Shown here in pieces: positions 1 through 64,000 of a stretch of 64,000 bases of DNA; position 1 is the first letter of the stretch, and each line of letters starts with the position of its first letter. The position numbers were made by a program, and so were the translations under genes. The stretch is from Acidovorax sp. 106 (GTDB lineage: Bacteria; Pseudomonadota; Gammaproteobacteria; Burkholderiales; Burkholderiaceae_C): NCBI RefSeq assembly GCF_003663825.1, contig NZ_RCCC01000001.1, positions 1,372,501 to 1,436,500 of the forward strand, written 5' to 3'. The notes beneath the pieces were generated by a model, which saw nothing but the letters and a program-made list of their open reading frames with translations, searched no databases and was not told where the DNA came from.

Positions 1-514
1 CGCCCAACACCACCACGCGCGCGGCTTTCACCGTACCGGCGGCCGTCATGAGCATGGGGAAAAAGCGCTGGTAGCGGTCGGCCGCGATCATCACGGCCTT
101 GTAGCCCGCAATGTTGGCTTGGGAAGAGAGCACGTCCATACTCTGTGCGCGGGTGGTGCGTGGCGCAGCCTCCAGGGCATAGGCGGTGACGCCCGCCGCC
201 GCAAGGCGCTGCAGGCCAGCGGCATCAAACGGGTTGAGCATGCCCACCAGGGTGGTGCCGCTGCGCAACCAGGGGGCCTCGGCCTCTGACGGGCAACGCA
301 CCTTGAGCACCAGCGGGGCGCCCCAGGCGCCTGCGGCGTCGGTGATCTCGGCGCCAGCGGCCTCATAGGCCGCATCGGTCACGCTGGCAGCCAGGCCCGC
401 ACCCGACTGCACGCGCAGGCTGTGCCCCAGAGCGGTGAGCTTTTTGACGGTCTCGGGCGTCGCGGCGACCCGGGTTTCACCGGCCACGGTCTCTGCTGGC
501 ACTCCTATGAACAT
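1..514 (-). CDS. pntA: NAD(P) transhydrogenase subunit alpha, N-terminal part (partial)
   Basis: This is the first ~171 residues of the alpha subunit of Re/Si-specific proton-translocating transhydrogenase, which transfers hydride between NADH and NADP+. The N-terminus MFIGVPAETVAGETRVAATP is the typical opening of the alanine dehydrogenase/PNT N-terminal domain, and the segment SQANIAGYKAV further on is also characteristic of PntA. The gene runs off the left edge, so its NAD-binding domain is not visible. The start at 514 has a GAGGAG ribosome site 6-7 bases upstream. Family assignment is firm; the length of the subunit (split or fused form) cannot be judged. Confidence 0.88.
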   Translation of the reverse strand, partial: MFIGVPAETVAGETRVAATPETVKKLTALGHSLRVQSGAGLAASVTDAAYEAAGAEITDAAGAWGAPLVLKVRCPSEAEAPWLRSGTTLVGMLNPFDAAGLQRLAAAGVTAYALEAAPRTTRAQSMDVLSSQANIAGYKAVMIAADRYQRFFPMLMTAAGTVKAARVVVLG

Positions 515-657
515 GTCATCTCCTCGCGTTGGGCAACCCGGTGATCGTTCAAAATTCTGAACGGCAGCTTACATGAAGTTGTTTTGGCAGCATGGGGGGT
601 TTACCGCACTTTGCGACGACTTTGCTGCGTTGTGTCAGCCACTGAACGCAGGCTCCA

Positions 658-693
658 AAGAAAAAGCCCGAAAGCACCAAGTGCTTGCGGGCT
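658..693 (-). terminator. Rho-independent terminator after fba
   Basis: On the minus strand AGCCCGCAAGCAC pairs with GTGCTTTCGGGCT across a short loop and is followed by a run of T. It lies about 60 bases past the fba stop and fits termination of fba transcription. Confidence 0.8.
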
Positions 694-750
694 GTATCAG
701 CGGGCGGGGCCCCGGCGGAAAGGCGCCAAGCGCCCGCCCACCTTCAAAAA

Positions 751-1815
751 TCAGTTCACCACCTGGGCCAAAGCGCCCGAGGCGTATTGCGCAGCGATGG
801 TCTGCAGGCTCAGGCCCTTGATCTTGCTGCCCTGGCCTTCGCAACCGAACTCCAGGTAGCGCTGCTTGCACACCAGCTTGGCCGCTTCGCGGGCGGGCTT
901 GAGCCATTCGCGGGCGTCGAACTTTTCTGGGTTTTCAGCCAGGAACTTGCGCACCGCGCCGGTCATGGCCAGGCGGATGTCGGTGTCGATGTTGATCTTG
1001 CGCACGCCGTGCTTGATGGCTTCCTGGATCTCGGCCACGGGCACGCCGTAGGTTTCCTTCATCTTGCCGCCGTACTGGTTGATGATGGCCAGCAACTCTT
1101 GCGGTACGGAAGACGAGCCGTGCATCACCAGGTGGGTGTTGGGAATGCGGGCGTGGATTTCCTTGACGCGGCTGATGGCCAGGATGTCGCCTGTGGGCGG
1201 GCGGCTGAACTTGTAGGCGCCGTGGCTGGTGCCGATGGCAATGGCCAGCGCGTCCAGTTGCGTGGCCTTGACGAATTGAGCAGCTTCCTCGGGGTCGGTC
1301 AGCATCTGGCTGTGGTCGAGCTTGCCTTCGGCGCCAATGCCGTCTTCCTCGCCGGCATCGCCGGTTTCCAGGTTGCCCAGGCAGCCCAGCTCGCCCTCCA
1401 CCGTGACGCCGTACTTGTGTGCCAGCTCCACCACCTTGCGGGTCACGTCCACGTTGTAGTCAAAGGACGAAGGCGTTTTGCCGTCTTCCATCAGCGAGCC
1501 GTCCATCATCACCGAGCCAAAGCCCAGGTCGATGGCGCCCTGGCAGATCTTGGGCGAAGTGCCATGGTCCTGGTGCATCACCAGCGGGATGTGGGGGAAA
1601 GCCTCGACCGCGGCCTGGATCAGGTGCTTGATGAAGGGCTCGCCTGCGTACTTGCGGGCGCCTGCGCTGGCTTGCAGGATGACCGGGGCCCCCACCTCGT
1701 CTGCGGCCGCCATCACGGCCTGGACTTGCTCCAGGTTGTTCACATTGAATGCAGGGATGCCATAGCCATTGATAGCGGCATGGTCGAGCAGTTCGCGCAT
1801 GGAGACGAGAGGCAT
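751..1815 (-). CDS. fba: Fructose-bisphosphate aldolase, class II (CbbA type)
   Basis: This 354-residue cytoplasmic zinc aldolase interconverts fructose 1,6-bisphosphate with dihydroxyacetone phosphate and glyceraldehyde 3-phosphate. Class II motifs are visible: MHQDHGTS near residue 80 with metal-binding His, the VEGELGCLG segment near 140, HGSSSVP with another metal His near 230, and [10 protein letters not shown] near 270. The length matches the CbbA-type class IIA family. The start [10 protein letters not shown] is the family-typical N-terminus. A terminator lies just downstream and a tandem GGTAAC direct repeat lies in the promoter region upstream. The gene belongs with pyk, tkt and gap, the other central-carbon genes of the window. 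Confidence 0.95.
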
Positions 1816-1889
1816 GGTCGTTGGGTCCGTTGTGGGTGGGTGAGGGGGCGCCAGGGCCCTTCACGGGCTGGCAATTTTTCAAGCGGAAG

Positions 1890-1908
1890 TTGGTAACCGC
1901 TTGGTAAC
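1890..1908. promoter_or_regulatory. Tandem TTGGTAAC direct repeat upstream of fba
   Basis: Two copies of TTGGTAAC start 11 bases apart, one helical turn, about 75 bases upstream of the fba start. A related GGTTAC/GTTACC pair lies upstream of pyk. The sequence shows the repeat; that it is an activator or repressor site is inference. Confidence 0.3.
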
Positions 1909-1917
1909 TCTGTGATT

Positions 1918-3327
1918 TTACCTGTGTGCCGCGGACCCTTCCTTTGGCAAATCCAGACGGTAGCAGGTGGTGAATGGCGCAGGAGCCTGCGCTTTGCCAA
2001 ACCGGGCACGGTGCACCTGGGCAACGCGGGCCACAATTTCATGGCCCAGGTGCAGGCTGTCCACCGCCACCACAGGGGGTGGCGCACCACCGTGCTCAGG
2101 GTGGGGGCGCGCACCGTCGTCGCACACCTGCAGCCAGGCCGCCTGAGCCCCACTGTCCTTGGCCCTGTCTTCTGCCATTTGCACCGCAATGTGGGTGCCT
2201 GGGGGCGTGTGTTTAAGGGCATTTTCGATGAGGTTGCGCAAAACCAGGTCCAGCAGCACGGCATGCCCTTGCACCCACAGGCTGGCCGGGGCGCTGACTT
2301 CCAGCTCATCGCCCCGCTGCCAAGCCGCCTGCGCATAGTCGGCACATACGCCACGCGCCATGGCGGCCAGGTCCACCTGGGCCGTGGCGCTGTCCAGCTC
2401 GGCACGGCTGGCGCGGGCCAGGGCCAGCAACTGGTTGAGCACATGCCCGGCCCGCAGGGCGTCTTGCCGAATGCGCCCTAAGGCTTGCACCTGGGCGTCC
2501 GGCTCCAGCCCACCGTCCAATGCACTGGCTTGCAGCGCAATGGACGACAGGGGTGTGCGCAGCTCATGGGCCACCTCATTGGCCAGCCGGCGCTCACGGG
2601 CCATGGCGGCCTGCTGGCGGTCCAGCAGGGTGTTGATGGATGCCTCCACAGACTCGAACTCTTTCCAGGCGTTTTGGGACGCCAGGCGGTGGTCCATGGC
2701 TGGGTCCAGCGCCGCCACGTCGTCCGACAGGGCGTAGAGCGGCTTAAGCCCCCGGCGCAACGCCAGCCCCAGAGCCAACGCAATGACGGGCAGCAGCCAC
2801 AGACCCGGCTCAATCATCTGCTCGGCAATGTCTTCTGCCAGCTCATCACGTTCGTGCACGGCCACCAGCACCATGATCTTGCGGTTGCGCTCCACGTTCC
2901 ATTGCGAAAAACCGCGCCATGCCACCGGCGGCGTGCCCAGTTGCAGGTCAATAAACCCCTCGCGTGCATCGAACGGGGGCAATTGCGCCGAGCCACTCAC
3001 CGCCACCAGACGCCCCTGCGCATCCCACTGCGCCACGCTCAAGGACTGCTGGTAGTCGTGCGCCTTCAGGCCGGGCAGTGGAGTGCGCTCGGTGGCATGC
3101 ACACCGTCCACCGCTTCAAAGGCGCGCAAGTTCAGCAACAAGGCGGCCACGCTGGCCAGGTGCCCGTCGGTCAGCTCATCGGCCTCGTGGACCCCGGTTT
3201 TGTAGCCCAGAAAGACAAAGCTGCCCCACACCACCACCAGCGCCCCCAAAGACCACAGCAGCAGGTGGCGCGTGAGGGAAGCGCGGCCGCCGGGCGCTGG
3301 GGCACGGGAGTCTGCAGGGGAGGTCAT
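1918..3327 (-). CDS. Two-component sensor histidine kinase (QseC/PmrB-like)
   Basis: This 469-residue inner-membrane sensor kinase probably phosphorylates the adjacent response regulator. It has an N-terminal membrane segment (about residues 22-45), a periplasmic domain of about 130 residues, a second membrane segment near 175-190, and a HAMP-like linker. The phospho-acceptor motif VAHELRTPL is near residue 255 and the N-box NLIENALKH near 370. The ATP-lid boxes are degenerate: the first reads DDGAR rather than DxGxG, and the second reads SLHLGHEIV rather than GLGLG. The start overlaps the regulator stop as ATGA. An alternative is a kinase with reduced activity. Confidence 0.85.
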   Translation of the reverse strand: MTSPADSRAPAPGGRASLTRHLLLWSLGALVVVWGSFVFLGYKTGVHEADELTDGHLASVAALLLNLRAFEAVDGVHATERTPLPGLKAHDYQQSLSVAQWDAQGRLVAVSGSAQLPPFDAREGFIDLQLGTPPVAWRGFSQWNVERNRKIMVLVAVHERDELAEDIAEQMIEPGLWLLPVIALALGLALRRGLKPLYALSDDVAALDPAMDHRLASQNAWKEFESVEASINTLLDRQQAAMARERRLANEVAHELRTPLSSIALQASALDGGLEPDAQVQALGRIRQDALRAGHVLNQLLALARASRAELDSATAQVDLAAMARGVCADYAQAAWQRGDELEVSAPASLWVQGHAVLLDLVLRNLIENALKHTPPGTHIAVQMAEDRAKDSGAQAAWLQVCDDGARPHPEHGGAPPPVVAVDSLHLGHEIVARVAQVHRARFGKAQAPAPFTTCYRLDLPKEGSAAHR

Positions 3328-4016
3328 GCGGGCTCCTGGGGCATGAAGTAGCCCACACCGCGCATGGTCATGATGCTGGCGCTGCCCAGCTTGCGGCGCA
3401 GGTGGTGGATGTGCACTTCCACCGCATTGCTTTCAATGGCGGCGTCCCAGCTGTAGAGGTGTTCCTCGATTTGCTGGCGCGAAAGCACCCGACCACGCGC
3501 CTCCAGCAGCACGCGCAGCACCGAAAACTCGCGCGGAGACATGTCCACCGGCTGCCCCTGGAGCCGCACCGTGCGGGCAGCCGGGTCCATCTCGATGCCT
3601 GCGTGGCGAATGGTGGGCGCCGCGCGGCCTGCGGCGCGGCGCAGCAGCGCCCTCAGCCGCGCATCCAGCTCGTCAATATCAAACGGCTTGGCCAGGTAAT
3701 CGTCGGCCCCCATGTCCAGCCCCGCAATGCGCTGCTGCACCTGGTCCCGCGCGGTCACGATCAGCACCGGCGTGGCGGGGTCCGGCAGCGCAGAGCCCGC
3801 GCTGCCTGGGGCCGAGCGCAGCCGCTGCAGCAGCACCCCGCCATCGGCGTCGGGCAAGCCCAGGTCCAGCAAGATGGCGTCAAAGCGCTCGGTGCGCAGG
3901 GCATTCCAGGCACTGGCGACATCGCCGCACACATCCACGGCATAACCGCGTTGCTGCAGCGTGGTGCGCAGGCCGTCGGCAATGCCTGCATCGTCTTCAA
4001 TCACGAGGATTCGCAT
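3324..4016 (-). CDS. OmpR-family response regulator (QseB/PmrA-like)
   Basis: This 230-residue DNA-binding regulator has a receiver domain starting MRILVIEDDAGIADGL, the phospho-acceptor Asp in ILLDLGLPDADG (about residue 51) and the conserved Lys in YLAKPFDIDEL. A winged-helix DNA-binding domain follows, ending in the HIHHLRRKLG segment. The start at 4016 begins exactly at the receiver domain; an upstream extension to 4106 would add an unrelated 30-residue tail. The gene is co-transcribed with the kinase through an ATGA overlap. It faces two PAP2 phosphatase genes across a 139-bp gap that holds a PmrA/QseB-type direct repeat. Confidence 0.9.
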   Translation of the reverse strand: MRILVIEDDAGIADGLRTTLQQRGYAVDVCGDVASAWNALRTERFDAILLDLGLPDADGGVLLQRLRSAPGSAGSALPDPATPVLIVTARDQVQQRIAGLDMGADDYLAKPFDIDELDARLRALLRRAAGRAAPTIRHAGIEMDPAARTVRLQGQPVDMSPREFSVLRVLLEARGRVLSRQQIEEHLYSWDAAIESNAVEVHIHHLRRKLGSASIMTMRGVGYFMPQEPA

Positions 4017-4116
4017 AGGGACATTGTCGCTGCACACCACGTCGGCCCCAACGCTCCCCACGCCAAACTTTGGCAGCGGGAGCCCAACCGCCGCTGCCGT
4101 TTGCATTTTCTTGCAC

Positions 4117-4133
4117 TTTAAGAAGCTGTTAAG
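4117..4133 (+). promoter_or_regulatory. PmrA/QseB-like direct repeat
   Basis: TTTAAG and GTTAAG are placed 11 bases apart between the response regulator and the first PAP2 gene, about 23 bases before its ATG. A possible -10 (TACAGT, 4144-4149) follows. The half-site and spacing match the (C)TTAAG-N5-(C)TTAAG layout known for PmrA/QseB regulators. Binding by the neighbouring regulator is inference. Confidence 0.5.
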
Positions 4134-4155
4134 GCCCCATTCCTACAGTGCGGGC

Positions 4156-4911
4156 ATGCCTCACGCCTCCCCTCACTCCAGCCCGGACTACCCCAGCAAC
4201 CGCACCCTGCTGGCATGGACCCTGGCCTGCTTTGCCTGCCTGATTGCCTGGGATGCCTCAGGAAAAGACCTGGCCATGGCCCAGCTTTTTGGATCAGAAG
4301 CCGGTTTTCCGCTGCGAGAGCAGTGGTTTGTCATGCATGTCATGCACGAAGGCGCCCGCCGGTTGGGCTGGGTGGTCGTTTTGCTGCTGGCGCTGGGCGT
4401 GTGGTGGCCCAAGGGCATCCTGCGGCAGCTCCAGCTGAGCGAGCGGCTGCAACTGGCCAGCAGCGCCTTGGTGGCCTTGGCCGTGATCAGCATTTTCAAG
4501 AACATCAGCAATACCAGCTGCCCCTGGGACCTGGCTGAGTTTGGCGGGGTGGCCCGACACGTATCGCACTGGGCGCTGGGCATTCTGGACGGCGGCGGCG
4601 GGCGCTGCTTTCCAGCGGGCCACGCCTCGGCAGGCTTCGCGTTTGTAGGGGGCTACTTTGCGCTGCGGCGCAAGCACCCACGGGCCGCATGGGTGTGGTT
4701 GGGCGCATCGCTGCTGATGGGCTTCATTCTGGGTGGCGCGCAGCAGGTGCGCGGCGCCCATTTCATGAGCCACACCCTCTGGACCGCTTGGCTGTGCTGG
4801 ACGGCTGGCTGGCTGTGGGACATGGCATTCCAGGCCTGGAGGCAGCACGCCGTCTTTCATGACAGCACCCCTGCCACCTTGAGCACTTCGCAGCACCGTG
4901 CTCACTCTTGA
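4156..4911 (+). CDS. PAP2-family membrane phosphatase
   Basis: This 251-residue integral membrane protein belongs to the PAP2 superfamily, which removes phosphate from lipid substrates at the membrane. The three superfamily motifs appear in degenerate form: KNISNTSCPWDL (motif 1, near residue 118), CFPAGHASAG (motif 2, catalytic His, near 155) and the region RGAHFMSHTLWTAW (motif 3, near 200). Several hydrophobic segments support a polytopic protein. Start at 4156 was chosen because the open frame further upstream overlaps the divergent promoter. It overlaps the next PAP2 gene by 14 bases. Substrate (lipid A phosphate or undecaprenyl diphosphate) cannot be told. Confidence 0.82.
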   Translation: MPHASPHSSPDYPSNRTLLAWTLACFACLIAWDASGKDLAMAQLFGSEAGFPLREQWFVMHVMHEGARRLGWVVVLLLALGVWWPKGILRQLQLSERLQLASSALVALAVISIFKNISNTSCPWDLAEFGGVARHVSHWALGILDGGGGRCFPAGHASAGFAFVGGYFALRRKHPRAAWVWLGASLLMGFILGGAQQVRGAHFMSHTLWTAWLCWTAGWLWDMAFQAWRQHAVFHDSTPATLSTSQHRAHS

Positions 4912-5479
4912 TCAAAGCCTCTTTGAGGCCATCAACGCGGGGCCTGCAACCCCCCTGTTTCTCATTGCCTTGGCCCGCTGGGTCTCTGTCACCCTGCCCT
5001 TGCTGGTGGGTGCGGCCCTGGCGCTGTGGTGCGCGCTGGGAACTCGCGAACACCGGTGGGTGATCGCCAAGGCTTTGGTGGCCATGGCCATCACCTGGGT
5101 CGGCGTTCACCTGCTGCGCTGGGGGGTTCCAGCGCCTCGCCCGGCCCAGTTGGGTTTGGGCATCCAGTGGCTGGAGCATGGCGCCAGGGCGGGCTTCCCA
5201 AGCATGCATGCAGCGCAGTCCTTTGCCCTGGCCACCAGCCTGGCCTTGTGCCGCATGCCCCGGTGGGCAGGGGTGGCGTTTTTAGGTGCCGCAGCCATTG
5301 CCTGGAGCCGCGTCTTCCTGGGCGTGCACTTTCCGCTGGATGTACTGGCAGGCGGCACCACTGGCATCTTGGCCGCAGGCGCCACGGGCTGGCTGGTGAC
5401 GCAAGCGCCGCTCAGCTGGCAACGCAGATTTTCAGCATATTCGTCCCACCCGGCGCGCCCATGGGCTCGCCGCAGGTGA
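4898..5479 (+). CDS. PAP2-family phosphatase, undecaprenyl-diphosphatase-like
   Basis: This 193-residue polytopic membrane protein has canonical PAP2 motifs: PAPRP (motif 1, near residue 78), GFPSMHAAQ (motif 2, near 98) and SRVFLGVHFPLDVLAG (motif 3, near 145). Its size resembles BcrC/YbjG-type undecaprenyl pyrophosphate phosphatases, so a role in recycling the lipid carrier is plausible but not proven. It is translationally coupled to the preceding PAP2 gene by a 14-base overlap. Its last ~22 codons are antisense to the 3' end of pyk (68-base convergent overlap), giving an Arg-rich tail. Confidence 0.82.
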   Translation: MLTLDQSLFEAINAGPATPLFLIALARWVSVTLPLLVGAALALWCALGTREHRWVIAKALVAMAITWVGVHLLRWGVPAPRPAQLGLGIQWLEHGARAGFPSMHAAQSFALATSLALCRMPRWAGVAFLGAAAIAWSRVFLGVHFPLDVLAGGTTGILAAGATGWLVTQAPLSWQRRFSAYSSHPARPWARRR

Positions 5480-6848
5480 TGGCGTAGACATCGCCCTTTT
5501 GCACGATGTTGCGGCTCTTGAGGTGGCGCTCCGCCTGCTCCAGGGCCGTGTCGCGGTCAGCGCTGGTGTCCATCAGCAAGGGGCGCACGTTGCGGTACAT
5601 GGCCATCTTGCGCTGCGTGGCGATCTTGGGGGTCAGCGCATAGATCGGAATGTGGATGCGGTGGCGGCTCATCCACAGGGCCGTGGCGCCGCTGTCGGTC
5701 ATGGCGACGATGGCCTTGGCACCCAGGTGGTGGGCGGTGAACAGTGCGCCCATGGCGATGGACTGGTCGATGCGGCCAAAGGTCTGGCCCGTGAAGTCGG
5801 CGTCCTGAGGGTGGTCTTCTGCGGCCTCTGCAGCGGCGCAGATGGTGGCCATCTCGGTCACGGTTTCCAGCGGGAATTTGCCTGCTGCGGTTTCCGCGCT
5901 CAGCATCACGGCATCGGTGCCATCGAGCACGGCGTTGGCCACGTCACTCACCTCGGCGCGCGTGGGCACAGGGTTGGTGATCATGCTTTCCATCATCTGC
6001 GTGGCGGTGATCACGACCTTGTCGAGCTGGCGCGCCATGCGGATCATTTTCTTTTGCAGTGCGGGCACGGCGGCATTGCCCACCTCCACCGCCAAGTCGC
6101 CACGCGCCACCATGATGCCGTCGCTCACGCGCAGGATGGCTTCGAGGTGCGGGATGGCTTCGGCACGCTCGATCTTGGCGATCAGGCCGGGCTTGTGGCG
6201 GTACTCTGCCGCAGCCACGTTGCACAGTTGGCGGGCCATTTCCATGTCGGTCGCGTTCTTCGGAAAGCTCACGGCCACGTAGTCGGCCTGAAAGCTCATG
6301 GCCGTGCGGATGTCTTCCATGTCCTTGGCCGTGAGGGCCGGTGCCGTGAGGCCGCCGCCTTGCTTGTTGATACCCTTGTTGTTGGACAGCTCGCCGCCGA
6401 GCTTGACGGTGGTGTGCACCTCCTCGCCACGCACTGAGTCCACCGTAAGCACGATCAAGCCGTCGTTGAGCAGCAGCAAGTCGCCCGCCTTCACATCACG
6501 GGGCAGCTCCTTGTAGTCCAGGCCCACACCGTTGATATCGCCTGGCTCGGTGCGCGAAGCGTCCAGCACAAACTTGGCGCCAGGCTCCAGAAACACCTTG
6601 CCCTCTGCAAACTTGCCCACGCGGATCTTGGGACCCTGCAGGTCGGCCATGATGGCCACCTCGCGCCCGGCGCGCTGGGCCGCAGCGCGCACCGTGGCGG
6701 CACGGTCAATGTGGTCCTGTGCTTTGCCGTGGCTGAAGTTCAGCCGCACCACGTTGACGCCCGCTCGGATCATCGCCTCGAGCAGTTGCGGGTCGCTCGA
6801 AGCGGGGCCCAGGGTGGCAACGATCTTGGTGGCGCGGCGAATGGCCAT
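5412..6848 (-). CDS. pyk: Pyruvate kinase
   Basis: This 478-residue glycolytic enzyme converts phosphoenolpyruvate and ADP to pyruvate and ATP. Family motifs are present: RRATKIVATLGPAS at the N-terminus, the RLNFSHG phosphate-binding segment, LLLNDG in the B domain, the IMVARGDLAVE active-site segment, and ATQMMESM followed by EVSDVANAVLDGTDAVMLS. The C-terminal domain is complete and ends CVAS. Length matches type II bacterial enzymes. The 3' end overlaps the convergent PAP2 gene. An inverted repeat lies immediately upstream of the start. Confidence 0.96.
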   Translation of the reverse strand: MAIRRATKIVATLGPASSDPQLLEAMIRAGVNVVRLNFSHGKAQDHIDRAATVRAAAQRAGREVAIMADLQGPKIRVGKFAEGKVFLEPGAKFVLDASRTEPGDINGVGLDYKELPRDVKAGDLLLLNDGLIVLTVDSVRGEEVHTTVKLGGELSNNKGINKQGGGLTAPALTAKDMEDIRTAMSFQADYVAVSFPKNATDMEMARQLCNVAAAEYRHKPGLIAKIERAEAIPHLEAILRVSDGIMVARGDLAVEVGNAAVPALQKKMIRMARQLDKVVITATQMMESMITNPVPTRAEVSDVANAVLDGTDAVMLSAETAAGKFPLETVTEMATICAAAEAAEDHPQDADFTGQTFGRIDQSIAMGALFTAHHLGAKAIVAMTDSGATALWMSRHRIHIPIYALTPKIATQRKMAMYRNVRPLLMDTSADRDTALEQAERHLKSRNIVQKGDVYAITCGEPMGAPGGTNMLKICVAS

Positions 6849-6869
6849 GGTGTGTCTCTTTCGCTTGGA

Positions 6870-6918
6870 TGTAATCGGGTTTCAATTTTCACACGAAACC
6901 GGTTACATCCCCGTTACC
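6870..6918. promoter_or_regulatory. Inverted repeat in the pyk promoter region
   Basis: TGTAATCGGGTTTC (6870-6883) is matched on the other side by GAAACCGGTTACA (6895-6907), an imperfect palindrome whose near end is about 22 bases upstream of the pyk ATG. A further GTTACC follows at 6913-6918. The position suits a repressor site. The TGTAA...TTACA ends resemble sites of RpiR-type sugar-metabolism regulators, but that link is inference. Confidence 0.4.
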
Positions 6919-6961
6919 AGAAAACCCTGACACGGGCCGTGGGAACCGACGACACCTGGGT

Positions 6962-8353
6962 TCAGCCGCGCATCAGCGCTTCGATCTCATCCCCATCCAC
7001 AGGCACGTCGCGCGTGATCAACTCGCAGCCGCTGGCGGTGACCACAGCGTCGTCCTCGATGCGGATGCCGATGTTCCAGAACTGCTCTGGCACGCCCTCG
7101 GCAGGACGCACATACAGCCCCGGCTCAATGGTCAGCACCATGCCGGGCTGCAGCACGCGGCTGGGGCGGTTGGTGATGGTCTCGCCCGAGAGCGGGTCCT
7201 TGCGCTCGCTGGTCTGGCCCACCTCGCCAGGCTCCACGTAGCTGCCGCAGTCGTGCACGTCCATGCCCAGCCAGTGGCTGGTGCGGTGCATGTAGAACTG
7301 GAAGTAGGCCCGCTTTGCAATCACGTCCTGCGCGGTGCCCAGCTTGTTTTTATCCAGCAAGCCCAGGTCGAGCAGGCCTTGGGCCAGCACGGCCACCGTG
7401 GCGTCGTGCGGGTCGTTGAAGCGGGCGCCGGCCTTGGTGGCGGCAATGGCGGCCACCTGGCTGTGCAGCACCAGGTCGTACAGCGCGCGCTGCGGGCCGG
7501 TGAACTTGCCGTTGGCCGGGAAGGTGCGGGTGATGTCGCTGGCGTAGCCATCGAGCTCGCACCCCGCGTCGATCAGCACCAGCTCGCCATCGCGCACCGG
7601 GGCCGCGTCGGCGCGGTAGTGCAGCACGCAGGCATTGGCCCCTGCCGCCACGATGGAGCCATACGCGGGGTACTGCGAGCCGCCTTCGCGAAAGGCGTGC
7701 AGCAACTCGGCATCGAGGTGGTACTCGCGCACGTCCTGCCCTGCGCGCAGCATGCGGGCCGAGCGCTGCATGGCGCGGATATGGGCCTGGGCGCTGATCT
7801 GGCTGGCGCGGCGCATGGTGTCCAACTCGTGCGCGTCTTTGATGAGGCGCATCTCGTCGAGCAAAGTGCAGGCGTCGCTTTGCTCGGTTGGGCACAGGGC
7901 CCCATAGCGCACACGGGCCCGCACGGCGTTGAGCCAGCCTTCCACGCGTGCGGCCAGGCCTGCGTGCGTGGCAAACGGGTACCAGACGCAGCTGCGGTTT
8001 TCCAGCAGGCGGGGCAGCTGGGCGTCCAGCACGGCGGCCGACTGTGCGGCGTCCACCCCCAAGGCCTCGAGCGCGGCGGCGGGGCCCAGGCGGTAGCCGT
8101 CCCAGATCTCGCGCTCCAAGTCTTTGGGCTGGCAAAACAGCGTGCTGTGCCCCTCGGCCGTGAGCACCAGCACCGCGCCGGGCTCGGTAAAGCCAGTCAG
8201 GTAATAAAAGTAGCTGTCGTGCCGGTAAATGAAGTCGGTGTCCCGGTTGCGCGGGCGTTCAGGCGCGGTGGGAACAATGGCGATGCCGCCAGCGCCCAGC
8301 ATCGAGGCGAGGCGGGCACGGCGCTGGGCGTAGATGGATTGCGTTGCATTCAT
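6962..8353 (-). CDS. pepP: Xaa-Pro aminopeptidase (aminopeptidase P)
   Basis: This 463-residue cytoplasmic dinuclear metallopeptidase of family M24B removes N-terminal residues preceding proline. The N-terminal creatinase-like domain is followed by the catalytic pita-bread domain. Ligands are visible in order: two Asp in DAGCELDGYASDITRTFP, His in HRTSHWLGMDVHD, Glu in TIEPGLYV and Glu in GIRIEDD. Start at 8353 (MNATQSIYAQRRARL) matches the family N-terminus; 18 more upstream codons are open but unlikely. It is divergent from a membrane protein gene. Confidence 0.93.
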   Translation of the reverse strand: MNATQSIYAQRRARLASMLGAGGIAIVPTAPERPRNRDTDFIYRHDSYFYYLTGFTEPGAVLVLTAEGHSTLFCQPKDLEREIWDGYRLGPAAALEALGVDAAQSAAVLDAQLPRLLENRSCVWYPFATHAGLAARVEGWLNAVRARVRYGALCPTEQSDACTLLDEMRLIKDAHELDTMRRASQISAQAHIRAMQRSARMLRAGQDVREYHLDAELLHAFREGGSQYPAYGSIVAAGANACVLHYRADAAPVRDGELVLIDAGCELDGYASDITRTFPANGKFTGPQRALYDLVLHSQVAAIAATKAGARFNDPHDATVAVLAQGLLDLGLLDKNKLGTAQDVIAKRAYFQFYMHRTSHWLGMDVHDCGSYVEPGEVGQTSERKDPLSGETITNRPSRVLQPGMVLTIEPGLYVRPAEGVPEQFWNIGIRIEDDAVVTASGCELITRDVPVDGDEIEALMRG

Positions 8354-8516
8354 GCGCACATTTTGAGCCCAACCGACACCGCGCCCGGGTTGTCGCAGAG
8401 AATCCACTCCCGTTGGTCCAGATACTCAGGGGCCAAAAACCTGCAACGCCCCGGCTGGCAACGTCCCTGGCGCGGACGCCCAGGCACCACGGCTTTCTTC
8501 CCATTTGCACCTATCC

Positions 8517-9401
8517 ATGTCGAACTTTTTTCTGACGACTTTCGTGCCCGCCCTGGGGGTGGTGATCACAGCCCTCTTGCTGATCTACGGCGTTTATTAC
8601 CGCTGGGTTGATGTGCCGCAGAAGTGGCTGCTTACCCCAGGCGCAGTGGTAGGCATGATCGTGGTGGCGGTGCTGTGCAATGGCTGGCTGGGCGTGAAGA
8701 TGTACCTGTCACAAAGCGCCCAGCAAGCCTGGCACGACAGCGCCGCCGTGCGCGCCAGCCGCGAGCGCTTTGTGCTGCCGCAAGACTTCCAGTACGGCGA
8801 GTTGCTGATCCCGGCGGGCAGCCTCGTCAACCGCACTGACCCGTTTGACCGGGGCGATCCCACCCGCCCGCTGGCCCTGCATGGCATGGATGCGGTGCGA
8901 TTCCCGCAGCCGGTGGAGGTGGCAGGCGTGCAGGTCATCGCCCTGCAAGTCTTGCCCATGCGCATGGAATTGGCAGATAACCAGCGCATCGGCCCTGTGC
9001 ACCGCTATGACACCGCCAGCCAGAGCTGGGTGCCCAACAAAGTCGTCCCCTACATCAACTGCAAAAAAGGGCAGATCGCCACCTTCCAGGTGCCGCACAT
9101 CGACTACGACGTGCGCGCCGAAGTGGGCAAGGCGCCGCCGGACGGCCCCAATGCACGCTTTGCGCCCAGCCAGTGGCTGTTCAAAACCTGCGAAGCCGCT
9201 CCGCCCGTCACCGTGCAGCCCGCAGCGCCGGTCGAAGGCGACAAGGTGTGGGTGTTGCCCGCCCCCATAGCCCCTGCCGCACCCGAAACCGCAGAGGGTG
9301 CCAGCGCAGCCGCCAGCGCGCCTGCGTTGCCAGCGGAACCGGCAGCATCGGCCACCGCCGCAGCGCCGCCCTCTTCCGCTTCTTCAGCCGCATCCAAATG
9401 A
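8517..9401 (+). CDS. Hypothetical membrane-anchored protein
   Basis: I do not recognise this 294-residue protein. Two hydrophobic segments lie at about residues 5-28 and 40-64, followed by a long soluble region containing short segments rich in Pro and charged residues. A low-complexity Ala/Pro/Ser tail covers about the last 55 residues. The layout suggests two N-terminal membrane helices and a soluble domain on one side of the membrane. An ATG at 8517 was preferred over an in-frame TTG at 8505. It converges on the murU-like gene, with only 30 bases between stops. Confidence 0.7.
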   Translation: MSNFFLTTFVPALGVVITALLLIYGVYYRWVDVPQKWLLTPGAVVGMIVVAVLCNGWLGVKMYLSQSAQQAWHDSAAVRASRERFVLPQDFQYGELLIPAGSLVNRTDPFDRGDPTRPLALHGMDAVRFPQPVEVAGVQVIALQVLPMRMELADNQRIGPVHRYDTASQSWVPNKVVPYINCKKGQIATFQVPHIDYDVRAEVGKAPPDGPNARFAPSQWLFKTCEAAPPVTVQPAAPVEGDKVWVLPAPIAPAAPETAEGASAAASAPALPAEPAASATAAAPPSSASSAASK

Positions 9402-9431
9402 CGGTCTGGGCCACCGATGGCCCAGGCGATG

Positions 9432-10169
9432 TCAACGCTGGAGCTGGGCCAGGCGCTCTGGCGTGCCCACATCGGTCCACCGGCCGGTGTAGAGCGACGC
9501 GCTGACGCGGCCGAGGTCCATGGCGCGGCGCAGCAAGGGCGCCAAAGGCTGGGCCACGCCGCCAGGGTTGCCCGGTGGGATGTCGCACCACGGCAGCCCA
9601 AACAACTCGGCGCGCAGCAAGGCGATGGTGCTGTAGGTGAACCGGGGGGTGGGGTCGTCTGCAGGCAAGTTCATCGCCAGGCCTTCGGGCGACAACCCAA
9701 AGTCACCACGCAGATGGTGCTCTGGGTTGGGCACCAGCCACAGGTGGGCCAGGTGGTTGCTGGCCTCAAAGGCGTGCACCGCAGCGGCGTCAAACTTGAA
9801 GTCGGGCGCAAACACATCGCCCGCCGCCAGCCAGAACACCGGCCCCAATTGCGGCAGCGCACGGGCAATGCCACCCGCCGTCTCCAGCGCTCCACCAAAA
9901 TCCACGCCCTCGTGCGAGTATGAAATTGATAGCTGCTCGCGCTTATCCAGCGTGCCCTGGAGGCCAAAATGACTTAAAAATCGGTCGCTAATCTGCTCGC
10001 CCAGCCACGCCGTGTTGATCACCGCTTGGCGCACCCCGGCATGCGCCAAGGCTTGCAAATGCCACTGCAACAGCGGCTGGCCCTGCACCACCAGCAAGGG
10101 CTTGGGGCAGGTATCGGTCAGCGGGCGCATGCGCTCGCCACGGCCTGCGGCCAGCAGCATGGCGGGCAC
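9432..10169 (-). CDS. Nucleotidyltransferase, MurU-like (N-acetylmuramate-1-phosphate uridylyltransferase)
   Basis: This ~245-residue protein of the sugar-phosphate nucleotidyltransferase family would make UDP-MurNAc in peptidoglycan recycling. The N-terminus has LLAAGRGERMRPLT, the nucleotide-binding signature, then CPKPLL. AGDVFAPDF holds the metal-binding Asp, and the protein ends RWTDVGTPERL. Start at GTG 10169 gives MPAMLLAAG, aligning with the usual MKAMILAAG; ATG 10160 is the alternative. Residues about 66-84 are encoded by a copy of the dispersed palindromic repeat, an extra loop absent from typical MurU. The kinase partner AmgK is not adjacent. Confidence 0.8.
   Translation of the reverse strand: MPAMLLAAGRGERMRPLTDTCPKPLLVVQGQPLLQWHLQALAHAGVRQAVINTAWLGEQISDRFLSHFGLQGTLDKREQLSISYSHEGVDFGGALETAGGIARALPQLGPVFWLAAGDVFAPDFKFDAAAVHAFEASNHLAHLWLVPNPEHHLRGDFGLSPEGLAMNLPADDPTPRFTYSTIALLRAELFGLPWCDIPPGNPGGVAQPLAPLLRRAMDLGRVSASLYTGRWTDVGTPERLAQLQR
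9919..9975 (+). repeat. Dispersed 'AGCGCTTAT' repeat copy 1 (inside the murU-like gene)
   Basis: This copy has the family core ATAGCTGCTCGCGCTTAT followed by GAGGCCAAAATGACTT. It lies within the murU-like reading frame and keeps it open. Other copies are intergenic. Confidence 0.65.
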
Positions 10170-10231
10170 CTGGTGAGCGCCGGAGGGAGAGGAAAACTGG
10201 GGCGACAAAAGGAGCTCCAAAGCGATGGGGA

Positions 10232-10660
10232 TCAGGCCACAGCAGCGCCGGGCGCAGTTGGCGATTGAGGGGCACTGGGCGCAGAGGCCAACTCGCCCCG
10301 CTGCAAGGCGTGGCGCTGCACGGTGGTTGCGTCCAACAAGGCCAGCAGCGCGTTCATCAGGGCATGGGCCTTGGCGCTGTGGTCGGCGCCAAAGTTGCAC
10401 ACGTACACGTCCAGTGTCACCGCGGCCTGCTCGGGCCAGGTGTGCACGCACAGGTGCGACTCGGCCAGCAGCACGGTGGCCGTGACGCCGCCAGGGCCAT
10501 GCACCGTGGCCGGAAAGACATGAAACACCTGCCCCACCGCCTGCAGCCCCGCAGCCTGCACCGCCGCAAGACATGCCTGCCCCAGGGCGGCGGCATCGGT
10601 CAGCCACAGCGGCGCGCAGCGGCATCCGTGAAGGTCGGCGGTGAGGTGCAATCCGTGCAT
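10232..10660 (-). CDS. S-adenosylmethionine decarboxylase (small, SpeH-like)
   Basis: This 142-residue protein resembles the prokaryotic class of pyruvoyl-dependent AdoMet decarboxylases, which make the aminopropyl donor for spermidine. The proenzyme cleavage motif is visible as LAESHLCVHTWPE near residue 65, where the Ser would become the pyruvoyl group. The segment LDVYVCNFG near residue 85 carries the conserved Cys region. A Pro/Ala-rich C-terminal tail is extra. Start at 10660 (MHGLHLTADLHGC) matches the family N-terminus. No spermidine synthase gene is nearby. It is divergent from tkt. Confidence 0.83.
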   Translation of the reverse strand: MHGLHLTADLHGCRCAPLWLTDAAALGQACLAAVQAAGLQAVGQVFHVFPATVHGPGGVTATVLLAESHLCVHTWPEQAAVTLDVYVCNFGADHSAKAHALMNALLALLDATTVQRHALQRGELASAPSAPQSPTAPGAAVA

Positions 10661-10799
10661 GGGGCTGCACTGTAGTGCATCGACCGCCCCCCACGAGAGG
10701 TACCGACACGGTGCGCAGGGCAAGCCGAGCGAAGTGAGCGCTGCGGCCCCGGTAAAATAGGCGGTTTCCCTGATTCCACCCACCTGAACTCCAGACCCC

Positions 10800-13983
<3,184 letters not shown>

Positions 13984-14041
13984 TTCATGCCCTGCCGAAG
14001 ATTTGAGTTGAAGAAGCGATAGAGAAAACTACCACCTTTAA

Positions 14042-14077
14042 AGCCGGGGCTCCGTCAGGGGCTCCGGCTTTTTTTTT
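14042..14077 (+). terminator. Rho-independent terminator after gap
   Basis: A 12-base stem (AGCCGGGGCTCC paired with GGGGCTCCGGCT, loop GTCA) is followed directly by a run of T. It lies 58 bases past the gap stop codon. Confidence 0.92.
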
Positions 14078-14231
14078 GCCTGCGCGGTGAGGAATGCGGA
14101 AGGCCCCTTCTGGACATTGCGCCTTAGCCAGCACCTAGGGGTGCGCGGCAAGGCAGGCTGCCAACGCCGGGGGGGTGGAGTACCGCCCATCGCATACGAA
14201 CGCTCGTTCAACTCAACGGATCAAACGCCAG

Positions 14232-14293
14232 ACCGTTCGGGCTGAGCCTGTCGAAGCCTTGCGCAGCACTTCGACTGCGCTCAGTGAACGGTT
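14232..14293. repeat. REP-like palindrome copy 1
   Basis: ACCGTTCGGGCTGAGCCTGT followed by CGAAGC faces an imperfect inverted copy ending CAGTGAACGGT. Three other copies lie at about 26262, 36143 and 48482. It sits between gap and the aldo/keto reductase gene. The rest of 13984-14318 holds only this and the gap terminator. Confidence 0.8.
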
Positions 14294-14318
14294 TTATCTT
14301 TTTGAATGCCTACGGCCC

Positions 14319-15329
14319 TCAGGCGGCGAAGTTCTCCGTGTCTACTTCACTGGCACTTTGGGCGTTGTAGCGCCCGCCCACCACGGCCTGCGGTGTGTAC
14401 AACGCCTGCAGCCGCTCGATCACGCTGGGCGACAGTTGCACCTGCGCAGCGCCCAGGTCATCGTGCAAGTGCTCTACGCTGGTGGTGCCGGGAATGGGAA
14501 TGATGTGCTCGCCCTTGTGCAGCAGCCACGCAATGGCCAGCTGCGCCAGCGAGCAGCCCACCTCTGTGGCAATGGCGCGGTAGCCGTCCAGCAGCGTCAG
14601 GTTGGCGGCATAGTTGTCGGGCGCAAAGCGCGGCATGCTGCGGCGGATGTCCTTGACATCCAGCGTCGATACGTCCGTCAAACCGCCGCACAGATAACCT
14701 CGCGCCACCGGGCTGAAGGCCACGAAGGCCACGCCCAACTCACGGCAGGCGTCGAGCACGGCGATCTCAGGGTTGCGCGTCCAAAGCGAATACTCGGTCT
14801 GCAGTGCAGCGATGGGGTGCACCGCATGCGCGCGGCGCAGCGTGGCGGCCGACACTTCCGACAAACCAATGCTGCGGATCTTGCCCGCGCGCACCAAGTC
14901 GGCCAGCGCGCCCACACTGTCTTCAATGGGCACACTCTTGTCCCAGCGGTGCAGGTAGTACAGGTCAATCACATCGGTCTGCAGGCGGCGCAGACTGTCT
15001 TCGCAGGTCTGGCGCAGCGTGGCGGGGCACCCGTCGATCACGCGCACCAGCTTGCCGTCGCCATTCACGTCCACACCCTGCATGCCGCACTTGCTGGCCA
15101 GCGTAAAGCGGCTGCGGTGCGGCTTCATCACACGGCCCACCAGGGTTTCGTTGGCGCCAAAGCCATACAGCGTGGCGGTGTCGAACAGTGTCACGCCTGC
15201 GTCGAGCGCGGCCAACAGCACGCGCTCGCCCTGCTCGGCAGAAACGGGCGCGCCGTAGGCGTGCGAGAGGTTCATGCAGCCCAGGCCAATGGCCGAGACG
15301 GAGAAGGGTCCAAGGTTTCTTTGTTGCAT
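14319..15329 (-). CDS. Aldo/keto reductase
   Basis: This 336-residue NADPH-dependent oxidoreductase has the TIM-barrel fold of the AKR family. Catalytic residues appear in order: Asp and Tyr in FDTATLYGFG (near residue 50), Lys in LASKCGM (near 80), and His in YYLHRWD (near 125). The C-terminal coenzyme loop includes IPIPGTTSVEHL. The protein resembles the IolS/YajO-type subgroup; the true substrate is unknown. It stands alone, flanked by the REP element on one side and the cassette-like block on the other. Confidence 0.9.
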   Translation of the reverse strand: MQQRNLGPFSVSAIGLGCMNLSHAYGAPVSAEQGERVLLAALDAGVTLFDTATLYGFGANETLVGRVMKPHRSRFTLASKCGMQGVDVNGDGKLVRVIDGCPATLRQTCEDSLRRLQTDVIDLYYLHRWDKSVPIEDSVGALADLVRAGKIRSIGLSEVSAATLRRAHAVHPIAALQTEYSLWTRNPEIAVLDACRELGVAFVAFSPVARGYLCGGLTDVSTLDVKDIRRSMPRFAPDNYAANLTLLDGYRAIATEVGCSLAQLAIAWLLHKGEHIIPIPGTTSVEHLHDDLGAAQVQLSPSVIERLQALYTPQAVVGGRYNAQSASEVDTENFAA

Positions 15330-15539
15330 GGTGTGAGCTTACGGGAAGTGGGGCAGCCTGCTGGGTGGGTCGGGCTTGGGGGGGTGAAGGGCTGGTAGCC
15401 ATCAAGCGCTGTGCACCAACCGCCAAGCTATAGTTTGCTGCGGTAGCACTTGCCGGGTTTTACGGATTTTTAATGCCTGTTTTTTTGAGCAGTGCATCGA
15501 CCACAATTCCAAGCTGCAAGTCGCTCTCGGGAGGAACCC

Positions 15540-16097
15540 ATGTCCAGAATATCCCGCACGCCCCAGTTTATTCCGCAGGTTTTGCGGTCTAAATTACGTT
15601 GGGCCTGCATGCTGCGGTTCATTTTCCCACTCTGTGTGCTTGCTTTAAACATAGGAACATCAATGGCCAAGGATATTTTTGTCCACTCGCACAACCAAAC
15701 CTCCAATCGACAAGCCGTTTTCCAAGACGATGAGAGCGTTGCATACCTCTACTTAACGAGGCCTGGAACTCAAAAGCCAGAAAAAGATGCGATTGCGTAT
15801 TCCCGTGTTCCGTTAGTTGCTGAGGTCAACTGGTCAAAGGTCAACGAAACCAGAGAGACACCTCTCCTCTCACAAGACATCGCCAGCTCAACCGCATTAG
15901 TAGAAAACCCGCTTGAGGCCGATTTTTCGTTCAAATGGTCTACTGACGGGCATGCGGTCGCTCTGCTTCGAAACAGTATCCCTATCGCCTTTGCATCAGC
16001 GTCAGACAAGTTTGGTTATTCCAAAGCTGTCGCCAAATCTTCTCCACTCGCAAATGCTTGGGATCAAAAGCGCTATGAAGCACTTTTCACCAAATAG
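15540..16097 (+). CDS. Hypothetical exported protein in a cassette-like block
   Basis: I do not recognise this 185-residue protein. A basic N-terminus is followed by a hydrophobic segment (about residues 24-42, FIFPLCVLALNIGTSMA) that looks like a signal peptide or anchor; the rest is polar. A GGGAGGA ribosome site 6 bases before the ATG at 15540 decides the start over an in-frame GTG at 15492. The gene is clearly AT-richer than its neighbours, which suggests transfer. An attC-like palindrome begins 12 bases after the stop, so it may be an integron cassette gene. Confidence 0.7.
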   Translation: MSRISRTPQFIPQVLRSKLRWACMLRFIFPLCVLALNIGTSMAKDIFVHSHNQTSNRQAVFQDDESVAYLYLTRPGTQKPEKDAIAYSRVPLVAEVNWSKVNETRETPLLSQDIASSTALVENPLEADFSFKWSTDGHAVALLRNSIPIAFASASDKFGYSKAVAKSSPLANAWDQKRYEALFTK

Positions 16098-16109
16098 CCC
16101 CAACCCGGC

Positions 16110-16184
16110 GCTCAACCCCGCTCCTTTCAGTCGCTGGACGCTGCGCGATAAAGCCGCGCAGCACCGATTAGCTCTACGTTAGAA
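16110..16184 (+). other. attC-like recombination site 1
   Basis: GCTCAAC (fits RYYYAAC) at 16110-16116 and GTTAGAA at 16178-16184 bracket an imperfect palindrome whose core pairs GCTGCGCG with CGCGCAGC. The 75-base length and the TTAGCTC...ACGTTAG right side fit integron attC sites. The last base of the right core departs from GTTRRRY. Confidence 0.55.
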
Positions 16185-16195
16185 AGCTCATTTCG

Positions 16196-16633
16196 GTGAT
16201 CGATCCGCCGTGCATTACTGCTGTTCCTACCCCCTTCGCCTCAGACGAAACGATTGACGTTTCGTCGGTGGAATTTTCGTCTGATGGCCTAGCTATTTCG
16301 GTCTCGTCAGCTCACTGGGATGCGAAGGTAACGTTCACACAGACATACGGGTTTCGCGTGTTGGACGAACTGGACCTGACAGAGTTCTGGTCGCAATGCT
16401 CCCTGCGTGACGGCTGGTTCTTCGAAGTCACAGCCAATGGTTGGAAGGCCTTGGAGCTCTCCCGTCCAACCTTCTTTTCTGGTCGCCAAACTTGGGTGCG
16501 CGAGTATTTGGTTATCAGTCGCAACGAGTGCGTGTCTGTCCTAACCAAAGAAGATCCAACGGTTGTTGCCGCCGCGCCTTCTACCCTCTCGCTGCAGCGG
16601 ACGGCCACGCCGCCGGCTGAATTTCAACGTTAG
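16196..16633 (+). CDS. Hypothetical cassette ORF
   Basis: I do not recognise this 145-residue, probably cytoplasmic protein, which begins with a GTG at 16196 only 18 bases after the preceding attC-like core. It contains acidic and aromatic segments such as FSSDGLAISVSSAHWD and DGWFFEVTANGW and has no signal peptide. Its last ~17 residues (through TPPAEFQR) are encoded by the attC site, and its TAG stop is part of the GTTAGGC core, a hallmark of integron cassette ORFs. Base composition is lower in GC than flanking housekeeping genes. No function can be assigned. Confidence 0.65.
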   Translation: MIDPPCITAVPTPFASDETIDVSSVEFSSDGLAISVSSAHWDAKVTFTQTYGFRVLDELDLTEFWSQCSLRDGWFFEVTANGWKALELSRPTFFSGRQTWVREYLVISRNECVSVLTKEDPTVVAAAPSTLSLQRTATPPAEFQR

Positions 16634-16635
16634 GC
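16579..16635 (+). other. attC-like recombination site 2
   Basis: The right core GTTAGGC (16629-16635) is perfect. The left side reads TTCTACCCTCTCGC, a degenerate RYYYAAC-type end. Between them CAGCGGACGGC pairs with CCGCCGGCTG, as in environmental integron attC sites. The site supplies the stop codon of the upstream ORF. Confidence 0.7.
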
Positions 16636-16650
16636 GTCGCAAATACCACC

Positions 16651-17172
16651 ATGCCCAACACATCACCGTTTCCAGCCGAAGGCGGTTGCGACTGTCGCGC
16701 TGTCCGCTATCGCATCCAGTCTGCCCCACTGGTGGTGCATTGCTGCCACTGCCGCTGGTGTCAGCGGGAGTCGGGGGCTTCCTTTGCGCTCAATGCAATG
16801 ATTGAGGCTGATCGCGTCACCTCCATCGGTATTGAGCCGGAAGTGGTAGACACGCCGTCTGCCAGCGGCGCAGGACAGCGCATTGCCCGCTGCCCGCAAT
16901 GCAAGGTGGCCGTCTGGAGCAACTACGCCGGCTCCGGGCCTGTTGTCCGGTTTGTCCGTGTGGGCACGCTCGACAATCCCGATCAGCTCCCACCAGACGT
17001 CCATATCTTCACATCGTCCAAACAGCCATGGGTGCCGCTGCCGGCGGCGACACCCGCCTTCCCTGAGTACTACGATCGTGAGGAGGTCTGGGCCGCAAGC
17101 AGCCTCGAACGTCGCAAGGCGCTCCTACCCGCAATTGAGGCCTACCAAGCCTCGCGGCGCGGCGACGCCTGA
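16651..17172 (+). CDS. GFA family protein (CENP-V/GFA zinc domain)
   Basis: This 173-residue protein has the glutathione-dependent formaldehyde-activating (GFA) fold. Zinc-binding Cys occur in GGCDCRAVRYRI (near residue 12), HCCHCRWCQRESG (near 30) and ARCPQCKVAVWSNY (near 80). Members are often annotated as S-(hydroxymethyl)glutathione synthases, but most have unknown substrates. The ATG lies 22 bases past the GTT of the preceding attC-like site, so this may be the first gene of a third cassette, although no attC follows it. Confidence 0.85.
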   Translation: MPNTSPFPAEGGCDCRAVRYRIQSAPLVVHCCHCRWCQRESGASFALNAMIEADRVTSIGIEPEVVDTPSASGAGQRIARCPQCKVAVWSNYAGSGPVVRFVRVGTLDNPDQLPPDVHIFTSSKQPWVPLPAATPAFPEYYDREEVWAASSLERRKALLPAIEAYQASRRGDA

Positions 17173-17212
17173 CCAGCCTTCAAAAAGGCGAAGCCCCTTG
17201 TAGCCCACGCCC

Positions 17213-17521
17213 ATGCTCAAGCAACAGCTTCTTCAGGCGCTTGCCACCATCGACAGGCTGACGGCCGAACCCTCTCCTGTGTCGGGCGGAACCGCCCTTT
17301 TCTATCAGGGGCGGGAGTTTGCGCACTTTCACCATGACAACGAGCTGGATTTGCGACTGACCAAGAAGGTCATTCAAGCAGAGGGGTTGGCTCACCCCAC
17401 TGGCTCCGTCCACCACCCTACCCGCTCGCCTTCATCGCCCTGGATCGAAGTGCGCTTCAGAACAGCGAGTGAAGTGGAACGAACTGCTGAGCTGGTCAAG
17501 CTTGCTATCGCCCAGCTCTAG
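17213..17521 (+). CDS. Luciferase-domain (DUF5519-like) protein
   Basis: This 102-residue protein resembles the short DUF5519/'luciferase domain' family. It has the conserved segments GREFAHFHHDNELDLRLT and HPTRSPSSPWIEVRF. No catalytic role is established for stand-alone members. The gene follows the GFA gene by 40 bases in the same direction and may be co-transcribed. It has no signal peptide and ends in a short helix-like segment (ELVKLAIAQL). Confidence 0.7.
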   Translation: MLKQQLLQALATIDRLTAEPSPVSGGTALFYQGREFAHFHHDNELDLRLTKKVIQAEGLAHPTGSVHHPTRSPSSPWIEVRFRTASEVERTAELVKLAIAQL

Positions 17522-17609
17522 ACCGCCTCGCTACGCCCACACCCGTTCTACCCATTCACCTGCGGCGTTCGCGACAAGCCCCGCCCGCCATTGCATGGAC
17601 AATCTGGCC

Positions 17610-18923
17610 ATGTCTGGCACCACTTCTTCACCCACATCTTCCCCCCGCCCCGTGCTGATTGCCGGTGGCGGTATCGGTGGCATGGCCACTGCGCTCACCT
17701 TGCACCAGATCGGCGTGCCCTGCATTGTTTTTGAAACGGTGCCAGAGCTGCAGCCACTGGGCGTGGGCATCAACCTGCAGCCCAATGCGGTGCGCGAGCT
17801 GCACGACCTGGGCTTTGGCAACGAGGTGCTAGACAACATTGGCCTGCAGGCGCGTGAGTGGGCGCTGGTGGGGCGCAATGGCAATGAGGTGTATGCCGAG
17901 CCGCGTGGCCTGGATGCGGGCTACCGCTGGCCGCAGTACGGGGTGCACCGGGGGCAGTTGCAGATGATGCTGTTCAACGCCGTGAAAGAGCGGCTGGGCG
18001 AAGGCGCCGTGCACCTGGGGCAGCGCGTGGTGGGCTATCGGCAGGATGCCGATGGGGTCACCGCACTCATCGAGACGCGCGATGGCGAAAGGCGCGAAGT
18101 GGCGGGCTCTCTGCTGGTGGCGGCCGATGGCCTGCACTCGGCCGTGCGGGCGCAAATGCACCCCACGCAGCCGCCCATTCAGTGGGGCGGCGCCATCATG
18201 TGGCGCGGCACTACGCCGGGGGTGCCGGTGCGCACGGGAGCGTCGTTTGTGGGCCTGGGCTCGCTGCGGCACCGCGTAGTGTTCTACCCCATCACGCCGC
18301 CTGACCCGGCCACTGGCCTGGCCACCATCAACTGGATTGCCGAGATCACGGTAGACAACCAGGGCGGCTGGCAGCAAGGCGACTGGAACCGGCGCGTGGC
18401 TGTGGAAGATTTCATCCACCACTTTGAAGGCTGGAACTACAGCTGGATGGACGTGCCCGCCATGCTGCGCGGCGCCAAAGATGTGTTTGAGTACCCCATG
18501 ATTGACCGCGACCCGGTGCCCACCTGGGTAGACGGGCGCGTGGCGCTGCTGGGCGATGCGGCGCATGTGATGTACCCCGTGGGCTCCAACGGTGCGAGCC
18601 AGGCCATTGTGGACGCGCGTGTGCTGGGGGCGCAGCTGGTGGCGCACGGCGTGGGCCCGCAAGCGCTGCGCGCCTACGACGACAAGCTGTGCAAAGACAT
18701 CTCGGCCCTGGTGCTGCGCAACCGGGGCTCTGGCCCGTTTGGCCTGCTGGGGCTGGTGGACGAGCGCTGCGGCGGTGTGTTCGACCACATTGACGACGTG
18801 CTGCCGCGCGAGGAGCGCGAGGGCTTCATGGCCCGCTACAAGGCGGCGGCGGGCTTTGCGATCGAGACGCTGAATGCGGCGCCGCCCACCATTGCGCCGG
18901 GGCAGCGCGTGGCGGCAAGCTGA
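17610..18923 (+). CDS. FAD-dependent aromatic-ring monooxygenase (PhzS/salicylate hydroxylase type)
   Basis: This ~437-residue flavoprotein hydroxylase has VLIAGGGIGGMATALTL (FAD-binding Rossmann, near residue 20), the internal segment LLVAADGLHSAVR (near 170) and the flavin-binding GDAAHVMYPVGSNGASQAI motif (near 310). The arrangement matches class A flavin monooxygenases that hydroxylate aromatic acids or related rings. Start at 17610 or 17595 cannot be separated; neither has a clear ribosome site. It converges with the pmd operon across a perfect hairpin. It may supply a ring-cleavage substrate, but this is inference. Confidence 0.85.
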   Translation: MSGTTSSPTSSPRPVLIAGGGIGGMATALTLHQIGVPCIVFETVPELQPLGVGINLQPNAVRELHDLGFGNEVLDNIGLQAREWALVGRNGNEVYAEPRGLDAGYRWPQYGVHRGQLQMMLFNAVKERLGEGAVHLGQRVVGYRQDADGVTALIETRDGERREVAGSLLVAADGLHSAVRAQMHPTQPPIQWGGAIMWRGTTPGVPVRTGASFVGLGSLRHRVVFYPITPPDPATGLATINWIAEITVDNQGGWQQGDWNRRVAVEDFIHHFEGWNYSWMDVPAMLRGAKDVFEYPMIDRDPVPTWVDGRVALLGDAAHVMYPVGSNGASQAIVDARVLGAQLVAHGVGPQALRAYDDKLCKDISALVLRNRGSGPFGLLGLVDERCGGVFDHIDDVLPREEREGFMARYKAAAGFAIETLNAAPPTIAPGQRVAAS

Positions 18924-18967
18924 AAGCAACTCTGGCGGCGTCGCGTGGACAGAGGCGCCGTCAATCA

Positions 18968-19034
18968 AAAATGCTATTAAAATAATAGCTGCCAGCGCTT
19001 ATTAAATAAGCGCTGGCAGCCTATTTGGCTTGAA
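18968..19034. repeat. Dispersed repeat copy 2, probable bidirectional terminator
   Basis: It contains a perfect 16-base palindrome (18988-19020, arms GCTGCCAGCGCTTATT) with one central base, placed between the convergent monooxygenase and pmdC genes. The flanks match the other copies. Confidence 0.85.
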
Positions 19035-19046
19035 ATCGACCTGAAA

Positions 19047-20000
19047 TCAGCCTGCGTTGAGCTGCAACTCCAGGTCGTGCAGCACTTGGTAGCAAGGCAG
19101 CACCTGCGCCACGCTGGCGTTGGGCTCGCGGCCTTCCTTGATGGCGGCGAAGAACTCGCGGTCTTGCAGTTCGATGCCGTTCATGGACACATCGACCTGG
19201 CTCACGTCGATCTTCTCTTCCTTGCCGTTGACCAGGTCGTCATAGCGGGCGATGTAGGTGCCCGTGTCGCCGATGTAGCGGAAGAAGGTGCCCAGGGGGC
19301 CGTCGTTGTTGAACGAGAGCGACAGCGTGCAGATGGCGCCGTTGGCGGCCTTGAGCTGGATGCTCATGTCCATGGCAATGCCCAGCGTGGGGTGGATGGG
19401 GCCCTGGATGGCGTTGGCTTTGACGACGGGGCTGCCTGCCTGGTAGGCGAACAGGTCCACCGTGTGCGCAGCGTGGTGCCACAGCAGGTGGTCCGTCCAG
19501 CTGCGGGCCTGGCCCAGCGCGTTCATGTTGGTGCGACGAAAGAAGTAGGTCTGCACATCCATCTGCTGGATGTTGAACTCGCCCGCCGTGATCTTCTTGT
19601 GCACGTACTGGTGGCTGGGGTTGAAGCGGCGGGTGTGGCCGCACATGGCGACCAGGCCGGTCTGCTTTTGCAGGTCGACCACGGCCTGGCCTTCGCTCAG
19701 GATGTCGCACAGCGGGATTTCAACCTGCACATGCTTGCCCGCTTGCAGGCAGGCGATGGACTGGCTGGCGTGCATCTGCGTGGGCGTGCACAGAATCACA
19801 GCGTCCACTTCCTTGATGGCCAGGCTGTCTTCGAGCTTGGTGGTGACGTGCTTGATACCGTACTTGTCGGCCACTTCCTGGGTCTTGGCCAGGTCGCGGC
19901 TGATGAGGGAGACGACTTCAACACCGTCGATGTTTTTGATGCCGTCCAGGTGCTTGATGCCGAAGGCGCCAGCGCCTGCGAGTGCGACTTTGATAGTCAT
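19047..20000 (-). CDS. pmdC: 4-carboxy-2-hydroxymuconate-6-semialdehyde dehydrogenase
   Basis: This 317-residue NADP-dependent enzyme (LigC/PmdC) oxidises the protocatechuate ring-cleavage product CHMS to 2-pyrone-4,6-dicarboxylate. The N-terminal Rossmann motif VALAGAGAFGIKHLDGI and the segment AVILCTPTQMHASQSI show the Gfo/Idh/MocA-like fold. The length and the GHTRRFNPSHQYVH segment fit LigC. It is the last gene of the operon, 15 bases past pmdB, and a strong hairpin follows. The order A-B-C downstream of D matches the Comamonas pmd operon. Confidence 0.93.
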   Translation of the reverse strand: MTIKVALAGAGAFGIKHLDGIKNIDGVEVVSLISRDLAKTQEVADKYGIKHVTTKLEDSLAIKEVDAVILCTPTQMHASQSIACLQAGKHVQVEIPLCDILSEGQAVVDLQKQTGLVAMCGHTRRFNPSHQYVHKKITAGEFNIQQMDVQTYFFRRTNMNALGQARSWTDHLLWHHAAHTVDLFAYQAGSPVVKANAIQGPIHPTLGIAMDMSIQLKAANGAICTLSLSFNNDGPLGTFFRYIGDTGTYIARYDDLVNGKEEKIDVSQVDVSMNGIELQDREFFAAIKEGREPNASVAQVLPCYQVLHDLELQLNAG

Positions 20001-20015
20001 GGTGTGTGTGTCCTT

Positions 20016-21325
<1,310 letters not shown>

Positions 21326-21329
21326 GGTG

Positions 21330-22274
21330 TCAGTCTTCCACAGTGACTTCTTCGGGCCAGTACAGGCGCATGGGGTTGCCTACCAGCAGCTTTTGCTGCA
21401 GCTCGGCCGTGGGCGCGATGTGCGGGATGAAGTCCACCAGCAGGCCGTCGTCGGGCATGTGGTCCTTGAGGTTGGGGTGCGGCCAGTCGGTGCCCCACAG
21501 CACACGGTCGGGAAACTCTTGCACCACGCGCCGCGCGAACGGGATCACGTCGGTGTAGGCGTTCTGTTCACCGTTCAGGGCCTTGGGGCCGGTCACAGAC
21601 AGGCGCTCGGGGCAGCTCACCTTGCTCCACACATTGGGGTGCTGGCGCATGAACTTCAGGAACAGCTCAAACTCAGGCCCATCGACAGGCTTGTTCACAT
21701 CGGGGCGACCCATGTGGTCTACCACCACGGTGGTGGGCAGTGCGGTGAAGAAGTCCCACAGCTCGGGCAGGTCCACCGCCTCAAAGTAGATCACCACGTG
21801 CCAGCCCAGCTTGTGGATGCGCGCGGCAATTTCCATCAGCTCGTCCTTGGGCGTGAAGTCCACCAGGCGCTTGACGAAGTTAAAGCGCACACCGCGCACA
21901 CCAGCGTCATGCATGGCCTGCAGTTCTTGGTCGGTCACCGAGCGCTTGACGGTGGCCACGCCCCGCGCCTTGCCGCCCGAATGGACCAGCGCATCGACCA
22001 TGGCGCGGTTGTCCGCACCGTGGCAGGTGGCCTGCACCACCACGTTGCGCGCAAAGCCCAGGTGGTCGCGCAGCGCGTACAGCTGCGCCTTGCTGGCGTC
22101 GCAGGGGGTGTACTTGCGCTCTGGGGCGTACGGAAATTCTGCACCGGGGCCGAAGACGTGGCAGTGGGCGTCCACCGCGCCAGCGGGTACTTGGAAGCGG
22201 GGCTTGGTGGGGCCGGTATACCAGTCAAGCCAGCCTGGGGTTTTGGTGAAATCACCGGAAGTAGGTTTGGACAT
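21330..22274 (-). CDS. pmdD: 2-pyrone-4,6-dicarboxylate hydrolase
   Basis: This 314-residue amidohydrolase-superfamily enzyme (LigI/PmdD) hydrolyses 2-pyrone-4,6-dicarboxylate to oxalomesaconate in the protocatechuate 4,5-pathway. The HxH signature is in VDAHCHVFGP near residue 33. Further on are DHMGRPDVN and LWGTDWPHPNL near the C-terminal third, which hold the other active-site residues. The length is normal. It sits immediately before pmdA, 20 bases downstream of the last Bug gene. The neighbourhood makes the assignment secure. Confidence 0.94.
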   Translation of the reverse strand: MSKPTSGDFTKTPGWLDWYTGPTKPRFQVPAGAVDAHCHVFGPGAEFPYAPERKYTPCDASKAQLYALRDHLGFARNVVVQATCHGADNRAMVDALVHSGGKARGVATVKRSVTDQELQAMHDAGVRGVRFNFVKRLVDFTPKDELMEIAARIHKLGWHVVIYFEAVDLPELWDFFTALPTTVVVDHMGRPDVNKPVDGPEFELFLKFMRQHPNVWSKVSCPERLSVTGPKALNGEQNAYTDVIPFARRVVQEFPDRVLWGTDWPHPNLKDHMPDDGLLVDFIPHIAPTAELQQKLLVGNPMRLYWPEEVTVED

Positions 22275-22294
22275 GCTTCACTTTCAAGAAGGGT

Positions 22295-23308
22295 TTAATC
22301 CAGTTCAATCTTGGCGCGCCGAATGATGTTTTCGTGGCGTGCCGACTCAGATGTGATGAAGTCCGCCAGCTGCTTCCTGTCCAGCGCCAGCGATTCGTAG
22401 CCGAAGTTGATGAAACGCTCTTTCACATCGGCTCCGGCCATGGCCTCGGCCACGTCGGCGCGGATTTTTTCGCGGATGGCGGCGTTCAGCTCTTTGGGTC
22501 CGGCCACCACGTTCCAGCCGCTGACTTCGTACGGGGCCTTGGGGCCGCCCGATTCGGCCACGGTCGGCACATCTGGAAACGCAGGCAGGCGGTAAGGGGC
22601 CGCCACTGCAATGGGCCTGAGCTTGCCCGCCTTGATCAAGGGCCCCGCGGTGCCCGCAGTTCCCATGGTGAAAGGCAGGTCCCCATTGGCCACGGAGGTG
22701 TAGAGCTGGGTGGTTTCCTTGAACAGCACATGCTGGAGCTTCAAGCCTGCAATCTGTGCCAGCTCTTCCATGCCCAGGTGCACCGGATTACCGATGGACC
22801 ATGAGCCGTAGTCCAGCTTGCCGGGGTTGGCTTTGGCATCGGCGATCACATCGCCAATGGTCTGGTACTTGCTGTTGGTGGGCACCACAAAGTACATGAA
22901 GCTTTTGAAAATGGGTGCGATGACCTGAAAGTCCTTGGCCGGGTCGTAGGGCAGCTTCTTGAACATGTAGGGGTAGGCGGCCAAATGCACGCTGTCCAGT
23001 TGGATCAGGTCATGCCCATCCTTGGCGCCGCGCTTGAAGGCGTCGATGGCAATGAAGCCATTGCCACCAGGGCGGTTGTCCACCACCACCGGTTTGCCCC
23101 ATTTTTTGGACAGTTTGTCGGCCAGCACACGGGCCATGGCGTCGGGCGCACCGCCGGTGGGGTAAGGCGAAATCAAACGCACCGACTTGGTGGGCCAGTC
23201 GCTTGCGCTTTGCCCCCAGGCCAGGCTGCAAGCCCCGGCCAGGGCTACAGGCAACAGCCAGGACACCAGCGTGCGCCGGCGCGAATCAAAGGAAGTAGGG
23301 CTGAACAT
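22295..23308 (-). CDS. Bug-family tripartite tricarboxylate transporter substrate-binding protein
   Basis: This 337-residue periplasmic receptor of the Bug (TctC) family starts with a signal peptide (hydrophobic stretch about residues 15-33, cleavage near SLAWGQSA). The family motif KSVRLISPYPTGGAPDAMAR follows, then KWGKPVVVDNRPGGNG. It probably binds an aromatic or dicarboxylic acid from the pmd pathway, judging by context only. It is the third of three tandem Bug genes between pmdF and pmdD. No TctA or TctB membrane partner is in the window. It is close to the Bug at 24405-25403, sharing several blocks. Confidence 0.9.
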   Translation of the reverse strand: MFSPTSFDSRRRTLVSWLLPVALAGACSLAWGQSASDWPTKSVRLISPYPTGGAPDAMARVLADKLSKKWGKPVVVDNRPGGNGFIAIDAFKRGAKDGHDLIQLDSVHLAAYPYMFKKLPYDPAKDFQVIAPIFKSFMYFVVPTNSKYQTIGDVIADAKANPGKLDYGSWSIGNPVHLGMEELAQIAGLKLQHVLFKETTQLYTSVANGDLPFTMGTAGTAGPLIKAGKLRPIAVAAPYRLPAFPDVPTVAESGGPKAPYEVSGWNVVAGPKELNAAIREKIRADVAEAMAGADVKERFINFGYESLALDRKQLADFITSESARHENIIRRAKIELD

Positions 23309-23358
23309 GCGGTGTCTCCTGGGTTGTCGTTGTGTGTGCCTGGGCGCGCTGAATTCGC

Positions 23359-24363
23359 TCAGTCAGGCTTGATGTTGGCCTCACGCACCAGCTTTTCGTA
23401 GCGCCGCCGTTCACTGCGAATGAGCTGCGCAAACTGCTCGGAACTGCCGGGCAGCACCTCACCACCCACGGCGGTCATGCGCTCACGCACCTCTTTGGTC
23501 TGCAGGGCCTTTTGCACCTCGTCGTGCAGGCGGGCCACGACGGCCTTGGGGGTGGCAGCAGGGGCCACCAGGCCGTACCACACCGCCGCTTCAAAGCCTG
23601 GAAATCCGGACTCCGCAATCGTGGGAACGTCCGGGAAAATAGGGGTTCGGTTGGCGCTGAGTACCGCCAGCACCTTGAGCTTTCCGCTCTTGGCGTGGGG
23701 CTGTACTTCCAACGCGTTGACAGCCACCAGCGGCACCTGACCACCGATCACATCCGTCAGCGCAGCAGCACCACCGCGGTAGGGCACATGCTGCAACTGG
23801 ATACCGGCCTCGCGCTCCAGCAGCTCAATGGCCATGTGCGGCGTGGAGCCATTGCCGGGCGAGGCGTAGGCCAGCACACCCGGCTTGGCTTTGGCAGACT
23901 GCAGCAGCGCTTGCAGCGAACCGATGCCCGCATTGGCCCCCGCCGCCAGCACCACAGGCACACGGCCTACCAGCGAGATCGCCACCAGGTCTTTTTCGGC
24001 ATCGAACGGCATGGGCTGGTACAGCGACATGTTGGCCGCCAACGCGTTGGCCGCCATCATCAGGGTGTAGCCATCCGCCTCTGCGGCAATGACGGACTTG
24101 ACCGCAATGTTGGAGCCCGCACCGGGCTTGTTGTCCACGATCACCGGCTGACCCAGGCTTTGTGACAGCACCTGCCCAATGGCTCGGGCCACCGCATCCA
24201 CCGCGCCCCCAGCGGCATAGCCCACCACGATGCGAATGGGGCGAGCCGGGTAAGCGGCCTGCGCCAAGGCATGGGGTGCCGCCGTGGCTGCCGCCAAGGC
24301 GGCGGCCGAAGCCAGCCACACGCGGCGGCTGGGCAAGACCGAGGACAAGGGACGTGCAGTCAT
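23359..24363 (-). CDS. Bug-family TTT substrate-binding protein
   Basis: This 334-residue periplasmic solute receptor has a signal peptide with SRRVWLASAAALAAATAAPH near residue 13, then the Bug signature ARPIRIVVGYAAGGAVDAVAR and GQPVIVDNKPGAGSNIA. Start at 24363 (MTARPLSS) places the signal peptide at the very N-terminus. It is less similar to its two neighbours than they are to each other, so it probably arose separately. Ligand unknown; the operon context suggests an acid related to protocatechuate. It has the ~300-residue mature size usual for the family. Confidence 0.9.
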   Translation of the reverse strand: MTARPLSSVLPSRRVWLASAAALAAATAAPHALAQAAYPARPIRIVVGYAAGGAVDAVARAIGQVLSQSLGQPVIVDNKPGAGSNIAVKSVIAAEADGYTLMMAANALAANMSLYQPMPFDAEKDLVAISLVGRVPVVLAAGANAGIGSLQALLQSAKAKPGVLAYASPGNGSTPHMAIELLEREAGIQLQHVPYRGGAAALTDVIGGQVPLVAVNALEVQPHAKSGKLKVLAVLSANRTPIFPDVPTIAESGFPGFEAAVWYGLVAPAATPKAVVARLHDEVQKALQTKEVRERMTAVGGEVLPGSSEQFAQLIRSERRRYEKLVREANIKPD

Positions 24364-24404
24364 ACAGCGGGCTCCTGGGGATAGGGGTGATCGTGGCGTG
24401 GCGC

Positions 24405-25403
24405 TCAATCCAGCGACACGTTGGCCTTCTTGATCACCTCACCAAAGCGGCGGCTCTCGCTCTGGATGAACTGGCCAAACTTCTCACGGGAGATGGGGAA
24501 AGGTTCGTAGCCAAAGCTCTTGTACTTCTCCAGCACCTCGGGCGAGGCCAAGGCGTCGGTAATGTCCTTGCGGATCTTGTCGGTCACGGCTGCAGGCAGG
24601 CCGGGTGGCACGGCAATGGCATTCCAGCCAGTCACTTCAAAGTCCTTGGGTCCTCCGGACTCCGCGGTCGTAGGCACGTCGGCGTAAGAGCCCACACGCT
24701 GCGGGCCCGTCACCGCCAGGAAGCGCAGCTTGCCCGCGCGTTGCAGCGGGCCCGCTGTCGCCGCGGTTCCCAAGGCGAAGGACAAATCACCCGTGGACAC
24801 CGAGGTGTAGAGCTGCGTCGTCTCCTTGAACACCACATGCTCCATCTGGGTGCCCGTCATGCTCTCGAGCAATTCGGAGCCCAGGTGCACGGGGTTGCCG
24901 ATGGACCACGAGCCATAGTTAAGCTTGCCGGGGTTGGCCTTGGCATCGGCAATGATGTCCCCCACGCTCTTGTACTTGCTGTCGACACCCACCGTGAAAA
25001 AGAAGTAGGCCTTGAACAGCGGCAGCAGCGGGTCGAAGTCCTTCGCTGCGTCATACGGCAGCTTCTTGAACAGGCTGGGGTATGCGGCCAGGTGCACGTT
25101 GTCGAGCACGATCAGGTCATGGCCATCCTTGGCGCCACGCTTGAAGGCATCAATGGCAATGAAACCATTGCCACCGGGGCGGTTCTCCACCACCACCGAC
25201 TGCCCCCAGGACTTAGAGAGCTTATCGGCCATGATGCGGGCCACGCCGTCAGGGCCGCCACCCACCGGGAAGGGGGTGATGATGCGCACGGGCTTGGTCG
25301 GGAACTGCTGCGCAGCCGCCCACTGGGGAGCCAGCCCCAAGGTAGCGGCCAAGCCAAGTGCCAGGGCGGCGGTGCGTCGTGTCATGGGGTGAAAAGATGC
25401 CAT
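24405..25403 (-). CDS. Bug-family TTT substrate-binding protein
   Basis: This 332-residue periplasmic receptor starts MASFHPMTRRTAALALGL, a signal peptide ending near AAAQQF, followed by VRIITPFPVGGGPDGVAR and VVENRPGGNGFIAIDAFKRG. Long blocks are shared with the Bug at 22295-23308, including the FIAIDAFKRGAKDGHDLI segment, so the two look like paralogues. A GGAG ribosome site 8 bases before the ATG at 25403 supports this start over Met7. It follows pmdF after a gap holding repeat copy 3. Confidence 0.9.
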   Translation of the reverse strand: MASFHPMTRRTAALALGLAATLGLAPQWAAAQQFPTKPVRIITPFPVGGGPDGVARIMADKLSKSWGQSVVVENRPGGNGFIAIDAFKRGAKDGHDLIVLDNVHLAAYPSLFKKLPYDAAKDFDPLLPLFKAYFFFTVGVDSKYKSVGDIIADAKANPGKLNYGSWSIGNPVHLGSELLESMTGTQMEHVVFKETTQLYTSVSTGDLSFALGTAATAGPLQRAGKLRFLAVTGPQRVGSYADVPTTAESGGPKDFEVTGWNAIAVPPGLPAAVTDKIRKDITDALASPEVLEKYKSFGYEPFPISREKFGQFIQSESRRFGEVIKKANVSLD

Positions 25404-25430
25404 GGTTGTCTCCGTTGCGGTCCAAGGTTT

Positions 25431-25485
25431 ACTATCAAATTAATAGCTTGCTGCGCTTATTCTTATTGCGCCGCAAGCCCTTTTT
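25431..25485. repeat. Dispersed repeat copy 3
   Basis: TCAAATTAATAGCTTGCTGC plus GCTTATTCTTATTGCGCCGC is a diverged copy of the family. It lies inside the pmd operon between pmdF and the first Bug gene. Confidence 0.65.
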
Positions 25486-25513
25486 ATCAGACCTCTGCAG
25501 GTCTTTGATCCAT

Positions 25514-26197
25514 TCAGTCGATGTAACGCAGCCCCTTTTTCTCCAGCGGCTCGCGCATCTTGTACATGTCCAGCCCCAGCACGCCGCTGGCCAGTTTGGC
25601 GCGCTTTTCGCCTTCAAAGCTCTCGCGCTTTTGCGCGGCTTCCAGCGTCTGCGCGGCGCGGGCGGAGGGCACGCAGACCACGCCATCGTCATCGGCCACG
25701 ATCACATCGCCGGGTGCGACGAGCATGCCGGCGCACACCACAGGGATGTTCACGGAGCCGATGGTTTCTTTGATGCAGCCTTTGCTGGAGATGCACTTAC
25801 TCCACACCGGGAAGTTCATCTCGTTGAGCGTGCGCACATCGCGCACCCCTGCGTCGATGATGAGCGCCCGAGCACCACGGGCTTGGAACGACGTGGCCAG
25901 CAAGTCGCCAAAGTAGCCATCGGTGCATTCAGCGGTGATGGCCGCCACGACGATGTCACCGGGCTGGATCTGCTCTGCGGCCACATGCATCATCCAGTTG
26001 TCGCCGGGGTGCAGCAGCACCGTCACGGCCGTGCCGCTGACCTGCACACCCGTCTGGATGGGGCGCATGTAGGGCTTGAGCAGGCCGACGCGGCCCATGG
26101 CTTCGTGCACGGTGGCAGAGCCAAGAGCAGCCAGGCCATCGGCGGCTGCGCGGTCCGCGCGGTTGATGTTGCGGTAAACAACGCCGAGTTCGTACAT
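25514..26197 (-). CDS. pmdF: 4-carboxy-4-hydroxy-2-oxoadipate aldolase
   Basis: This 227-residue metal-dependent class II aldolase (LigK/PmdF) splits 4-carboxy-4-hydroxy-2-oxoadipate into pyruvate and oxaloacetate, the last step of the pathway. The RraA-like fold shows [14 protein letters not shown] near residue 30, [20 protein letters not shown] near 82, [17 protein letters not shown] near 110, and [14 protein letters not shown] near 180. It starts 135 bases downstream of pmdE, a gap filled by a REP-like element. The length is typical. Confidence 0.94.
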
Positions 26198-26261
26198 GGT
26201 GGTTTCTCTTCAAGTCTGGTGAGTGGTATCGGTTGGAACCTGTATGCGCGGTTCATCCCTG

Positions 26262-26322
26262 TCCGTTCGGGCTGAGCTTGTCGAAGCCGTGCGCGGCGCT
26301 TCGACAGGCTCAGCGTGAACGG
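26262..26322. repeat. REP-like palindrome copy 2
   Basis: CCGTTCGGGCTGAGCTTGTC plus GAAGC faces GCTTCGACAGGCTCAGCGTG plus AACGG. It lies inside the operon between pmdE and pmdF and could lower or stabilise the downstream message. Confidence 0.85.
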
Positions 26323-26332
26323 GTGCGGGGTG

Positions 26333-27367
26333 TCACAGCCCCTTGGCCTTCAGGCGCGCATCAAGGCGGGAAAACACACGGCGCACGTTGCCTTCGTAGA
26401 TCTGGTGCTTGTCATCGGCACTCAATATCTTGGACGCTTCGATATAGCGCTTGGTGTCGTCGTAGTAGTTGCCCGTGGTGGGATCAATGCCGCGCACGGC
26501 GCCGATCATTTCGCTGGCAAACAGCACGTTTTTCACCGGGATCACGGTGTTGAGCAAGTCAATACCGGGCTGGTGGTACACGCAGGTGTCGAAGTACACG
26601 TTGTGCATCAGGTGCTCATCCAGCAGCGGCTTCTTCATCTCCTGCGCCAGGCCACGGAAACGGCCCCAGTGGTAGGGCACCGCGCCGCCGCCGTGCGGGA
26701 TCAGGAACTTGAGCGTGGGGAAGTCCTTGAACAGATCGCCCTGGATGAGCTGCATGAAGGCCGTGGTGTCGGCATTCAGATAGTGCGCGCCGGTGGTGTG
26801 AAAGCACGCGTTGCAGCTGGTGCTCACGTGGATCATGGCGGGCAGGTCGTACTCCACCATCTTTTCGTAGATGGGGTACCAGTGCTTGTCGGTCAGCGGC
26901 GGGCTGGTCCAGTGGCCGCCCGATGGGTCGGGGTTCAGGTTGATGCCCACCGCACCGTATTCCTTCACGCACTTTTCCAGCTCAGGGATGCAGGTGGCAG
27001 GGTCCACGCCAGGGCTTTGCGGCAGCATGGCCACGGGCACGAAATGGTCGGGGAACAGGGTGGAGACGCGATGGCACAGCTCATTGCAGATGGCAGCCCA
27101 GGTGCTGGACACATTGAAGTCGCCAATGTGGTGGGCCATGAAGCTGGCGCGCGGGCTGAACAGCGTGATGTCGCTGCCGCGCTCTTTCATCAGCTTGAGC
27201 TGATTAGCCTCGATGGACTCGCGCAGTTCGTCGTCGCTGATCTTCAGGTCAGCCACTTTGGGCATGGCGGCTGGGTCTTTGATGCCGGCGATCTGCGCAT
27301 TGCGCCAGTTCTCCAGCGCCTTGGGGGCCGTGGTGTAGTGGCCGTGGCAGTCGATGATGAGGCTCAT
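26333..27367 (-). CDS. pmdE: 4-oxalomesaconate hydratase
   Basis: This 344-residue enzyme (LigJ/PmdE) adds water to oxalomesaconate to give 4-carboxy-4-hydroxy-2-oxoadipate. It has an amidohydrolase-like fold with metal-binding DCHGHYTTAP at residues 5-14, MIHVSTSCNACFHTTGAHYL near 180, IPHGGGAVPYHWGR near 225 and the C-terminal third with LFASEMIGAVRGIDP. Length and the N-terminal HxH match LigJ. It lies between the permease and pmdF, as in Comamonas. No oxalomesaconate tautomerase gene (ligU/pmdU type) is seen in the window. Confidence 0.93.
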   Translation of the reverse strand: MSLIIDCHGHYTTAPKALENWRNAQIAGIKDPAAMPKVADLKISDDELRESIEANQLKLMKERGSDITLFSPRASFMAHHIGDFNVSSTWAAICNELCHRVSTLFPDHFVPVAMLPQSPGVDPATCIPELEKCVKEYGAVGINLNPDPSGGHWTSPPLTDKHWYPIYEKMVEYDLPAMIHVSTSCNACFHTTGAHYLNADTTAFMQLIQGDLFKDFPTLKFLIPHGGGAVPYHWGRFRGLAQEMKKPLLDEHLMHNVYFDTCVYHQPGIDLLNTVIPVKNVLFASEMIGAVRGIDPTTGNYYDDTKRYIEASKILSADDKHQIYEGNVRRVFSRLDARLKAKGL

Positions 27368-27419
27368 GGGTTTGCTCCTAGGAAATCGAAAATCAGTGAC
27401 AACAGGGATCGCAGCGCCG

Positions 27420-28781
27420 TCAGTGGGCGGCCGATCCCGCCACGGCAGACAAAGGGGCCGCTTGCGTGGGGTAGATCATTTGCTTGGCCCACACCGCAGC
27501 CGCCGCGATCAGGCCGGGGATGGCCACCACCGCAAAAATCTGCCCAAAGCCCATGTGGGCCGCCGACAGCTGGGCCACGAGAAACGAGCCCGCAATGCCA
27601 CCAAAGCGGCCAATGCCCAGCATCCAGGCAACGCCGGTGGCGCGGCCGCTGGTGGGGTAAAAGGCCGCAGCCAGTGCAGGCATGGAAGACTGGGCCGTGT
27701 TCATCAACGTACCCGCCACAAACACCACCACCACCAGCAGCCCCACATTGCCCAGCGCATGGCCAATGGCATAGATGACCAGTGCGGTGAGCAGGTAACC
27801 CAGGGCAATGATGCGGTCGGCGTTGAAGCGGTCCATCAGCCAGCCGAAGAACACCGCGCCCACGCCCCCCAGGGGGAACAGCGCAGACACCAGGGTGGCG
27901 GTGTGCGGCTCAATGCCGCCTTCCTTGAACAAGATGGGCATCCAGTTGATGAGCGCATAGAAGATCACCAAGCCCATGAAGTAGGTCACCCACAGCAGCA
28001 GCGAGCCCCAGCGGTAGCGGGCGGACAGCACCACGCCCAGGCCGCTGGCGCCTTGGGCGGCCTGCGCCTCACCGGCCACAAAGCGCCCCACCTGCGCGGC
28101 AGAGGCAGAAATGCGCACCAGAATGGCCCGCACGCGCTCGGTGGCGGCGCCGCGCGCCACCAGGTAGCGGGCCGATTCAGGCAACAGCAGCAACATCAGC
28201 ACGCCCAGCACCAGGGGTGCCACACCGCCCAGCTCCAGCACGCTGCGCCAGCCCCACAGGGGAATCATCCAGGCGGCCAAGAAGCCACCAAAGGCCGCCC
28301 CCAGCGGAAAGCCGCAAAACATGGCGTTGGTCAGCAAGGCACGGCGGGGCGATGGGCAGTATTCGCTCATCAGCGTCACGGCGTTGGGCATGGCCGCGCC
28401 CAGGCCAATGCCGGTGACAAAGCGCAGCACGGTCAACTCGGTCAGCCCCGGTGCAAACGCCGAAGCCAGGCAGGCTGCGCCAAACAGGAAGACGGAACCG
28501 ATCAGCAGCCGCTTGCGGCCCAGCTTGTCGGCCAAAGGGCCAGCCACCAAAGCGCCAGCGGCCAGGCCAAACAGCGCAGCGCTCAGCACAGGCGCCAGGG
28601 CGGGCTTGCTCACCCCCCACTCGGCCACCAGAGAGGGCGCGATGTAGCCGATGGCGGCGGTGTCAAAGCCGTCCAGCAGCACGACCACAAAACACAGCGC
28701 AAAAATCAGCCATTGGTAGGCTGAAAACGGGTGCGCATCAAGAAAAGTCTGGACGTCGGTGTCCTTGCCGTGTGCCTGCAT
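27420..28781 (-). CDS. pmdK: Aromatic acid:H+ symporter, MFS (AAHS family)
   Basis: This 453-residue inner-membrane protein has 12 predicted hydrophobic segments. AAHS signatures include LLDGFDTAAIGYIAPSL near residue 37 in the first membrane helix and GPLADKLGRKRLLI near 82 in the loop between helices 2 and 3, with a second R/K-rich loop after helix 8 (GWLMDRFNADR). The position next to pmdE and the family point to protocatechuate or 4-hydroxybenzoate uptake. The start MQAHGKDTDV is followed by the soluble N-terminus normal for PcaK-type permeases. Confidence 0.9.
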   Translation of the reverse strand: MQAHGKDTDVQTFLDAHPFSAYQWLIFALCFVVVLLDGFDTAAIGYIAPSLVAEWGVSKPALAPVLSAALFGLAAGALVAGPLADKLGRKRLLIGSVFLFGAACLASAFAPGLTELTVLRFVTGIGLGAAMPNAVTLMSEYCPSPRRALLTNAMFCGFPLGAAFGGFLAAWMIPLWGWRSVLELGGVAPLVLGVLMLLLLPESARYLVARGAATERVRAILVRISASAAQVGRFVAGEAQAAQGASGLGVVLSARYRWGSLLLWVTYFMGLVIFYALINWMPILFKEGGIEPHTATLVSALFPLGGVGAVFFGWLMDRFNADRIIALGYLLTALVIYAIGHALGNVGLLVVVVFVAGTLMNTAQSSMPALAAAFYPTSGRATGVAWMLGIGRFGGIAGSFLVAQLSAAHMGFGQIFAVVAIPGLIAAAAVWAKQMIYPTQAAPLSAVAGSAAH

Positions 28782-28835
28782 TGCAAATGTCTCTGAGTTG
28801 GTTGTGCTTGTTTTGAAATGGTGCGGGCCGCTTGC

Positions 28836-29525
28836 TCAGGCCGGGTCCATGCCCTGGCGGCGCTTGGCATCGGCGGCCTGGGGCGACGCCATGAAGGCCA
28901 ACAGGGCCTGCGCTGCCGCAGGTTGGGCAGAGGCAGCGCCCACGCCAGCGGAGAAGGTGGTGGTGATCTGGATAGCGGCAGGCAGCGGGCCCACCAGGGT
29001 GATGCCGGGCACATGCAGCAGCTCGCTCAGTTGCTGAAAGCCCAGTGCCACCTCGCCGCGCGCCACCAGGGTGCCCACGGGCACGCCCGGCGGGGCCTGC
29101 ACGATGCGCGGCGCGATCTCTTGCGCAATGCCCCAGCGCTCAAACAGCTGGGCCAGTGCGACCCCGCTGGGGCCGGTGGAATAGCTGATGCTGGGGGCGG
29201 CCAGCACCGCTGCGCGCACGGCGTCTTCAGAGCTGATGTCTGGCACCGACGCACCGGCCTGCACGGCCACGGCCACGCCGGAATGCACCAGATTGACCTT
29301 GCTGGCAGCGCGCACGTGGCCTGCCGCCAAAAGCTTGTCGATGGCGTCCGACGCCAGGATCACCACGTCAAAGGGCTCCCCCGCTTGCACGCGCTTGGCA
29401 GCGTCCACACCGCCCACGGATTCGATGCCCACGCGGTCGGATGACTGCTGCGCGTACAAGGCCACCAGCTCTGCCAGCACCTGGCGGGTGGCCATGGACG
29501 AAATGCCTTTGATGTCGATAGTCAT
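28836..29525 (-). CDS. Periplasmic-binding-protein-like protein without signal peptide
   Basis: This 229-residue protein has a type 2 periplasmic-binding fold close to molybdate-binding ModA-like proteins, with KGISSMATRQVLAEL at the start, the domain-crossing segment VVILASDAIDKLLAAGHV and STGPSGVALAQLFERWGI. No signal peptide is visible after MTIDIKG, so it probably acts in the cytoplasm or is a structural relative with another job. A GGAG site precedes the ATG at 29525. It is the first gene of the pmd operon, divergent from the LysR gene. Its function in protocatechuate metabolism is unknown. Confidence 0.75.
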   Translation of the reverse strand: MTIDIKGISSMATRQVLAELVALYAQQSSDRVGIESVGGVDAAKRVQAGEPFDVVILASDAIDKLLAAGHVRAASKVNLVHSGVAVAVQAGASVPDISSEDAVRAAVLAAPSISYSTGPSGVALAQLFERWGIAQEIAPRIVQAPPGVPVGTLVARGEVALGFQQLSELLHVPGITLVGPLPAAIQITTTFSAGVGAASAQPAAAQALLAFMASPQAADAKRRQGMDPA

Positions 29526-29683
29526 GTTGTCTCCTTGAAGGCCCGGGAAAGGCATCCCGTGGCCACCGTGGCGCACACCCAGTGGTGCGCCACATCACCC
29601 CTCTAGCGGAGGTGAAAACACCCGCATTGTGAACAGGGCCGCCCCGCTGCGACAGCGGTCTGCGGCACTACCAGATATATCAT

Positions 29684-29703
29684 TCTGCAATTGATGGCGC
29701 AGA
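29684..29703. promoter_or_regulatory. LysR-type box in the pmd intergenic region
   Basis: TCTGC-N10-GCAGA, flanked by ATAT sequences, lies between the divergent pmd operon and LysR gene, about 50 bases before the LysR start. The position and the interrupted dyad suit a LysR-type regulator site; binding is inferred. Confidence 0.45.
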
Positions 29704-29754
29704 GATATTCAAAATCCTGCTAGTTTGCAGACCCCTTTTGACAAGGCAAAGGCG

Positions 29755-30672
29755 ATGGACCTCAAGCAAATCGAGTACTTCGTGCGGGTGGCCGAGCTGG
29801 GCAGCTTCACCCGGGCATCGGTGGTACTCAACATCGCCCAGCCAGCGCTGAGCCGGCAGGTGCGCCTGCTGGAAGTGGAGCTGCGCCAGAACCTGCTGGT
29901 ACGCAATGGCCGGGGCGCCACGCCCACCGAGGCGGGCAAGGTGCTTCTGGAGCACGGGCGGGGCATCTTGCACCAGGTCGAGCGGGCGCGCGAAGAGCTG
30001 GGCCGGGTGCGCGGCGCGCTGGCCGGGCGCGTGGCCATTGGTTTACCCAACAGCGTGGCCCGGGTGATGACGGTGCCCCTGACCCGCGCGTTTCGCCAGG
30101 TGCTGCCCGAGGCGCGACTGTCCATCAGCGAAGGCTTGTCGGGTGCCATCCTCGAAGGGCTCAACAGCGGGCACCTGGACATCGTGGTGCTCTACAACGG
30201 GCAGCCCTCGCGCGACATCGACGTAGAGCACCTGCTGGACGAGGACCTGGTGCTGGTGCGCGCCCGCCCTCCGGGTTTGTCGGAAGACCCGCCCCCTGGC
30301 CCCGTGGCCTTGAGTGAGGTGGCCGCGCTGCCGCTGGTCATCCCGTCGCGTCCCAATGCCATCCGCATGCATGTCGAATCCGAAATGGCGCAGATCGGCT
30401 GCCGCCCCGAGATCGCGCTGGAGATCGATGGGGTATCGGCCATCCTGGACCTGGTGGCCGATGGTGCGGGCAGTGCCGTGCTCTCGCGCAATGCGCTGCT
30501 CAACTCTCCGCGCCCCTCTGCCTATACCGCGCAGGCCATTCAGGCGATTGGCACGCCCCCCCTGCGCATTGCGCTGTCGCTGGCCACGAGCTTGCAAAGG
30601 CCGTCCACGCAGGTACAAAAGGCGGCGCTGGACCTGGTGCGCCAAACTGTCGCGACCGTGTTCAAAAGCTAA
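29755..30672 (+). CDS. LysR-family transcriptional regulator (probable pmd regulator)
   Basis: This 305-residue regulator has an N-terminal winged helix with MDLKQIEYFVRVAELGSFTR, the recognition helix region NIAQPALSRQVRLLE, and GRGATPTEAGKVLLEHG, followed by a substrate-binding-like effector domain from about residue 90. The start at 29755 gives the usual LysR N-terminus. It is divergent from the eleven-gene pmd operon, so it is the likely activator responding to protocatechuate or a pathway intermediate. An AEC transporter gene converges on it across an inverted-repeat element. Confidence 0.9.
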   Translation: MDLKQIEYFVRVAELGSFTRASVVLNIAQPALSRQVRLLEVELRQNLLVRNGRGATPTEAGKVLLEHGRGILHQVERAREELGRVRGALAGRVAIGLPNSVARVMTVPLTRAFRQVLPEARLSISEGLSGAILEGLNSGHLDIVVLYNGQPSRDIDVEHLLDEDLVLVRARPPGLSEDPPPGPVALSEVAALPLVIPSRPNAIRMHVESEMAQIGCRPEIALEIDGVSAILDLVADGAGSAVLSRNALLNSPRPSAYTAQAIQAIGTPPLRIALSLATSLQRPSTQVQKAALDLVRQTVATVFKS

Positions 30673-30692
30673 TCGCCTGCTGGCAGGCCCTC

Positions 30693-30793
30693 ATTCCATT
30701 TCCAAATCATTCCTGACTAGGCGCGAAGCCGCAGACAGTGCTCAAGCACGGCAAGGCGAAGCAACAACGTCAGGGGTGATTTAGAAATGGAAT
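30693..30793. repeat. 101-bp inverted-repeat element
   Basis: A left arm beginning ATTCCATTTCCAAATCA (30693-30717) and a right arm ending GATTTAGAAATGGAAT (30769-30793) match over 25 bases with three mismatches. The element lies between the convergent LysR and AEC genes and reaches the AEC stop codon. It looks like a MITE or a bidirectional terminator. Confidence 0.75.
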
Positions 30794-31740
30794 CACACCG
30801 GCGCCAAACCCAGCCACCACAAAAACGCACTCAGGGTAAAAAACGAGGCCACAGTGGTCACCAGCAGGGCCGCCGAGCTGATGCCTTCGTGCCCATGGCG
30901 CTGCGAAAGAATGGCGTAGATGCCCAGCATGGGCATGGCGCAGCTGAGCAAGGCCGCTGTGCGCAGCTGCGGGTCGTCCACCGGCACCAGCCAGCCCAGC
31001 ACTAGCAGCATGGCCAGTGGGTGCAACACCAGCTTGCCCACACTGATTTGCGCCACCGTGCCCAGCGTGCCCTTGATGTGCAGCCCCACGAGGCTGCCGC
31101 CAATCACAAACAACGACAGCGCCCCGCTGGCCTGTGCAAACAACTGCACCGTGCGCGACAGCGCTGCAGGCAGCGCCACACCGACCCCTGACGCCAGAAT
31201 GCCCGCCGCAATGCTCAGCACCATAGGGTTGCGCGCCAGCCCTTTGAGGCTTTGCCAAAGCACCGCATGCCAAGCACCCTTGCGGCGGTCGCCCAGGTCA
31301 GACAAGACCAGCAGCGCCGGGATCAGCAGCAAGTTCTCCACCACCATGTTCAGCGCCAGGCTGACACTGGCCACCGAGCCCCCCAGTACCAGCAGGGCCA
31401 CCGGGTACCCCACAAAGCCACTGTTGGGGCACCCCATGCCCATGGCCACCATGCTGCTGAAGCTCATGGTCTGGCGCCGCACCCAGCGCATCCACGCAAA
31501 GCCCAACAGCAGCACCAAGCCGCACGCCAGCGCGTAGGCGCCCAGGTACTGCGGGTTGAGCACTTCTCTGACCGGGCGCTGTGACAGCGAACTGAACAGC
31601 ATGGCAGGCAAGGCCAGGTGCATGACAAATTTGCCAAAGACACGCATATCGGCCTTGGCGAACAAGCCCCAGCGCGTCACGCCGTAGCCCAGGGCAATGA
31701 TCAGGTAGATGGGGCCCGTGATGGACAAAATCTCAAGCAT
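30793..31740 (-). CDS. AEC-family transporter (auxin efflux carrier-like)
   Basis: This 315-residue inner-membrane protein has about ten hydrophobic segments arranged as two repeats, as in the AEC family. N-terminal segments include MLEILSITGPIYLIIALGYG and FGKFVMHLALPAMLF; the middle has a loop containing SDLGDRRKGAWH, followed by a second half with GMGCPNSGFVGYP (a conserved AEC motif). Bacterial members export or import small carboxylic acids. Start at 31740 removes a poorly supported 13-residue extension. Its context among aromatic acid genes is suggestive, but the substrate is unknown. Confidence 0.85.
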   Translation of the reverse strand: MLEILSITGPIYLIIALGYGVTRWGLFAKADMRVFGKFVMHLALPAMLFSSLSQRPVREVLNPQYLGAYALACGLVLLLGFAWMRWVRRQTMSFSSMVAMGMGCPNSGFVGYPVALLVLGGSVASVSLALNMVVENLLLIPALLVLSDLGDRRKGAWHAVLWQSLKGLARNPMVLSIAAGILASGVGVALPAALSRTVQLFAQASGALSLFVIGGSLVGLHIKGTLGTVAQISVGKLVLHPLAMLLVLGWLVPVDDPQLRTAALLSCAMPMLGIYAILSQRHGHEGISSAALLVTTVASFFTLSAFLWWLGLAPV

Positions 31741-31789
31741 GCCAAAGATCCTTCGGTGGCCTGAAGGCACCTGCGGCATGCGGAGCGCA

Positions 31790-31818
31790 AAAAATAACCC
31801 AGGCCATCACGGCCTGGG
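31790..31818 (-). terminator. Rho-independent terminator after the Bug gene
   Basis: On the minus strand CCCAGGCC-GTGAT-GGCCTGGG is followed by TTATTTTTT, about 65 bases past the stop of the Bug gene at 31883. Confidence 0.8.
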
Positions 31819-31882
31819 CCCAGCTACATGCATTCACCATGACAAGGGTTCGATTCGGTGGCTTTTCAGGCGCTCAACCCGC

Positions 31883-32917
31883 TCACTGGCGGGCAATGCG
31901 CGCACGGGCGATGACTTCGCTCCAGCGGCGAATATCTGCAGCCAAGTGCTCCCCCGCCTGGGTGGGTGTGCTGCCCTGCGCATTCAGGTTCAGCTCCTGC
32001 AGGCGCTTCTTCACATCCGGTTGCGCCAATGCGGCGTTGACTTCGCGCGAGAGCCGCTCCACCACCGCAGCGGGGGTTTTGGAGGGCACGGCCAACCCGT
32101 TCCACGACGTCACATTGAAGGAGGCAAACGCGCCGCCACTTTCACGCACCGTGGGTACCTCGGGCAGCTGCGCTGCACGCTGGGCACCCAGCACGGCCAG
32201 AGGCCGCAAGGCCTTGGCACCGATCTGCGGCATCAATCCCCCAAGGATGTCCACCATCGCGTCCACTTCACCGCCGCGCAACGCGGTGATCACCGGCGGC
32301 GTTCCATTGAAGGGCACGATCTGCGCATCCAGCCCGGCGGTGGCCTTGAACAGCTCTGCGGCGAGGTGCTGCGTAGTGCCAATCTGAGGGGTGCCCAGGT
32401 TGAGCTTGCCAGGATGGGCCCGGCCATAGGCCAGCAGATCGGCCAAGGTCTTGAAGGGGCCACCTTCGCGCACCACCAGCGCCAGATCAAAGGTGGCCAG
32501 CAACGACACGGGGACAAAGTCCTTGAGGGTATCGAAGGGCAGGGTCTGGAACAGCGCCGCACTCACGGCCGTCCCGCTGCTCACCAGCAGCAAGGTGTGC
32601 CCGTCGGGTTCAGAGCGGGCCACCAGGTCCCCGGCCACCACACCGCCCGCGCTGGGTTTGTTCTCGATGACGATGCTTTGCCCCAGCGGGCCCGCCATCT
32701 TTTGCGCCACGGTGCGCGCCGTGATGTCTGCCGCACCGCCCGCCGCATTGGGCACCGCGATGCGCAAAGGACGGACAGGAAAGGCAGGCTGCGCCCCTGC
32801 GGGCTGCGCACCAGACAAGACCCCGGCGGCGGCAGCGGTCAGCCATCCCAGGTGACCCAGGCAACTGCGCCGGGTGAAGGAAGCAGGGCCTGTGGGCCCG
32901 AAGTTCTGTGTCGCCAT
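31883..32917 (-). CDS. Bug-family TTT substrate-binding protein
   Basis: This 344-residue periplasmic receptor begins MATQNFGPTGPASFTRRSCLGH, a long signal peptide with a paired Arg motif ahead of WLTAAAAGVLSG, then the Bug signature VRPLRIAVPNAAGGAADIT and GQSIVIENKPSAGGVV. Start at 32917 was chosen over 32977 because the extra 20 residues lack signal-peptide features. It has its own terminator and is transcribed alone. It is a fourth Bug in the window, again without TctA/TctB; proximity to vanR-vanAB suggests an aromatic acid ligand. Confidence 0.88.
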   Translation of the reverse strand: MATQNFGPTGPASFTRRSCLGHLGWLTAAAAGVLSGAQPAGAQPAFPVRPLRIAVPNAAGGAADITARTVAQKMAGPLGQSIVIENKPSAGGVVAGDLVARSEPDGHTLLLVSSGTAVSAALFQTLPFDTLKDFVPVSLLATFDLALVVREGGPFKTLADLLAYGRAHPGKLNLGTPQIGTTQHLAAELFKATAGLDAQIVPFNGTPPVITALRGGEVDAMVDILGGLMPQIGAKALRPLAVLGAQRAAQLPEVPTVRESGGAFASFNVTSWNGLAVPSKTPAAVVERLSREVNAALAQPDVKKRLQELNLNAQGSTPTQAGEHLAADIRRWSEVIARARIARQ

Positions 32918-33045
32918 GAACGCTGGTACAGAAAGTGAGAACGGACCGCAGTGTCGCCGAGCCTCGACCCAGCCCACAAGACGTCGCGACCACTTTGAGT
33001 TATCGCCAAATGCAATAGCTGGCGCGTTGTGCCACCCCTCTTGTG

Positions 33046-33846
33046 TCAGCCCTCTTGTGCGACCACGCCGGAGCGCCTGCGAATCAACCCTACGCCGGGC
33101 AGCCCCTCCAGCCCGGGGCTTTGCACAGCAGCCAGCAGGTTGCGCCGGGTGATGCGCGAGTGCTCGCGCATGATGGCCTCTGCGCGCGCGCCTTCGCGCC
33201 GGGTGATGGCGTCCAGGGCCTGGCGGTGGTGGTCTTGCGCAATCACCAGCATGTCGCGGGCGGCGTTGGAATGGGTCTGCACCACCACAAAGGCCGAGGG
33301 CGAGGCAAACGGCAGGCTTTTGATGCGCTCCAATTCGCGCACGACCAGATCGCTGCCCACCATACAGGCCAGCAGGTGGTGGAACTGCGCGTTCAGCGCC
33401 ACGTAGCGGGCAAACCCATCGTCGTCCAAGGCCTGCGGTTGCAGCACTTGGTCAATGGCGTCCAGGCACTGTGTGGCCTGGGCCAGCAGCCGCACATCGG
33501 CCCCGCGCTCGGCCGCTAACCGCGCAGCCAAACCCTCCATGGTGCCGCGCAGCTCAATCGCATCGGCCACATCGGCCTCTGAAAACGTGCGCACCGCGTA
33601 CCCCCCGCTGGGCAGGCCGTGCAGCAGGCCTTCTTGCTCCAGCCGCAGCAGGGCCTCTCGGATGGGGGTGCGCGACACCCCCAGCCTCTCCACCAGGGCC
33701 AGTTCTGCAATGCGAGCGCCTCCGGGCAGTTCCCCCGCCAGGATCATTTCGCGCAACCGCAGCTGCGCGCGCACCGCCTGCGAGGCCCCAGCGTCTGTCG
33801 AAGGGTGCGTAGAGGAAAGCTCTGGTGGATTCATGGGGGTTTGCAT
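33046..33846 (-). CDS. vanR: GntR-family regulator (VanR type)
   Basis: This 266-residue FadR-subfamily regulator has an N-terminal winged helix with LRLREMILAGELPGGARIAEL, LGVSRTPIREALLRLEQEGLL and GYAVRTF. It is followed by the helical FCD effector domain from about residue 110. It is divergent from vanAB, the usual place for the vanillate-responsive repressor. Two near-identical TGTATACA palindromes lie in the intergenic region. Start is 33846 or Met5 at 33834. Effector (vanillate) is known for VanR proteins and inferred here. Confidence 0.85.
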   Translation of the reverse strand: MQTPMNPPELSSTHPSTDAGASQAVRAQLRLREMILAGELPGGARIAELALVERLGVSRTPIREALLRLEQEGLLHGLPSGGYAVRTFSEADVADAIELRGTMEGLAARLAAERGADVRLLAQATQCLDAIDQVLQPQALDDDGFARYVALNAQFHHLLACMVGSDLVVRELERIKSLPFASPSAFVVVQTHSNAARDMLVIAQDHHRQALDAITRREGARAEAIMREHSRITRRNLLAAVQSPGLEGLPGVGLIRRRSGVVAQEG

Positions 33847-33869
33847 ACAAAGTCGTACCGAACGCCATC

Positions 33870-33881
33870 AATGTATACAAA
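33870..33881. promoter_or_regulatory. Candidate VanR operator 1
   Basis: AATGTATACAAA contains the palindrome TGTATACA, 26 bases upstream of the vanR start. It is a FadR/VanR-like half-site pair. A second copy is at 33978-33988. Confidence 0.5.
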
Positions 33882-33977
33882 AACGCCTGTACAAACATCT
33901 ATCCGCATTTTGAAATTCATACAAAACAACAACTTACAACGCATGCCAAATTGCAATAACAGCCAGATCGTATTTTT

Positions 33978-33988
33978 CTGTATACATA
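33978..33988. promoter_or_regulatory. Candidate VanR operator 2
   Basis: CTGTATACATA repeats the TGTATACA palindrome about 110 bases before vanA. Further related TTCATACAA and TTGCATACAA boxes lie at about 33916 and 33841, so several sites may exist. Confidence 0.5.
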
Positions 33989-34095
33989 AAATCCAACCCT
34001 TTGCACAATGCCATCGCTGACACAGGGCCTTCCGCCTTGGGCGAATGCGGCATCCAGACCGCAGGCCCCGCCCCCCGAACAAGGAGACAAACACG

Positions 34096-35139
34096 ATGTT
34101 CCCCAAGAATGCCTGGTACGTGGCCTGCACGCCCGACGAGATCGCCGACAAGCCCCTGGGCCGCACCATTTGCGGCGAAAAGATGGTGTTCTACCGGCCC
34201 GCCCCCGACCAAGTTGCGGCGCTGGACGACTTTTGCCCCCACCGGGGTGCCCCGCTGTCGCTGGGCACAGTGTGCGACGGCCACCTGCAGTGCGGCTATC
34301 ACGGCCTCAGGGTCGACTGCACGGGCAAGTCGGTCTCCATGCCCGGCCAGCGGGTGCAGGCCTTCCCCAAGGCGCGCAGCTTTGCGGTGGTCGAGCGCTA
34401 TGGCTTCATCTGGGTGTGGCCTGGCGATGCCGCCCTGGCCGACCCGGCCACCATCCACCACCTGCCCTGGGCCAACAACCCCGAATGGGCCTACGGCGGC
34501 GGGCTGTACCACATTGCCTGCGACTACCGCCTGATGATCGACAACCTGATGGACCTGACGCACGAAACCTACGTGCACTCCACCAGCATTGGCCAAAAGG
34601 AAATTGACGAGGTGCCCTGCAAGACCCGCGTGGAGGGCGACGAGGTCATCACCAGCCGCTTCATGGAGGGCATAGAAGCCCCGCCTTTCTGGAAGATGGC
34701 GCTGCGCATGAACGGCCTGCCCGACGACCAGCCGGTGGACCGCTGGCAGATCTGCCACTTCACACCGCCCAGCCATGTGCTGATTGAGGTGGGCGTGGCG
34801 CTGGCAGGCCAAGGCGGCTACGAGGCGCCCGCTGACAAGAAGGCGTCCAGCATCGTGGTGGACTTCATCACGCCCGAAACCGAAACCTCGATCCACTACT
34901 TCTGGGGCATGGCGCGCAACTTCAAGCCACAAGACCCATCGCTGACCACGCAAATTCGCGATGGCCAAGGCAAAATCTTTGCCGAAGACCAGGAAATGCT
35001 GGAGCTGCAGCAAGAGAACCTGCTGCGTTACCCCGACCGCAAGCTGCTCATGCTCAACATCGACTCGGGCGGCGTGCAGTCGCGCCGCATTCTGGACCGC
35101 CTGCTCGCTGCCGAGCAGACCACAAAGGAAGCCGCATGA
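34096..35139 (+). CDS. vanA: Vanillate O-demethylase, oxygenase subunit
   Basis: This 347-residue Rieske non-heme iron oxygenase demethylates vanillate to protocatechuate and formaldehyde. The Rieske cluster ligands are in DFCPHRGAPLS (near residue 46) and LQCGYHGLRVDCTG (near 66). The catalytic iron site is in NLMDLTHETYVHS (near 155). Start at 34096 (MFPKNAWYVAC) has AAGGAG 9-10 bases upstream and is the family start. Stop overlaps the vanB start as ATGA. The protocatechuate formed is the substrate of the pmd operon. Confidence 0.95.
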   Translation: MFPKNAWYVACTPDEIADKPLGRTICGEKMVFYRPAPDQVAALDDFCPHRGAPLSLGTVCDGHLQCGYHGLRVDCTGKSVSMPGQRVQAFPKARSFAVVERYGFIWVWPGDAALADPATIHHLPWANNPEWAYGGGLYHIACDYRLMIDNLMDLTHETYVHSTSIGQKEIDEVPCKTRVEGDEVITSRFMEGIEAPPFWKMALRMNGLPDDQPVDRWQICHFTPPSHVLIEVGVALAGQGGYEAPADKKASSIVVDFITPETETSIHYFWGMARNFKPQDPSLTTQIRDGQGKIFAEDQEMLELQQENLLRYPDRKLLMLNIDSGGVQSRRILDRLLAAEQTTKEAA

Positions 35140-36104
35140 CCGCCCAGGAAACCTTGCTCGTTCGCGTCACCAAAAAGCAGACCGAAGCCGAAGGCATCAC
35201 CAGCTTTGAGTTGGCACGCGCCGACGGCGCGCCGCTGCCGCCGTTCAGCGCAGGCTCGCACATCGACGTGCACCTGCCTGCCAGCGCGGGCGGTTTGGTG
35301 CGGCAGTACTCGCTGTGCAACGCATCGCACGAGCAGCACCGCTATCGCATTGCCGTGCTGCGCGATGCGGCCTCGCGCGGCGGCTCGGTGGGCATGCACG
35401 ACGCCGTGCACGAGGGCGACCTCATTACCATCAGCACGCCGCGCAACCTGTTTGCACTGCACCCCGCACCGCACACCCTGCTGGTGGCGGGTGGCATTGG
35501 CGTCACCCCCCTGATGTGCATGGCAGACCGCCTGCAGCGCACGGGGGCCAGCTATGCGCTGCACTACAGCACCCGCTCGCCCGAACGCACGGCCTTTGCC
35601 ACCGAACTGGCCGCATCGCCCATGGCGCCTCACGTGCACATTTACACCGACAGCAGCGGGCACAGGCAGGAAGCCCTGGCCCTGCTGGCCGATGCACCGG
35701 CGGGCACGCGCCTGTATGTGTGCGGCCCGGCCGGGTTCATCGACCATGTGGTCAACACGGCCCGCAATTTGGCTTGGCCTGAGGACCACATTCACCTCGA
35801 ATACTTTGGCGCGCCTGCGCAAGACACCTCGGGCGACCAGACCTTTGAAGTGCGCCTGGCCAGCACGGGCAAGACCTACACCGTTGCGAAAGACACCTCG
35901 GTGGTCCACGCGCTGCGCGAGCACGGGGTGGACATCATGACCGCGTGCGAACAAGGCGTGTGCGGCACCTGCATCACCCGCGTGCTCGAAGGCGAGGTGG
36001 AGCACCGCGACATGTACCTGACCGAAGAAGAGCGCGCGAGCAACGAGCAGTTCCTGCCCTGCTGCTCGCGCGCGCGCAGCAAGCTGCTGGTGTTGGATTT
36101 GTAA
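35136..36104 (+). CDS. vanB: Vanillate O-demethylase, reductase subunit
   Basis: This 322-residue electron-transfer partner of VanA has an FMN-binding barrel (RQYSLCN near residue 50), an NAD-binding domain (LLVAGGIGVTPLMCMADRL near 115) and a C-terminal plant-type [2Fe-2S] domain. Its cluster ligands are in ACEQGVCGTCITRVLEGEVEH and in a later Cys. The order FMN-NAD-Fe2S matches the phthalate dioxygenase reductase type. It is translationally coupled to vanA (4-base overlap). A REP-like element follows the stop. Confidence 0.95.
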   Translation: MTAQETLLVRVTKKQTEAEGITSFELARADGAPLPPFSAGSHIDVHLPASAGGLVRQYSLCNASHEQHRYRIAVLRDAASRGGSVGMHDAVHEGDLITISTPRNLFALHPAPHTLLVAGGIGVTPLMCMADRLQRTGASYALHYSTRSPERTAFATELAASPMAPHVHIYTDSSGHRQEALALLADAPAGTRLYVCGPAGFIDHVVNTARNLAWPEDHIHLEYFGAPAQDTSGDQTFEVRLASTGKTYTVAKDTSVVHALREHGVDIMTACEQGVCGTCITRVLEGEVEHRDMYLTEEERASNEQFLPCCSRARSKLLVLDL

Positions 36105-36142
36105 GTCCTGCGCAGCAATGGCTGATACGGCGCCCCTCTCGA

Positions 36143-36202
36143 ACCGTTCACTAAGCCGAGTCGAAGCGCTGCGCAAGGTTTCGACAAGCTCAACCCGAAC
36201 GG
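36143..36202. repeat. REP-like palindrome copy 3
   Basis: ACCGTTCACTAAGCCGAGTC plus GAAGC faces GTTTCGACAAGCTCAACCCG plus AACGG. It lies between the convergent vanB and nirN genes and may act as a terminator for both. Confidence 0.8.
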
Positions 36203-36230
36203 ATAGCTAGAGCCTGCTCACCGGACTGGC

Positions 36231-37931
36231 CTAATGGGACGTCCCTTCGCTGCGCGAGATCTTGTTCCACACGTTGTACTTGCCCACGGGCTTGCTCATG
36301 GGCAGGCGTTTGATTTCCTTGAAGGTCTGCGCGTCGTACACCACCACCGCGCCGTCCATCTCCCACACGCTGGCCAGGGCGTAGCGCCCGTCCTTGGTGA
36401 ACTCGATGTGCGCCAGCGTCTTGCCCGGCTCGCGCACCTGGGCCACCACGGCCAGCGTGCGCTTGTCGATGATGGTGAGCGTGTCCTTGGCAGCAGGGCT
36501 CATCATCGAGTCGGTCCAGGCATAGGGTGTCTTCTCATGGCTGCGCATGAAAAAGCCGGGGCCGGGCGTGGCAATGGTGCGTACGGGCTTCCAGGTCTTC
36601 ATGTCCACCACGTCGATGGCGCCCCCTTGCAGGTTGGGGCTGGCCAGCACGGTGGTGCCGTTCCAAGCAAAGGTGATGCCCGAGCCCAGGTGGGGCATGC
36701 CGGCAATGGGCAGGTCGGCCACCTTGCGGCGGATGTCCAGGTTCACCACCTGGGCGGTGGCGCCGGGGGCCGCCGCAACGGGGGCTGCTGCATCAGGCTT
36801 GCTTGAAGCGACAGCGCCTTCCGCCTGCCGTGAGCGCGTGGCGCCCAGCACGTAGGTATAGGACTGATCAAAGAAGAAGTCATCCAGCGGCTCCTCCAGC
36901 GCGGTGCGCCGCACCCCCTGAAAACCCGGCTTGGCAATCGACTCGCCCATGCGGTAGTCGTGCACATAGCCGTCGTGGATGGGCGCGGCTGCGGGGTCGT
37001 ACGAGATCTCCCACAGCTCAGGCACGTCCTTGAGAGCCACCACAAAGCTGCGGCGCGGCGTGGCGTCGTACACCGCCGACACGCGCGATGCCTGCTTGCC
37101 GTCCAGCGTGGTGGCGGGGTAGTTGCGCACCAGGTTCAGGTCGGCATCGAACAGCACCACATTGCGCGGCAGGTAGTTGGCGGCCATCACCCAGCGCCCG
37201 TCGCCGCTGACGGCCACGTTGCGCATGTTCAGGCCCGCACGCACCTCGGCCACCACACGCAGGCGCCACAGGTCGTACTTGGTGATCCAGCCATCGCGCG
37301 AGCCAAAGAACACATAGCGCCCATCGGGCGTGAACTTGGGGCCGCCATGCAGGGCGTAGCGGCTGGCAAAGCGGGTGATGACTTCGAGCTTGTCGCCATC
37401 GAGCACCGACACATGGTGGTCGCCCCCTTCCACCACCACAAACAGGTTCATCGGGTCGGCAGACCACAGCGGCTTGGCGGGCTCATCGGCAGGCGCGGGG
37501 GTGAGCGCGCGCGATGCGCGGATGTCCTCATCGCCCCAGGTGGGCGCAACGGGCGCCGGGCTGCGCACCCACTGCGCCAGCGCCTGGATTTCGGCGACGC
37601 TCAGCGTGGCGGCAAACGCGGGCATCTGTGTGGCGGGGCGCCCCTGGCCAATGACACGCAGCACCTCGGCCGGGCGCACGCGCTCCAGGCTCTCGGGCAG
37701 CAGGGCTGGGCCCATGGCACCCGTGCGCTGCGGGGCGTGGCACACAGCGCAGTGCTGCTGGTAGAGGGCCGGTGCATTGGGCAAGGTGGCCGCAGTGGCC
37801 GTCGCAGCCACGTTAGCGCTGGGAGCGGGGGCTTGCGCCCATGCAGCACCAGAGGCTGCCCACACGCCCGTGGCGCCTGCAAGGCACAGCGCGATACAGC
37901 GCGCGGTGCGGGCAAAGCGGTCACTGCGCAT
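36231..37931 (-). CDS. nirN: Cytochrome c/d1-type protein NirN
   Basis: This 566-residue periplasmic protein is of the type that oxidises dihydro-heme d1 in the last step of heme d1 synthesis. It has a signal peptide (cleavage near AAWAQA), a cytochrome c domain with CAVCH near residue 63 and the expected Met, and then an eight-bladed d1-type propeller starting near 150. The RYALHGGPKFTPDGRYVF segment matches NirN rather than NirS (GYAVHISR-type). Its N-terminus overlaps nirJ by 11 bases. A Pro/Ala-rich insert lies near residue 380. Confidence 0.85.
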   Translation of the reverse strand: MRSDRFARTARCIALCLAGATGVWAASGAAWAQAPAPSANVAATATAATLPNAPALYQQHCAVCHAPQRTGAMGPALLPESLERVRPAEVLRVIGQGRPATQMPAFAATLSVAEIQALAQWVRSPAPVAPTWGDEDIRASRALTPAPADEPAKPLWSADPMNLFVVVEGGDHHVSVLDGDKLEVITRFASRYALHGGPKFTPDGRYVFFGSRDGWITKYDLWRLRVVAEVRAGLNMRNVAVSGDGRWVMAANYLPRNVVLFDADLNLVRNYPATTLDGKQASRVSAVYDATPRRSFVVALKDVPELWEISYDPAAAPIHDGYVHDYRMGESIAKPGFQGVRRTALEEPLDDFFFDQSYTYVLGATRSRQAEGAVASSKPDAAAPVAAAPGATAQVVNLDIRRKVADLPIAGMPHLGSGITFAWNGTTVLASPNLQGGAIDVVDMKTWKPVRTIATPGPGFFMRSHEKTPYAWTDSMMSPAAKDTLTIIDKRTLAVVAQVREPGKTLAHIEFTKDGRYALASVWEMDGAVVVYDAQTFKEIKRLPMSKPVGKYNVWNKISRSEGTSH

Positions 37932-39162
37932 GGCTCACCTCCATGAAATGCACGGGGTGCTGGGCTGCTGGCACGGCCACGGCCAGGTGCTCGGTGCCGG
38001 TCTCTTCATCGCTCAGGTAGCAGCCTGGGTCAGGCGCCCAGGCATTGCCGGTGAGCTGCTGGGCACGCACCCGGGTGTTGCCGCCACACAGGCTGAAGTA
38101 TTGGCACGCCGCACAGCGCCCCTCCACCGGCCGGGGGTGGGCCTTGAGGCCCGCCATCAGCGGGTCGCTGGTGTCAGCCCATATCGCAGAAAACGGCCGA
38201 TCGCGCACACTGCCCAGGTCGTGGTGCCACCACATGGTGTCGGGGTGCACATGGCCCAGGTTGTCGATGTTGGCCACGTTGACCCCGCTGGCGTTGCCGC
38301 CCCAAGCCTGCAGGCGCTCGCGCAAGGGGGCCTGCCAGCGCGGCAGCCGCTGTTGCACCCACTGCAGCAGGTAGGCACCGTCGGCGTCGTTGTTGCCGGT
38401 CACGTAGTCTTCGTCGCGCCCGTCCAGCGCGGCCTGCCAGGCGCGCTCAAACAGCAGGTCCAGCGCCTCGCGCGTGGCGGTGAAGTGCGCGTCCTTGCCC
38501 CGGTGGATGTTGCCGCGCCCCGCGTAGTTGAGGTGCGAGAAGTAGAACTTCTGCGCCCCCTCCTCGCGCATGAGCGCCAGCAAGGCGGGCAGGTCGTGCG
38601 CGTTCATCGCGGTCATGGTGAAGCGCAGGCCCACCTTCACGCCGCGCGCGTCCAGGTGGCGCACGGCGGCCAGGCTGCGGTCAAACGCACCGTCCAAGCG
38701 GCGGAACTTGTCGTGCGTGGGCTTGAGGCCATCCAGGCTGATGCCCACGTAGTCAAAGCCTGCGGCGGCCACGCGGTCGGCCATGGGTTCGTCGATGAGC
38801 GTGCCATTGGTCGACAGGCCCACATAAAAACCCATGGCCCGCGCACGCGCCGCAATGTCGAACAGGTCAGGGCGCATCAGCGGCTCGCCGCCCGAGAGGA
38901 TCAGCACCGGCACGCTGTAGCCACGCAGATCGTCCATCACGGTGAACACCTCTTCGGTGCTCAGCTCACCCGCGTAGTCGTGGTCGGCCGACAGGGCGTA
39001 GCAGTGCTTGCAGGTGAGGTTGCAGCGGCGGATCAGGTTCCAGATCACCACCGGGCCAGGGGCCTGACGGCCTTGCGTGCCCCGGCGCACCGAGGGCACA
39101 GGGTATTGGCCCGTGGCGTCGGCCAGGGCCAGCTCGCGCATGTATTGGCTGATGCGAAACAT
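37921..39162 (-). CDS. nirJ: Heme d1 biosynthesis radical SAM protein NirJ
   Basis: This 413-residue radical SAM enzyme of heme d1 synthesis acts on the decarboxylated siroheme-derived precursor. The 4Fe-4S SAM motif is in RRCNLTCKHCYALSADHD near residue 50, with GGEPLMRPDL near 92. The C-terminal SPASM-type Cys cluster is in CAACQYFSLCGG and a later Cys. Length fits NirJ. The N-terminus MFRISQYMREL is family-like. It follows nirH with 2 bases between genes, and its stop lies inside nirN. Confidence 0.93.
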   Translation of the reverse strand: MFRISQYMRELALADATGQYPVPSVRRGTQGRQAPGPVVIWNLIRRCNLTCKHCYALSADHDYAGELSTEEVFTVMDDLRGYSVPVLILSGGEPLMRPDLFDIAARARAMGFYVGLSTNGTLIDEPMADRVAAAGFDYVGISLDGLKPTHDKFRRLDGAFDRSLAAVRHLDARGVKVGLRFTMTAMNAHDLPALLALMREEGAQKFYFSHLNYAGRGNIHRGKDAHFTATREALDLLFERAWQAALDGRDEDYVTGNNDADGAYLLQWVQQRLPRWQAPLRERLQAWGGNASGVNVANIDNLGHVHPDTMWWHHDLGSVRDRPFSAIWADTSDPLMAGLKAHPRPVEGRCAACQYFSLCGGNTRVRAQQLTGNAWAPDPGCYLSDEETGTEHLAVAVPAAQHPVHFMEVSHAQ

Positions 39163-39164
39163 GG

Positions 39165-39647
39165 TTAGTCTTCCTTCAGGCGCAGGCCTGTCTTCTTGAG
39201 CACCGCACTGGAATAGAGGATGTCGTGCTGGCGGCAGTGCGGCCCCAGCAATTGGGCAAGGTGTGCGGCCTGCTCGGCCACTTCACTGCGGCTGCGCCCA
39301 TGCAGCATGGCGAACAGGTTGTAGGGCCACACGGGCAGGCTGCGGGGGCGCAGGTAGCAGTGGCTCACGCCCGGCAGCAGGGCCACCTGGCGGGCCAGGG
39401 CGTCCACCTGCTCATCGGCCACGTCCCACACGCTCATGCCGTTGGCGGTAAAGCCCAGCTTGTAGTGGTGGGGCACGGCACCGATGCGGCGCACCAGGCC
39501 GCTGTGCAATAGCTCACCCAGCCGCTGGCGCACGCGCTCGCCGCTCACGCCCAGGGTGGCGCCCACAGCGTCATAAGGGCGGGGCACCAGGGGCAGGCCA
39601 GCCTGGGTGGCGGCGATCAGGGCCCGGTCAAACGCATCCAGCGCCAT
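39165..39647 (-). CDS. nirH: Siroheme decarboxylase subunit NirH (AsnC-like)
   Basis: This 160-residue protein is one component of siroheme decarboxylase, built like Lrp/AsnC regulators. It has a winged helix at residues ~5-55 followed by a RAM-like ligand domain (HHYKLGFTANGMSVWDVADEQ near 60). It works with NirD, NirL and NirG to make 12,18-didecarboxysiroheme. Start at 39647 (MALDAFDRALI) was chosen at the domain start; the upstream frame lies in nirG. The protein overlaps nirG by 20 bases. Confidence 0.88.
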   Translation of the reverse strand: MALDAFDRALIAATQAGLPLVPRPYDAVGATLGVSGERVRQRLGELLHSGLVRRIGAVPHHYKLGFTANGMSVWDVADEQVDALARQVALLPGVSHCYLRPRSLPVWPYNLFAMLHGRSRSEVAEQAAHLAQLLGPHCRQHDILYSSAVLKKTGLRLKED

Positions 39648-40158
39648 GGGGCACCTCCAGCGGTGGGGACAACGGTGGGGAAAGCGGTGGGGGTAGAGCT
39701 TCACCGGGCGGCAGCAGCGGCAGGCGCAGCTCCACACGGTATTCACGTTCTTTGGGAAAGGCGTGGACCTTCAGGCCCGTGGTGTCTTCAATGCGCTGCA
39801 GCACCTCGCGGGCCTGCGCGGGCGACTCGGCCGCCACCACAAACCACATGTTCAGGGCGTGTTCGCGCCGGTAGTTGTGGGCCACCTCGGGCAGGGCGTT
39901 GACCTGCGCGGCCACGGCGTCAAACTGCGACTCGGGGGCCGACAAAGCGGCCAGCACAAACTGCCCGCCTGCGCGTTCGATCTGGAACAGCGGGCCAAAG
40001 CGGCTGAGGTAGCCGTCACCCAGCAAACGCTGCAGGCGTTGCAGCACGTCCTGCTCGGTGGTGCCCAGGGCCTGCGCCACGGCGGCATAGGGCTCGTCCA
40101 CCAGCGGAAAGCCGCCGTGCAAGTAGGCCATCAAACGCAGGTCGTCAATGGACGGCAT
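39628..40158 (-). CDS. nirG: Siroheme decarboxylase subunit NirG (AsnC-like)
   Basis: This 176-residue AsnC/Lrp-like subunit of siroheme decarboxylase has a winged helix (LMAYLHGGFPLVDEPYAAVA near residue 8) followed by a ligand domain with VAHNYRREHALNMWFVVAAE near 90, where the NYRREH-type segment contributes to the active site. A Pro-rich tail (about the last 30 residues) is extra and lies over the start of nirH. Start 40158 (MPSIDDLRL) overlaps the end of nirDL by 14 bases. Confidence 0.88.
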   Translation of the reverse strand: MPSIDDLRLMAYLHGGFPLVDEPYAAVAQALGTTEQDVLQRLQRLLGDGYLSRFGPLFQIERAGGQFVLAALSAPESQFDAVAAQVNALPEVAHNYRREHALNMWFVVAAESPAQAREVLQRIEDTTGLKVHAFPKEREYRVELRLPLLPPGEALPPPLSPPLSPPLEVPHGAGCV

Positions 40159-41281
40159 CGGCCACCCCCTGCACAACACCCTGCGGCGCCACCGGGGTGG
40201 CAGACCCAAAGCGGCGCCCCCCCGTTTGCTTGAAGCGGCGGCGCGAGAACAGCACCGCGCGCGGCACATCGGCCAGCCCACTGCGCTCCAGCGCGCTGGC
40301 CAGGACCTGCTCCACCGCCTGGCGGTGGGCGCCATGCACCATGAAATACAGGTTGTACGGCCAGCCCGTGGCGCGGGCACGGCGGTAGGCCAGGGTCACT
40401 CCCGGCTGGGCGGCCAGGGCGCGGCCTGCAGCATCCACCTGGGCATCTGGCACGTCCAGCACCGTCATGGCGTTGGCGGCAAAGCCCAGTTCGTGGTGTC
40501 GTACCACCACGCCAAAGCGGCTGAGCACGCCGGTGTGCACCCACTGCTGCAGGCGCGCCTGCACCTGTGCGGCGGTGGTGCCCAGGGCCTGCGCCCATGC
40601 GGCGTAGGGCTGCTCCACCAGGGGCAAACCCGCCTCGGCCAGCGCGGCCAGGGGCCAATCGGCATCGGCCAACACCGCCGTGGCCGCAGCGCGCGGGCCA
40701 TGGGGGGCTTGTGAGGCGGGCAGCGCAGCGCAGCCCACAGCGACGGGGCCAATGCACGGCACCGCTGTCAGGCCAGCCGCCAAGTCAAAGGCCAGGTCAA
40801 TGCGGTAGGGCTGCAGCATGGGCAGACGCAGTGCGCTCAGGCCCGTGGCAGCTTCCAGCTCCACCATCGCCTGCTCCACCTGCACTTCGCTGGCACCGGT
40901 CAGCACAAACCACAGGTTGTAGGTGTTTTCACGCTCGTAGTTGTGGTTAACGCCGGGGTGTGCCGAGACCACGGCGGCCACGGCCTCCAGCCGGTCGGGC
41001 GGCACGGCCATGGCGGCCAGCACCGAGGCACCGCCGCTGCCCGGCGCAAACACGGCGCCAATGCGGCTGAGGGCGCCCTCTTGCGCCAGCTGGCGGTAGG
41101 CCTGCAGCACCTGTGCGCTGGGCATGTCCAGGGCCGCGCCCACCACGGCAAACGGTTCATCGCACAGCGGAAAGCCGCGCTGCCAGGCGTTGAGCAGCGA
41201 CAGGCGCTGCGCGGGGCTGGGATAAGGGCTAGGGCTGGGGCTGCCCAGGGAAGGCACAGCAGGGTCGGGCACGGCTTGCAT
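40145..41281 (-). CDS. nirDL: Siroheme decarboxylase NirDL fusion
   Basis: This 378-residue protein has two AsnC-like units in tandem, a NirD-type half (about residues 20-175, with VNHNYERENTYNLWFVLTG) and a NirL-type half (about 210-370, with VRHHELGFAANAMTVLDV and YRRARATGWPYNLYFMVHG). The fused form is known in other denitrifiers. A Pro/Ser-rich leader precedes the first unit. Start at 41281 was chosen because upstream codons belong to nirF. It is separated from nirF by 1 base. Confidence 0.9.
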   Translation of the reverse strand: MQAVPDPAVPSLGSPSPSPYPSPAQRLSLLNAWQRGFPLCDEPFAVVGAALDMPSAQVLQAYRQLAQEGALSRIGAVFAPGSGGASVLAAMAVPPDRLEAVAAVVSAHPGVNHNYERENTYNLWFVLTGASEVQVEQAMVELEAATGLSALRLPMLQPYRIDLAFDLAAGLTAVPCIGPVAVGCAALPASQAPHGPRAAATAVLADADWPLAALAEAGLPLVEQPYAAWAQALGTTAAQVQARLQQWVHTGVLSRFGVVVRHHELGFAANAMTVLDVPDAQVDAAGRALAAQPGVTLAYRRARATGWPYNLYFMVHGAHRQAVEQVLASALERSGLADVPRAVLFSRRRFKQTGGRRFGSATPVAPQGVVQGVADAVH

Positions 41282-41282
41282 G

Positions 41283-42533
41283 TCAGAACCCCATGCGCTG
41301 CGCGCGCGCAGTGAAGAAGATGCCACTGGGGGCATCCACCGCCAGCGTGGCCAGGGTCTGACGCGTGGCGGTGTCGATGACGCGCACCAGGTGGTCGTCG
41401 CGGCAGCTGATCCACACCGTGTCGCCGCGTGGCGTGAACTCCATGTGCAGCACCGCCTTGCCGGGGCGCAGCGTGTCCACCACGCGCTGGCTGAGGGTGT
41501 CGATGACCTGCACCTGGTCATAGTCGGGCACGGCAAAGTTCACCCACACCTGGCGGCCATCAGGCCGTGCCATCACAAACACGGGCTGCCCCGCGACCGG
41601 GATGCGGCCCACCTCTTGCCAGGTGGTGGTGTCCACCACCAGCACCTCGTGGCGGCCAATGGCGGGCAGGTAGGCGTGGCGCCCGGCCACGGCCCAGCCG
41701 CGCAGGTGCGGCATCTTGTACACCGGCAAAGGCTGCTGGCCCCGGCCATAGCCCGCCAGAATGCGCCGCACCACGGGTTTGGGCTCCCACAGGTCCACCA
41801 TGGCCAGCCCGTCTTCGCCAAACAGGCCAGCGATGTAATAGCGCCCGTCGGGGGTGACCAGCGCGTCGTACGGCTGGCGGCCAATGCCTTCGAGGGTGTG
41901 CACGCGCGGGTGGGCGGGGTCGGCGCAGTCGGCCACGCAAATGGCGTCGGCATCGAACAGGCTGTAGGCAAAGCGGCGCTGGGGCAAGTCCACCAGACCC
42001 ACCACCCGCGAACGCTGGTCGTTGCCCTTGCCGTAGGTGGCGGGCAGGTCGGCCAGCAGGTCCAGCGTTTTCGCGTCAAACACCTTCACGCCGCCGGGCA
42101 CATAGTTTTGCGCCGCCACCAGCGTGCCATCGGCGCTGATGGCGCCACCAATCGAGTTGCCGGCCTGCATCACCCGGTGCACCGTGCGCTCGCGCAGCAG
42201 GTCCACCTGCGTGAGACCGCCATCGCGCCCGAACACATAGGCATAGCGCCCATCGCGCGAGAACACCACCGAGGCGTGCGACAGATCACCCAGCCCGCCC
42301 ACCTCGCCCAGCAAGCTGCGCTGGCTGGTGTTGACCACCGTGATGGCGCCCCGTGCGCGCTGGATGACCACGCCCAGATCGCCCGTGCCGCGCAGGGTGT
42401 CGGCGGCAGGTGCAGCGCCGTCGGCCAGGGCCGCGCAGCCGCTGGCCCACAGGGGAGAGGCCGCCACCACGGAGCTGGCCATCACGGACAGCCAGCCGCG
42501 CCGGTGGACGCTAGGGAGGATGGATCGGTTCAT
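41283..42533 (-). CDS. nirF: Heme d1 biosynthesis protein NirF
   Basis: This 416-residue periplasmic beta-propeller protein is needed late in heme d1 formation and binds d1 precursors and NirN/NirS partners. It has an N-terminal export signal with a possible lipobox near Cys33 (PLWASGCAALADG), which would anchor it as a lipoprotein. Propeller blades follow with FSRDGRYAYVFGRDGGL, YVPGGVKVFD, ALVTPDGRYYIAGL and FAVPDYDQVQVIDT. The final blade ends near ARAQRMGF. It overlaps nirC by 4 bases (ATGA). The length is typical of NirF. Confidence 0.93.
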   Translation of the reverse strand: MNRSILPSVHRRGWLSVMASSVVAASPLWASGCAALADGAAPAADTLRGTGDLGVVIQRARGAITVVNTSQRSLLGEVGGLGDLSHASVVFSRDGRYAYVFGRDGGLTQVDLLRERTVHRVMQAGNSIGGAISADGTLVAAQNYVPGGVKVFDAKTLDLLADLPATYGKGNDQRSRVVGLVDLPQRRFAYSLFDADAICVADCADPAHPRVHTLEGIGRQPYDALVTPDGRYYIAGLFGEDGLAMVDLWEPKPVVRRILAGYGRGQQPLPVYKMPHLRGWAVAGRHAYLPAIGRHEVLVVDTTTWQEVGRIPVAGQPVFVMARPDGRQVWVNFAVPDYDQVQVIDTLSQRVVDTLRPGKAVLHMEFTPRGDTVWISCRDDHLVRVIDTATRQTLATLAVDAPSGIFFTARAQRMGF

Positions 42534-42940
42534 CGCGCGGGTCTCCGGGGTTCTTCAGGAAAGCCATCGGCCAGTTGCTGCGCAACCCACTGGGCTTCGT
42601 CCTGGGTGAGCATGGCGCTCCAGCCCGGCATGGGGGTGCCAGGGCGGCCGCCGTAGATGGTGGAAGCCATGGACAGCAGGGGCTTGCCCTCCAGCGCCTG
42701 GGGCGTGAGGGCCGGGCCCAGCCCGCCCGTCAGGCGCATGCCGTGGCACGAGCCGCAGTCTTGCCGCACCATGCGCACCAGCGCGCCCTGGCGCTCGGGG
42801 CTGGGGGCAGCCGGTGCGGGTTGGGTAGGCTGCGCGGCAGCCATGCCCGCCAGCCCCAGGCCGGCACACCAGGCCAGACAGGCGGCGCCCAGGCGCGCAC
42901 GCACCGGGCTGGCCTGCGGGGAGAGGGGGTTGTGTGTCAT
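42530..42940 (-). CDS. nirC: Cytochrome c, NirC-like
   Basis: This 136-residue periplasmic c-type cytochrome has a signal peptide (hydrophobic ACLAWCAGLGLAGMAAAQ) and a single heme-binding CGSCHG near residue 63; a Met ligand is probably in GTPMPGWSAML near 105. It is the electron donor type gene (cytochrome c55x) found with nirF. Start at 42940 (MTHNPLSPQ) was chosen over Met 15 codons upstream because the signal peptide begins here. It is the first gene of the minus-strand nir operon, 4-base overlap with nirF. Confidence 0.9.
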   Translation of the reverse strand: MTHNPLSPQASPVRARLGAACLAWCAGLGLAGMAAAQPTQPAPAAPSPERQGALVRMVRQDCGSCHGMRLTGGLGPALTPQALEGKPLLSMASTIYGGRPGTPMPGWSAMLTQDEAQWVAQQLADGFPEEPRRPAR

Positions 42941-43045
42941 GTCTTCACCGTGGGGAGCGTGGGCGGCGTGGCATGTGCAAGACAAGTGCTTGCCCTGCGC
43001 AGACCGTCACCGCCAATGAACGCATCGTCTCGCGGCTTGCATGCG

Positions 43046-43071
43046 CCGACCTTGAACTAAGTCAAGGTCGG
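43046..43071. promoter_or_regulatory. FNR/DNR-type palindrome between nirC and nirE
   Basis: CCGACCTTGA-N6-TCAAGGTCGG is a perfect inverted repeat whose centre TTGAACTAAGTCAA (43052-43065) resembles TTGAT-N4-ATCAA. It lies between the divergent nirC and nirE operons and could activate both under low oxygen or nitric oxide. The protein that binds it is not shown. Confidence 0.7.
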
Positions 43072-43126
43072 GCGGTGCATTGCGTTTAAACATCGGGCCT
43101 GTTCCCATCACACAACGAGATCCACG

Positions 43127-44002
43127 ATGAGCCCGATGAACAACGCGACCGGCACCGCCGCAGACAGGGCCTGCGCGGCCCAAAGCCCATGCCCGCAGGC
43201 GGGTCATGTCACGCTGGTGGGCGCGGGCCCCGGCGACCCGGATCTGCTCACCCGCAAGGCCTACCGCGCGTTGCAAAGCGCCACCCTGGTGCTGTACGAC
43301 CACCTGGTCGGCCCCGCCGTGCTGGACTGCATCGCCCCCGATGCAGAGCGCATCTATGTGGGCAAGGAATCCTCGCGCCACACCCTGCCGCAAGAGCAGA
43401 TCATTGAACTGATGGTGCGCCTGGCCCAAAGCGGCCGTAGCCTGGTGCGCCTGAAGGGCGGCGACTGCTACATTTTTGGGCGCGGCGGTGAAGAGGTGCA
43501 GGCCCTGGCGCAAGCGGGCATTGGCTTTGATGTGGTGCCGGGCATCACGGCTGCGCAGGGCGCTGGGGCCTCGGTGGGCATACCGCTCACGCACCGCGAC
43601 CACGCCTGCACCCTGGTGTTTGCCACGGGCCACCTGCGCGAAGACCGCACCGTGGGGCTGGACTGGGAACTACTGGCCCGCCCCCGCCAAACCGTGGTGA
43701 TCTACATGGGTGTGGGCGCCCTGCCCGCCATCTGCAGCCAGCTCATCGCTCACGGCCTGCCCGCCGACACGCCCGCCGCCGTGGTGGAAAACGCCACGCT
43801 GCCCACCGAGCGCTGCCTGGCCGCCACCCTGGCCACCCTGCCCGCCCTGGCCGTGGCCGAGAAGGTGCAGCCCCCCGCCCTCATCATGGTGGGCCAGGTG
43901 GTGCAACTGCACCCCTTGCTGTCCCGCCCTGGCATCGCCTTGCAAGCCCAGCCTGCCGCAGCAGAAGCAGCCTGCCAGACGTCGGAGCTGGTCACTGCCT
44001 GA
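43127..44002 (+). CDS. nirE: Uroporphyrinogen-III C-methyltransferase (NirE type)
   Basis: This 291-residue SAM-dependent methyltransferase makes precorrin-2, the first step from uroporphyrinogen III to siroheme and heme d1. Motifs are LVGAGPGDPDLLTRKAYRAL near residue 26 (SAM-binding), GGDCYIFGRGGEEV near 105, PGITAAQGAGASVGIPLTHR near 125, and YMGVGALPAI near 190. Divergent orientation to the nir operon makes NirE more likely than a cobalamin gene. The C-terminal ~20 residues are an Ala-rich tail. Met4 at 43136 is an alternative start. Confidence 0.88.
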   Translation: MSPMNNATGTAADRACAAQSPCPQAGHVTLVGAGPGDPDLLTRKAYRALQSATLVLYDHLVGPAVLDCIAPDAERIYVGKESSRHTLPQEQIIELMVRLAQSGRSLVRLKGGDCYIFGRGGEEVQALAQAGIGFDVVPGITAAQGAGASVGIPLTHRDHACTLVFATGHLREDRTVGLDWELLARPRQTVVIYMGVGALPAICSQLIAHGLPADTPAAVVENATLPTERCLAATLATLPALAVAEKVQPPALIMVGQVVQLHPLLSRPGIALQAQPAAAEAACQTSELVTA

Positions 44003-44010
44003 GCGGGCTA

Positions 44011-44066
44011 AACGCTATTGTTTATATAGCTGCTCACGCTTATTTAACAAGCGCTAGAGGCCATTT
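44011..44066. repeat. Dispersed repeat copy 4
   Basis: TATAGCTGCTCACGCTTATT plus TAACAAGCGCTAGAGGCCA is a well-conserved copy downstream of nirE. The rest of 44067-44256 shows no convincing gene. Confidence 0.8.
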
Positions 44067-44256
44067 TCATGCTTAACCAGGCCCTGCTGGGCCTGCGGGT
44101 GCTGCGCCACGTCCATCGCACCACCGGCAGGTTGGCCGGGCCGCAGATGCGGCAACGGAAGCCGACGCTCTCCTACACCGCCCCTGGCAGCGCGGTGCTA
44201 CAACCGTGGCTGGCCTGTGCGCCCCCTCGCCAGCGCACCTTCAGCACCACCCCGCC

Positions 44257-45138
44257 ATGCCCGACGCCCCCCGCCTCAAAATCGGCCTGTCCGCCTGCTT
44301 CCAGCACGCCGACCCCACCCGCCCCCTGTTCACCAACAAAACGCTGCAGTACGTCGAGCAATCCATCGCGCACTGGATCATGTCGTCCGGCGCCATCGTC
44401 GTGATGGTGCCCTGCCCCACGGGCGAGACGGCGCGCGGCGACGTCACGCTGCAGCACTATGCCGAATGGCTCGATGGTGTGGTGATGCACGGCGGCGCCG
44501 ACGTGTGGCCCGGCAACTATGGCGAAGAACCTCTGCGTGAAGAGTGGGTGGGCGACCGCGTGCGCGACATCTACGACCTGGCCCTGGTCAAAGCCTTTGC
44601 CGAAGTGGGCAAACCCATCTTTGGCGTGTGCCGGGGCCTGCAGCTGATCAACGTGGCCTTTGGCGGCGCGCTGTACCAGGACATCGAAACCCAGCACCCC
44701 GGCGCACGGCAGCACCGCAACGCCACCACCTACGACCAGCACTTCCACGACATCCAGATCGTGCCCGGCTCGCGCCTGGCCCAGCTCTACCCCGACGCAC
44801 CCCGAGCGCGCGTGAACAGCATCCACCACCAGGGCATCAAGCGTGTGGCACCCGAGTTTGAGGTCGAAGCGCTGAGCGAACCCGACGGCGTGCCCGAGGC
44901 CATCCGCCTCAAGCCCGCCCCAGGGCGCGGCTACATCGCGGCCACCCAGTGGCACCCGGAGTTCCACAAAAAGGGCTCGGACACGCTGGACGACACGGCC
45001 ATCCTGCAGGACTTTTTGGCGGCTTGCGTGGAGGCACGCAAGCACCCGGTGCGGCCGGGCAAGCCGGTGGGACTCAAGGATCGGGCGACACGGTTGTTGC
45101 GGGGAGCGTTGCGGCGGGACCGGGCGCAGTCCCAGTGA
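44257..45138 (+). CDS. Gamma-glutamyl-gamma-aminobutyrate hydrolase family protein (PuuD-like)
   Basis: This 293-residue class I glutamine amidotransferase-fold hydrolase probably cleaves a gamma-glutamyl conjugate. The catalytic Cys is in FGVCRGLQLINVAFGG near residue 125, and the His/Glu pair in ATQWHPEFH near 235. Length is ~40 residues more than E. coli PuuD because of an Arg-rich C-terminal tail. Start at 44257 (MPDAPRLKIGLSA) is at the domain start. It is not in a puu cluster; the substrate is therefore uncertain. It has no signal peptide. Confidence 0.83.
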   Translation: MPDAPRLKIGLSACFQHADPTRPLFTNKTLQYVEQSIAHWIMSSGAIVVMVPCPTGETARGDVTLQHYAEWLDGVVMHGGADVWPGNYGEEPLREEWVGDRVRDIYDLALVKAFAEVGKPIFGVCRGLQLINVAFGGALYQDIETQHPGARQHRNATTYDQHFHDIQIVPGSRLAQLYPDAPRARVNSIHHQGIKRVAPEFEVEALSEPDGVPEAIRLKPAPGRGYIAATQWHPEFHKKGSDTLDDTAILQDFLAACVEARKHPVRPGKPVGLKDRATRLLRGALRRDRAQSQ

Positions 45139-45216
45139 GCGCTGGCCCGCACTGAACCCCGGTGCGCTTTGGGGCACCGATGCACAGCCGACCTCCTGCA
45201 CGCCTCAGCGCTTAAC

Positions 45217-45948
45217 ATGCGCGGCATGCGCATCGCCGTCCTATCCGACATCCATGGCAACCTGGCCGCCCTGCACGCCGTGGCTGCAGACCTGTGCACG
45301 CGGGGTGTAGACACTGTGGTCAACCTGGGCGACAGCGTTTCCGGCCCCTTGCTCCCCCTCGGAACAGCGCAATACCTGATGGCGCAGGACTGGGTGCACC
45401 TCGCAGGCAACCATGAGCGGCAGTTGCTGCACCTGAGCCCCACCGCCAGCTTTTCAGACCAGTACGCCCACGCCCAGCTCAGCCCCCGCGAGCTGGAATG
45501 GATGGCCCGCCTGCCACACACCCATTTCCTGACCGACCAGATCCTGCTTTGCCACGGCGCGCCGGGCGTGGACCACCTGGCGCTGCTTCAGACAGCAGAG
45601 CGCCCAGCCACCGCCAGCGAGATCGAAGAGCGACTGGGCGGGCACCGCGCAGAACTCATCCTGTGCGGCCACACCCATGTGGCCCGCAGCGTGCGCACCG
45701 CCCAGGGCGGTCTGATCGTCAACCCTGGCAGCGTGGGCTTGCAAGCCTTTGCGGACGACCACCCCTACCCCCATGTGGTCGAATCACGCTCGCCCGATGC
45801 GCGCTACGCCATCGTGGAACGCGGCCCGGCGGGCTGGACCAGCCAGTTGCTAACGGTGCCCTACGCACACCAGACCATGGCAGAACTTGCCCGCCAAAGA
45901 AACCGCCCGGACTGGGCCCACGCCCTGCTGACCGGATACGCGCCATGA
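45217..45948 (+). CDS. Metallophosphoesterase (YfcE/MJ0936-like)
   Basis: This 243-residue binuclear metal phosphodiesterase family protein has ordered motifs: SDIHGN near residue 11, LGDSVSGP near 36, GNHE near 65, LCHGAP near 110 and CGHTHVARS near 150. Such proteins cleave phosphodiesters, some in cAMP or RNA turnover. Starts at 45217 and 45226 are both possible. It is coupled by an ATGA overlap to the isochorismatase-like gene. The last ~35 residues form a helical tail. Confidence 0.85.
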   Translation: MRGMRIAVLSDIHGNLAALHAVAADLCTRGVDTVVNLGDSVSGPLLPLGTAQYLMAQDWVHLAGNHERQLLHLSPTASFSDQYAHAQLSPRELEWMARLPHTHFLTDQILLCHGAPGVDHLALLQTAERPATASEIEERLGGHRAELILCGHTHVARSVRTAQGGLIVNPGSVGLQAFADDHPYPHVVESRSPDARYAIVERGPAGWTSQLLTVPYAHQTMAELARQRNRPDWAHALLTGYAP

Positions 45949-46499
45949 CCCATCCAGAAGCCACATCCCACCACGCGGCGCTCCTCATCATCGACATGCA
46001 AAAAGGCATGGCCCGCCCGGCGCAGCGCAACAACCCCGTGGCGGAATCGAACATCGCCCGGCTGCTGCAGCACTGGCGCCAGCGCGGCCAGCCGGTGGTG
46101 CATGTGCGCCACCTCTCGCTCACACCAGGGTCACCTTTCTGGCCCGGCCAAAGCGGCGTGGAATTTCAAGAGGCTCTGCTACCCCAAGCCTCAGAGCACG
46201 TGGTGGACAAGCACGTGACCGACGCCTTCGCCCACAGCGGGCTGGAGCGCTGGCTGCACCAGCGCGGCATACGCTCGCTGATCTTTACGGGCGTGAGCAC
46301 CAACATGTCGGTGGAAGCCAGCGTGCGCAGCGCCGCCTGCCTGGGCTTGCAATGCACGGTGGTGGCCGATGCCTGCTACACCTTTGACCGCCCTGACCTG
46401 GACGGCACGCCCCGCAGTGCCGAGGACATTCACCGGGTGTCGCTGGCCAACCTGCAGGGGGAATACGCACGGATCTTGCAGACTGCCGATCTGGTGTAA
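45945..46499 (+). CDS. Isochorismatase-family hydrolase with Ser in the nucleophile position
   Basis: This 184-residue cysteine-hydrolase fold protein has the catalytic Asp in LLIIDMQKGMA (near residue 17) and Lys in VDKHVTDAF (near 87). The nucleophile loop reads FTGVSTNMSVEASVRSA (near 115): the position usually holding Cys (NVCVE) holds Ser, encoded TCG. Such Ser variants form a subgroup of the family, and the chemistry may differ. It is translationally coupled to the preceding phosphoesterase gene. Substrate is unknown. Confidence 0.83.
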   Translation: MTHPEATSHHAALLIIDMQKGMARPAQRNNPVAESNIARLLQHWRQRGQPVVHVRHLSLTPGSPFWPGQSGVEFQEALLPQASEHVVDKHVTDAFAHSGLERWLHQRGIRSLIFTGVSTNMSVEASVRSAACLGLQCTVVADACYTFDRPDLDGTPRSAEDIHRVSLANLQGEYARILQTADLV

Positions 46500-46563
46500 A
46501 CCATCCCCTCCACAGCCCTCGCATACTGATGGCATTTGCAACCAACCAGCCGAAGAATCTGCA

Positions 46564-47022
46564 GTGATTGCATTCATCAAATCAGCCCGTGAATGGTGGC
46601 TAGGAACTGGCATTGCACTTGTCTTGGTTTCTCTGGCACTGGGGGGAACTGAGGCATACGAGCTTGCTGAAGTACGCACCCTGTCTACCGCTGATGCGGT
46701 ACCGGTCAAAGGCACCATGAAAGTGACGGCTAAGCGGCTTACGCTGCGCAATGCCCACGAAGTAGCGCTTGACTGCCCCACAAGTCGATGCGGCTACCCC
46801 GGAGCAGGCGCTGATGAGGGCAAAGATGTGACTGCACACGTGTCAAACGGTCGTATCGTTGCGGTCGTTGTGCAAGGCAAGTACCGTGACACCCTCAGCG
46901 CGGTCAAAGAACAAAAAAGCAATCGGCTCGCCTGGTATGTCTGTCAATTGATCGTTGGAGCGGGCATTGCTTATCTGGCAATGGCATCAAGGCCCAAACC
47001 TGCGCTCCTCATGTCCGGATAA
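46564..47022 (+). CDS. Hypothetical two-helix membrane protein
   Basis: I do not recognise this 152-residue protein. A hydrophobic segment at about residues 12-30 (WWLGTGIALVLVSLALGG) and another near 126-142 (VCQLIVGAGIAYLAMA) bracket a ~95-residue hydrophilic middle region, an arrangement like DUF3592-type proteins. The start GTG at 46564 is a choice: the open frame upstream has no other reasonable site. The gene has lower GC than its neighbours. It stands between the isochorismatase-like gene and the convergent LysR gene. Confidence 0.55.
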   Translation: MIAFIKSAREWWLGTGIALVLVSLALGGTEAYELAEVRTLSTADAVPVKGTMKVTAKRLTLRNAHEVALDCPTSRCGYPGAGADEGKDVTAHVSNGRIVAVVVQGKYRDTLSAVKEQKSNRLAWYVCQLIVGAGIAYLAMASRPKPALLMSG

Positions 47023-47076
47023 GACACTGAGGTTGAACAAACGCACAACACCTTGGGCTTCGCATCCAGCCAATGC

Positions 47077-48003
47077 TCACACACCAGCAGATGTAGAAAC
47101 CTCGCGTAACACCGGCCCCACCACCCCCTCCACCTCCGCCCTGAGCCACCGGTGCGCCGCATCCTGCTGATACCGCGCATGCCAGATCAGGTACATCGGC
47201 ATGGCCGGGCACACCACGGGCACGGACGCGCTGGCCAGGCCTGCCAGGGCTGTGCGGGCCAGCAGCGACGGGGCCGTGGTGAGCAGCGCGGTGCCACGCA
47301 CAAAGGCCGGTAGCGCCGCAAAGCCCGGCACGCGCACGGCGAAGCGGCGGCGCACGCCACGGGCCAGCAGCTGGCGGTCCAGGTCCAGCCCCCGGTGCGC
47401 TTCATAGGCCACGGTGGCGTGGTCGGCGGCCAGGTAGTCGGCCTCGGTGGCGGGGGCGCTGCGCACGCTGGCGTCGTAGAACACGCGGTACTGGTCTTCA
47501 AACAGGCGCTTTTGCACGATGTCGGTGCCGTCCGGCGGGCGGGGGCTGATGACGAGCTGGCACGCGTCTGAGCGCAACAACTCGGCGCTGGGTGCGCCGC
47601 TGGGCACAATGCGCAGGGTGACGCCCGGTGCGGCGCTGCGCAGGCGCGCGGCCAGGGCGGGCAGCAGCAAATCGCGCTGGAAGTCGTTGGCCGCAATCGT
47701 CAGCTCGGTCTGCCACTGCATCGGTTCAAACTCGGCCCCTTGGGCAAACAGTTGCATCTGGTGCAGCATGTCGCGCGCAGGCTGGGCCAGCGCCTCGGCC
47801 CGTGCGGTGGGCACGATGCCGCGCCCGCGCTTCACAAACAGCGGGTCGCCGGTGATGGCGCGCAGCTTGTCCAGCAGGTGGCTTACGGCCGACTGGGTAA
47901 CACCCAGGCGCTCGGCGGCGGCGGTGATGCTGCCGGTTTCCAGCACGGCCAGCAGCAGTTGCAGCAGGTGGCCGTCCAACTGCGATCCATCGAATTTGCT
48001 CAT
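47077..48003 (-). CDS. LysR-family transcriptional regulator
   Basis: This 308-residue regulator has a winged helix with LLQLLLAVLETGSITAAAERL, the recognition helix GVTQSAVSHLLDKLRAITGD and FVKRGRGIVPTARAEALA. The effector domain follows from about residue 90. It is closer to the NodD/NahR-like type with the N-terminal DGHLL segment. Start at 48003 (MSKFDGSQLD) is chosen, with 48030 and 48045 as alternatives. It is divergent from the second LigA/LigB gene pair, 85 bases away, and is its likely regulator. Confidence 0.88.
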   Translation of the reverse strand: MSKFDGSQLDGHLLQLLLAVLETGSITAAAERLGVTQSAVSHLLDKLRAITGDPLFVKRGRGIVPTARAEALAQPARDMLHQMQLFAQGAEFEPMQWQTELTIAANDFQRDLLLPALAARLRSAAPGVTLRIVPSGAPSAELLRSDACQLVISPRPPDGTDIVQKRLFEDQYRVFYDASVRSAPATEADYLAADHATVAYEAHRGLDLDRQLLARGVRRRFAVRVPGFAALPAFVRGTALLTTAPSLLARTALAGLASASVPVVCPAMPMYLIWHARYQQDAAHRWLRAEVEGVVGPVLREVSTSAGV

Positions 48004-48088
48004 GGGTTTGATGATCTTTTCGGGCTTCATCTTTGGCAATGGCATCGCGACACTGCGGGCTGACCCAGATCAAGACCCGGAGACTTCC

Positions 48089-48439
48089 ATGCCTTCCCCA
48101 CTGCCCCCGATTCCCGGCACCACGCCGTTCGATGGCGACCAGGCCCGCAAGGGCTATGCGCTGAACAAGATGTGCTTTTCGTTCAACGACGAGGCCAACC
48201 GCAAGGCCTTCCTGGCCGACGAAGAGGCGTACATGAAGCAATACGGCCTGAACGCGCAGCAGGCCGCCGCCATCCGCGCCAAGAACGTGCTGCAGCTCAT
48301 TGCCGCAGGCGGCAACGCCTACTACCTGGCCAAGTTCGCGGGCATCTTCAAGCTGGACATGCAGGACATCGGCGCGCAGCAGACGGGCATGACCAAAGAC
48401 GAATTCAAGGCGATGCTGGTGGCGGCAGGTCGGGACTGA
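48089..48439 (+). CDS. Extradiol dioxygenase alpha subunit (LigA-like), second copy
   Basis: This 116-residue protein has the LigA fold: GTTPFDGDQARKGYALNKMCF near residue 10, NDEANRKAFLADEEAYMKQYGL and AAGGNAYYLAKFAGIF near 75. It is shorter than PmdA (146 residues) and lacks its basic tail. GGAG 7 bases before the ATG at 48089 supports the start. It pairs with the LigB-like gene 237 bases downstream, but a REP-like element lies between them. The substrate could be protocatechuate, gallate or a methylated relative. Confidence 0.85.
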   Translation: MPSPLPPIPGTTPFDGDQARKGYALNKMCFSFNDEANRKAFLADEEAYMKQYGLNAQQAAAIRAKNVLQLIAAGGNAYYLAKFAGIFKLDMQDIGAQQTGMTKDEFKAMLVAAGRD

Positions 48440-48481
48440 CCGGCGCTGCGCTCAGCCTACCTCTTGCCAGCACCACTTCAC

Positions 48482-48555
48482 CCGTTCACGCTGAGGTTCT
48501 GTCAAAGCGCCGCACAAGCCACACGCCCCGGCTTCGACAGGCTCAGCCCGAACGG
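48482..48555. repeat. REP-like palindrome copy 4
   Basis: CCGTTCACGCTGAGGTTCTG faces GCTTCGACAGGCTCAGCCCG plus AACGG across about 30 bases. It lies between the alpha and beta subunit genes of the second dioxygenase. Confidence 0.8.
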
Positions 48556-48676
48556 CTGGGGAGCCGCCAACGCCCCTGCAGCCCGAACAGCCCAAACAGC
48601 ACGTCCGACACCACAGCACGCACCGCTCGCACAGAGCGATGCCAGCCCACCTATACCCCAAATTCAGGAGACTCAC

Positions 48677-49522
48677 ATGGCACAACTCATCGGCGGCCTC
48701 GGCACCTCGCACATCCCGGCCATTGGCAACGCCATCCACAAGGGCCTGCAGAACGATCCGTACTGGAAGCCTTTCTTCGACGGCTTTCCGCCCATCCGCC
48801 AATGGCTGGGCGAGAAGCAGCCCGACGTGGTGGTGATGTTCTACAACGACCACGGCCTGAACTTCTTCCTCGACAAAATGCCCACCTTCGCCGTGGGCGC
48901 GGCGGCGCAATACAGCAACGCCGACGAAGGCTGGGGCATCCCCACGCTGCCGCCCTTCCCGGGCGAGGTGGACCTGTCGTGGCACCTCATCAACACGCTG
49001 GTCGAGCAAGAATTTGACGTGACCACCTGCCAGGAGATGCTGGTGGACCACGCCTGCACGCTGCCGCTCAAGCTCTTCTGGCCCGAGGGCGACTGCCCCG
49101 TGACGGTGGTGCCGGTGTGCATCAACACCGTGCAGTTCCCGCTGCCCTCGGCCAAACGCTGCTACGCGCTGGGCAAGGCCGTGGGCCAGGCGATCAGCAG
49201 TTGGGACAGCGACAAGAGGGTGGCGGTGATTGCCTCGGGCGGCCTCAGCCACCAGCTCGATGGTGAGCGCGCGGGCTTCATCAACAAGGCGTTTGACCTG
49301 CAGTTCATCGAAAGCCTGACCACCAACCCCGAGTGGGCCACGCAGTTCAGCGTGCACGAGCTGGTGGAAAAAACCGGCACCCAGGGCGTGGAGCTGCTGA
49401 TGTGGCTGGCCATGCGCGGGGCGCTGTCCACCGCCAGCGCGGGCGTGCGGAGGGTGCACAGCAACTACCACATCCCGATCTCGAACACGGCGACGGCCGT
49501 GATGGCACTGGAAACGGTCTGA
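48677..49522 (+). CDS. Extradiol dioxygenase beta subunit (LigB-like), second copy
   Basis: This 281-residue catalytic subunit is paralogous to PmdB. His12 in GTSHIPAIG and His59 in FYNDHGLNF are the iron ligands at the same positions as in PmdB. A Glu is in the QGVELLMWL segment near 240, and GGLSHQL is conserved. Start at 48677 has CAGGAG upstream. Single-chain gallate dioxygenases are larger (~420 residues), so this is of the two-subunit type. Its substrate is not told by the sequence; the linked LysR gene suggests separate induction from the pmd operon. Confidence 0.88.
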   Translation: MAQLIGGLGTSHIPAIGNAIHKGLQNDPYWKPFFDGFPPIRQWLGEKQPDVVVMFYNDHGLNFFLDKMPTFAVGAAAQYSNADEGWGIPTLPPFPGEVDLSWHLINTLVEQEFDVTTCQEMLVDHACTLPLKLFWPEGDCPVTVVPVCINTVQFPLPSAKRCYALGKAVGQAISSWDSDKRVAVIASGGLSHQLDGERAGFINKAFDLQFIESLTTNPEWATQFSVHELVEKTGTQGVELLMWLAMRGALSTASAGVRRVHSNYHIPISNTATAVMALETV

Positions 49523-49537
49523 CCTCGCAGGCTTCAG

Positions 49538-49587
49538 GCATTTTGGCCGCTAGCGCTTATCCAACAAGCGCTAGCAGCTATCAATAG
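49538..49587. repeat. Dispersed repeat copy 5
   Basis: GGCCGCTAGCGCTTATCCAA plus CAAGCGCTAGCAGCTATCAA is a highly conserved copy in inverted orientation to copy 4. It lies just past the LigB-like stop and may terminate transcription. Confidence 0.85.
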
Positions 49588-49596
49588 ATGAGCAAT

Positions 49597-49920
49597 CTAT
49601 CGGGCCGTATGCCCACGGAAAAACGCCAGAAGCTCGTTGCAACGGCGCTGTCGGTCATCTAGTGGCAGGGATGCCAAGGTCTGCGCATTCAAGCGCGCAA
49701 ACGACTGAATGCTGGGACGGGCCTCACCGGTCATGCCTCGCTGCGCGGCCATCGCAGCGCCATCGGCCAGCGCTGCGGCATGGGCGGCCCGCCACGCCTG
49801 GAACGCGCGTCCAAAATCTGCGCCCATGCCGACAGAAGGGCCCGCGCAGATTTCGAGCAGGGCCTCGGCCTCCACACTCTGGATGTAGAGGCTCAGCGGA
49901 GGATCGGCTGCGGCAGCCAC
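49597..49920 (-). CDS. Hypothetical protein
   Basis: I do not recognise this 107-residue protein, which is rich in Ala and Leu and has no signal peptide or clear motif. It starts 3 bases after the stop of the membrane protein gene, so the two are probably co-transcribed and may work together. Codon use and frame length favour a real gene, but nothing points to a function. Confidence 0.6.
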   Translation of the reverse strand: MAAAADPPLSLYIQSVEAEALLEICAGPSVGMGADFGRAFQAWRAAHAAALADGAAMAAQRGMTGEARPSIQSFARLNAQTLASLPLDDRQRRCNELLAFFRGHTAR

Positions 49921-49923
49921 GGG

Positions 49924-50274
49924 CTAGCCTTTGATCGGGCTGGTGAACCAGATCGCCGCCACCGCAATCACCAACACCACGCCGCCCAGCACGGCAGACG
50001 CCACACGGCCGGGCGCGGGGTTGAACTCGAAGTGGAGCATTGCCGACAGCGTGTCGGCCACCACATCGGCCGCACGCTCCCGCAAGATGAAGCCCAGCAC
50101 ACCAAAAATGGCGCCGCCGTACTGCACCCAGTGGCGCAGCAGCGGGTCCATGCCCTGGCCTCGGTAGCGCACGGAATGCGCCACGCCATACAGCCACCAG
50201 CCTGCCACGCCGATGAGGGCGCCAAAGAACAGGCCGATCAGCGCATAGCCCAGGCGGTCCAATAGCCCTTGCAC
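49924..50274 (-). CDS. Hypothetical small membrane protein
   Basis: This 116-residue protein has hydrophobic segments near residues 8-30 (YALIGLFFGALIGVAGWWLY), 52-66 (YGGAIFGVLGFILRE) and 94-112 (VLGGVVLVIAVAAIWF), probably three membrane helices. I do not recognise a family. It is followed by the 107-residue hypothetical and preceded by the SlyD-like gene in the same direction, 17 bases away. The surroundings give no function. Confidence 0.65.
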   Translation of the reverse strand: MQGLLDRLGYALIGLFFGALIGVAGWWLYGVAHSVRYRGQGMDPLLRHWVQYGGAIFGVLGFILRERAADVVADTLSAMLHFEFNPAPGRVASAVLGGVVLVIAVAAIWFTSPIKG

Positions 50275-50291
50275 GCCGGGACCTGTCTGGC

Positions 50292-50765
50292 TCAGTGCTG
50301 GTGCCCGTGCGCGCCGTGCACGTGGCGGTGGGCGATTTCTTCAGCGCTGGCAGCGCGCACGGCCGTGACCTTGCAGCTGAACTTGAGCGCTTCGCCCGCC
50401 AGGGGGTGGTTGCCGTCCAGGTGCACTTCGGGGCCCTTGATCTTGACCACGTTGAACACGGCAGGCTGGCCGTCCGCGCCCACGCCTTGCAGTTGGCCGC
50501 CGACCTTCACGCCGGGTGGGAACTCGCTCTTGGGGATGGTGCGCACCAGGCTTTCATCGCGGGCGCCAAAGGCGTCTTCCACGGCCAGATCGATGTTGGC
50601 GGTGAAACCCACGGCTTGGCCTTCCAGCGCGGCTTCGACCTTGGGGAAGATGTTTTCATAGCCACCGTGCAGGTAGGCCAGGCTGCCGGAGTCGAGCGGC
50701 TTGCCTTGGGGGCTGGTCACTTTGTAGGTGATGGTGACTGCGGAGTCTTTGGTGATGGTCGTCAT
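50292..50765 (-). CDS. FKBP-type peptidyl-prolyl isomerase (SlyD-like)
   Basis: This 157-residue cytoplasmic chaperone/isomerase has VTITYKVTSPQGKPLDSG near residue 10, GYENIFPKVEAALEGQAVG near 38 (FKBP core) and the inserted-in-flap (IF) domain from about 70 to 125. The C-terminus ends in a His-rich segment (HRHVHGAHGHQH), which in SlyD binds nickel. Start at 50765 (MTTITKDSAV) fits. SlyD proteins catalyse prolyl isomerisation and aid metal-protein assembly. The gene lies in a run of minus-strand genes. Confidence 0.88.
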   Translation of the reverse strand: MTTITKDSAVTITYKVTSPQGKPLDSGSLAYLHGGYENIFPKVEAALEGQAVGFTANIDLAVEDAFGARDESLVRTIPKSEFPPGVKVGGQLQGVGADGQPAVFNVVKIKGPEVHLDGNHPLAGEALKFSCKVTAVRAASAEEIAHRHVHGAHGHQH

Positions 50766-50945
50766 GCGGTGTGCGCCTTGGGCTCGGTTGCGGGGGTGTG
50801 CAGCCAGGGCCACACACCAGCGAAAGAAAGCGCGCATTGTCCACGACGCGGCGCCACGGGCTGCCACCCACCCCGTCCACCGGGGCTGGCGGTGGGGGTT
50901 TGCGAGCCCACGGGCCAGGGGCTGCGCGGGGGATGCCGATAGGGC

Positions 50946-52013
50946 TCAGGCCGTGGCGGCGCCGGGCACCTCGTCCTCAGTCTGGCCAGGGTAGCGCGCA
51001 AACCGCCGCGCCTCAGGCCCGTGCACAGGGTCACTCTCAGGCCAGGGCCAGCCGCCAAACTGGGTGCGGCGGTAGTCCTGCATGGCCTGCATGATTTCCT
51101 GCTGCGTGTTCATCACAAACGGGCCGTACTGCGCCACAGGCTCGCCAATGGGGCGGCCTTGCAGCAGCAGGCATTCCACGGCGGTGGTGCCGGTATTGAC
51201 CAGCTCCCAGGCTTGAGTGGCCACGATCTCCAGCGCGGCGTGGCCCGCAAGGGCCTGCGGGCCTACGGTCAGGCCGTTGCCCACAAAGTAGTACAGCATG
51301 CGGCGCGTGCCCTGGCCGGTGGCGGCGGGCAGCGTCCAGCGGGCGCCGGGCTCTAGGTGCAGCGTCCAGATGGCTACGTCCGCATCCGGCTGCGAGGCCC
51401 AGGATTCGGGCGGTGGGCTCAGCGGGGCGGCTGCGCCGGGCAGCGCGCCCGCCACCACGGTGATGGTGGTCAGGCGCCCGTCGGCGTCACGGTGCTGCAG
51501 GCGCGGGATGCGCTCGTTCCAGAGCATGGTGAAGTGCGGCGCCACCATCTTGTTCTTCGCGGGCAGGTTCAGCCAGATCTGGAAGAGTTCGAGCGGATTG
51601 GGCTCGGTGGCGTTGAGCAGCGGAAACATCTCGGAATGCTGAATGCCCTGCCCGGCCGTAACCCACTGCACATCGCCCCCGCCAAAGCGCGCAGCAGCGC
51701 CCAGCGAATCGGCATGATCGATAAGGCCCTTGCGCACAAGCGTCACGGTTTCAAAGCCCCGGTGCGGGTGGCCCGGGAAGCCGGGCACGGTGTCGCCGTG
51801 GTACATGCTCCAGCCGTCCTTGCGGCTGAAGTCGCTGCCCATTTGGCGCCCTTCCAGCGACACGGCGGGCGCAAAGGCGCCGTCGCCTGCGGGGTAGGCG
51901 TCGTCATGGTGGGCGCAAAACAGAAACGGGTCCATCGTGGGCCACAGCGGGCCCAGGGGCTGGGTTTGCAGCACGGGCATCAGGGCGGTGGCAGCGGTGG
52001 TGGGCAACGACAT
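50946..52013 (-). CDS. Pirin family protein
   Basis: This 355-residue cupin protein has the pirin metal-binding His in GFPGHPHRGFETVTLVRKG near residue 80 and in the GQGIQHSEM segment near 125, plus a C-terminal pirin cupin domain. Bacterial pirins can have quercetinase activity or bind enzymes such as pyruvate dehydrogenase. It is longer than the usual ~290 residues because of extra segments at both ends. AGGAG precedes the ATG at 52013. Function here is not determined. Confidence 0.85.
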   Translation of the reverse strand: MSLPTTAATALMPVLQTQPLGPLWPTMDPFLFCAHHDDAYPAGDGAFAPAVSLEGRQMGSDFSRKDGWSMYHGDTVPGFPGHPHRGFETVTLVRKGLIDHADSLGAAARFGGGDVQWVTAGQGIQHSEMFPLLNATEPNPLELFQIWLNLPAKNKMVAPHFTMLWNERIPRLQHRDADGRLTTITVVAGALPGAAAPLSPPPESWASQPDADVAIWTLHLEPGARWTLPAATGQGTRRMLYYFVGNGLTVGPQALAGHAALEIVATQAWELVNTGTTAVECLLLQGRPIGEPVAQYGPFVMNTQQEIMQAMQDYRRTQFGGWPWPESDPVHGPEARRFARYPGQTEDEVPGAATA

Positions 52014-52152
52014 ACGGGGCTCCTTGTGAAATGCGCCGCCCCTGTCGGGCGGCACGCAGGGTGAATATGGGGCCCGCAGGCCAAAACATAAGTGCGACGG
52101 CTGGAACAGTGCAGTGCGCCAGACAAGACAGTGGGCGCCGCCGAGGCTGCGC

Positions 52153-53514
52153 TCAGCGCACGCCCTGCTGCGTGGCCAAGGCGCGCAGCGGCGCATCGTT
52201 GAAAATCCACAGCCCCCAGTGGCCCTGCACCGTGGCCAGATCGGCCTCGCTGCCGGGCTTGATCCAAGCCAGCCGACTCTGCGCGCCGGGCAACTCGATG
52301 GGCGGGATGTGGGCGGCGTCGGGGTCGATGGGTTTGGCCCAGCCGCCCCCCAAAGCAAAGCGGTGGGTGTGCCACGCATCGGCGCGGCCCAGCAAGGCGG
52401 AGTGGACGAGCAAGGGCTCGATCACAAAGGCCACCGCGGCCATCCACAGCACCGCAGCGAAGACCAGGGCGGGCTTGGACAAAGGCGCGCGCGGCTGCTG
52501 CGTGGGCGCCGGAACCGGGTGCGAGGCCCGATAGTGCCGCCACGCCTGCCACGCCGCCGCCCAAAGGGCCAACGTGCCCACGGACCAGGTGGCGCGATCA
52601 ACCAACCCCGGCGAGGTGTGCAGGTGCACATTGGGGGCGGCCACCATCAAAATCAGGCCCACAACAAACACTAGGCCTGCGGCCCCGAACAGGGTCAGCA
52701 CCTCGGGTTGGCGGTTCAGGTTCAGATCGGTGCTGAAGAGGTTTGGGGTGCCTGGCCATGGCAAGGCCACATCCGGCAGGGGTGCGTATTGCTGCAGCGC
52801 GCGCACCAAGCGCAGGTCTGCAAACGCCCGCGTCAATCGGGCATGGTTGTCGGGCCCCGACCAAAGCGGCGACATCGACCACACGCCGTTCACCGATCTC
52901 AGGCGCGGGCGTTGCGGATCGCCGGGCCGAAACCAGAAGGCAGGCCGCAGCACGCGTTGTCGGCCTTTGCTCAGTTGCAGCACGATCTCTGCACTCGCCA
53001 TCGGGTTGACATTCCCATTCAAGACATCCGAGCGGCGCGCCGTGATGCCGCGCACCTCGCTCCAGTCAATCTGCCAGTTCTGCCCAAACAGATGGTGCAA
53101 GCCCAGTGGCATCCGGTGCTCTTGCCGCAGGCCTTGCGGGGTGATGTAGAGCCGGAGGTGGCGATTCCACAGCCAACGCGTTCCCAAGAGAGGCACGCCC
53201 CCAATCACGTAGATCAAAAACAGCCATGGCGTTTCTCTTTCCGACATTTTCTGCATGAGGGCTGCCCCCATGGCCCGCCAGCCTTCCCAGCCCATGTGGG
53301 CCAGGTTGGGAAGCGTGCGGAGCAGGGTCCACGCCACAAAAGCCATCGCCACCGCAGTCACCCCACCCAACACCAGCCATTGCACGCGCAGGCTGACGAC
53401 GGGCACTTCATGCGATGTAGCGTGGCGATACACCAGCACCTCTTCGCTCTGGCAGTTTCGGTCTTCAAAGAGATCGGTGGGCGGCACAGGCGCTAGGGCG
53501 TTTTCAATCGGCAT
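52153..53514 (-). CDS. Hypothetical membrane protein
   Basis: I do not recognise this 453-residue protein. Hydrophobic segments are near residues 44-66, 98-112, 273-292, 312-325 and 350-372, so it is probably an inner-membrane protein with a soluble domain between the second and third. The soluble part contains GLRQEHRMPLGLHHLF and the ITARRSDVLNGNVNP segment. The ~80 open codons upstream of 53514 look non-coding. No operon partners are evident. Confidence 0.65.
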   Translation of the reverse strand: MPIENALAPVPPTDLFEDRNCQSEEVLVYRHATSHEVPVVSLRVQWLVLGGVTAVAMAFVAWTLLRTLPNLAHMGWEGWRAMGAALMQKMSERETPWLFLIYVIGGVPLLGTRWLWNRHLRLYITPQGLRQEHRMPLGLHHLFGQNWQIDWSEVRGITARRSDVLNGNVNPMASAEIVLQLSKGRQRVLRPAFWFRPGDPQRPRLRSVNGVWSMSPLWSGPDNHARLTRAFADLRLVRALQQYAPLPDVALPWPGTPNLFSTDLNLNRQPEVLTLFGAAGLVFVVGLILMVAAPNVHLHTSPGLVDRATWSVGTLALWAAAWQAWRHYRASHPVPAPTQQPRAPLSKPALVFAAVLWMAAVAFVIEPLLVHSALLGRADAWHTHRFALGGGWAKPIDPDAAHIPPIELPGAQSRLAWIKPGSEADLATVQGHWGLWIFNDAPLRALATQQGVR

Positions 53515-53714
53515 GGAGTCGGGTAGAAGAGGACAAGGCCGGTGGATTATCTGGCGCGGACTCCGGCCGAACCCCCAGGGTTGCGTTACAAGGTATTTCA
53601 GCCGCCCCGGCCTGAATCCGCCCCTCCAGCCGCCATGCGCGCTGGGGTGCTCAGGGTGCACCCTAAGTCGGTGCACTGAACAAAAAAATTGCACTTGACT
53701 TGAATCCACCCTTT

Positions 53715-53747
53715 TTGAATCAGCGCAAGCAGCTATCTTTTGTATAG
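53715..53747. repeat. Dispersed repeat copy 6 (short)
   Basis: TTGAATCAGCGCAAGCAGCT plus ATCTTTTGTATAGCAC is a shortened copy, sharing the AGCAGCTAT end. It lies just downstream of the DUF1439 gene. Confidence 0.5.
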
Positions 53748-53753
53748 CACCCA

Positions 53754-54332
53754 CTACCCCGGCGAACGCACCGGGGCGGCTGGCACCATCTCCACCGTCA
53801 CGCCCCGCTCGGTCACCACCAAGGGGCCGGGCTGCAGACCCAGGCCGTCCAGCAACGCCAGCTCTTGCGGCTTGACCTGGTGCAGCACCACTTCCATCAA
53901 TGACTGCTGGGCCAGTGCCGGGCCATAGACGTTGAGCAGTTCAACCACCGCAGGCTGCAGGGTCGGAAACTGCAGCCGCGCCAGCCGCAACTGGTGGGCG
54001 CGCACGGTGCGGTCGCTGGGCTCGTAGCGCAGCGCAAACTCCACCACCAGTTGCCCGCTGTGGGCGCGGCGCAGGGCTTGGCCTGCGGCGTCCACGGCCA
54101 TGGCGGCGCTCAGGCGGTTGGCAGCGGGCAGCGCGGCCAGCTGGGGCGTGTGCACGGTCAAATCGAGCATGCCCTGCACCGGGTAGCGCAGGGGAAAGCG
54201 CTGGGCCACGCGCTCTTGCAGTTGCTCCAGCGGCACCGTCCAGCGCGGCTGAGCCTGAGCCTGGGCCAGGCCTGGCAGGCTGGCCAGGGCACAGGCGGCA
54301 GTCAAGTGGTTCAAAAGGGATCGGCGATGCAT
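53754..54332 (-). CDS. DUF1439-family exported protein
   Basis: This 192-residue protein has a signal peptide (LLNHLTAACALASLPGLAQA) followed by a domain with WTVPLEQLQERVAQRFPLRY near residue 30 and GLQPGPLVVTERGVTVEM near 170, which fits the DUF1439/YceB-like family of periplasmic proteins or lipoproteins. Family function is not established. Start at 54332 was chosen from the signal peptide. Neighbours give no clue. Confidence 0.7.
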   Translation of the reverse strand: MHRRSLLNHLTAACALASLPGLAQAQAQPRWTVPLEQLQERVAQRFPLRYPVQGMLDLTVHTPQLAALPAANRLSAAMAVDAAGQALRRAHSGQLVVEFALRYEPSDRTVRAHQLRLARLQFPTLQPAVVELLNVYGPALAQQSLMEVVLHQVKPQELALLDGLGLQPGPLVVTERGVTVEMVPAAPVRSPG

Positions 54333-54787
54333 GGGCTGGGCCACCTGTTCAAAAAATGGGACGCTGGTCCCAAACGGGCCAAAGCGGACTGGGTCAGAGT
54401 GCCCAACGGCTGCAAGGTTGCATGGCCATCTCGGGCGGTCTGTCGCGCCCTGCGCGCCAGGGGCCGGCCCGCAACAGGGGCGCCTGCAGTGGCACAGGCC
54501 CCACACATGGCTGAGTCTGCCACGGCCCACGCCCTGCGTGCCACCGCAGCCCCCCCTCCCGCACGGTCTGCGCCACTGGCGGCCCCGGCGAAACAGTCAC
54601 CCGGCAGCGCGCACCCCAACGACAGCGACGGGGAGTCGTTCTGACCCGGCGCTGAGCACCGCACCGCGCTATGCCCCATAAGCCAACGCCCCGGCACCGT
54701 GCAATACGGTCCGGGGCGTTGGGCTGTGTGCAGGACAAAAACGCTGGGGATTCGCAGGCCACTTAGGGCCCGCACAGCGTCAGGCCA
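54333..54787. other. Intergenic stretch without a recognised gene
   Basis: Open frames exist on both strands but are Arg/Pro/Ala-rich and lack family features. The only structure seen is the hairpin at 54683-54722. Confidence 0.5.
54683..54722. terminator. Hairpin, possible terminator
   Basis: CCAACGCCCCGG pairs with CCGGGGCGTTGG, and an inner ACCG/CGGT extends the stem. There is no strong T run on either side, so it may stabilise or terminate only weakly. It lies downstream of the gene at 54788-55204. Confidence 0.5.
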
Positions 54788-55204
54788 TTACTTGTCCAGC
54801 ACGGTCGTGATCATGTCCCAGTGGGGGTAAGAGCTTTCGTCGGTGCTGGCCGTGCCCTTGCCGCCTGCAAACTTGAAGGCCGCCGTGCCGGTGCGGGCAA
54901 TCTCCAGGGTCTTGAGCTTGCAGATAGCGGCCTTAGAGGGCGCGTCGGTGCAGTAGCCGCGGGCTTTTTCAGTAATGGATTCGGCCACATAGCGCACTTG
55001 GCGCAGGTGGTCCACGGTCTGGAAGGTGCTCATCTGTACGTCCATCTTCACATCGCAACCGCAAGACTGCTTGAGCGCACCGGCCGCGCTGCGCACAGCG
55101 GGCTCCACTTCGGCGGTGTAGAAGTCGCGTTCTGCCTTGCCAGCGTGGGCCAAAGAAGCGGCGGCCAGGGCCAACGATGCGAGCACGAGCGATTTGAATT
55201 TCAT
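54788..55204 (-). CDS. Hypothetical exported protein
   Basis: This 138-residue protein has a signal peptide (SLVLASLALAAASLAHAG) and a mature part of about 115 residues with four Cys (CGCDVKM near residue 50, CTDAPSKAAICKLK near 86-97), which could form disulfides in the periplasm. I do not recognise a family. The start at 55204 is an ATG; an in-frame TTG at 55207 adds one residue. No partner gene is adjacent. Confidence 0.65.
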   Translation of the reverse strand: MKFKSLVLASLALAAASLAHAGKAERDFYTAEVEPAVRSAAGALKQSCGCDVKMDVQMSTFQTVDHLRQVRYVAESITEKARGYCTDAPSKAAICKLKTLEIARTGTAAFKFAGGKGTASTDESSYPHWDMITTVLDK

Positions 55205-55396
55205 CAAGAATCCTTAGTCGGTTGAAACATGCTCCCAGGCTAAGAACCTGTTCAAAGGCCCCTGGAGCGGGCGCATTGTGCGCCGCGCCAATGCGCCTCA
55301 ACCGCCCGAAACCGCCCACCGCAACGCTTTATGGCACATGTTGTGCACTATTTCACTTTTGCGGCGGCACGGCCTGCTGTGGCCGCAGGGCCGTGC

Positions 55397-55648
55397 TCAG
55401 CGCCCCACCACCGACCAGCCGGCCTTCTGGTTGGACTTGTCGTTTTCATACTCCCAGCCCGTGCCACAGCGGTCACACACATAGCGGGTGATGGTGACCG
55501 AGCCTTGCTCGCGGTCTTCCTTGCGGTTGCCGCGCTGCACCAGCTCGGCGTGGCCGGGGGCCTTGCGCCAGTTGCGCTGGATGCCCTGGCAGGGCTCGCA
55601 CAGGGTCATGGGGTTGAGTTCGCGTTGGCGGGCTAGTTCTTTGGTCAT
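55397..55648 (-). CDS. Small zinc-ribbon protein
   Basis: This 83-residue protein contains two Cys pairs, LCEPCQG near residue 17 and VCDRCGTGW near 57, likely binding one zinc. The rest is polar and basic. I do not recognise the family; similar small proteins are annotated as hypothetical zinc-binding proteins in related bacteria. It stands alone between the exported protein and repeat copy 7. The start ATG at 55648 has no strong ribosome site. Confidence 0.65.
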   Translation of the reverse strand: MTKELARQRELNPMTLCEPCQGIQRNWRKAPGHAELVQRGNRKEDREQGSVTITRYVCDRCGTGWEYENDKSNQKAGWSVVGR

Positions 55649-55754
55649 GTGGGGGCAGCCCTCGGGGGCCGGGGTGTGGGATGGGATTGCGTGCTGCAGG
55701 GCGGCTACTGTAAGGCACCCGTGCGCGCATGAACACAGCGGGGGGCATCATTGA

Positions 55755-55812
55755 CAAGCCAAATTAGCCTCCAGCGCTTCATATAAAAGCGCTGGCAGCT
55801 ATCAAATCAGGA
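55755..55812. repeat. Dispersed repeat copy 7
   Basis: GCCTCCAGCGCTTCATATAA plus AAGCGCTGGCAGCTATCAAA is a well-conserved copy immediately downstream of the GNAT gene. Confidence 0.85.
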
Positions 55813-55813
55813 G

Positions 55814-56302
55814 CTATCTCGCGGCCTCCAGTACCTTCGCCATGCGCGCGTTGCGCAGCACCACGCCCGCGCGCACCACCTCCTGGCGCTGCTCCACCAC
55901 AAAGCCCTGCGCCGCAAAGAAGGGCTCGGCCGTCAGGCTCACATGGGCCTGCAATCGGGTGTTGCAGCGCTGTGCAGCCTGCGCATGAATGTGCGCCATC
56001 AGCGCCCGGGCCACGCCCTGGCCTGCAAACGCGGGGGCCACGAAGAGCATGTCGATGGTGCCGCTGGCCTGCAGATCGGCAAAACCGGCAATGGCGCCAC
56101 TGCCGTGCGCTTGCGCGATGAAGGGCTGGTTGGCCTGCATGCGCTCAGCCCACTGCGCGGTGTCGTGGTGCAGCGGCGCCCAGGCCGCGAGTTGTTCGGC
56201 GGTGTAGTCCTTAGAGGCCAGCCCATGCACCGAGGCATGGAAGACGGCGCGCAACGCGGGTCCGTCGCCCGGGCAGAAGTTGCGGATGTGGAAGGAAGAC
56301 AT
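55814..56302 (-). CDS. GNAT-family N-acetyltransferase
   Basis: This 162-residue acetyl-CoA-dependent acyltransferase has the GNAT fold. AIAGFADLQASGTIDMLFVAP (near residue 75) forms strands 3 and 4, and AFAGQGVARALMAHIHAQAA (near 97) is the acetyl-CoA-binding loop. It resembles the YafP/ElaA-like small acetyltransferases. Substrate is unknown. It is separated from the RIO kinase gene by 63 bases, in the same direction. Confidence 0.85.
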   Translation of the reverse strand: MSSFHIRNFCPGDGPALRAVFHASVHGLASKDYTAEQLAAWAPLHHDTAQWAERMQANQPFIAQAHGSGAIAGFADLQASGTIDMLFVAPAFAGQGVARALMAHIHAQAAQRCNTRLQAHVSLTAEPFFAAQGFVVEQRQEVVRAGVVLRNARMAKVLEAAR

Positions 56303-56365
56303 GGCGAGCGAACTGCAGAGAAAAAGGGGCGCGATGGTGCCACAGCGCAGCGCGGTGGAGAAAAC

Positions 56366-57250
56366 TCAGCCCGCCGCCATGCGCAGCCTGCGCGCTGCAT
56401 CTTCGTCGCGCGCGTCGTCGATCTCGCGCAGCACGGCTTGCATGTCCACATCAACGTGGTCGGGGGCATACACGCCGGTCAGAGGCGTCTCGTTGGTCAG
56501 GAGGCCGCTTTGGTACAGGCTCCAGATTTCAGGGCCGTATTGGGTGGTGCGCAGCTCGGGGGCGAACTGGCCAAAGAAATCGCGCAGGTTGGCCACGTCG
56601 CGCAGCAGCATGCGCTGGGCGTGGTTGTTGCCCGCAGCGTCCACGGCCTGGGGCAGGTCGATGATGACGGGGCCATCGTGGCCCCCTTCGCCGTCTGCTC
56701 CGTCAGCGCCCGGAAGGTGCGCCAGCAGGATGTTGAACTCTGACAAGTCACCATGCACCACACCCGCACACAGCATGCGCACCACCTCGGCCACCAGCGT
56801 GGCGTGGTGGATGCGAGCGTCTTCGGGGGTAAAGCAGACATCGTTCAGGCGCGGGGCGGCGTCGCCGTGGGCGTCGGTCACCAGCTCCATCAGCAACACG
56901 CCATCGTGAAAGTTGATGGGCTGCGGCACGCGCACGCCTGCAGCGGCCAGGCGGTACAGCGCATCGACCTCGGCGCTCTGCCAGGCGGCCTCTTGTTCTT
57001 GCCGGCCGAACTTGCTGCCCTTGGCCATGGCGCGGGCCGAGCGCGAGTTCTTGACCTTGCGGTTTTCGGTGTAGTCCACGGCTTGGCGAAAGCTGCGGTT
57101 GTTGGCCTCTTTGTAGATCTTGGCGCAGAGCGTGTCGTCGCCGCTGCGCACCACAAAAACCATGGCTTCCTTGCCGCTCATGAGTTGCCGAACCACGGTA
57201 TCGATCAGGCCTTCCTCAATGAGGGACTGCAGGCGGGGGGGTGCTTTCAT
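56366..57250 (-). CDS. RIO-type serine/threonine protein kinase
   Basis: This 294-residue atypical kinase of the RIO family has SGKEAMVFVVRSGD near residue 26 (nucleotide loop), CAKIYKE (catalytic Lys, near 44), GVVHGDLSEFNILLAHL near 172 (catalytic Asp and Asn) and VIIDLPQAVD near 200 (metal-binding Asp). RIO1-like proteins are common in archaea and eukaryotes and scattered in bacteria, where a role is unclear. The ~16-residue N-terminal helix before the loop is short. No substrate gene is evident. Confidence 0.88.
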   Translation of the reverse strand: MKAPPRLQSLIEEGLIDTVVRQLMSGKEAMVFVVRSGDDTLCAKIYKEANNRSFRQAVDYTENRKVKNSRSARAMAKGSKFGRQEQEAAWQSAEVDALYRLAAAGVRVPQPINFHDGVLLMELVTDAHGDAAPRLNDVCFTPEDARIHHATLVAEVVRMLCAGVVHGDLSEFNILLAHLPGADGADGEGGHDGPVIIDLPQAVDAAGNNHAQRMLLRDVANLRDFFGQFAPELRTTQYGPEIWSLYQSGLLTNETPLTGVYAPDHVDVDMQAVLREIDDARDEDAARRLRMAAG

Positions 57251-57281
57251 CGGTGCATTTTGCGCCCTGCGCGCAAGTCCC

Positions 57282-58136
57282 TCAGCCGCCAGCGGTCACA
57301 TCGCGCAGCCGCTGGTGCTCAGGCCCCTGCCAGTCGGGCGGCAACTGGTGCTTGGCCTGCAGGTAGTGGTGGGTGAACACGTCCAGGTAGGCCTGCAGCG
57401 CCTGCGCGGCCAGCGGCTCACCCGCCAGGTCCAGGCACAGGCCTGCCACTTCCGAGGTGCAGAAGTGGTCCTCCCGGCGCGAGCGGCGCAGCTGGTAGCG
57501 CGAGATCTGCTCGGGCTGCAGGCTCAGCACCGGAAAGCGGTCGATGTACGGGCTTTTGCGGAACATCTTGCGCGCTTCGGGCCAGGTGGCATCGAGCAGG
57601 ATGAACAGTGGGCGTTTCATCGGGGTGGCATCGCACATTGGTGCTGGTTCGACCCCGGCTCGGGGCACCATCACCTCGCTTGCCAGCACCTCGGTCACCA
57701 CCCGCTCAGGCGCCACGAACTCGCCAGGGAAGACCACGTACGGTTGCCACTGCGGGTCGGCCAGCAAGGCCAGCAGGGCCGGGTCCACCTCGGTGCGAGC
57801 CCAGCCAAAGGCAAAGGTATCGGGCACCACATCGGCAATCAGCCAGCCGGTGTTGCTGGGCTTGAGGGGCTCGATGTCTGCCATGAGCAGGCACACCCCT
57901 GCGCGCGTGGGCACCACAGGGCACACGCCGCACAGGCAGTGGCTGGGCACCAGGCGGCAGCCAGGGCAGCGCTCGCCACGCGGGCCGCCGCGCGCCAAAA
58001 AGGGCTTGGCGCTGCGCGCCAGCCGCGCCGTGCGCAGGCGGGCCACGGCATGGGGGGCGTGGGATTCAGGGGGCGCAGAGGCTGCAGGCCCTTGGGGCAT
58101 GCCAGGCACTTGCGGGGCGAGAGGTGGCAACAACAT
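57282..58136 (-). CDS. tapT: tRNA-uridine aminocarboxypropyltransferase (TapT/DTW family)
   Basis: This 284-residue enzyme of the DTW family puts an aminocarboxypropyl group from SAM on a tRNA uridine (acp3U). The CxxC-type zinc site is in ERCPGCRLVPSHCLCGVC near residue 57, and the DTW-type motif appears as LLDATWPEARKMF near 180. A ~45-residue Ala/Pro-rich leader precedes the core. Start at 58136 overlaps the stop of the methyltransferase gene (TGATG), indicating coupling. Confidence 0.83.
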   Translation of the reverse strand: MLLPPLAPQVPGMPQGPAASAPPESHAPHAVARLRTARLARSAKPFLARGGPRGERCPGCRLVPSHCLCGVCPVVPTRAGVCLLMADIEPLKPSNTGWLIADVVPDTFAFGWARTEVDPALLALLADPQWQPYVVFPGEFVAPERVVTEVLASEVMVPRAGVEPAPMCDATPMKRPLFILLDATWPEARKMFRKSPYIDRFPVLSLQPEQISRYQLRRSRREDHFCTSEVAGLCLDLAGEPLAAQALQAYLDVFTHHYLQAKHQLPPDWQGPEHQRLRDVTAGG

Positions 58137-58753
58137 CAGCGCCGCCCGGCCTTCTCCAAAGCAAACAGCGGCACCTCGGCGTGCTCGCTCAACCACACGC
58201 CGCCACCCAGCTCGGTAAAGCCCTCGGCCAGCGTGCGGCGGTACAGGCTGGCGGGGTGCTTGTGCATGCGCGGGTCGGTCACCTGCTCGTCCACCACGTC
58301 CTCTTCCCAGTCCTCATGGGCCACGGCTTCAATGTAGAGCGCCCCCCGGCTCAGGCGGGCCAGGTTGCGCAGGGCCTTTTTCGCATCGGCCTCGTTCAGG
58401 TACGGCAGCACGCCCTGACAGATCACCAGGTCAAAAGGCTCAGCCGGATCGTGGGCGCGGTAGTCCACCACCGACCCGCGCTCCCACCCAAAGCGCTCGC
58501 ACAGGTAGCTGCTGAACTCCACGCCATGGAACTGCGCGGTGGGGAAATGCCGCGCCACCACATCGCGCCACAGGCCAATGCCGCAACCCACATCCAGCAC
58601 GCGCAGCACCGGCACGCGCAGGTACTGCAGGTAGCTGCACACAAACGCACCCAGGCGCTCGGTGTGGGCCGGGTCCACCACGCTGGTTTTCTTGTCAAAG
58701 TAAAAGCGCTGGTAGTACGCCTCGTCAAACATCGTTGCACTGGCAGATTGCAT
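58136..58753 (-). CDS. Class I SAM-dependent methyltransferase
   Basis: This ~205-residue methyltransferase has motif I as VLRVLDVGCGIGLWRDVV near residue 50, an acidic residue in QFHGVEFSSYL and the FDLVICQGVLPYLN motif near 107. Substrate is unknown; coupling to tapT by TGATG suggests a nucleic acid or tRNA role, but this is inference. Start may be 58753 (MQSASATMF), 58771 or 58732. It is preceded upstream by the 169-bp palindromic element. Confidence 0.8.
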   Translation of the reverse strand: MQSASATMFDEAYYQRFYFDKKTSVVDPAHTERLGAFVCSYLQYLRVPVLRVLDVGCGIGLWRDVVARHFPTAQFHGVEFSSYLCERFGWERGSVVDYRAHDPAEPFDLVICQGVLPYLNEADAKKALRNLARLSRGALYIEAVAHEDWEEDVVDEQVTDPRMHKHPASLYRRTLAEGFTELGGGVWLSEHAEVPLFALEKAGRR

Positions 58754-58790
58754 GCGCAGCCATCCCATCATTCAAAACAAAAAGAGCCTC

Positions 58791-58959
58791 TAGGGACCCT
58801 CTGCACAAATCACCGCGCCGTGTGCATCTGCGGTCTCGGGCGGTCTGCTGCGTTGCAAATACTCGCAATAGCGATGGCTATTGCTGCGTTTTGCGCCTTG
58901 CAGCCCATCCCGATCCGCAGCGCACACTTGGCCAGCTCGATTCGTGCAGAGGATCCCTA
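58791..58959. repeat. 169-bp inverted-repeat element (MITE-like)
   Basis: Terminal repeats of 21 bases (TAGGGACCCTCTGCACAAAT at the left end; its diverged inverse ending GCAGAGGATCCCTA at the right) flank a further imperfect palindrome centred near 58875 (GCAATAGC/GCTATTGC). No open frame of note is inside. It looks like a non-autonomous transposable element of an insertion-sequence type, but no transposase relative is in the window. Confidence 0.75.
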
Positions 58960-59005
58960 CGCTTACCAATGACGCGCCAGAAGCTCTTAAAACAGAGCAA
59001 ACTAA

Positions 59006-59386
59006 TCAGGCAGCGGGGCGGTGCAGCACACACAGCTTGTTGCCGGTGGGGTCGCGCAGGTAGGCCAGGTACAGCTTGCCGCCGGGGCCTTCGCGATAGC
59101 CGGGCGGGTCTTCACAGGCCACGCCGCCGTTGGCCACGCCTGCGGCGTGCCAGGCGTCAGCCTGCTCGGGCGACGTTGCCAAAAAGCCGATGGTGGCGCC
59201 ATTGCCGTGGCAGGCTGGCTCACCGTTGATGGGCGTAGAGATGCAAAACGTGCCCGTGGGGCTGCGGTAAAAGTACCGGTTCTTGTTGGCTACGCCCGCA
59301 GGCACACCCAGCGTGCCCAAGACGGCGTCGTAAAACTTCTTTGAAACTTCCAGGTCATTCACACCCAGCATCACATGACTGAACAT
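59006..59386 (-). CDS. VOC-family (glyoxalase/bleomycin resistance-like) protein
   Basis: This 126-residue protein has two beta-alpha-beta-beta-beta units of the vicinal oxygen chelate fold: MFSHVMLGVNDLEVSKKFYD at the start and GYREGPGGKLYLAYLRDPTGNKLCVLH at the end. Several family members are dioxygenases, glyoxalases or resistance proteins. Start at 59386 is the family start. It is divergent from the flavin reductase gene. Function cannot be told. Confidence 0.83.
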   Translation of the reverse strand: MFSHVMLGVNDLEVSKKFYDAVLGTLGVPAGVANKNRYFYRSPTGTFCISTPINGEPACHGNGATIGFLATSPEQADAWHAAGVANGGVACEDPPGYREGPGGKLYLAYLRDPTGNKLCVLHRPAA

Positions 59387-59507
59387 TGCTTTGATCTCCA
59401 ATGGGGGGCACCCCGACAGGGGCGAAGGTGGCGAGGATAGTACCCGCAGCACCCATCCTCGCGGAAGATCGCGACCTGCCCTGAAACCACCGCGACAGCA
59501 AACACCC

Positions 59508-60131
59508 ATGACCACTGCCCACGCCCCCATCCACAGCGCCGCTCCCGCCCACTTCGCACCCGTGCCGCTCGACAAGGCCTACCGCCTGCTCAACCACGGG
59601 CCCACGGTGCTGGTGTCGGCCTCGCACGCGGGCCAGTGCAATGTGATGGCCGCCGCCTGGGCCTGTGCGCTGGACTTTGCCCCGCCCAAGGTGACCGTGG
59701 TGCTCGACAAGGCCACCCGCACGCGTGAACTGGTACAGGGCAGTGGCCACTTTGCCCTGCAGCTGCCCACCGTGCCCCTGGCCGCGCTGACCGAAGCCCT
59801 GGGCACCGAAAGCGCTCACACCCACCCCGACAAGCTGCAGCGCCACGCGGTACCGCTGTTTGAGGCGCCCGCGCTGCCCGGCATCACCCCTGCGCAAAGC
59901 CCGCTGCTGGTGCAAGGCTGCGCCGCGTGGCTGGTGTGCCGCGTCATCCCCGAGCCACACAACCAGCAGGCCTATGACCTGTTCATTGCCGAAGTGGTGG
60001 CCGCCTGGGCCGACGAGCGCGTTTTCCGCCAAGGGCACTGGGAGTTCGACACCGCCCCGGACAGCCTGCGCACGCTGCACTACGTGGCCGGCGGGCAGTT
60101 TTATGCGACGGGGGCGTCGATCAAGGTGTGA
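59508..60131 (+). CDS. Flavin reductase-like FMN-binding protein
   Basis: This 207-residue protein has the split-barrel FMN-binding fold of flavin reductases: NHGPTVLVSASHAGQCNVMAAAW near residue 27 and DKATRTRELVQGSGHFALQLP near 65. These proteins supply reduced flavin or oxidise substrates themselves. Start at 59508 (MTTAHAPIHS) was preferred to upstream open frame. A degenerate copy of its middle lies at 62856-62975. Partner oxygenase is not adjacent. Confidence 0.82.
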   Translation: MTTAHAPIHSAAPAHFAPVPLDKAYRLLNHGPTVLVSASHAGQCNVMAAAWACALDFAPPKVTVVLDKATRTRELVQGSGHFALQLPTVPLAALTEALGTESAHTHPDKLQRHAVPLFEAPALPGITPAQSPLLVQGCAAWLVCRVIPEPHNQQAYDLFIAEVVAAWADERVFRQGHWEFDTAPDSLRTLHYVAGGQFYATGASIKV

Positions 60132-60163
60132 GGGACCTGCCAGCAGTACCCGGAAGTCAATAT

Positions 60164-60213
60164 GGGCTGCAGCGCTTGAATTACTTGCGCCGAAAGCTAT
60201 TAAAAAAATAGCA
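60164..60213. repeat. Dispersed repeat copy 8 (diverged)
   Basis: TATGGGCTGCAGCGCTTGAA plus TTACTTGCGCCGAAAGCTAT is a weaker match. It lies in the 297-base gap between the flavin reductase and MBL genes, in which nothing else was seen. Confidence 0.5.
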
Positions 60214-60428
60214 GTCGATGGCAGCACCCCGCCCTGACCCTGTCTGCACCGCCCCGGCGCTATGGGCCTTGCAGGGGCAGCACACGCGCCAGTGCGCGCC
60301 CGTGCCGAACAGGTCGGCAGCGGAACTTTGCCACCCGGCCCAGCTCATCTTCAGATATAAAAAATAACCATCTGCCTACCACACGGGCGCGCAGCCCACG
60401 CCCGTTCAACCGTCAAAGAAAGTTGCGA

Positions 60429-61487
60429 ATGAAGCTGTTCAGATTTCTGGAGGGAACCTCCACCCCCGAAGCCATCAATCCCAGCCGCCGCCGCATGCTG
60501 GCCATGGGCTGCGCCTGCTGCGCCCTGGCGGCGGGCGGCATCAGCCCTGCAGCCGCGCAACTGCCCGGCGTACAAAACCATCTGGCTGCCGCCAAACAGG
60601 CGGCCCAAGATGATCTTTTGCCCTACCTCAGATTAGGGCAGGTGGCAGACCCGACCCAAGGCGGCGCCCCCGGCATGACGCCCGACCAGCTCATGCGCCT
60701 GCCCGCGCCGCCGCCCGGCCAGGCGTTTGACAACCTGTATTTCGTGGGCAGCAAGTGGGTCAGCGCCTGGGTCATCGCCACCAGCCAGGGCCTGATCCTG
60801 GTGGATGCCATGGACAACGATGACGAGGCCGAGCACATCATTGACGCGGGCATGCGCAAGCTGGGCCTGGACCCTGCGCAGATCAAGATGGTGATCGTCA
60901 CCCACGGCCACGGCGACCACTACGGTGGCGTGGGCTACCTGCGCCGCCGCTACGCCCCCGCCGTGCACATGGGTGCCCCCGACTGGGAGATGACCGCCAC
61001 CAAACTCGAATTTGACCGCCCCGACTGGGGCCGCCCGCCCGTGCGCAGCCCAGCCACCGATCTGGCCCTGAAAGACGGTGACCGGCTGCGCCTGGGCGAC
61101 ACCGCCATCGACATCCTGATGACCCCCGGCCACACCATGGGCACGGTGTCTTTGCTGTTCAACGCACGCCAGGGCAGCAAGGTCCATCGCACGCTGCTGT
61201 GGGGCGGCACCGCGTTCAACTTTGGCCGACAGCCCGACCGCATGGTTCGACTGAAGGCCTATATCGACGCCACCGCCCGCGTGCGTGACATTGCCCGCAC
61301 GCAAAACGTGGAGGTCTTTATCTCCAACCACAACGGTTACGACGAAGCCGTGGAAAAGCTGGCCAAGATGGAAAAGGCGAAAGGCGCAGGACATAACCCC
61401 TTCGTGATCGGTTCGGCCACCACGCAGAGGGCGCTGACGGTGATGAACGAGTGCGCCCAGGCGACCTGGGCGGCTTGGCAGGCTTGA
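60429..61487 (+). CDS. MBL-fold metallo-hydrolase, class B3-like, exported
   Basis: This 352-residue metallo-beta-lactamase-fold hydrolase has a possible twin-arginine export signal (PSRRRMLAMGCACCALAAGG near residue 19). The zinc-binding HGHGDHYGGVGYL is near 160, and PGHTMGTVSLLF near 236 holds another metal His. It resembles subclass B3 and related enzymes, so it could hydrolyse a lactam or another ester-like substrate in the periplasm. Start at 60429 is an ATG; TTG 60423 adds two residues. A terminator follows. Confidence 0.83.
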   Translation: MKLFRFLEGTSTPEAINPSRRRMLAMGCACCALAAGGISPAAAQLPGVQNHLAAAKQAAQDDLLPYLRLGQVADPTQGGAPGMTPDQLMRLPAPPPGQAFDNLYFVGSKWVSAWVIATSQGLILVDAMDNDDEAEHIIDAGMRKLGLDPAQIKMVIVTHGHGDHYGGVGYLRRRYAPAVHMGAPDWEMTATKLEFDRPDWGRPPVRSPATDLALKDGDRLRLGDTAIDILMTPGHTMGTVSLLFNARQGSKVHRTLLWGGTAFNFGRQPDRMVRLKAYIDATARVRDIARTQNVEVFISNHNGYDEAVEKLAKMEKAKGAGHNPFVIGSATTQRALTVMNECAQATWAAWQA

Positions 61488-61573
61488 GCCTGACGGGAAA
61501 CTTGCGGGAACCTTTCCGAATTGGTTATACCGAATAAGGGATTTTCAACACTGTTGTCAGTTGAAAGTACGCC

Positions 61574-61607
61574 GCCCCATACGCTTTTCATGGTGTATGG
61601 GGCTTTT
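61574..61607 (+). terminator. Rho-independent terminator after the MBL gene
   Basis: GCCCCATAC pairs with GTATGGGGC across a 12-base loop and is followed by TTTT. It lies between the MBL gene and the next gene, 29 bases before the latter's start. Confidence 0.75.
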
Positions 61608-61635
61608 CATTGTCTTGTTCGAAAGGAGTATTCCC

Positions 61636-62805
61636 ATGCCCGCTGATCGTATGACGACCCACCCTGAACGCCACTTTGGCTTTTCGCTGTGCGCCCTGGC
61701 CATTGCCATGCTGACTGCAACGGCGTCTGCGCAAGCGCAGACCACCGCCTCTCCTGCTGCCGCGCCCGCCGCCACAACGTCGCCCGCTGCAACCGCCGCA
61801 CCGGTGGAGCGGGATGGCAACGGGCAGGCTCTGCAAGACCTCTACAAGGCCGCCATTCAAGAAGGCGGGCAGTTGACGGTGTACGCAGGTGGGGATGAAG
61901 TGACCCAGGGCTTTGGTATCAAGGCTGCGTTTGAGCGTCAGTTCCCGGGCATGAAACTCAACCTCGTGGTGGACTTGAGCAAGTACCACGATGCCCGCAT
62001 CGAAGAAGAACTGCTACGCAAGGATCTGAAGGTGGACGTTGCCCACCTGCAAACCCTGCATGATTTTGACAACTGGGCTGAGCGGGGACTGCTGGCGTCC
62101 TACAAGCCGATTGGCTGGGATCAGATTCCTACCGCCTACAAAGACCCCCAGGGCCGCTTCACCGGCCTGTTCATGCTGACGTTTGCGAACAGCTACAACA
62201 AGAACATGGTGTCCGAGGCCAACGCGCCGCGCGACTATGCGGACTTCCTCAAGCCCGAATTCAAAGACAAGATCATCATCGCCTACCCGCACGACGATGA
62301 CGCTGTGCTCTATGTTTTTGACAAGATCATCCAGAAATACGGCATTGAGTTCATCCAGAAGCTCAAGGACAACGGCGTCCAATGGGTGCGCGGCACGCAA
62401 ACGCCCCGCGACGCCGTGGAGGCCGGCAAATACGCCATCTCGACAGGAACGTCGGGCACATTCGTCCCCGCCGAGAGCGCCAACATCCGCTTTGTGCTGC
62501 CTACGCAAGACCCCTTTCTGACCTGGGCCCAGACGGGCGCCATTTTCAAAGGAGCAAAGCACCCTGCTGCTGCCAAGCTGTATATGAGCTGGATGCTCTC
62601 CTTGCCCGTGAACGCCACGCCGCGCCAGTTCCCGCTGCGCAAAGATGTTGCGCCACCCGCAGGCTTCAAAACCATGGACCAGTACAACACCAGTCCGACC
62701 GACTTTCTGGCCTTTATGCGTGACCGCGCCCGCGTGGAGCGGCTCAAAAGCCTGTTTGAACGGTTGATCGGCCCCGTTCAAGGGATTTCTCCCTTGAAGG
62801 ACTGA
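61636..62805 (+). CDS. Extracellular solute-binding protein, ABC-type (family 1-like)
   Basis: This 389-residue periplasmic binding protein begins with a signal peptide (FSLCALAIAMLTATASAQAQ) and an Ala/Thr/Pro-rich linker. The binding domain follows with QLTVYAGGDEVTQGFGIKAAF near residue 75 and GTQTPRDAVEAGKYAISTGTSG near 255. AAAG GAG-type ribosome site precedes the ATG at 61636. The fold fits family 1 receptors, with some resemblance to iron(III) or 2-aminoethylphosphonate binding proteins; ligand unproven. Permease and ATPase genes are not adjacent. Confidence 0.8.
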   Translation: MPADRMTTHPERHFGFSLCALAIAMLTATASAQAQTTASPAAAPAATTSPAATAAPVERDGNGQALQDLYKAAIQEGGQLTVYAGGDEVTQGFGIKAAFERQFPGMKLNLVVDLSKYHDARIEEELLRKDLKVDVAHLQTLHDFDNWAERGLLASYKPIGWDQIPTAYKDPQGRFTGLFMLTFANSYNKNMVSEANAPRDYADFLKPEFKDKIIIAYPHDDDAVLYVFDKIIQKYGIEFIQKLKDNGVQWVRGTQTPRDAVEAGKYAISTGTSGTFVPAESANIRFVLPTQDPFLTWAQTGAIFKGAKHPAAAKLYMSWMLSLPVNATPRQFPLRKDVAPPAGFKTMDQYNTSPTDFLAFMRDRARVERLKSLFERLIGPVQGISPLKD

Positions 62806-62855
62806 CGCCGCAGTCCCTGCCAGTCAGTAAGTCCGTCTTTCCGTCTGGCAATGCG

Positions 62856-62975
62856 GCTGCCACGGGCGGGTGGTCCTTGCCACCCTGTCCATGGCCACGT
62901 TGACCGAGGCGCTGGGCACCGAACGCGTCCACCCCACCCGAAACAAGCGGTAGCGCCACCCTGTGGCTGCGCACG
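62856..62975 (+). pseudogene. Degenerate flavin reductase fragment
   Basis: This piece reads LTEALGTE in one frame, the same eight residues as in the flavin reductase at 59508-60131. The homology extends on both sides at nucleotide level (CAGCGCCAC/TAGCGCCAC region), with a TAG and frame changes. It is a remnant of a partial duplication of the middle of that gene. Confidence 0.6.
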
Positions 62976-63017
62976 TTGCACTGCGTGCGCAGTGGGCACG
63001 TCTACAGTGCGGGCCGC

Positions 63018-63359
63018 TCAGGCCTTCACGCCCAGTTTTTCCAACAACGAATCCGCGCGATAGTCGGCGCCATCCACCCCCTCCAGCAGAAACACCGTGG
63101 ACCGCGCGTGCTGCGCGCGCAGCGGTATCAGCGCGGTATAGGCGGGCGAGTCATACCAGGCACGGGCTTGCTGCAGGGAGGGGAAGCGGATGATGATGCA
63201 ATCGCCGTCGAACGTGCCCTCCTTGGTCTCAGCCCGCGCGCCATGCGCCAGAAACGCGCCACCAAAGGGCGTGAGGGTCGCATCGATGCGCTGCAGATAG
63301 GTCACGATGTCGGGGCCGAATTGCAGATCGGTCAGCAGGCCAATGGCATAGGCTGGCAT
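63018..63359 (-). CDS. DUF1330-family protein
   Basis: This 113-residue protein matches the small DUF1330/dimeric alpha-beta barrel type: YAIGLLTDLQFGPDIVTYLQ at the start, FDGDCIIIRFPSLQQARAWYD in the middle and DSLLEKLGVKA at the end. Function of the family is not known. AAAGGAAACC before the ATG at 63359 supports the start. It stands alone near the end of the window. Confidence 0.75.
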   Translation of the reverse strand: MPAYAIGLLTDLQFGPDIVTYLQRIDATLTPFGGAFLAHGARAETKEGTFDGDCIIIRFPSLQQARAWYDSPAYTALIPLRAQHARSTVFLLEGVDGADYRADSLLEKLGVKA

Positions 63360-63830
63360 GGGGGTTTCCTTTTGTTCAAGATGGCTCCAGATGGGGCACG
63401 GCAGAAGCCTCCTTGCAGCCTGCGGGGCTGAGGTGCGTTCAACCCTGGCTTCTGGCGCGCGACAGTGACTGTAGAAAAAGCAGCGCGGCGAAGCGATGAC
63501 CTGAGAGGTCATGGCCATGGCGCAGCAAGCGAGCCGGTGAGGCTGGAGCGGTGCGTGGACTGGCGCAGCGCCCCCATGGCCCTCCGCCGCTCGCCCATCG
63601 CGGGAGAGGGGCCAGAGGGCGAACCCCGCCACCACATCCGACATCACATCCACCAGCCCGCCGACAAACCCGTTGAGAGGCGGCGCCCACACACGACCGC
63701 GCCGCGCTCAGACCTGGCGACGGCGCATGCCACTGGGCAGAGCGCCTAGAAAAATCAGGTCAAATGGGACGCTAGCGCTTATCTGGCAAGCGCTACCAGC
63801 TATCAAAATAAAAGCACCCACCCCTGCCCA
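63360..63830. other. Intergenic stretch without a recognised gene
   Basis: The open frames on both strands here are Arg/Pro-rich and show no family features. The only structure found is repeat copy 9 at its right end. Confidence 0.5.
63757..63813. repeat. Dispersed repeat copy 9
   Basis: GCTAGCGCTTATCTGGCAAG plus CGCTACCAGCTATCAAAATA is a conserved copy just upstream of the sbcD pseudogene. Confidence 0.85.
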
Positions 63831-64000
63831 ATGCGCATACTCCACACCTCCGACTAGCACCTGGGCCAGCACTTCATGGGCAAGAGCCGCCAGGCCGAGC
63901 ACCAGGCGCTGATTGACAGGCTGCGGGGCAGGTCGATGCGCACGCGGAAGATGCGGTGCTGATTGCGGGCGATATTTTTGACACCGGCACGCTGCACAGC
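63831..64000 (+). pseudogene. sbcD: sbcD remnant (exonuclease SbcCD subunit D)
   Basis: The reading frame starts MRILHTSD and then has TAG at 63855-63857, where SbcD has Trp, followed by HLGQHFMGKSRQAEHQALID. This is the phosphodiesterase motif of the DNA-repair nuclease subunit. After about 63915 the frame shifts by one and continues VDAHAEDAVLIAGDIFDTG, the second metal motif. Two lesions in 170 bases mark a pseudogene. The rest lies beyond the window, and no sbcC is visible. Confidence 0.8.

Follow-up and report, generated by a model that had tools for sequence, protein, structure and literature searches.

How does a short run of partly AT-rich ORFs with attC-like palindromes come to lie between two ordinary chromosomal genes of Acidovorax sp. 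106, in a genome that holds no recognisable integron integrase? The window analysed here is the whole stretch of 64,000 nucleotides, bases 1372501–1436500 of a genome that consists of one contig of 4.88 Mb (completeness 100). The initial annotation regarded the block from 15540 to 17521 as a solo or decayed cassette array of the CALIN type, and proposed a covariance-model search and a comparison of the same site in relatives. This raises two questions. First, which site received the cassettes? Second, which integrase could have inserted them? Both questions are addressed with the following features, given in window coordinates.

14319–15329, minus strand: left flank, aldo/keto reductase gene (PF00248)
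15424–15600, plus strand: probable attI-type docking site, hereafter the leader (nhmmer profile, E 3.5e-48; homology of its copies stops at GTT; also beside intI in some relatives)
15530–15534, plus strand: Shine-Dalgarno-like GGAGG before the leader ORF, read from the sequence
15540–15599, plus strand: leader ORF, 20 codons (MSRISRTPQFIPQVLRSKLR)
15599–16178, plus strand: cassette 1 (5' core GTTGGGC, R'' CCCCAAC, 6/7 complementary)
15609–16097, plus strand: ORF1, 162 aa from the ATG at 15609
16098–16184, plus strand: attC1, a degenerate candidate (10.5 bits with model R1; aligned with similar stretches of seven other loci)
16179–16629, plus strand: cassette 2 (5' core GTTAGAA, R'' TTCTACC, 6/7 complementary)
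16196–16633, plus strand: ORF2, 145 aa
16579–16635, plus strand: attC2 (30 bits with R1, E 5.3e-6; found again in the whole-genome scan)
16630–~17173, plus strand: cassette 3 (attC lost except for a candidate R'' GCCTGAC at 17167–17173)
16651–17172, plus strand: ORF3, GFA family protein (PF04828, E 4.2e-27)
17213–17521, plus strand: ORF4, Luciferase-domain protein (PF17648, E 1.7e-14)
17589–18923, plus strand: right flank, gene of a FAD-binding-domain protein (PF01494)

The GC content is 0.50 in cassette 1 and 0.55 in cassette 2, against 0.651 for the window, so the first two ORFs are indeed AT-richer, as had been noted. Neither ORF1, whose N-terminus looks signal-peptide-like by eye, nor ORF2 matched any Pfam, NCBIfam or PADLOC family in the profile search (the Pfam/NCBIfam query of ORF1 started at the ATG at 15540), and the PADLOC profiles gave no match for any of the four ORFs. 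Against the plasmid collection, ORF2 has one partial match with 37.5% identity. Rfam at curated thresholds has no match in the window, and the single sub-threshold match in 15300–17700 is SNORD49 (E 0.29). ORF4 is not counted as a cassette because a related genome, G026, carries it behind another cassette; it is taken as native flank that probably lies outside the array.

The attC sites were searched with a covariance model, R1, built in this analysis from 29 of the 72 candidates that 20 regions with an integrase gene yielded within the family. A 3-mer shuffle of these regions gave 6 candidates against the 72 real ones, and the training sites had to have perfect cores, which biases R1 against degenerate sites. 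With filters off, attC2 is found over the 64 kb at the score given above, the second-best match in the window being 11.7 bits. It ends in GTTAGGC and supplies ORF2 with its ~17 last codons and stop; the distance from the G of a core to the next start codon is 18 nt for ORF2 and 22 nt for ORF3, all as initially annotated. The other palindrome fared differently: attC1 has an E of 1.3 in 64 kb (0.048 in a 2.4-kb stretch), which is chance level in this window, where chance matches score 11.7 and 10.5 bits, and it starts at 16098, with R'' CCCCAAC, rather than at 16110. Its putative identity as an attC rests on the related stretches of other loci and on core complementarity. As a control, R1 was applied to 63 loci that had been selected without regard to a leader (254 kb in all; 58 loci from genus-mates, 5 from the own genome). 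One of the 63 has a decayed leader, and none of them gave an attC at E<=1. Single-strand DNA folding of attC1 and attC2 was not better than that of shuffles on either strand (z -0.4 to -1.4).

A whole-genome scan with R1, in which 150 of 3903 candidates were scored, gave five sites with E<1e-3, from which attC1 is missing: attC2, 2880961 and 2881535 behind another leader, 1283384 behind a third, and 767950. The last is a lone attC of 34.7 bits (767950–768009, minus strand; locus L233) with no leader in 5.5 kb around, and a cassette insertion at a generic site is possible there.

The answer to the first question came from the 5' end of the block. In a DNA search of the block against 47 genomes of the genus, it was found that, besides cassette matches, one piece (window 15424–15604) is repeated often. 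The element thus begins at 15424 and not at 15540. The iterated profile of this leader has 65 matches in the fetched loci, and their alignment describes a ~179-nt element with conserved GCTATAGT, TGCCGGGTTT and TTTTTATACC, an AGGAG-type motif and GTG/ATG-TCCAGAATATCC. Its conservation stops at ACGTT, followed mostly by RRRY-like letters and then unrelated sequence; in the window, the crossover is expected between G15598 and T15599 (ACG^TTGGGC), as judged from this junction.

Among 58 leader copies, the start codon of the short ORF is ATG, GTG or TTG in 52 (GTG in 40), and an SD-like motif, loosely defined, lies upstream of it in 52 of the 58. In 34 of the 58 copies, the stop codon falls on positions 3–5 of the cassette core (GTTRRR). 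The window copy meets the core GTTGGGC, so its leader ORF passes through TGG, is left open and is joined in frame to ORF1. No selection on the leader peptide was detected among 42 distinct copies, whose non-synonymous/synonymous ratio is 1.4. A Pc promoter in the leader is only suggested, because a strict sigma-70 scan found no promoter in it.

The same leader is found next to integrase genes. It is divergent to an intI over the cut-off in four loci of the genus (L194, L195, L196 and L197), adjoins a partial or broken intI in four others (L201, L203, L204 and L205), and by coordinates lies beside intI in other genera too (for example in G049, ~24 nt apart, and in G295, G048 and G197). Among the 11 genus loci with IntI over the cut-off (L188–L198), the leader is clear in 4, weak in L189 (24.9 bits) and absent from 6. 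These six are L188, L190–L193 and L198, the last with only 7.6 bits. The genus therefore holds other attI types too, and with them a second kind of integron, whose attI differs.

The leader also stands upstream of attC sites. A same-strand attC lies within 2.5 kb downstream of 43 of 60 leaders, or of 36 of 53 without the seven leaders from loci picked for cassette or attC similarity (L064, L065, L068, L070, two in L071, and L072); for the remaining 17 of 60, no attC passed the limit used over this distance. An opposite-strand attC occurs downstream in one case, in which a second array faces that leader. The leader loci were obtained from BLAST matches of window DNA, with 56 regions hand-picked from the match list, and the count of 43 is based on 83 R1 matches with E <0.01 plus attC2, the 10 weakest of 93 matches having been dropped (two of these are opposite-strand echoes of strong sites). 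For the loci from named records, R1 was run on 38 of 53; a same-strand attC lies behind the leader in 24 of the 38, at least 5 of which (L142, L147, L164, L175 and L185) duplicate genus loci of the 60, and 43 of 44 attC sites are on the expected side.

In an integron array, the core at attI is that of cassette 1, and the attC of this cassette opens with R''; the two should be complementary if the cassette passed through a circular intermediate. This pairing was examined at the four variable core positions of 36 leaders and their first cassettes, with 108 of 144 matches for the real pairs against 76 for permuted pairs, and none of 10000 permutations was as good as the real pairing. Half of the first cassettes (18 of 36) are perfect in the four positions, and the other 18 are imperfect. 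Five matches that fell short of the whole model and the leaders without a GTT junction were dropped from this comparison, and the window's attC1 was added by hand. Within the window, the 5' core of each of the three cassettes is complementary to its own R'' at 6/7 positions, the third value being that of GTTAGGC against the candidate R'' GCCTGAC. At the end of ORF3, the 12-mer 17162–17173 pairs at 11/12 positions with the 5' end of cassette 3 and is the only such match on the plus strand of the window. The copy of cassette 2 in another genome, G011, has the R'' TTCTAAC, which is 7/7 complementary to GTTAGAA. Given its place beside intI in some relatives, the same-strand attC sites downstream and the pairing of core with R'', we read the leader as a probable attI-type site and as a member of a dispersed attI family.

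The own genome contains six leader copies, of which the first five are 75–89% identical to each other. The sixth, at 3470864–3471013 on the minus strand (L234:2865–3040; 105.7 bits), is more diverged. A partial copy of 54.3 bits is found behind the array of another leader (L061:5058–5180, plus strand). Two leaders of the own genome, at 1816845 and 1832155, face each other 15 kb apart (L060:2345–2523 and 17655–17833), and this locus has no attC at E<=0.1.

In the genus, a leader match, in some cases only partial, is present in 37 of the 47 genomes and an IntI over the cut-off in 12 (one with a stop codon); 9 genomes have both, and 28 have the leader without such an IntI. Across the family, the leader is matched in at least 50 of 299 genomes, which represent 34 of 141 genera; this is a lower bound, since 2 candidates per genome were scored. 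The core pattern also occurs among named records of Rhodoferax, Polaromonas, Simplicispira, Giesbergeria, Curvibacter and Brachymonas. In Rhodoferax sp. OV413, the leader is on four contigs, each time followed by an attC, with no intI match in the locus. At L061, the own genome and G026 have a leader, whereas 28 other genomes that share the gene upstream have none in the 1.5 kb that follow this gene; on the right, the flank varies too much for the boundaries of the unit to be placed.

Most solo leaders are preceded by a palindromic piece of ~110 bp, which is absent from the window copy. A profile of this piece, built from 48 leaders, has 57 matches in the fetched loci, 49 of them directly upstream of a leader. 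Of the 8 elsewhere, seven are at or beside the leader's own palindrome, and one weak match (L097:420–475, E 0.003) is 0.8 kb away. When the leader and its upstream piece were compared by blastn (E 1e-5) with the plasmid and phage collections, nothing matched. A 72-kb contig of a viral collection (L271, IMGVR_UViG_2767802758_000001) contains one exact match to the leader pattern. Back-to-back divergent pairs of leaders are seen in other genomes (L102:2800–2984, L071 and L111); those of L102 have a common central palindrome, 84 nt self-complementary at 83%. Such pairs could go back to a dock with two heads as the ancestral unit.

Neither outcome that would have refuted the initial annotation was obtained: R1 has a clear match at one of the two palindromes, and the block is not kept in synteny, as seven relatives with the same flanking genes show. 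In G026, with flanks of ~90% identity, the leader (87%) is followed by one unrelated cassette. G045 is without leader and array and retains only the 3' end of ORF4; as the 5' part of ORF4 is gone too, this state perhaps arose by deletion. A decayed leader (L236:4724–4820, 73% identity) amid other sequence occupies the same intergenic region in G031, and other sequence lies between the flanks in G034, G028, G010 and G033. Cassette 2 recurs in G011 with 86% identity, directly behind another leader and between different flanks.

The turnover seen at this site is found at other docks. Ten leader pairs had at least 250 nt of similar upstream flank, five of which were counted as orthologous solo pairs; not counted were three that share intI itself as flank, one within a single contig (L099) and L095/L099, with an unclear 259-nt match. 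Four of the five counted pairs (window/L062, L116/L128, L101/L107 and L123/L133) show no similarity over the 600 nt that follow the leader, and L119/L121 has the same cassette. If L125/L126 is added, which shares 245 nt upstream, has the same cassette and comes from the same two sister genomes as L119/L121, the figure is 4 of 6. Since the cassettes differ in 4 of 5 orthologous solo pairs, the docks were used. Among all 1770 leader pairs, four share at least 150 nt downstream. The leaders of L071 and L072, in two genomes, have the same first cassette (94% over 600 nt) without similar upstream flanks.

As for the second question, the absence of an integrase, as first annotated, extends to the whole genome: the one-contig sequence has no IntI over the TIGR02249 cut-off. 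The best match is partial, with 79.6 bits against the cut-off of 265, and falls in one of five tyrosine-recombinase genes, taken for Xer-like. Of the components of a complete integron, the locus has no intI gene and, as judged by homology and the GTT junction, a putative attI site. The account that we favour, at a probability of roughly 80%, is that the locus is an integrase-less integron platform, composed of an attI and three captured cassettes, which an IntI would have filled in trans. Our confidence is tempered by the 6 of 11 genus IntI loci without the leader and by the overlap of the trans step with the reading of a local loss of intI. We infer that the cassettes were inserted through attI x attC recombination at the ACG^TT junction, by an IntI encoded elsewhere or present in an ancestor. 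The SD and the 20-codon ORF of the leader would load ribosomes, which in most copies would stop on the cassette's own GTTRRR core and could restart on the cassette gene; our best guess is that the leader may aid translation of the first cassette. As no integrase is left, the window array should now be frozen. Cassette 3 has lost its attC.

An alternative interpretation, which we consider unlikely, is that a complete integron at this very place lost its intI, leaving a plain CALIN; its leader would then be what remains of an on-site intI-attI platform that had received its cassettes in cis. The loci with a partial or broken intI beside the leader (L201, L203, L204 and L205) demonstrate that such decay occurs, and the missing upstream palindrome sets the window copy apart from other solo copies in a way that supports it. 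However, no intI match was found in the 1.5 kb upstream of the window leader (tblastn, E 0.01), and an upstream intI match accompanies only 5 of 60 leaders (in the available sequence, up to 1.5 kb and ~1 kb for many). Most other solo leaders have the palindromic piece in place of intI, as a dispersed form without intI predicts.

It is very improbable that the cassettes entered at an attG, a generic site in the genome, without the participation of an attI. Although cassettes can come to lie outside integrons by attG insertion, as has been described (excerpts of PMC12444791; Loot et al. 2024, as cited in the excerpted PMC11023631), an attG is neither attI nor attC, and the insertion site here is no short degenerate site; it belongs to a ~179-nt conserved family homologous to the intI-adjacent attI. 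That ordinary genes with chance palindromes feign an integron can practically be dismissed, for the weak attC1 and the unremarkable folding stand against the attC2 score, the leader family, the circle complementarity, the recurrence of cassette 2 and the empty 254-kb control.

With regard to known systems, the platform resembles a CALIN, as outlined in the excerpted text on IntegronFinder 2.0 (PMC9024848), in that it has attC-bearing cassettes and no integron integrase nearby, and the initial classification as a solo or decayed CALIN stands to this extent. It was incomplete, since the array begins with a conserved, recognisable attI-type site, unlike a CALIN. A CALIN calls for no fewer than two covariance-model attC sites; here, only one is strong, with 30 bits for attC2 and 10.5 bits for attC1 under R1, the model made here. 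The same text states that integrons typically have one attI close to the integrase and that IntegronFinder does not detect attI outside class 1; such docks would therefore probably be filed as CALINs.

The leader also resembles attI1 and its ORF-11, which, according to the available portion of PMC8876359, combine an SD with a short ORF across the crossover that takes its stop from positions 3–5 of the incoming GTTRRRY; there, what counts is the initiation region, and the amino acid sequence of the peptide is of little importance. Unlike attI1, the leader has an ORF of 20 codons with mostly GTG starts (40 of 58), and its dispersed copies are mostly without intI. In some Comamonadaceae, chromosomal integrons with intI have this leader as attI; the window type differs in its short arrays, which occupy separate docks that no intI adjoins. 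The delta-attI cassettes (PMC12901181, in excerpt) and the attG insertions likewise involve recombination sites outside the usual intI-attI context. They differ from the leader: a delta-attI is a piece of attI at the end of a mobile-integron cassette, and an attG is a generic genomic site. No description of dispersed or multiple chromosomal attI sites was found among the matches listed in the open-licence literature, as covered by titles and the beginnings of abstracts.

The locus is ordinary in its parts, namely cassettes, attC and a missing integrase, and unusual as a whole, with many stand-alone attI docks, cassette turnover and genomes mostly without an IntI over the cut-off. Tentatively, and with somewhat less than even confidence, we propose that Acidovorax and other Comamonadaceae have a distributed integron, in which stand-alone attI docks with their own translation start signals form a chromosomal repeat family, and a single IntI, or one present only for a time, would supply them with cassettes in trans. 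If this is true, cassettes would be expressed at several chromosomal addresses at once, and the ~110-bp palindromic upstream piece would be part of whatever spreads the copies. The leader family yields a profile of an attI that is not of class 1, and adds another example of a short ORF in attI whose stop comes from the cassette core. If docks without intI are indeed dispersed and exchange their cassettes, some of the arrays now classed as CALINs would be organised platforms equipped with translation signals; a platform could then be uncoupled from its integrase, and a single integrase could refill several loci.
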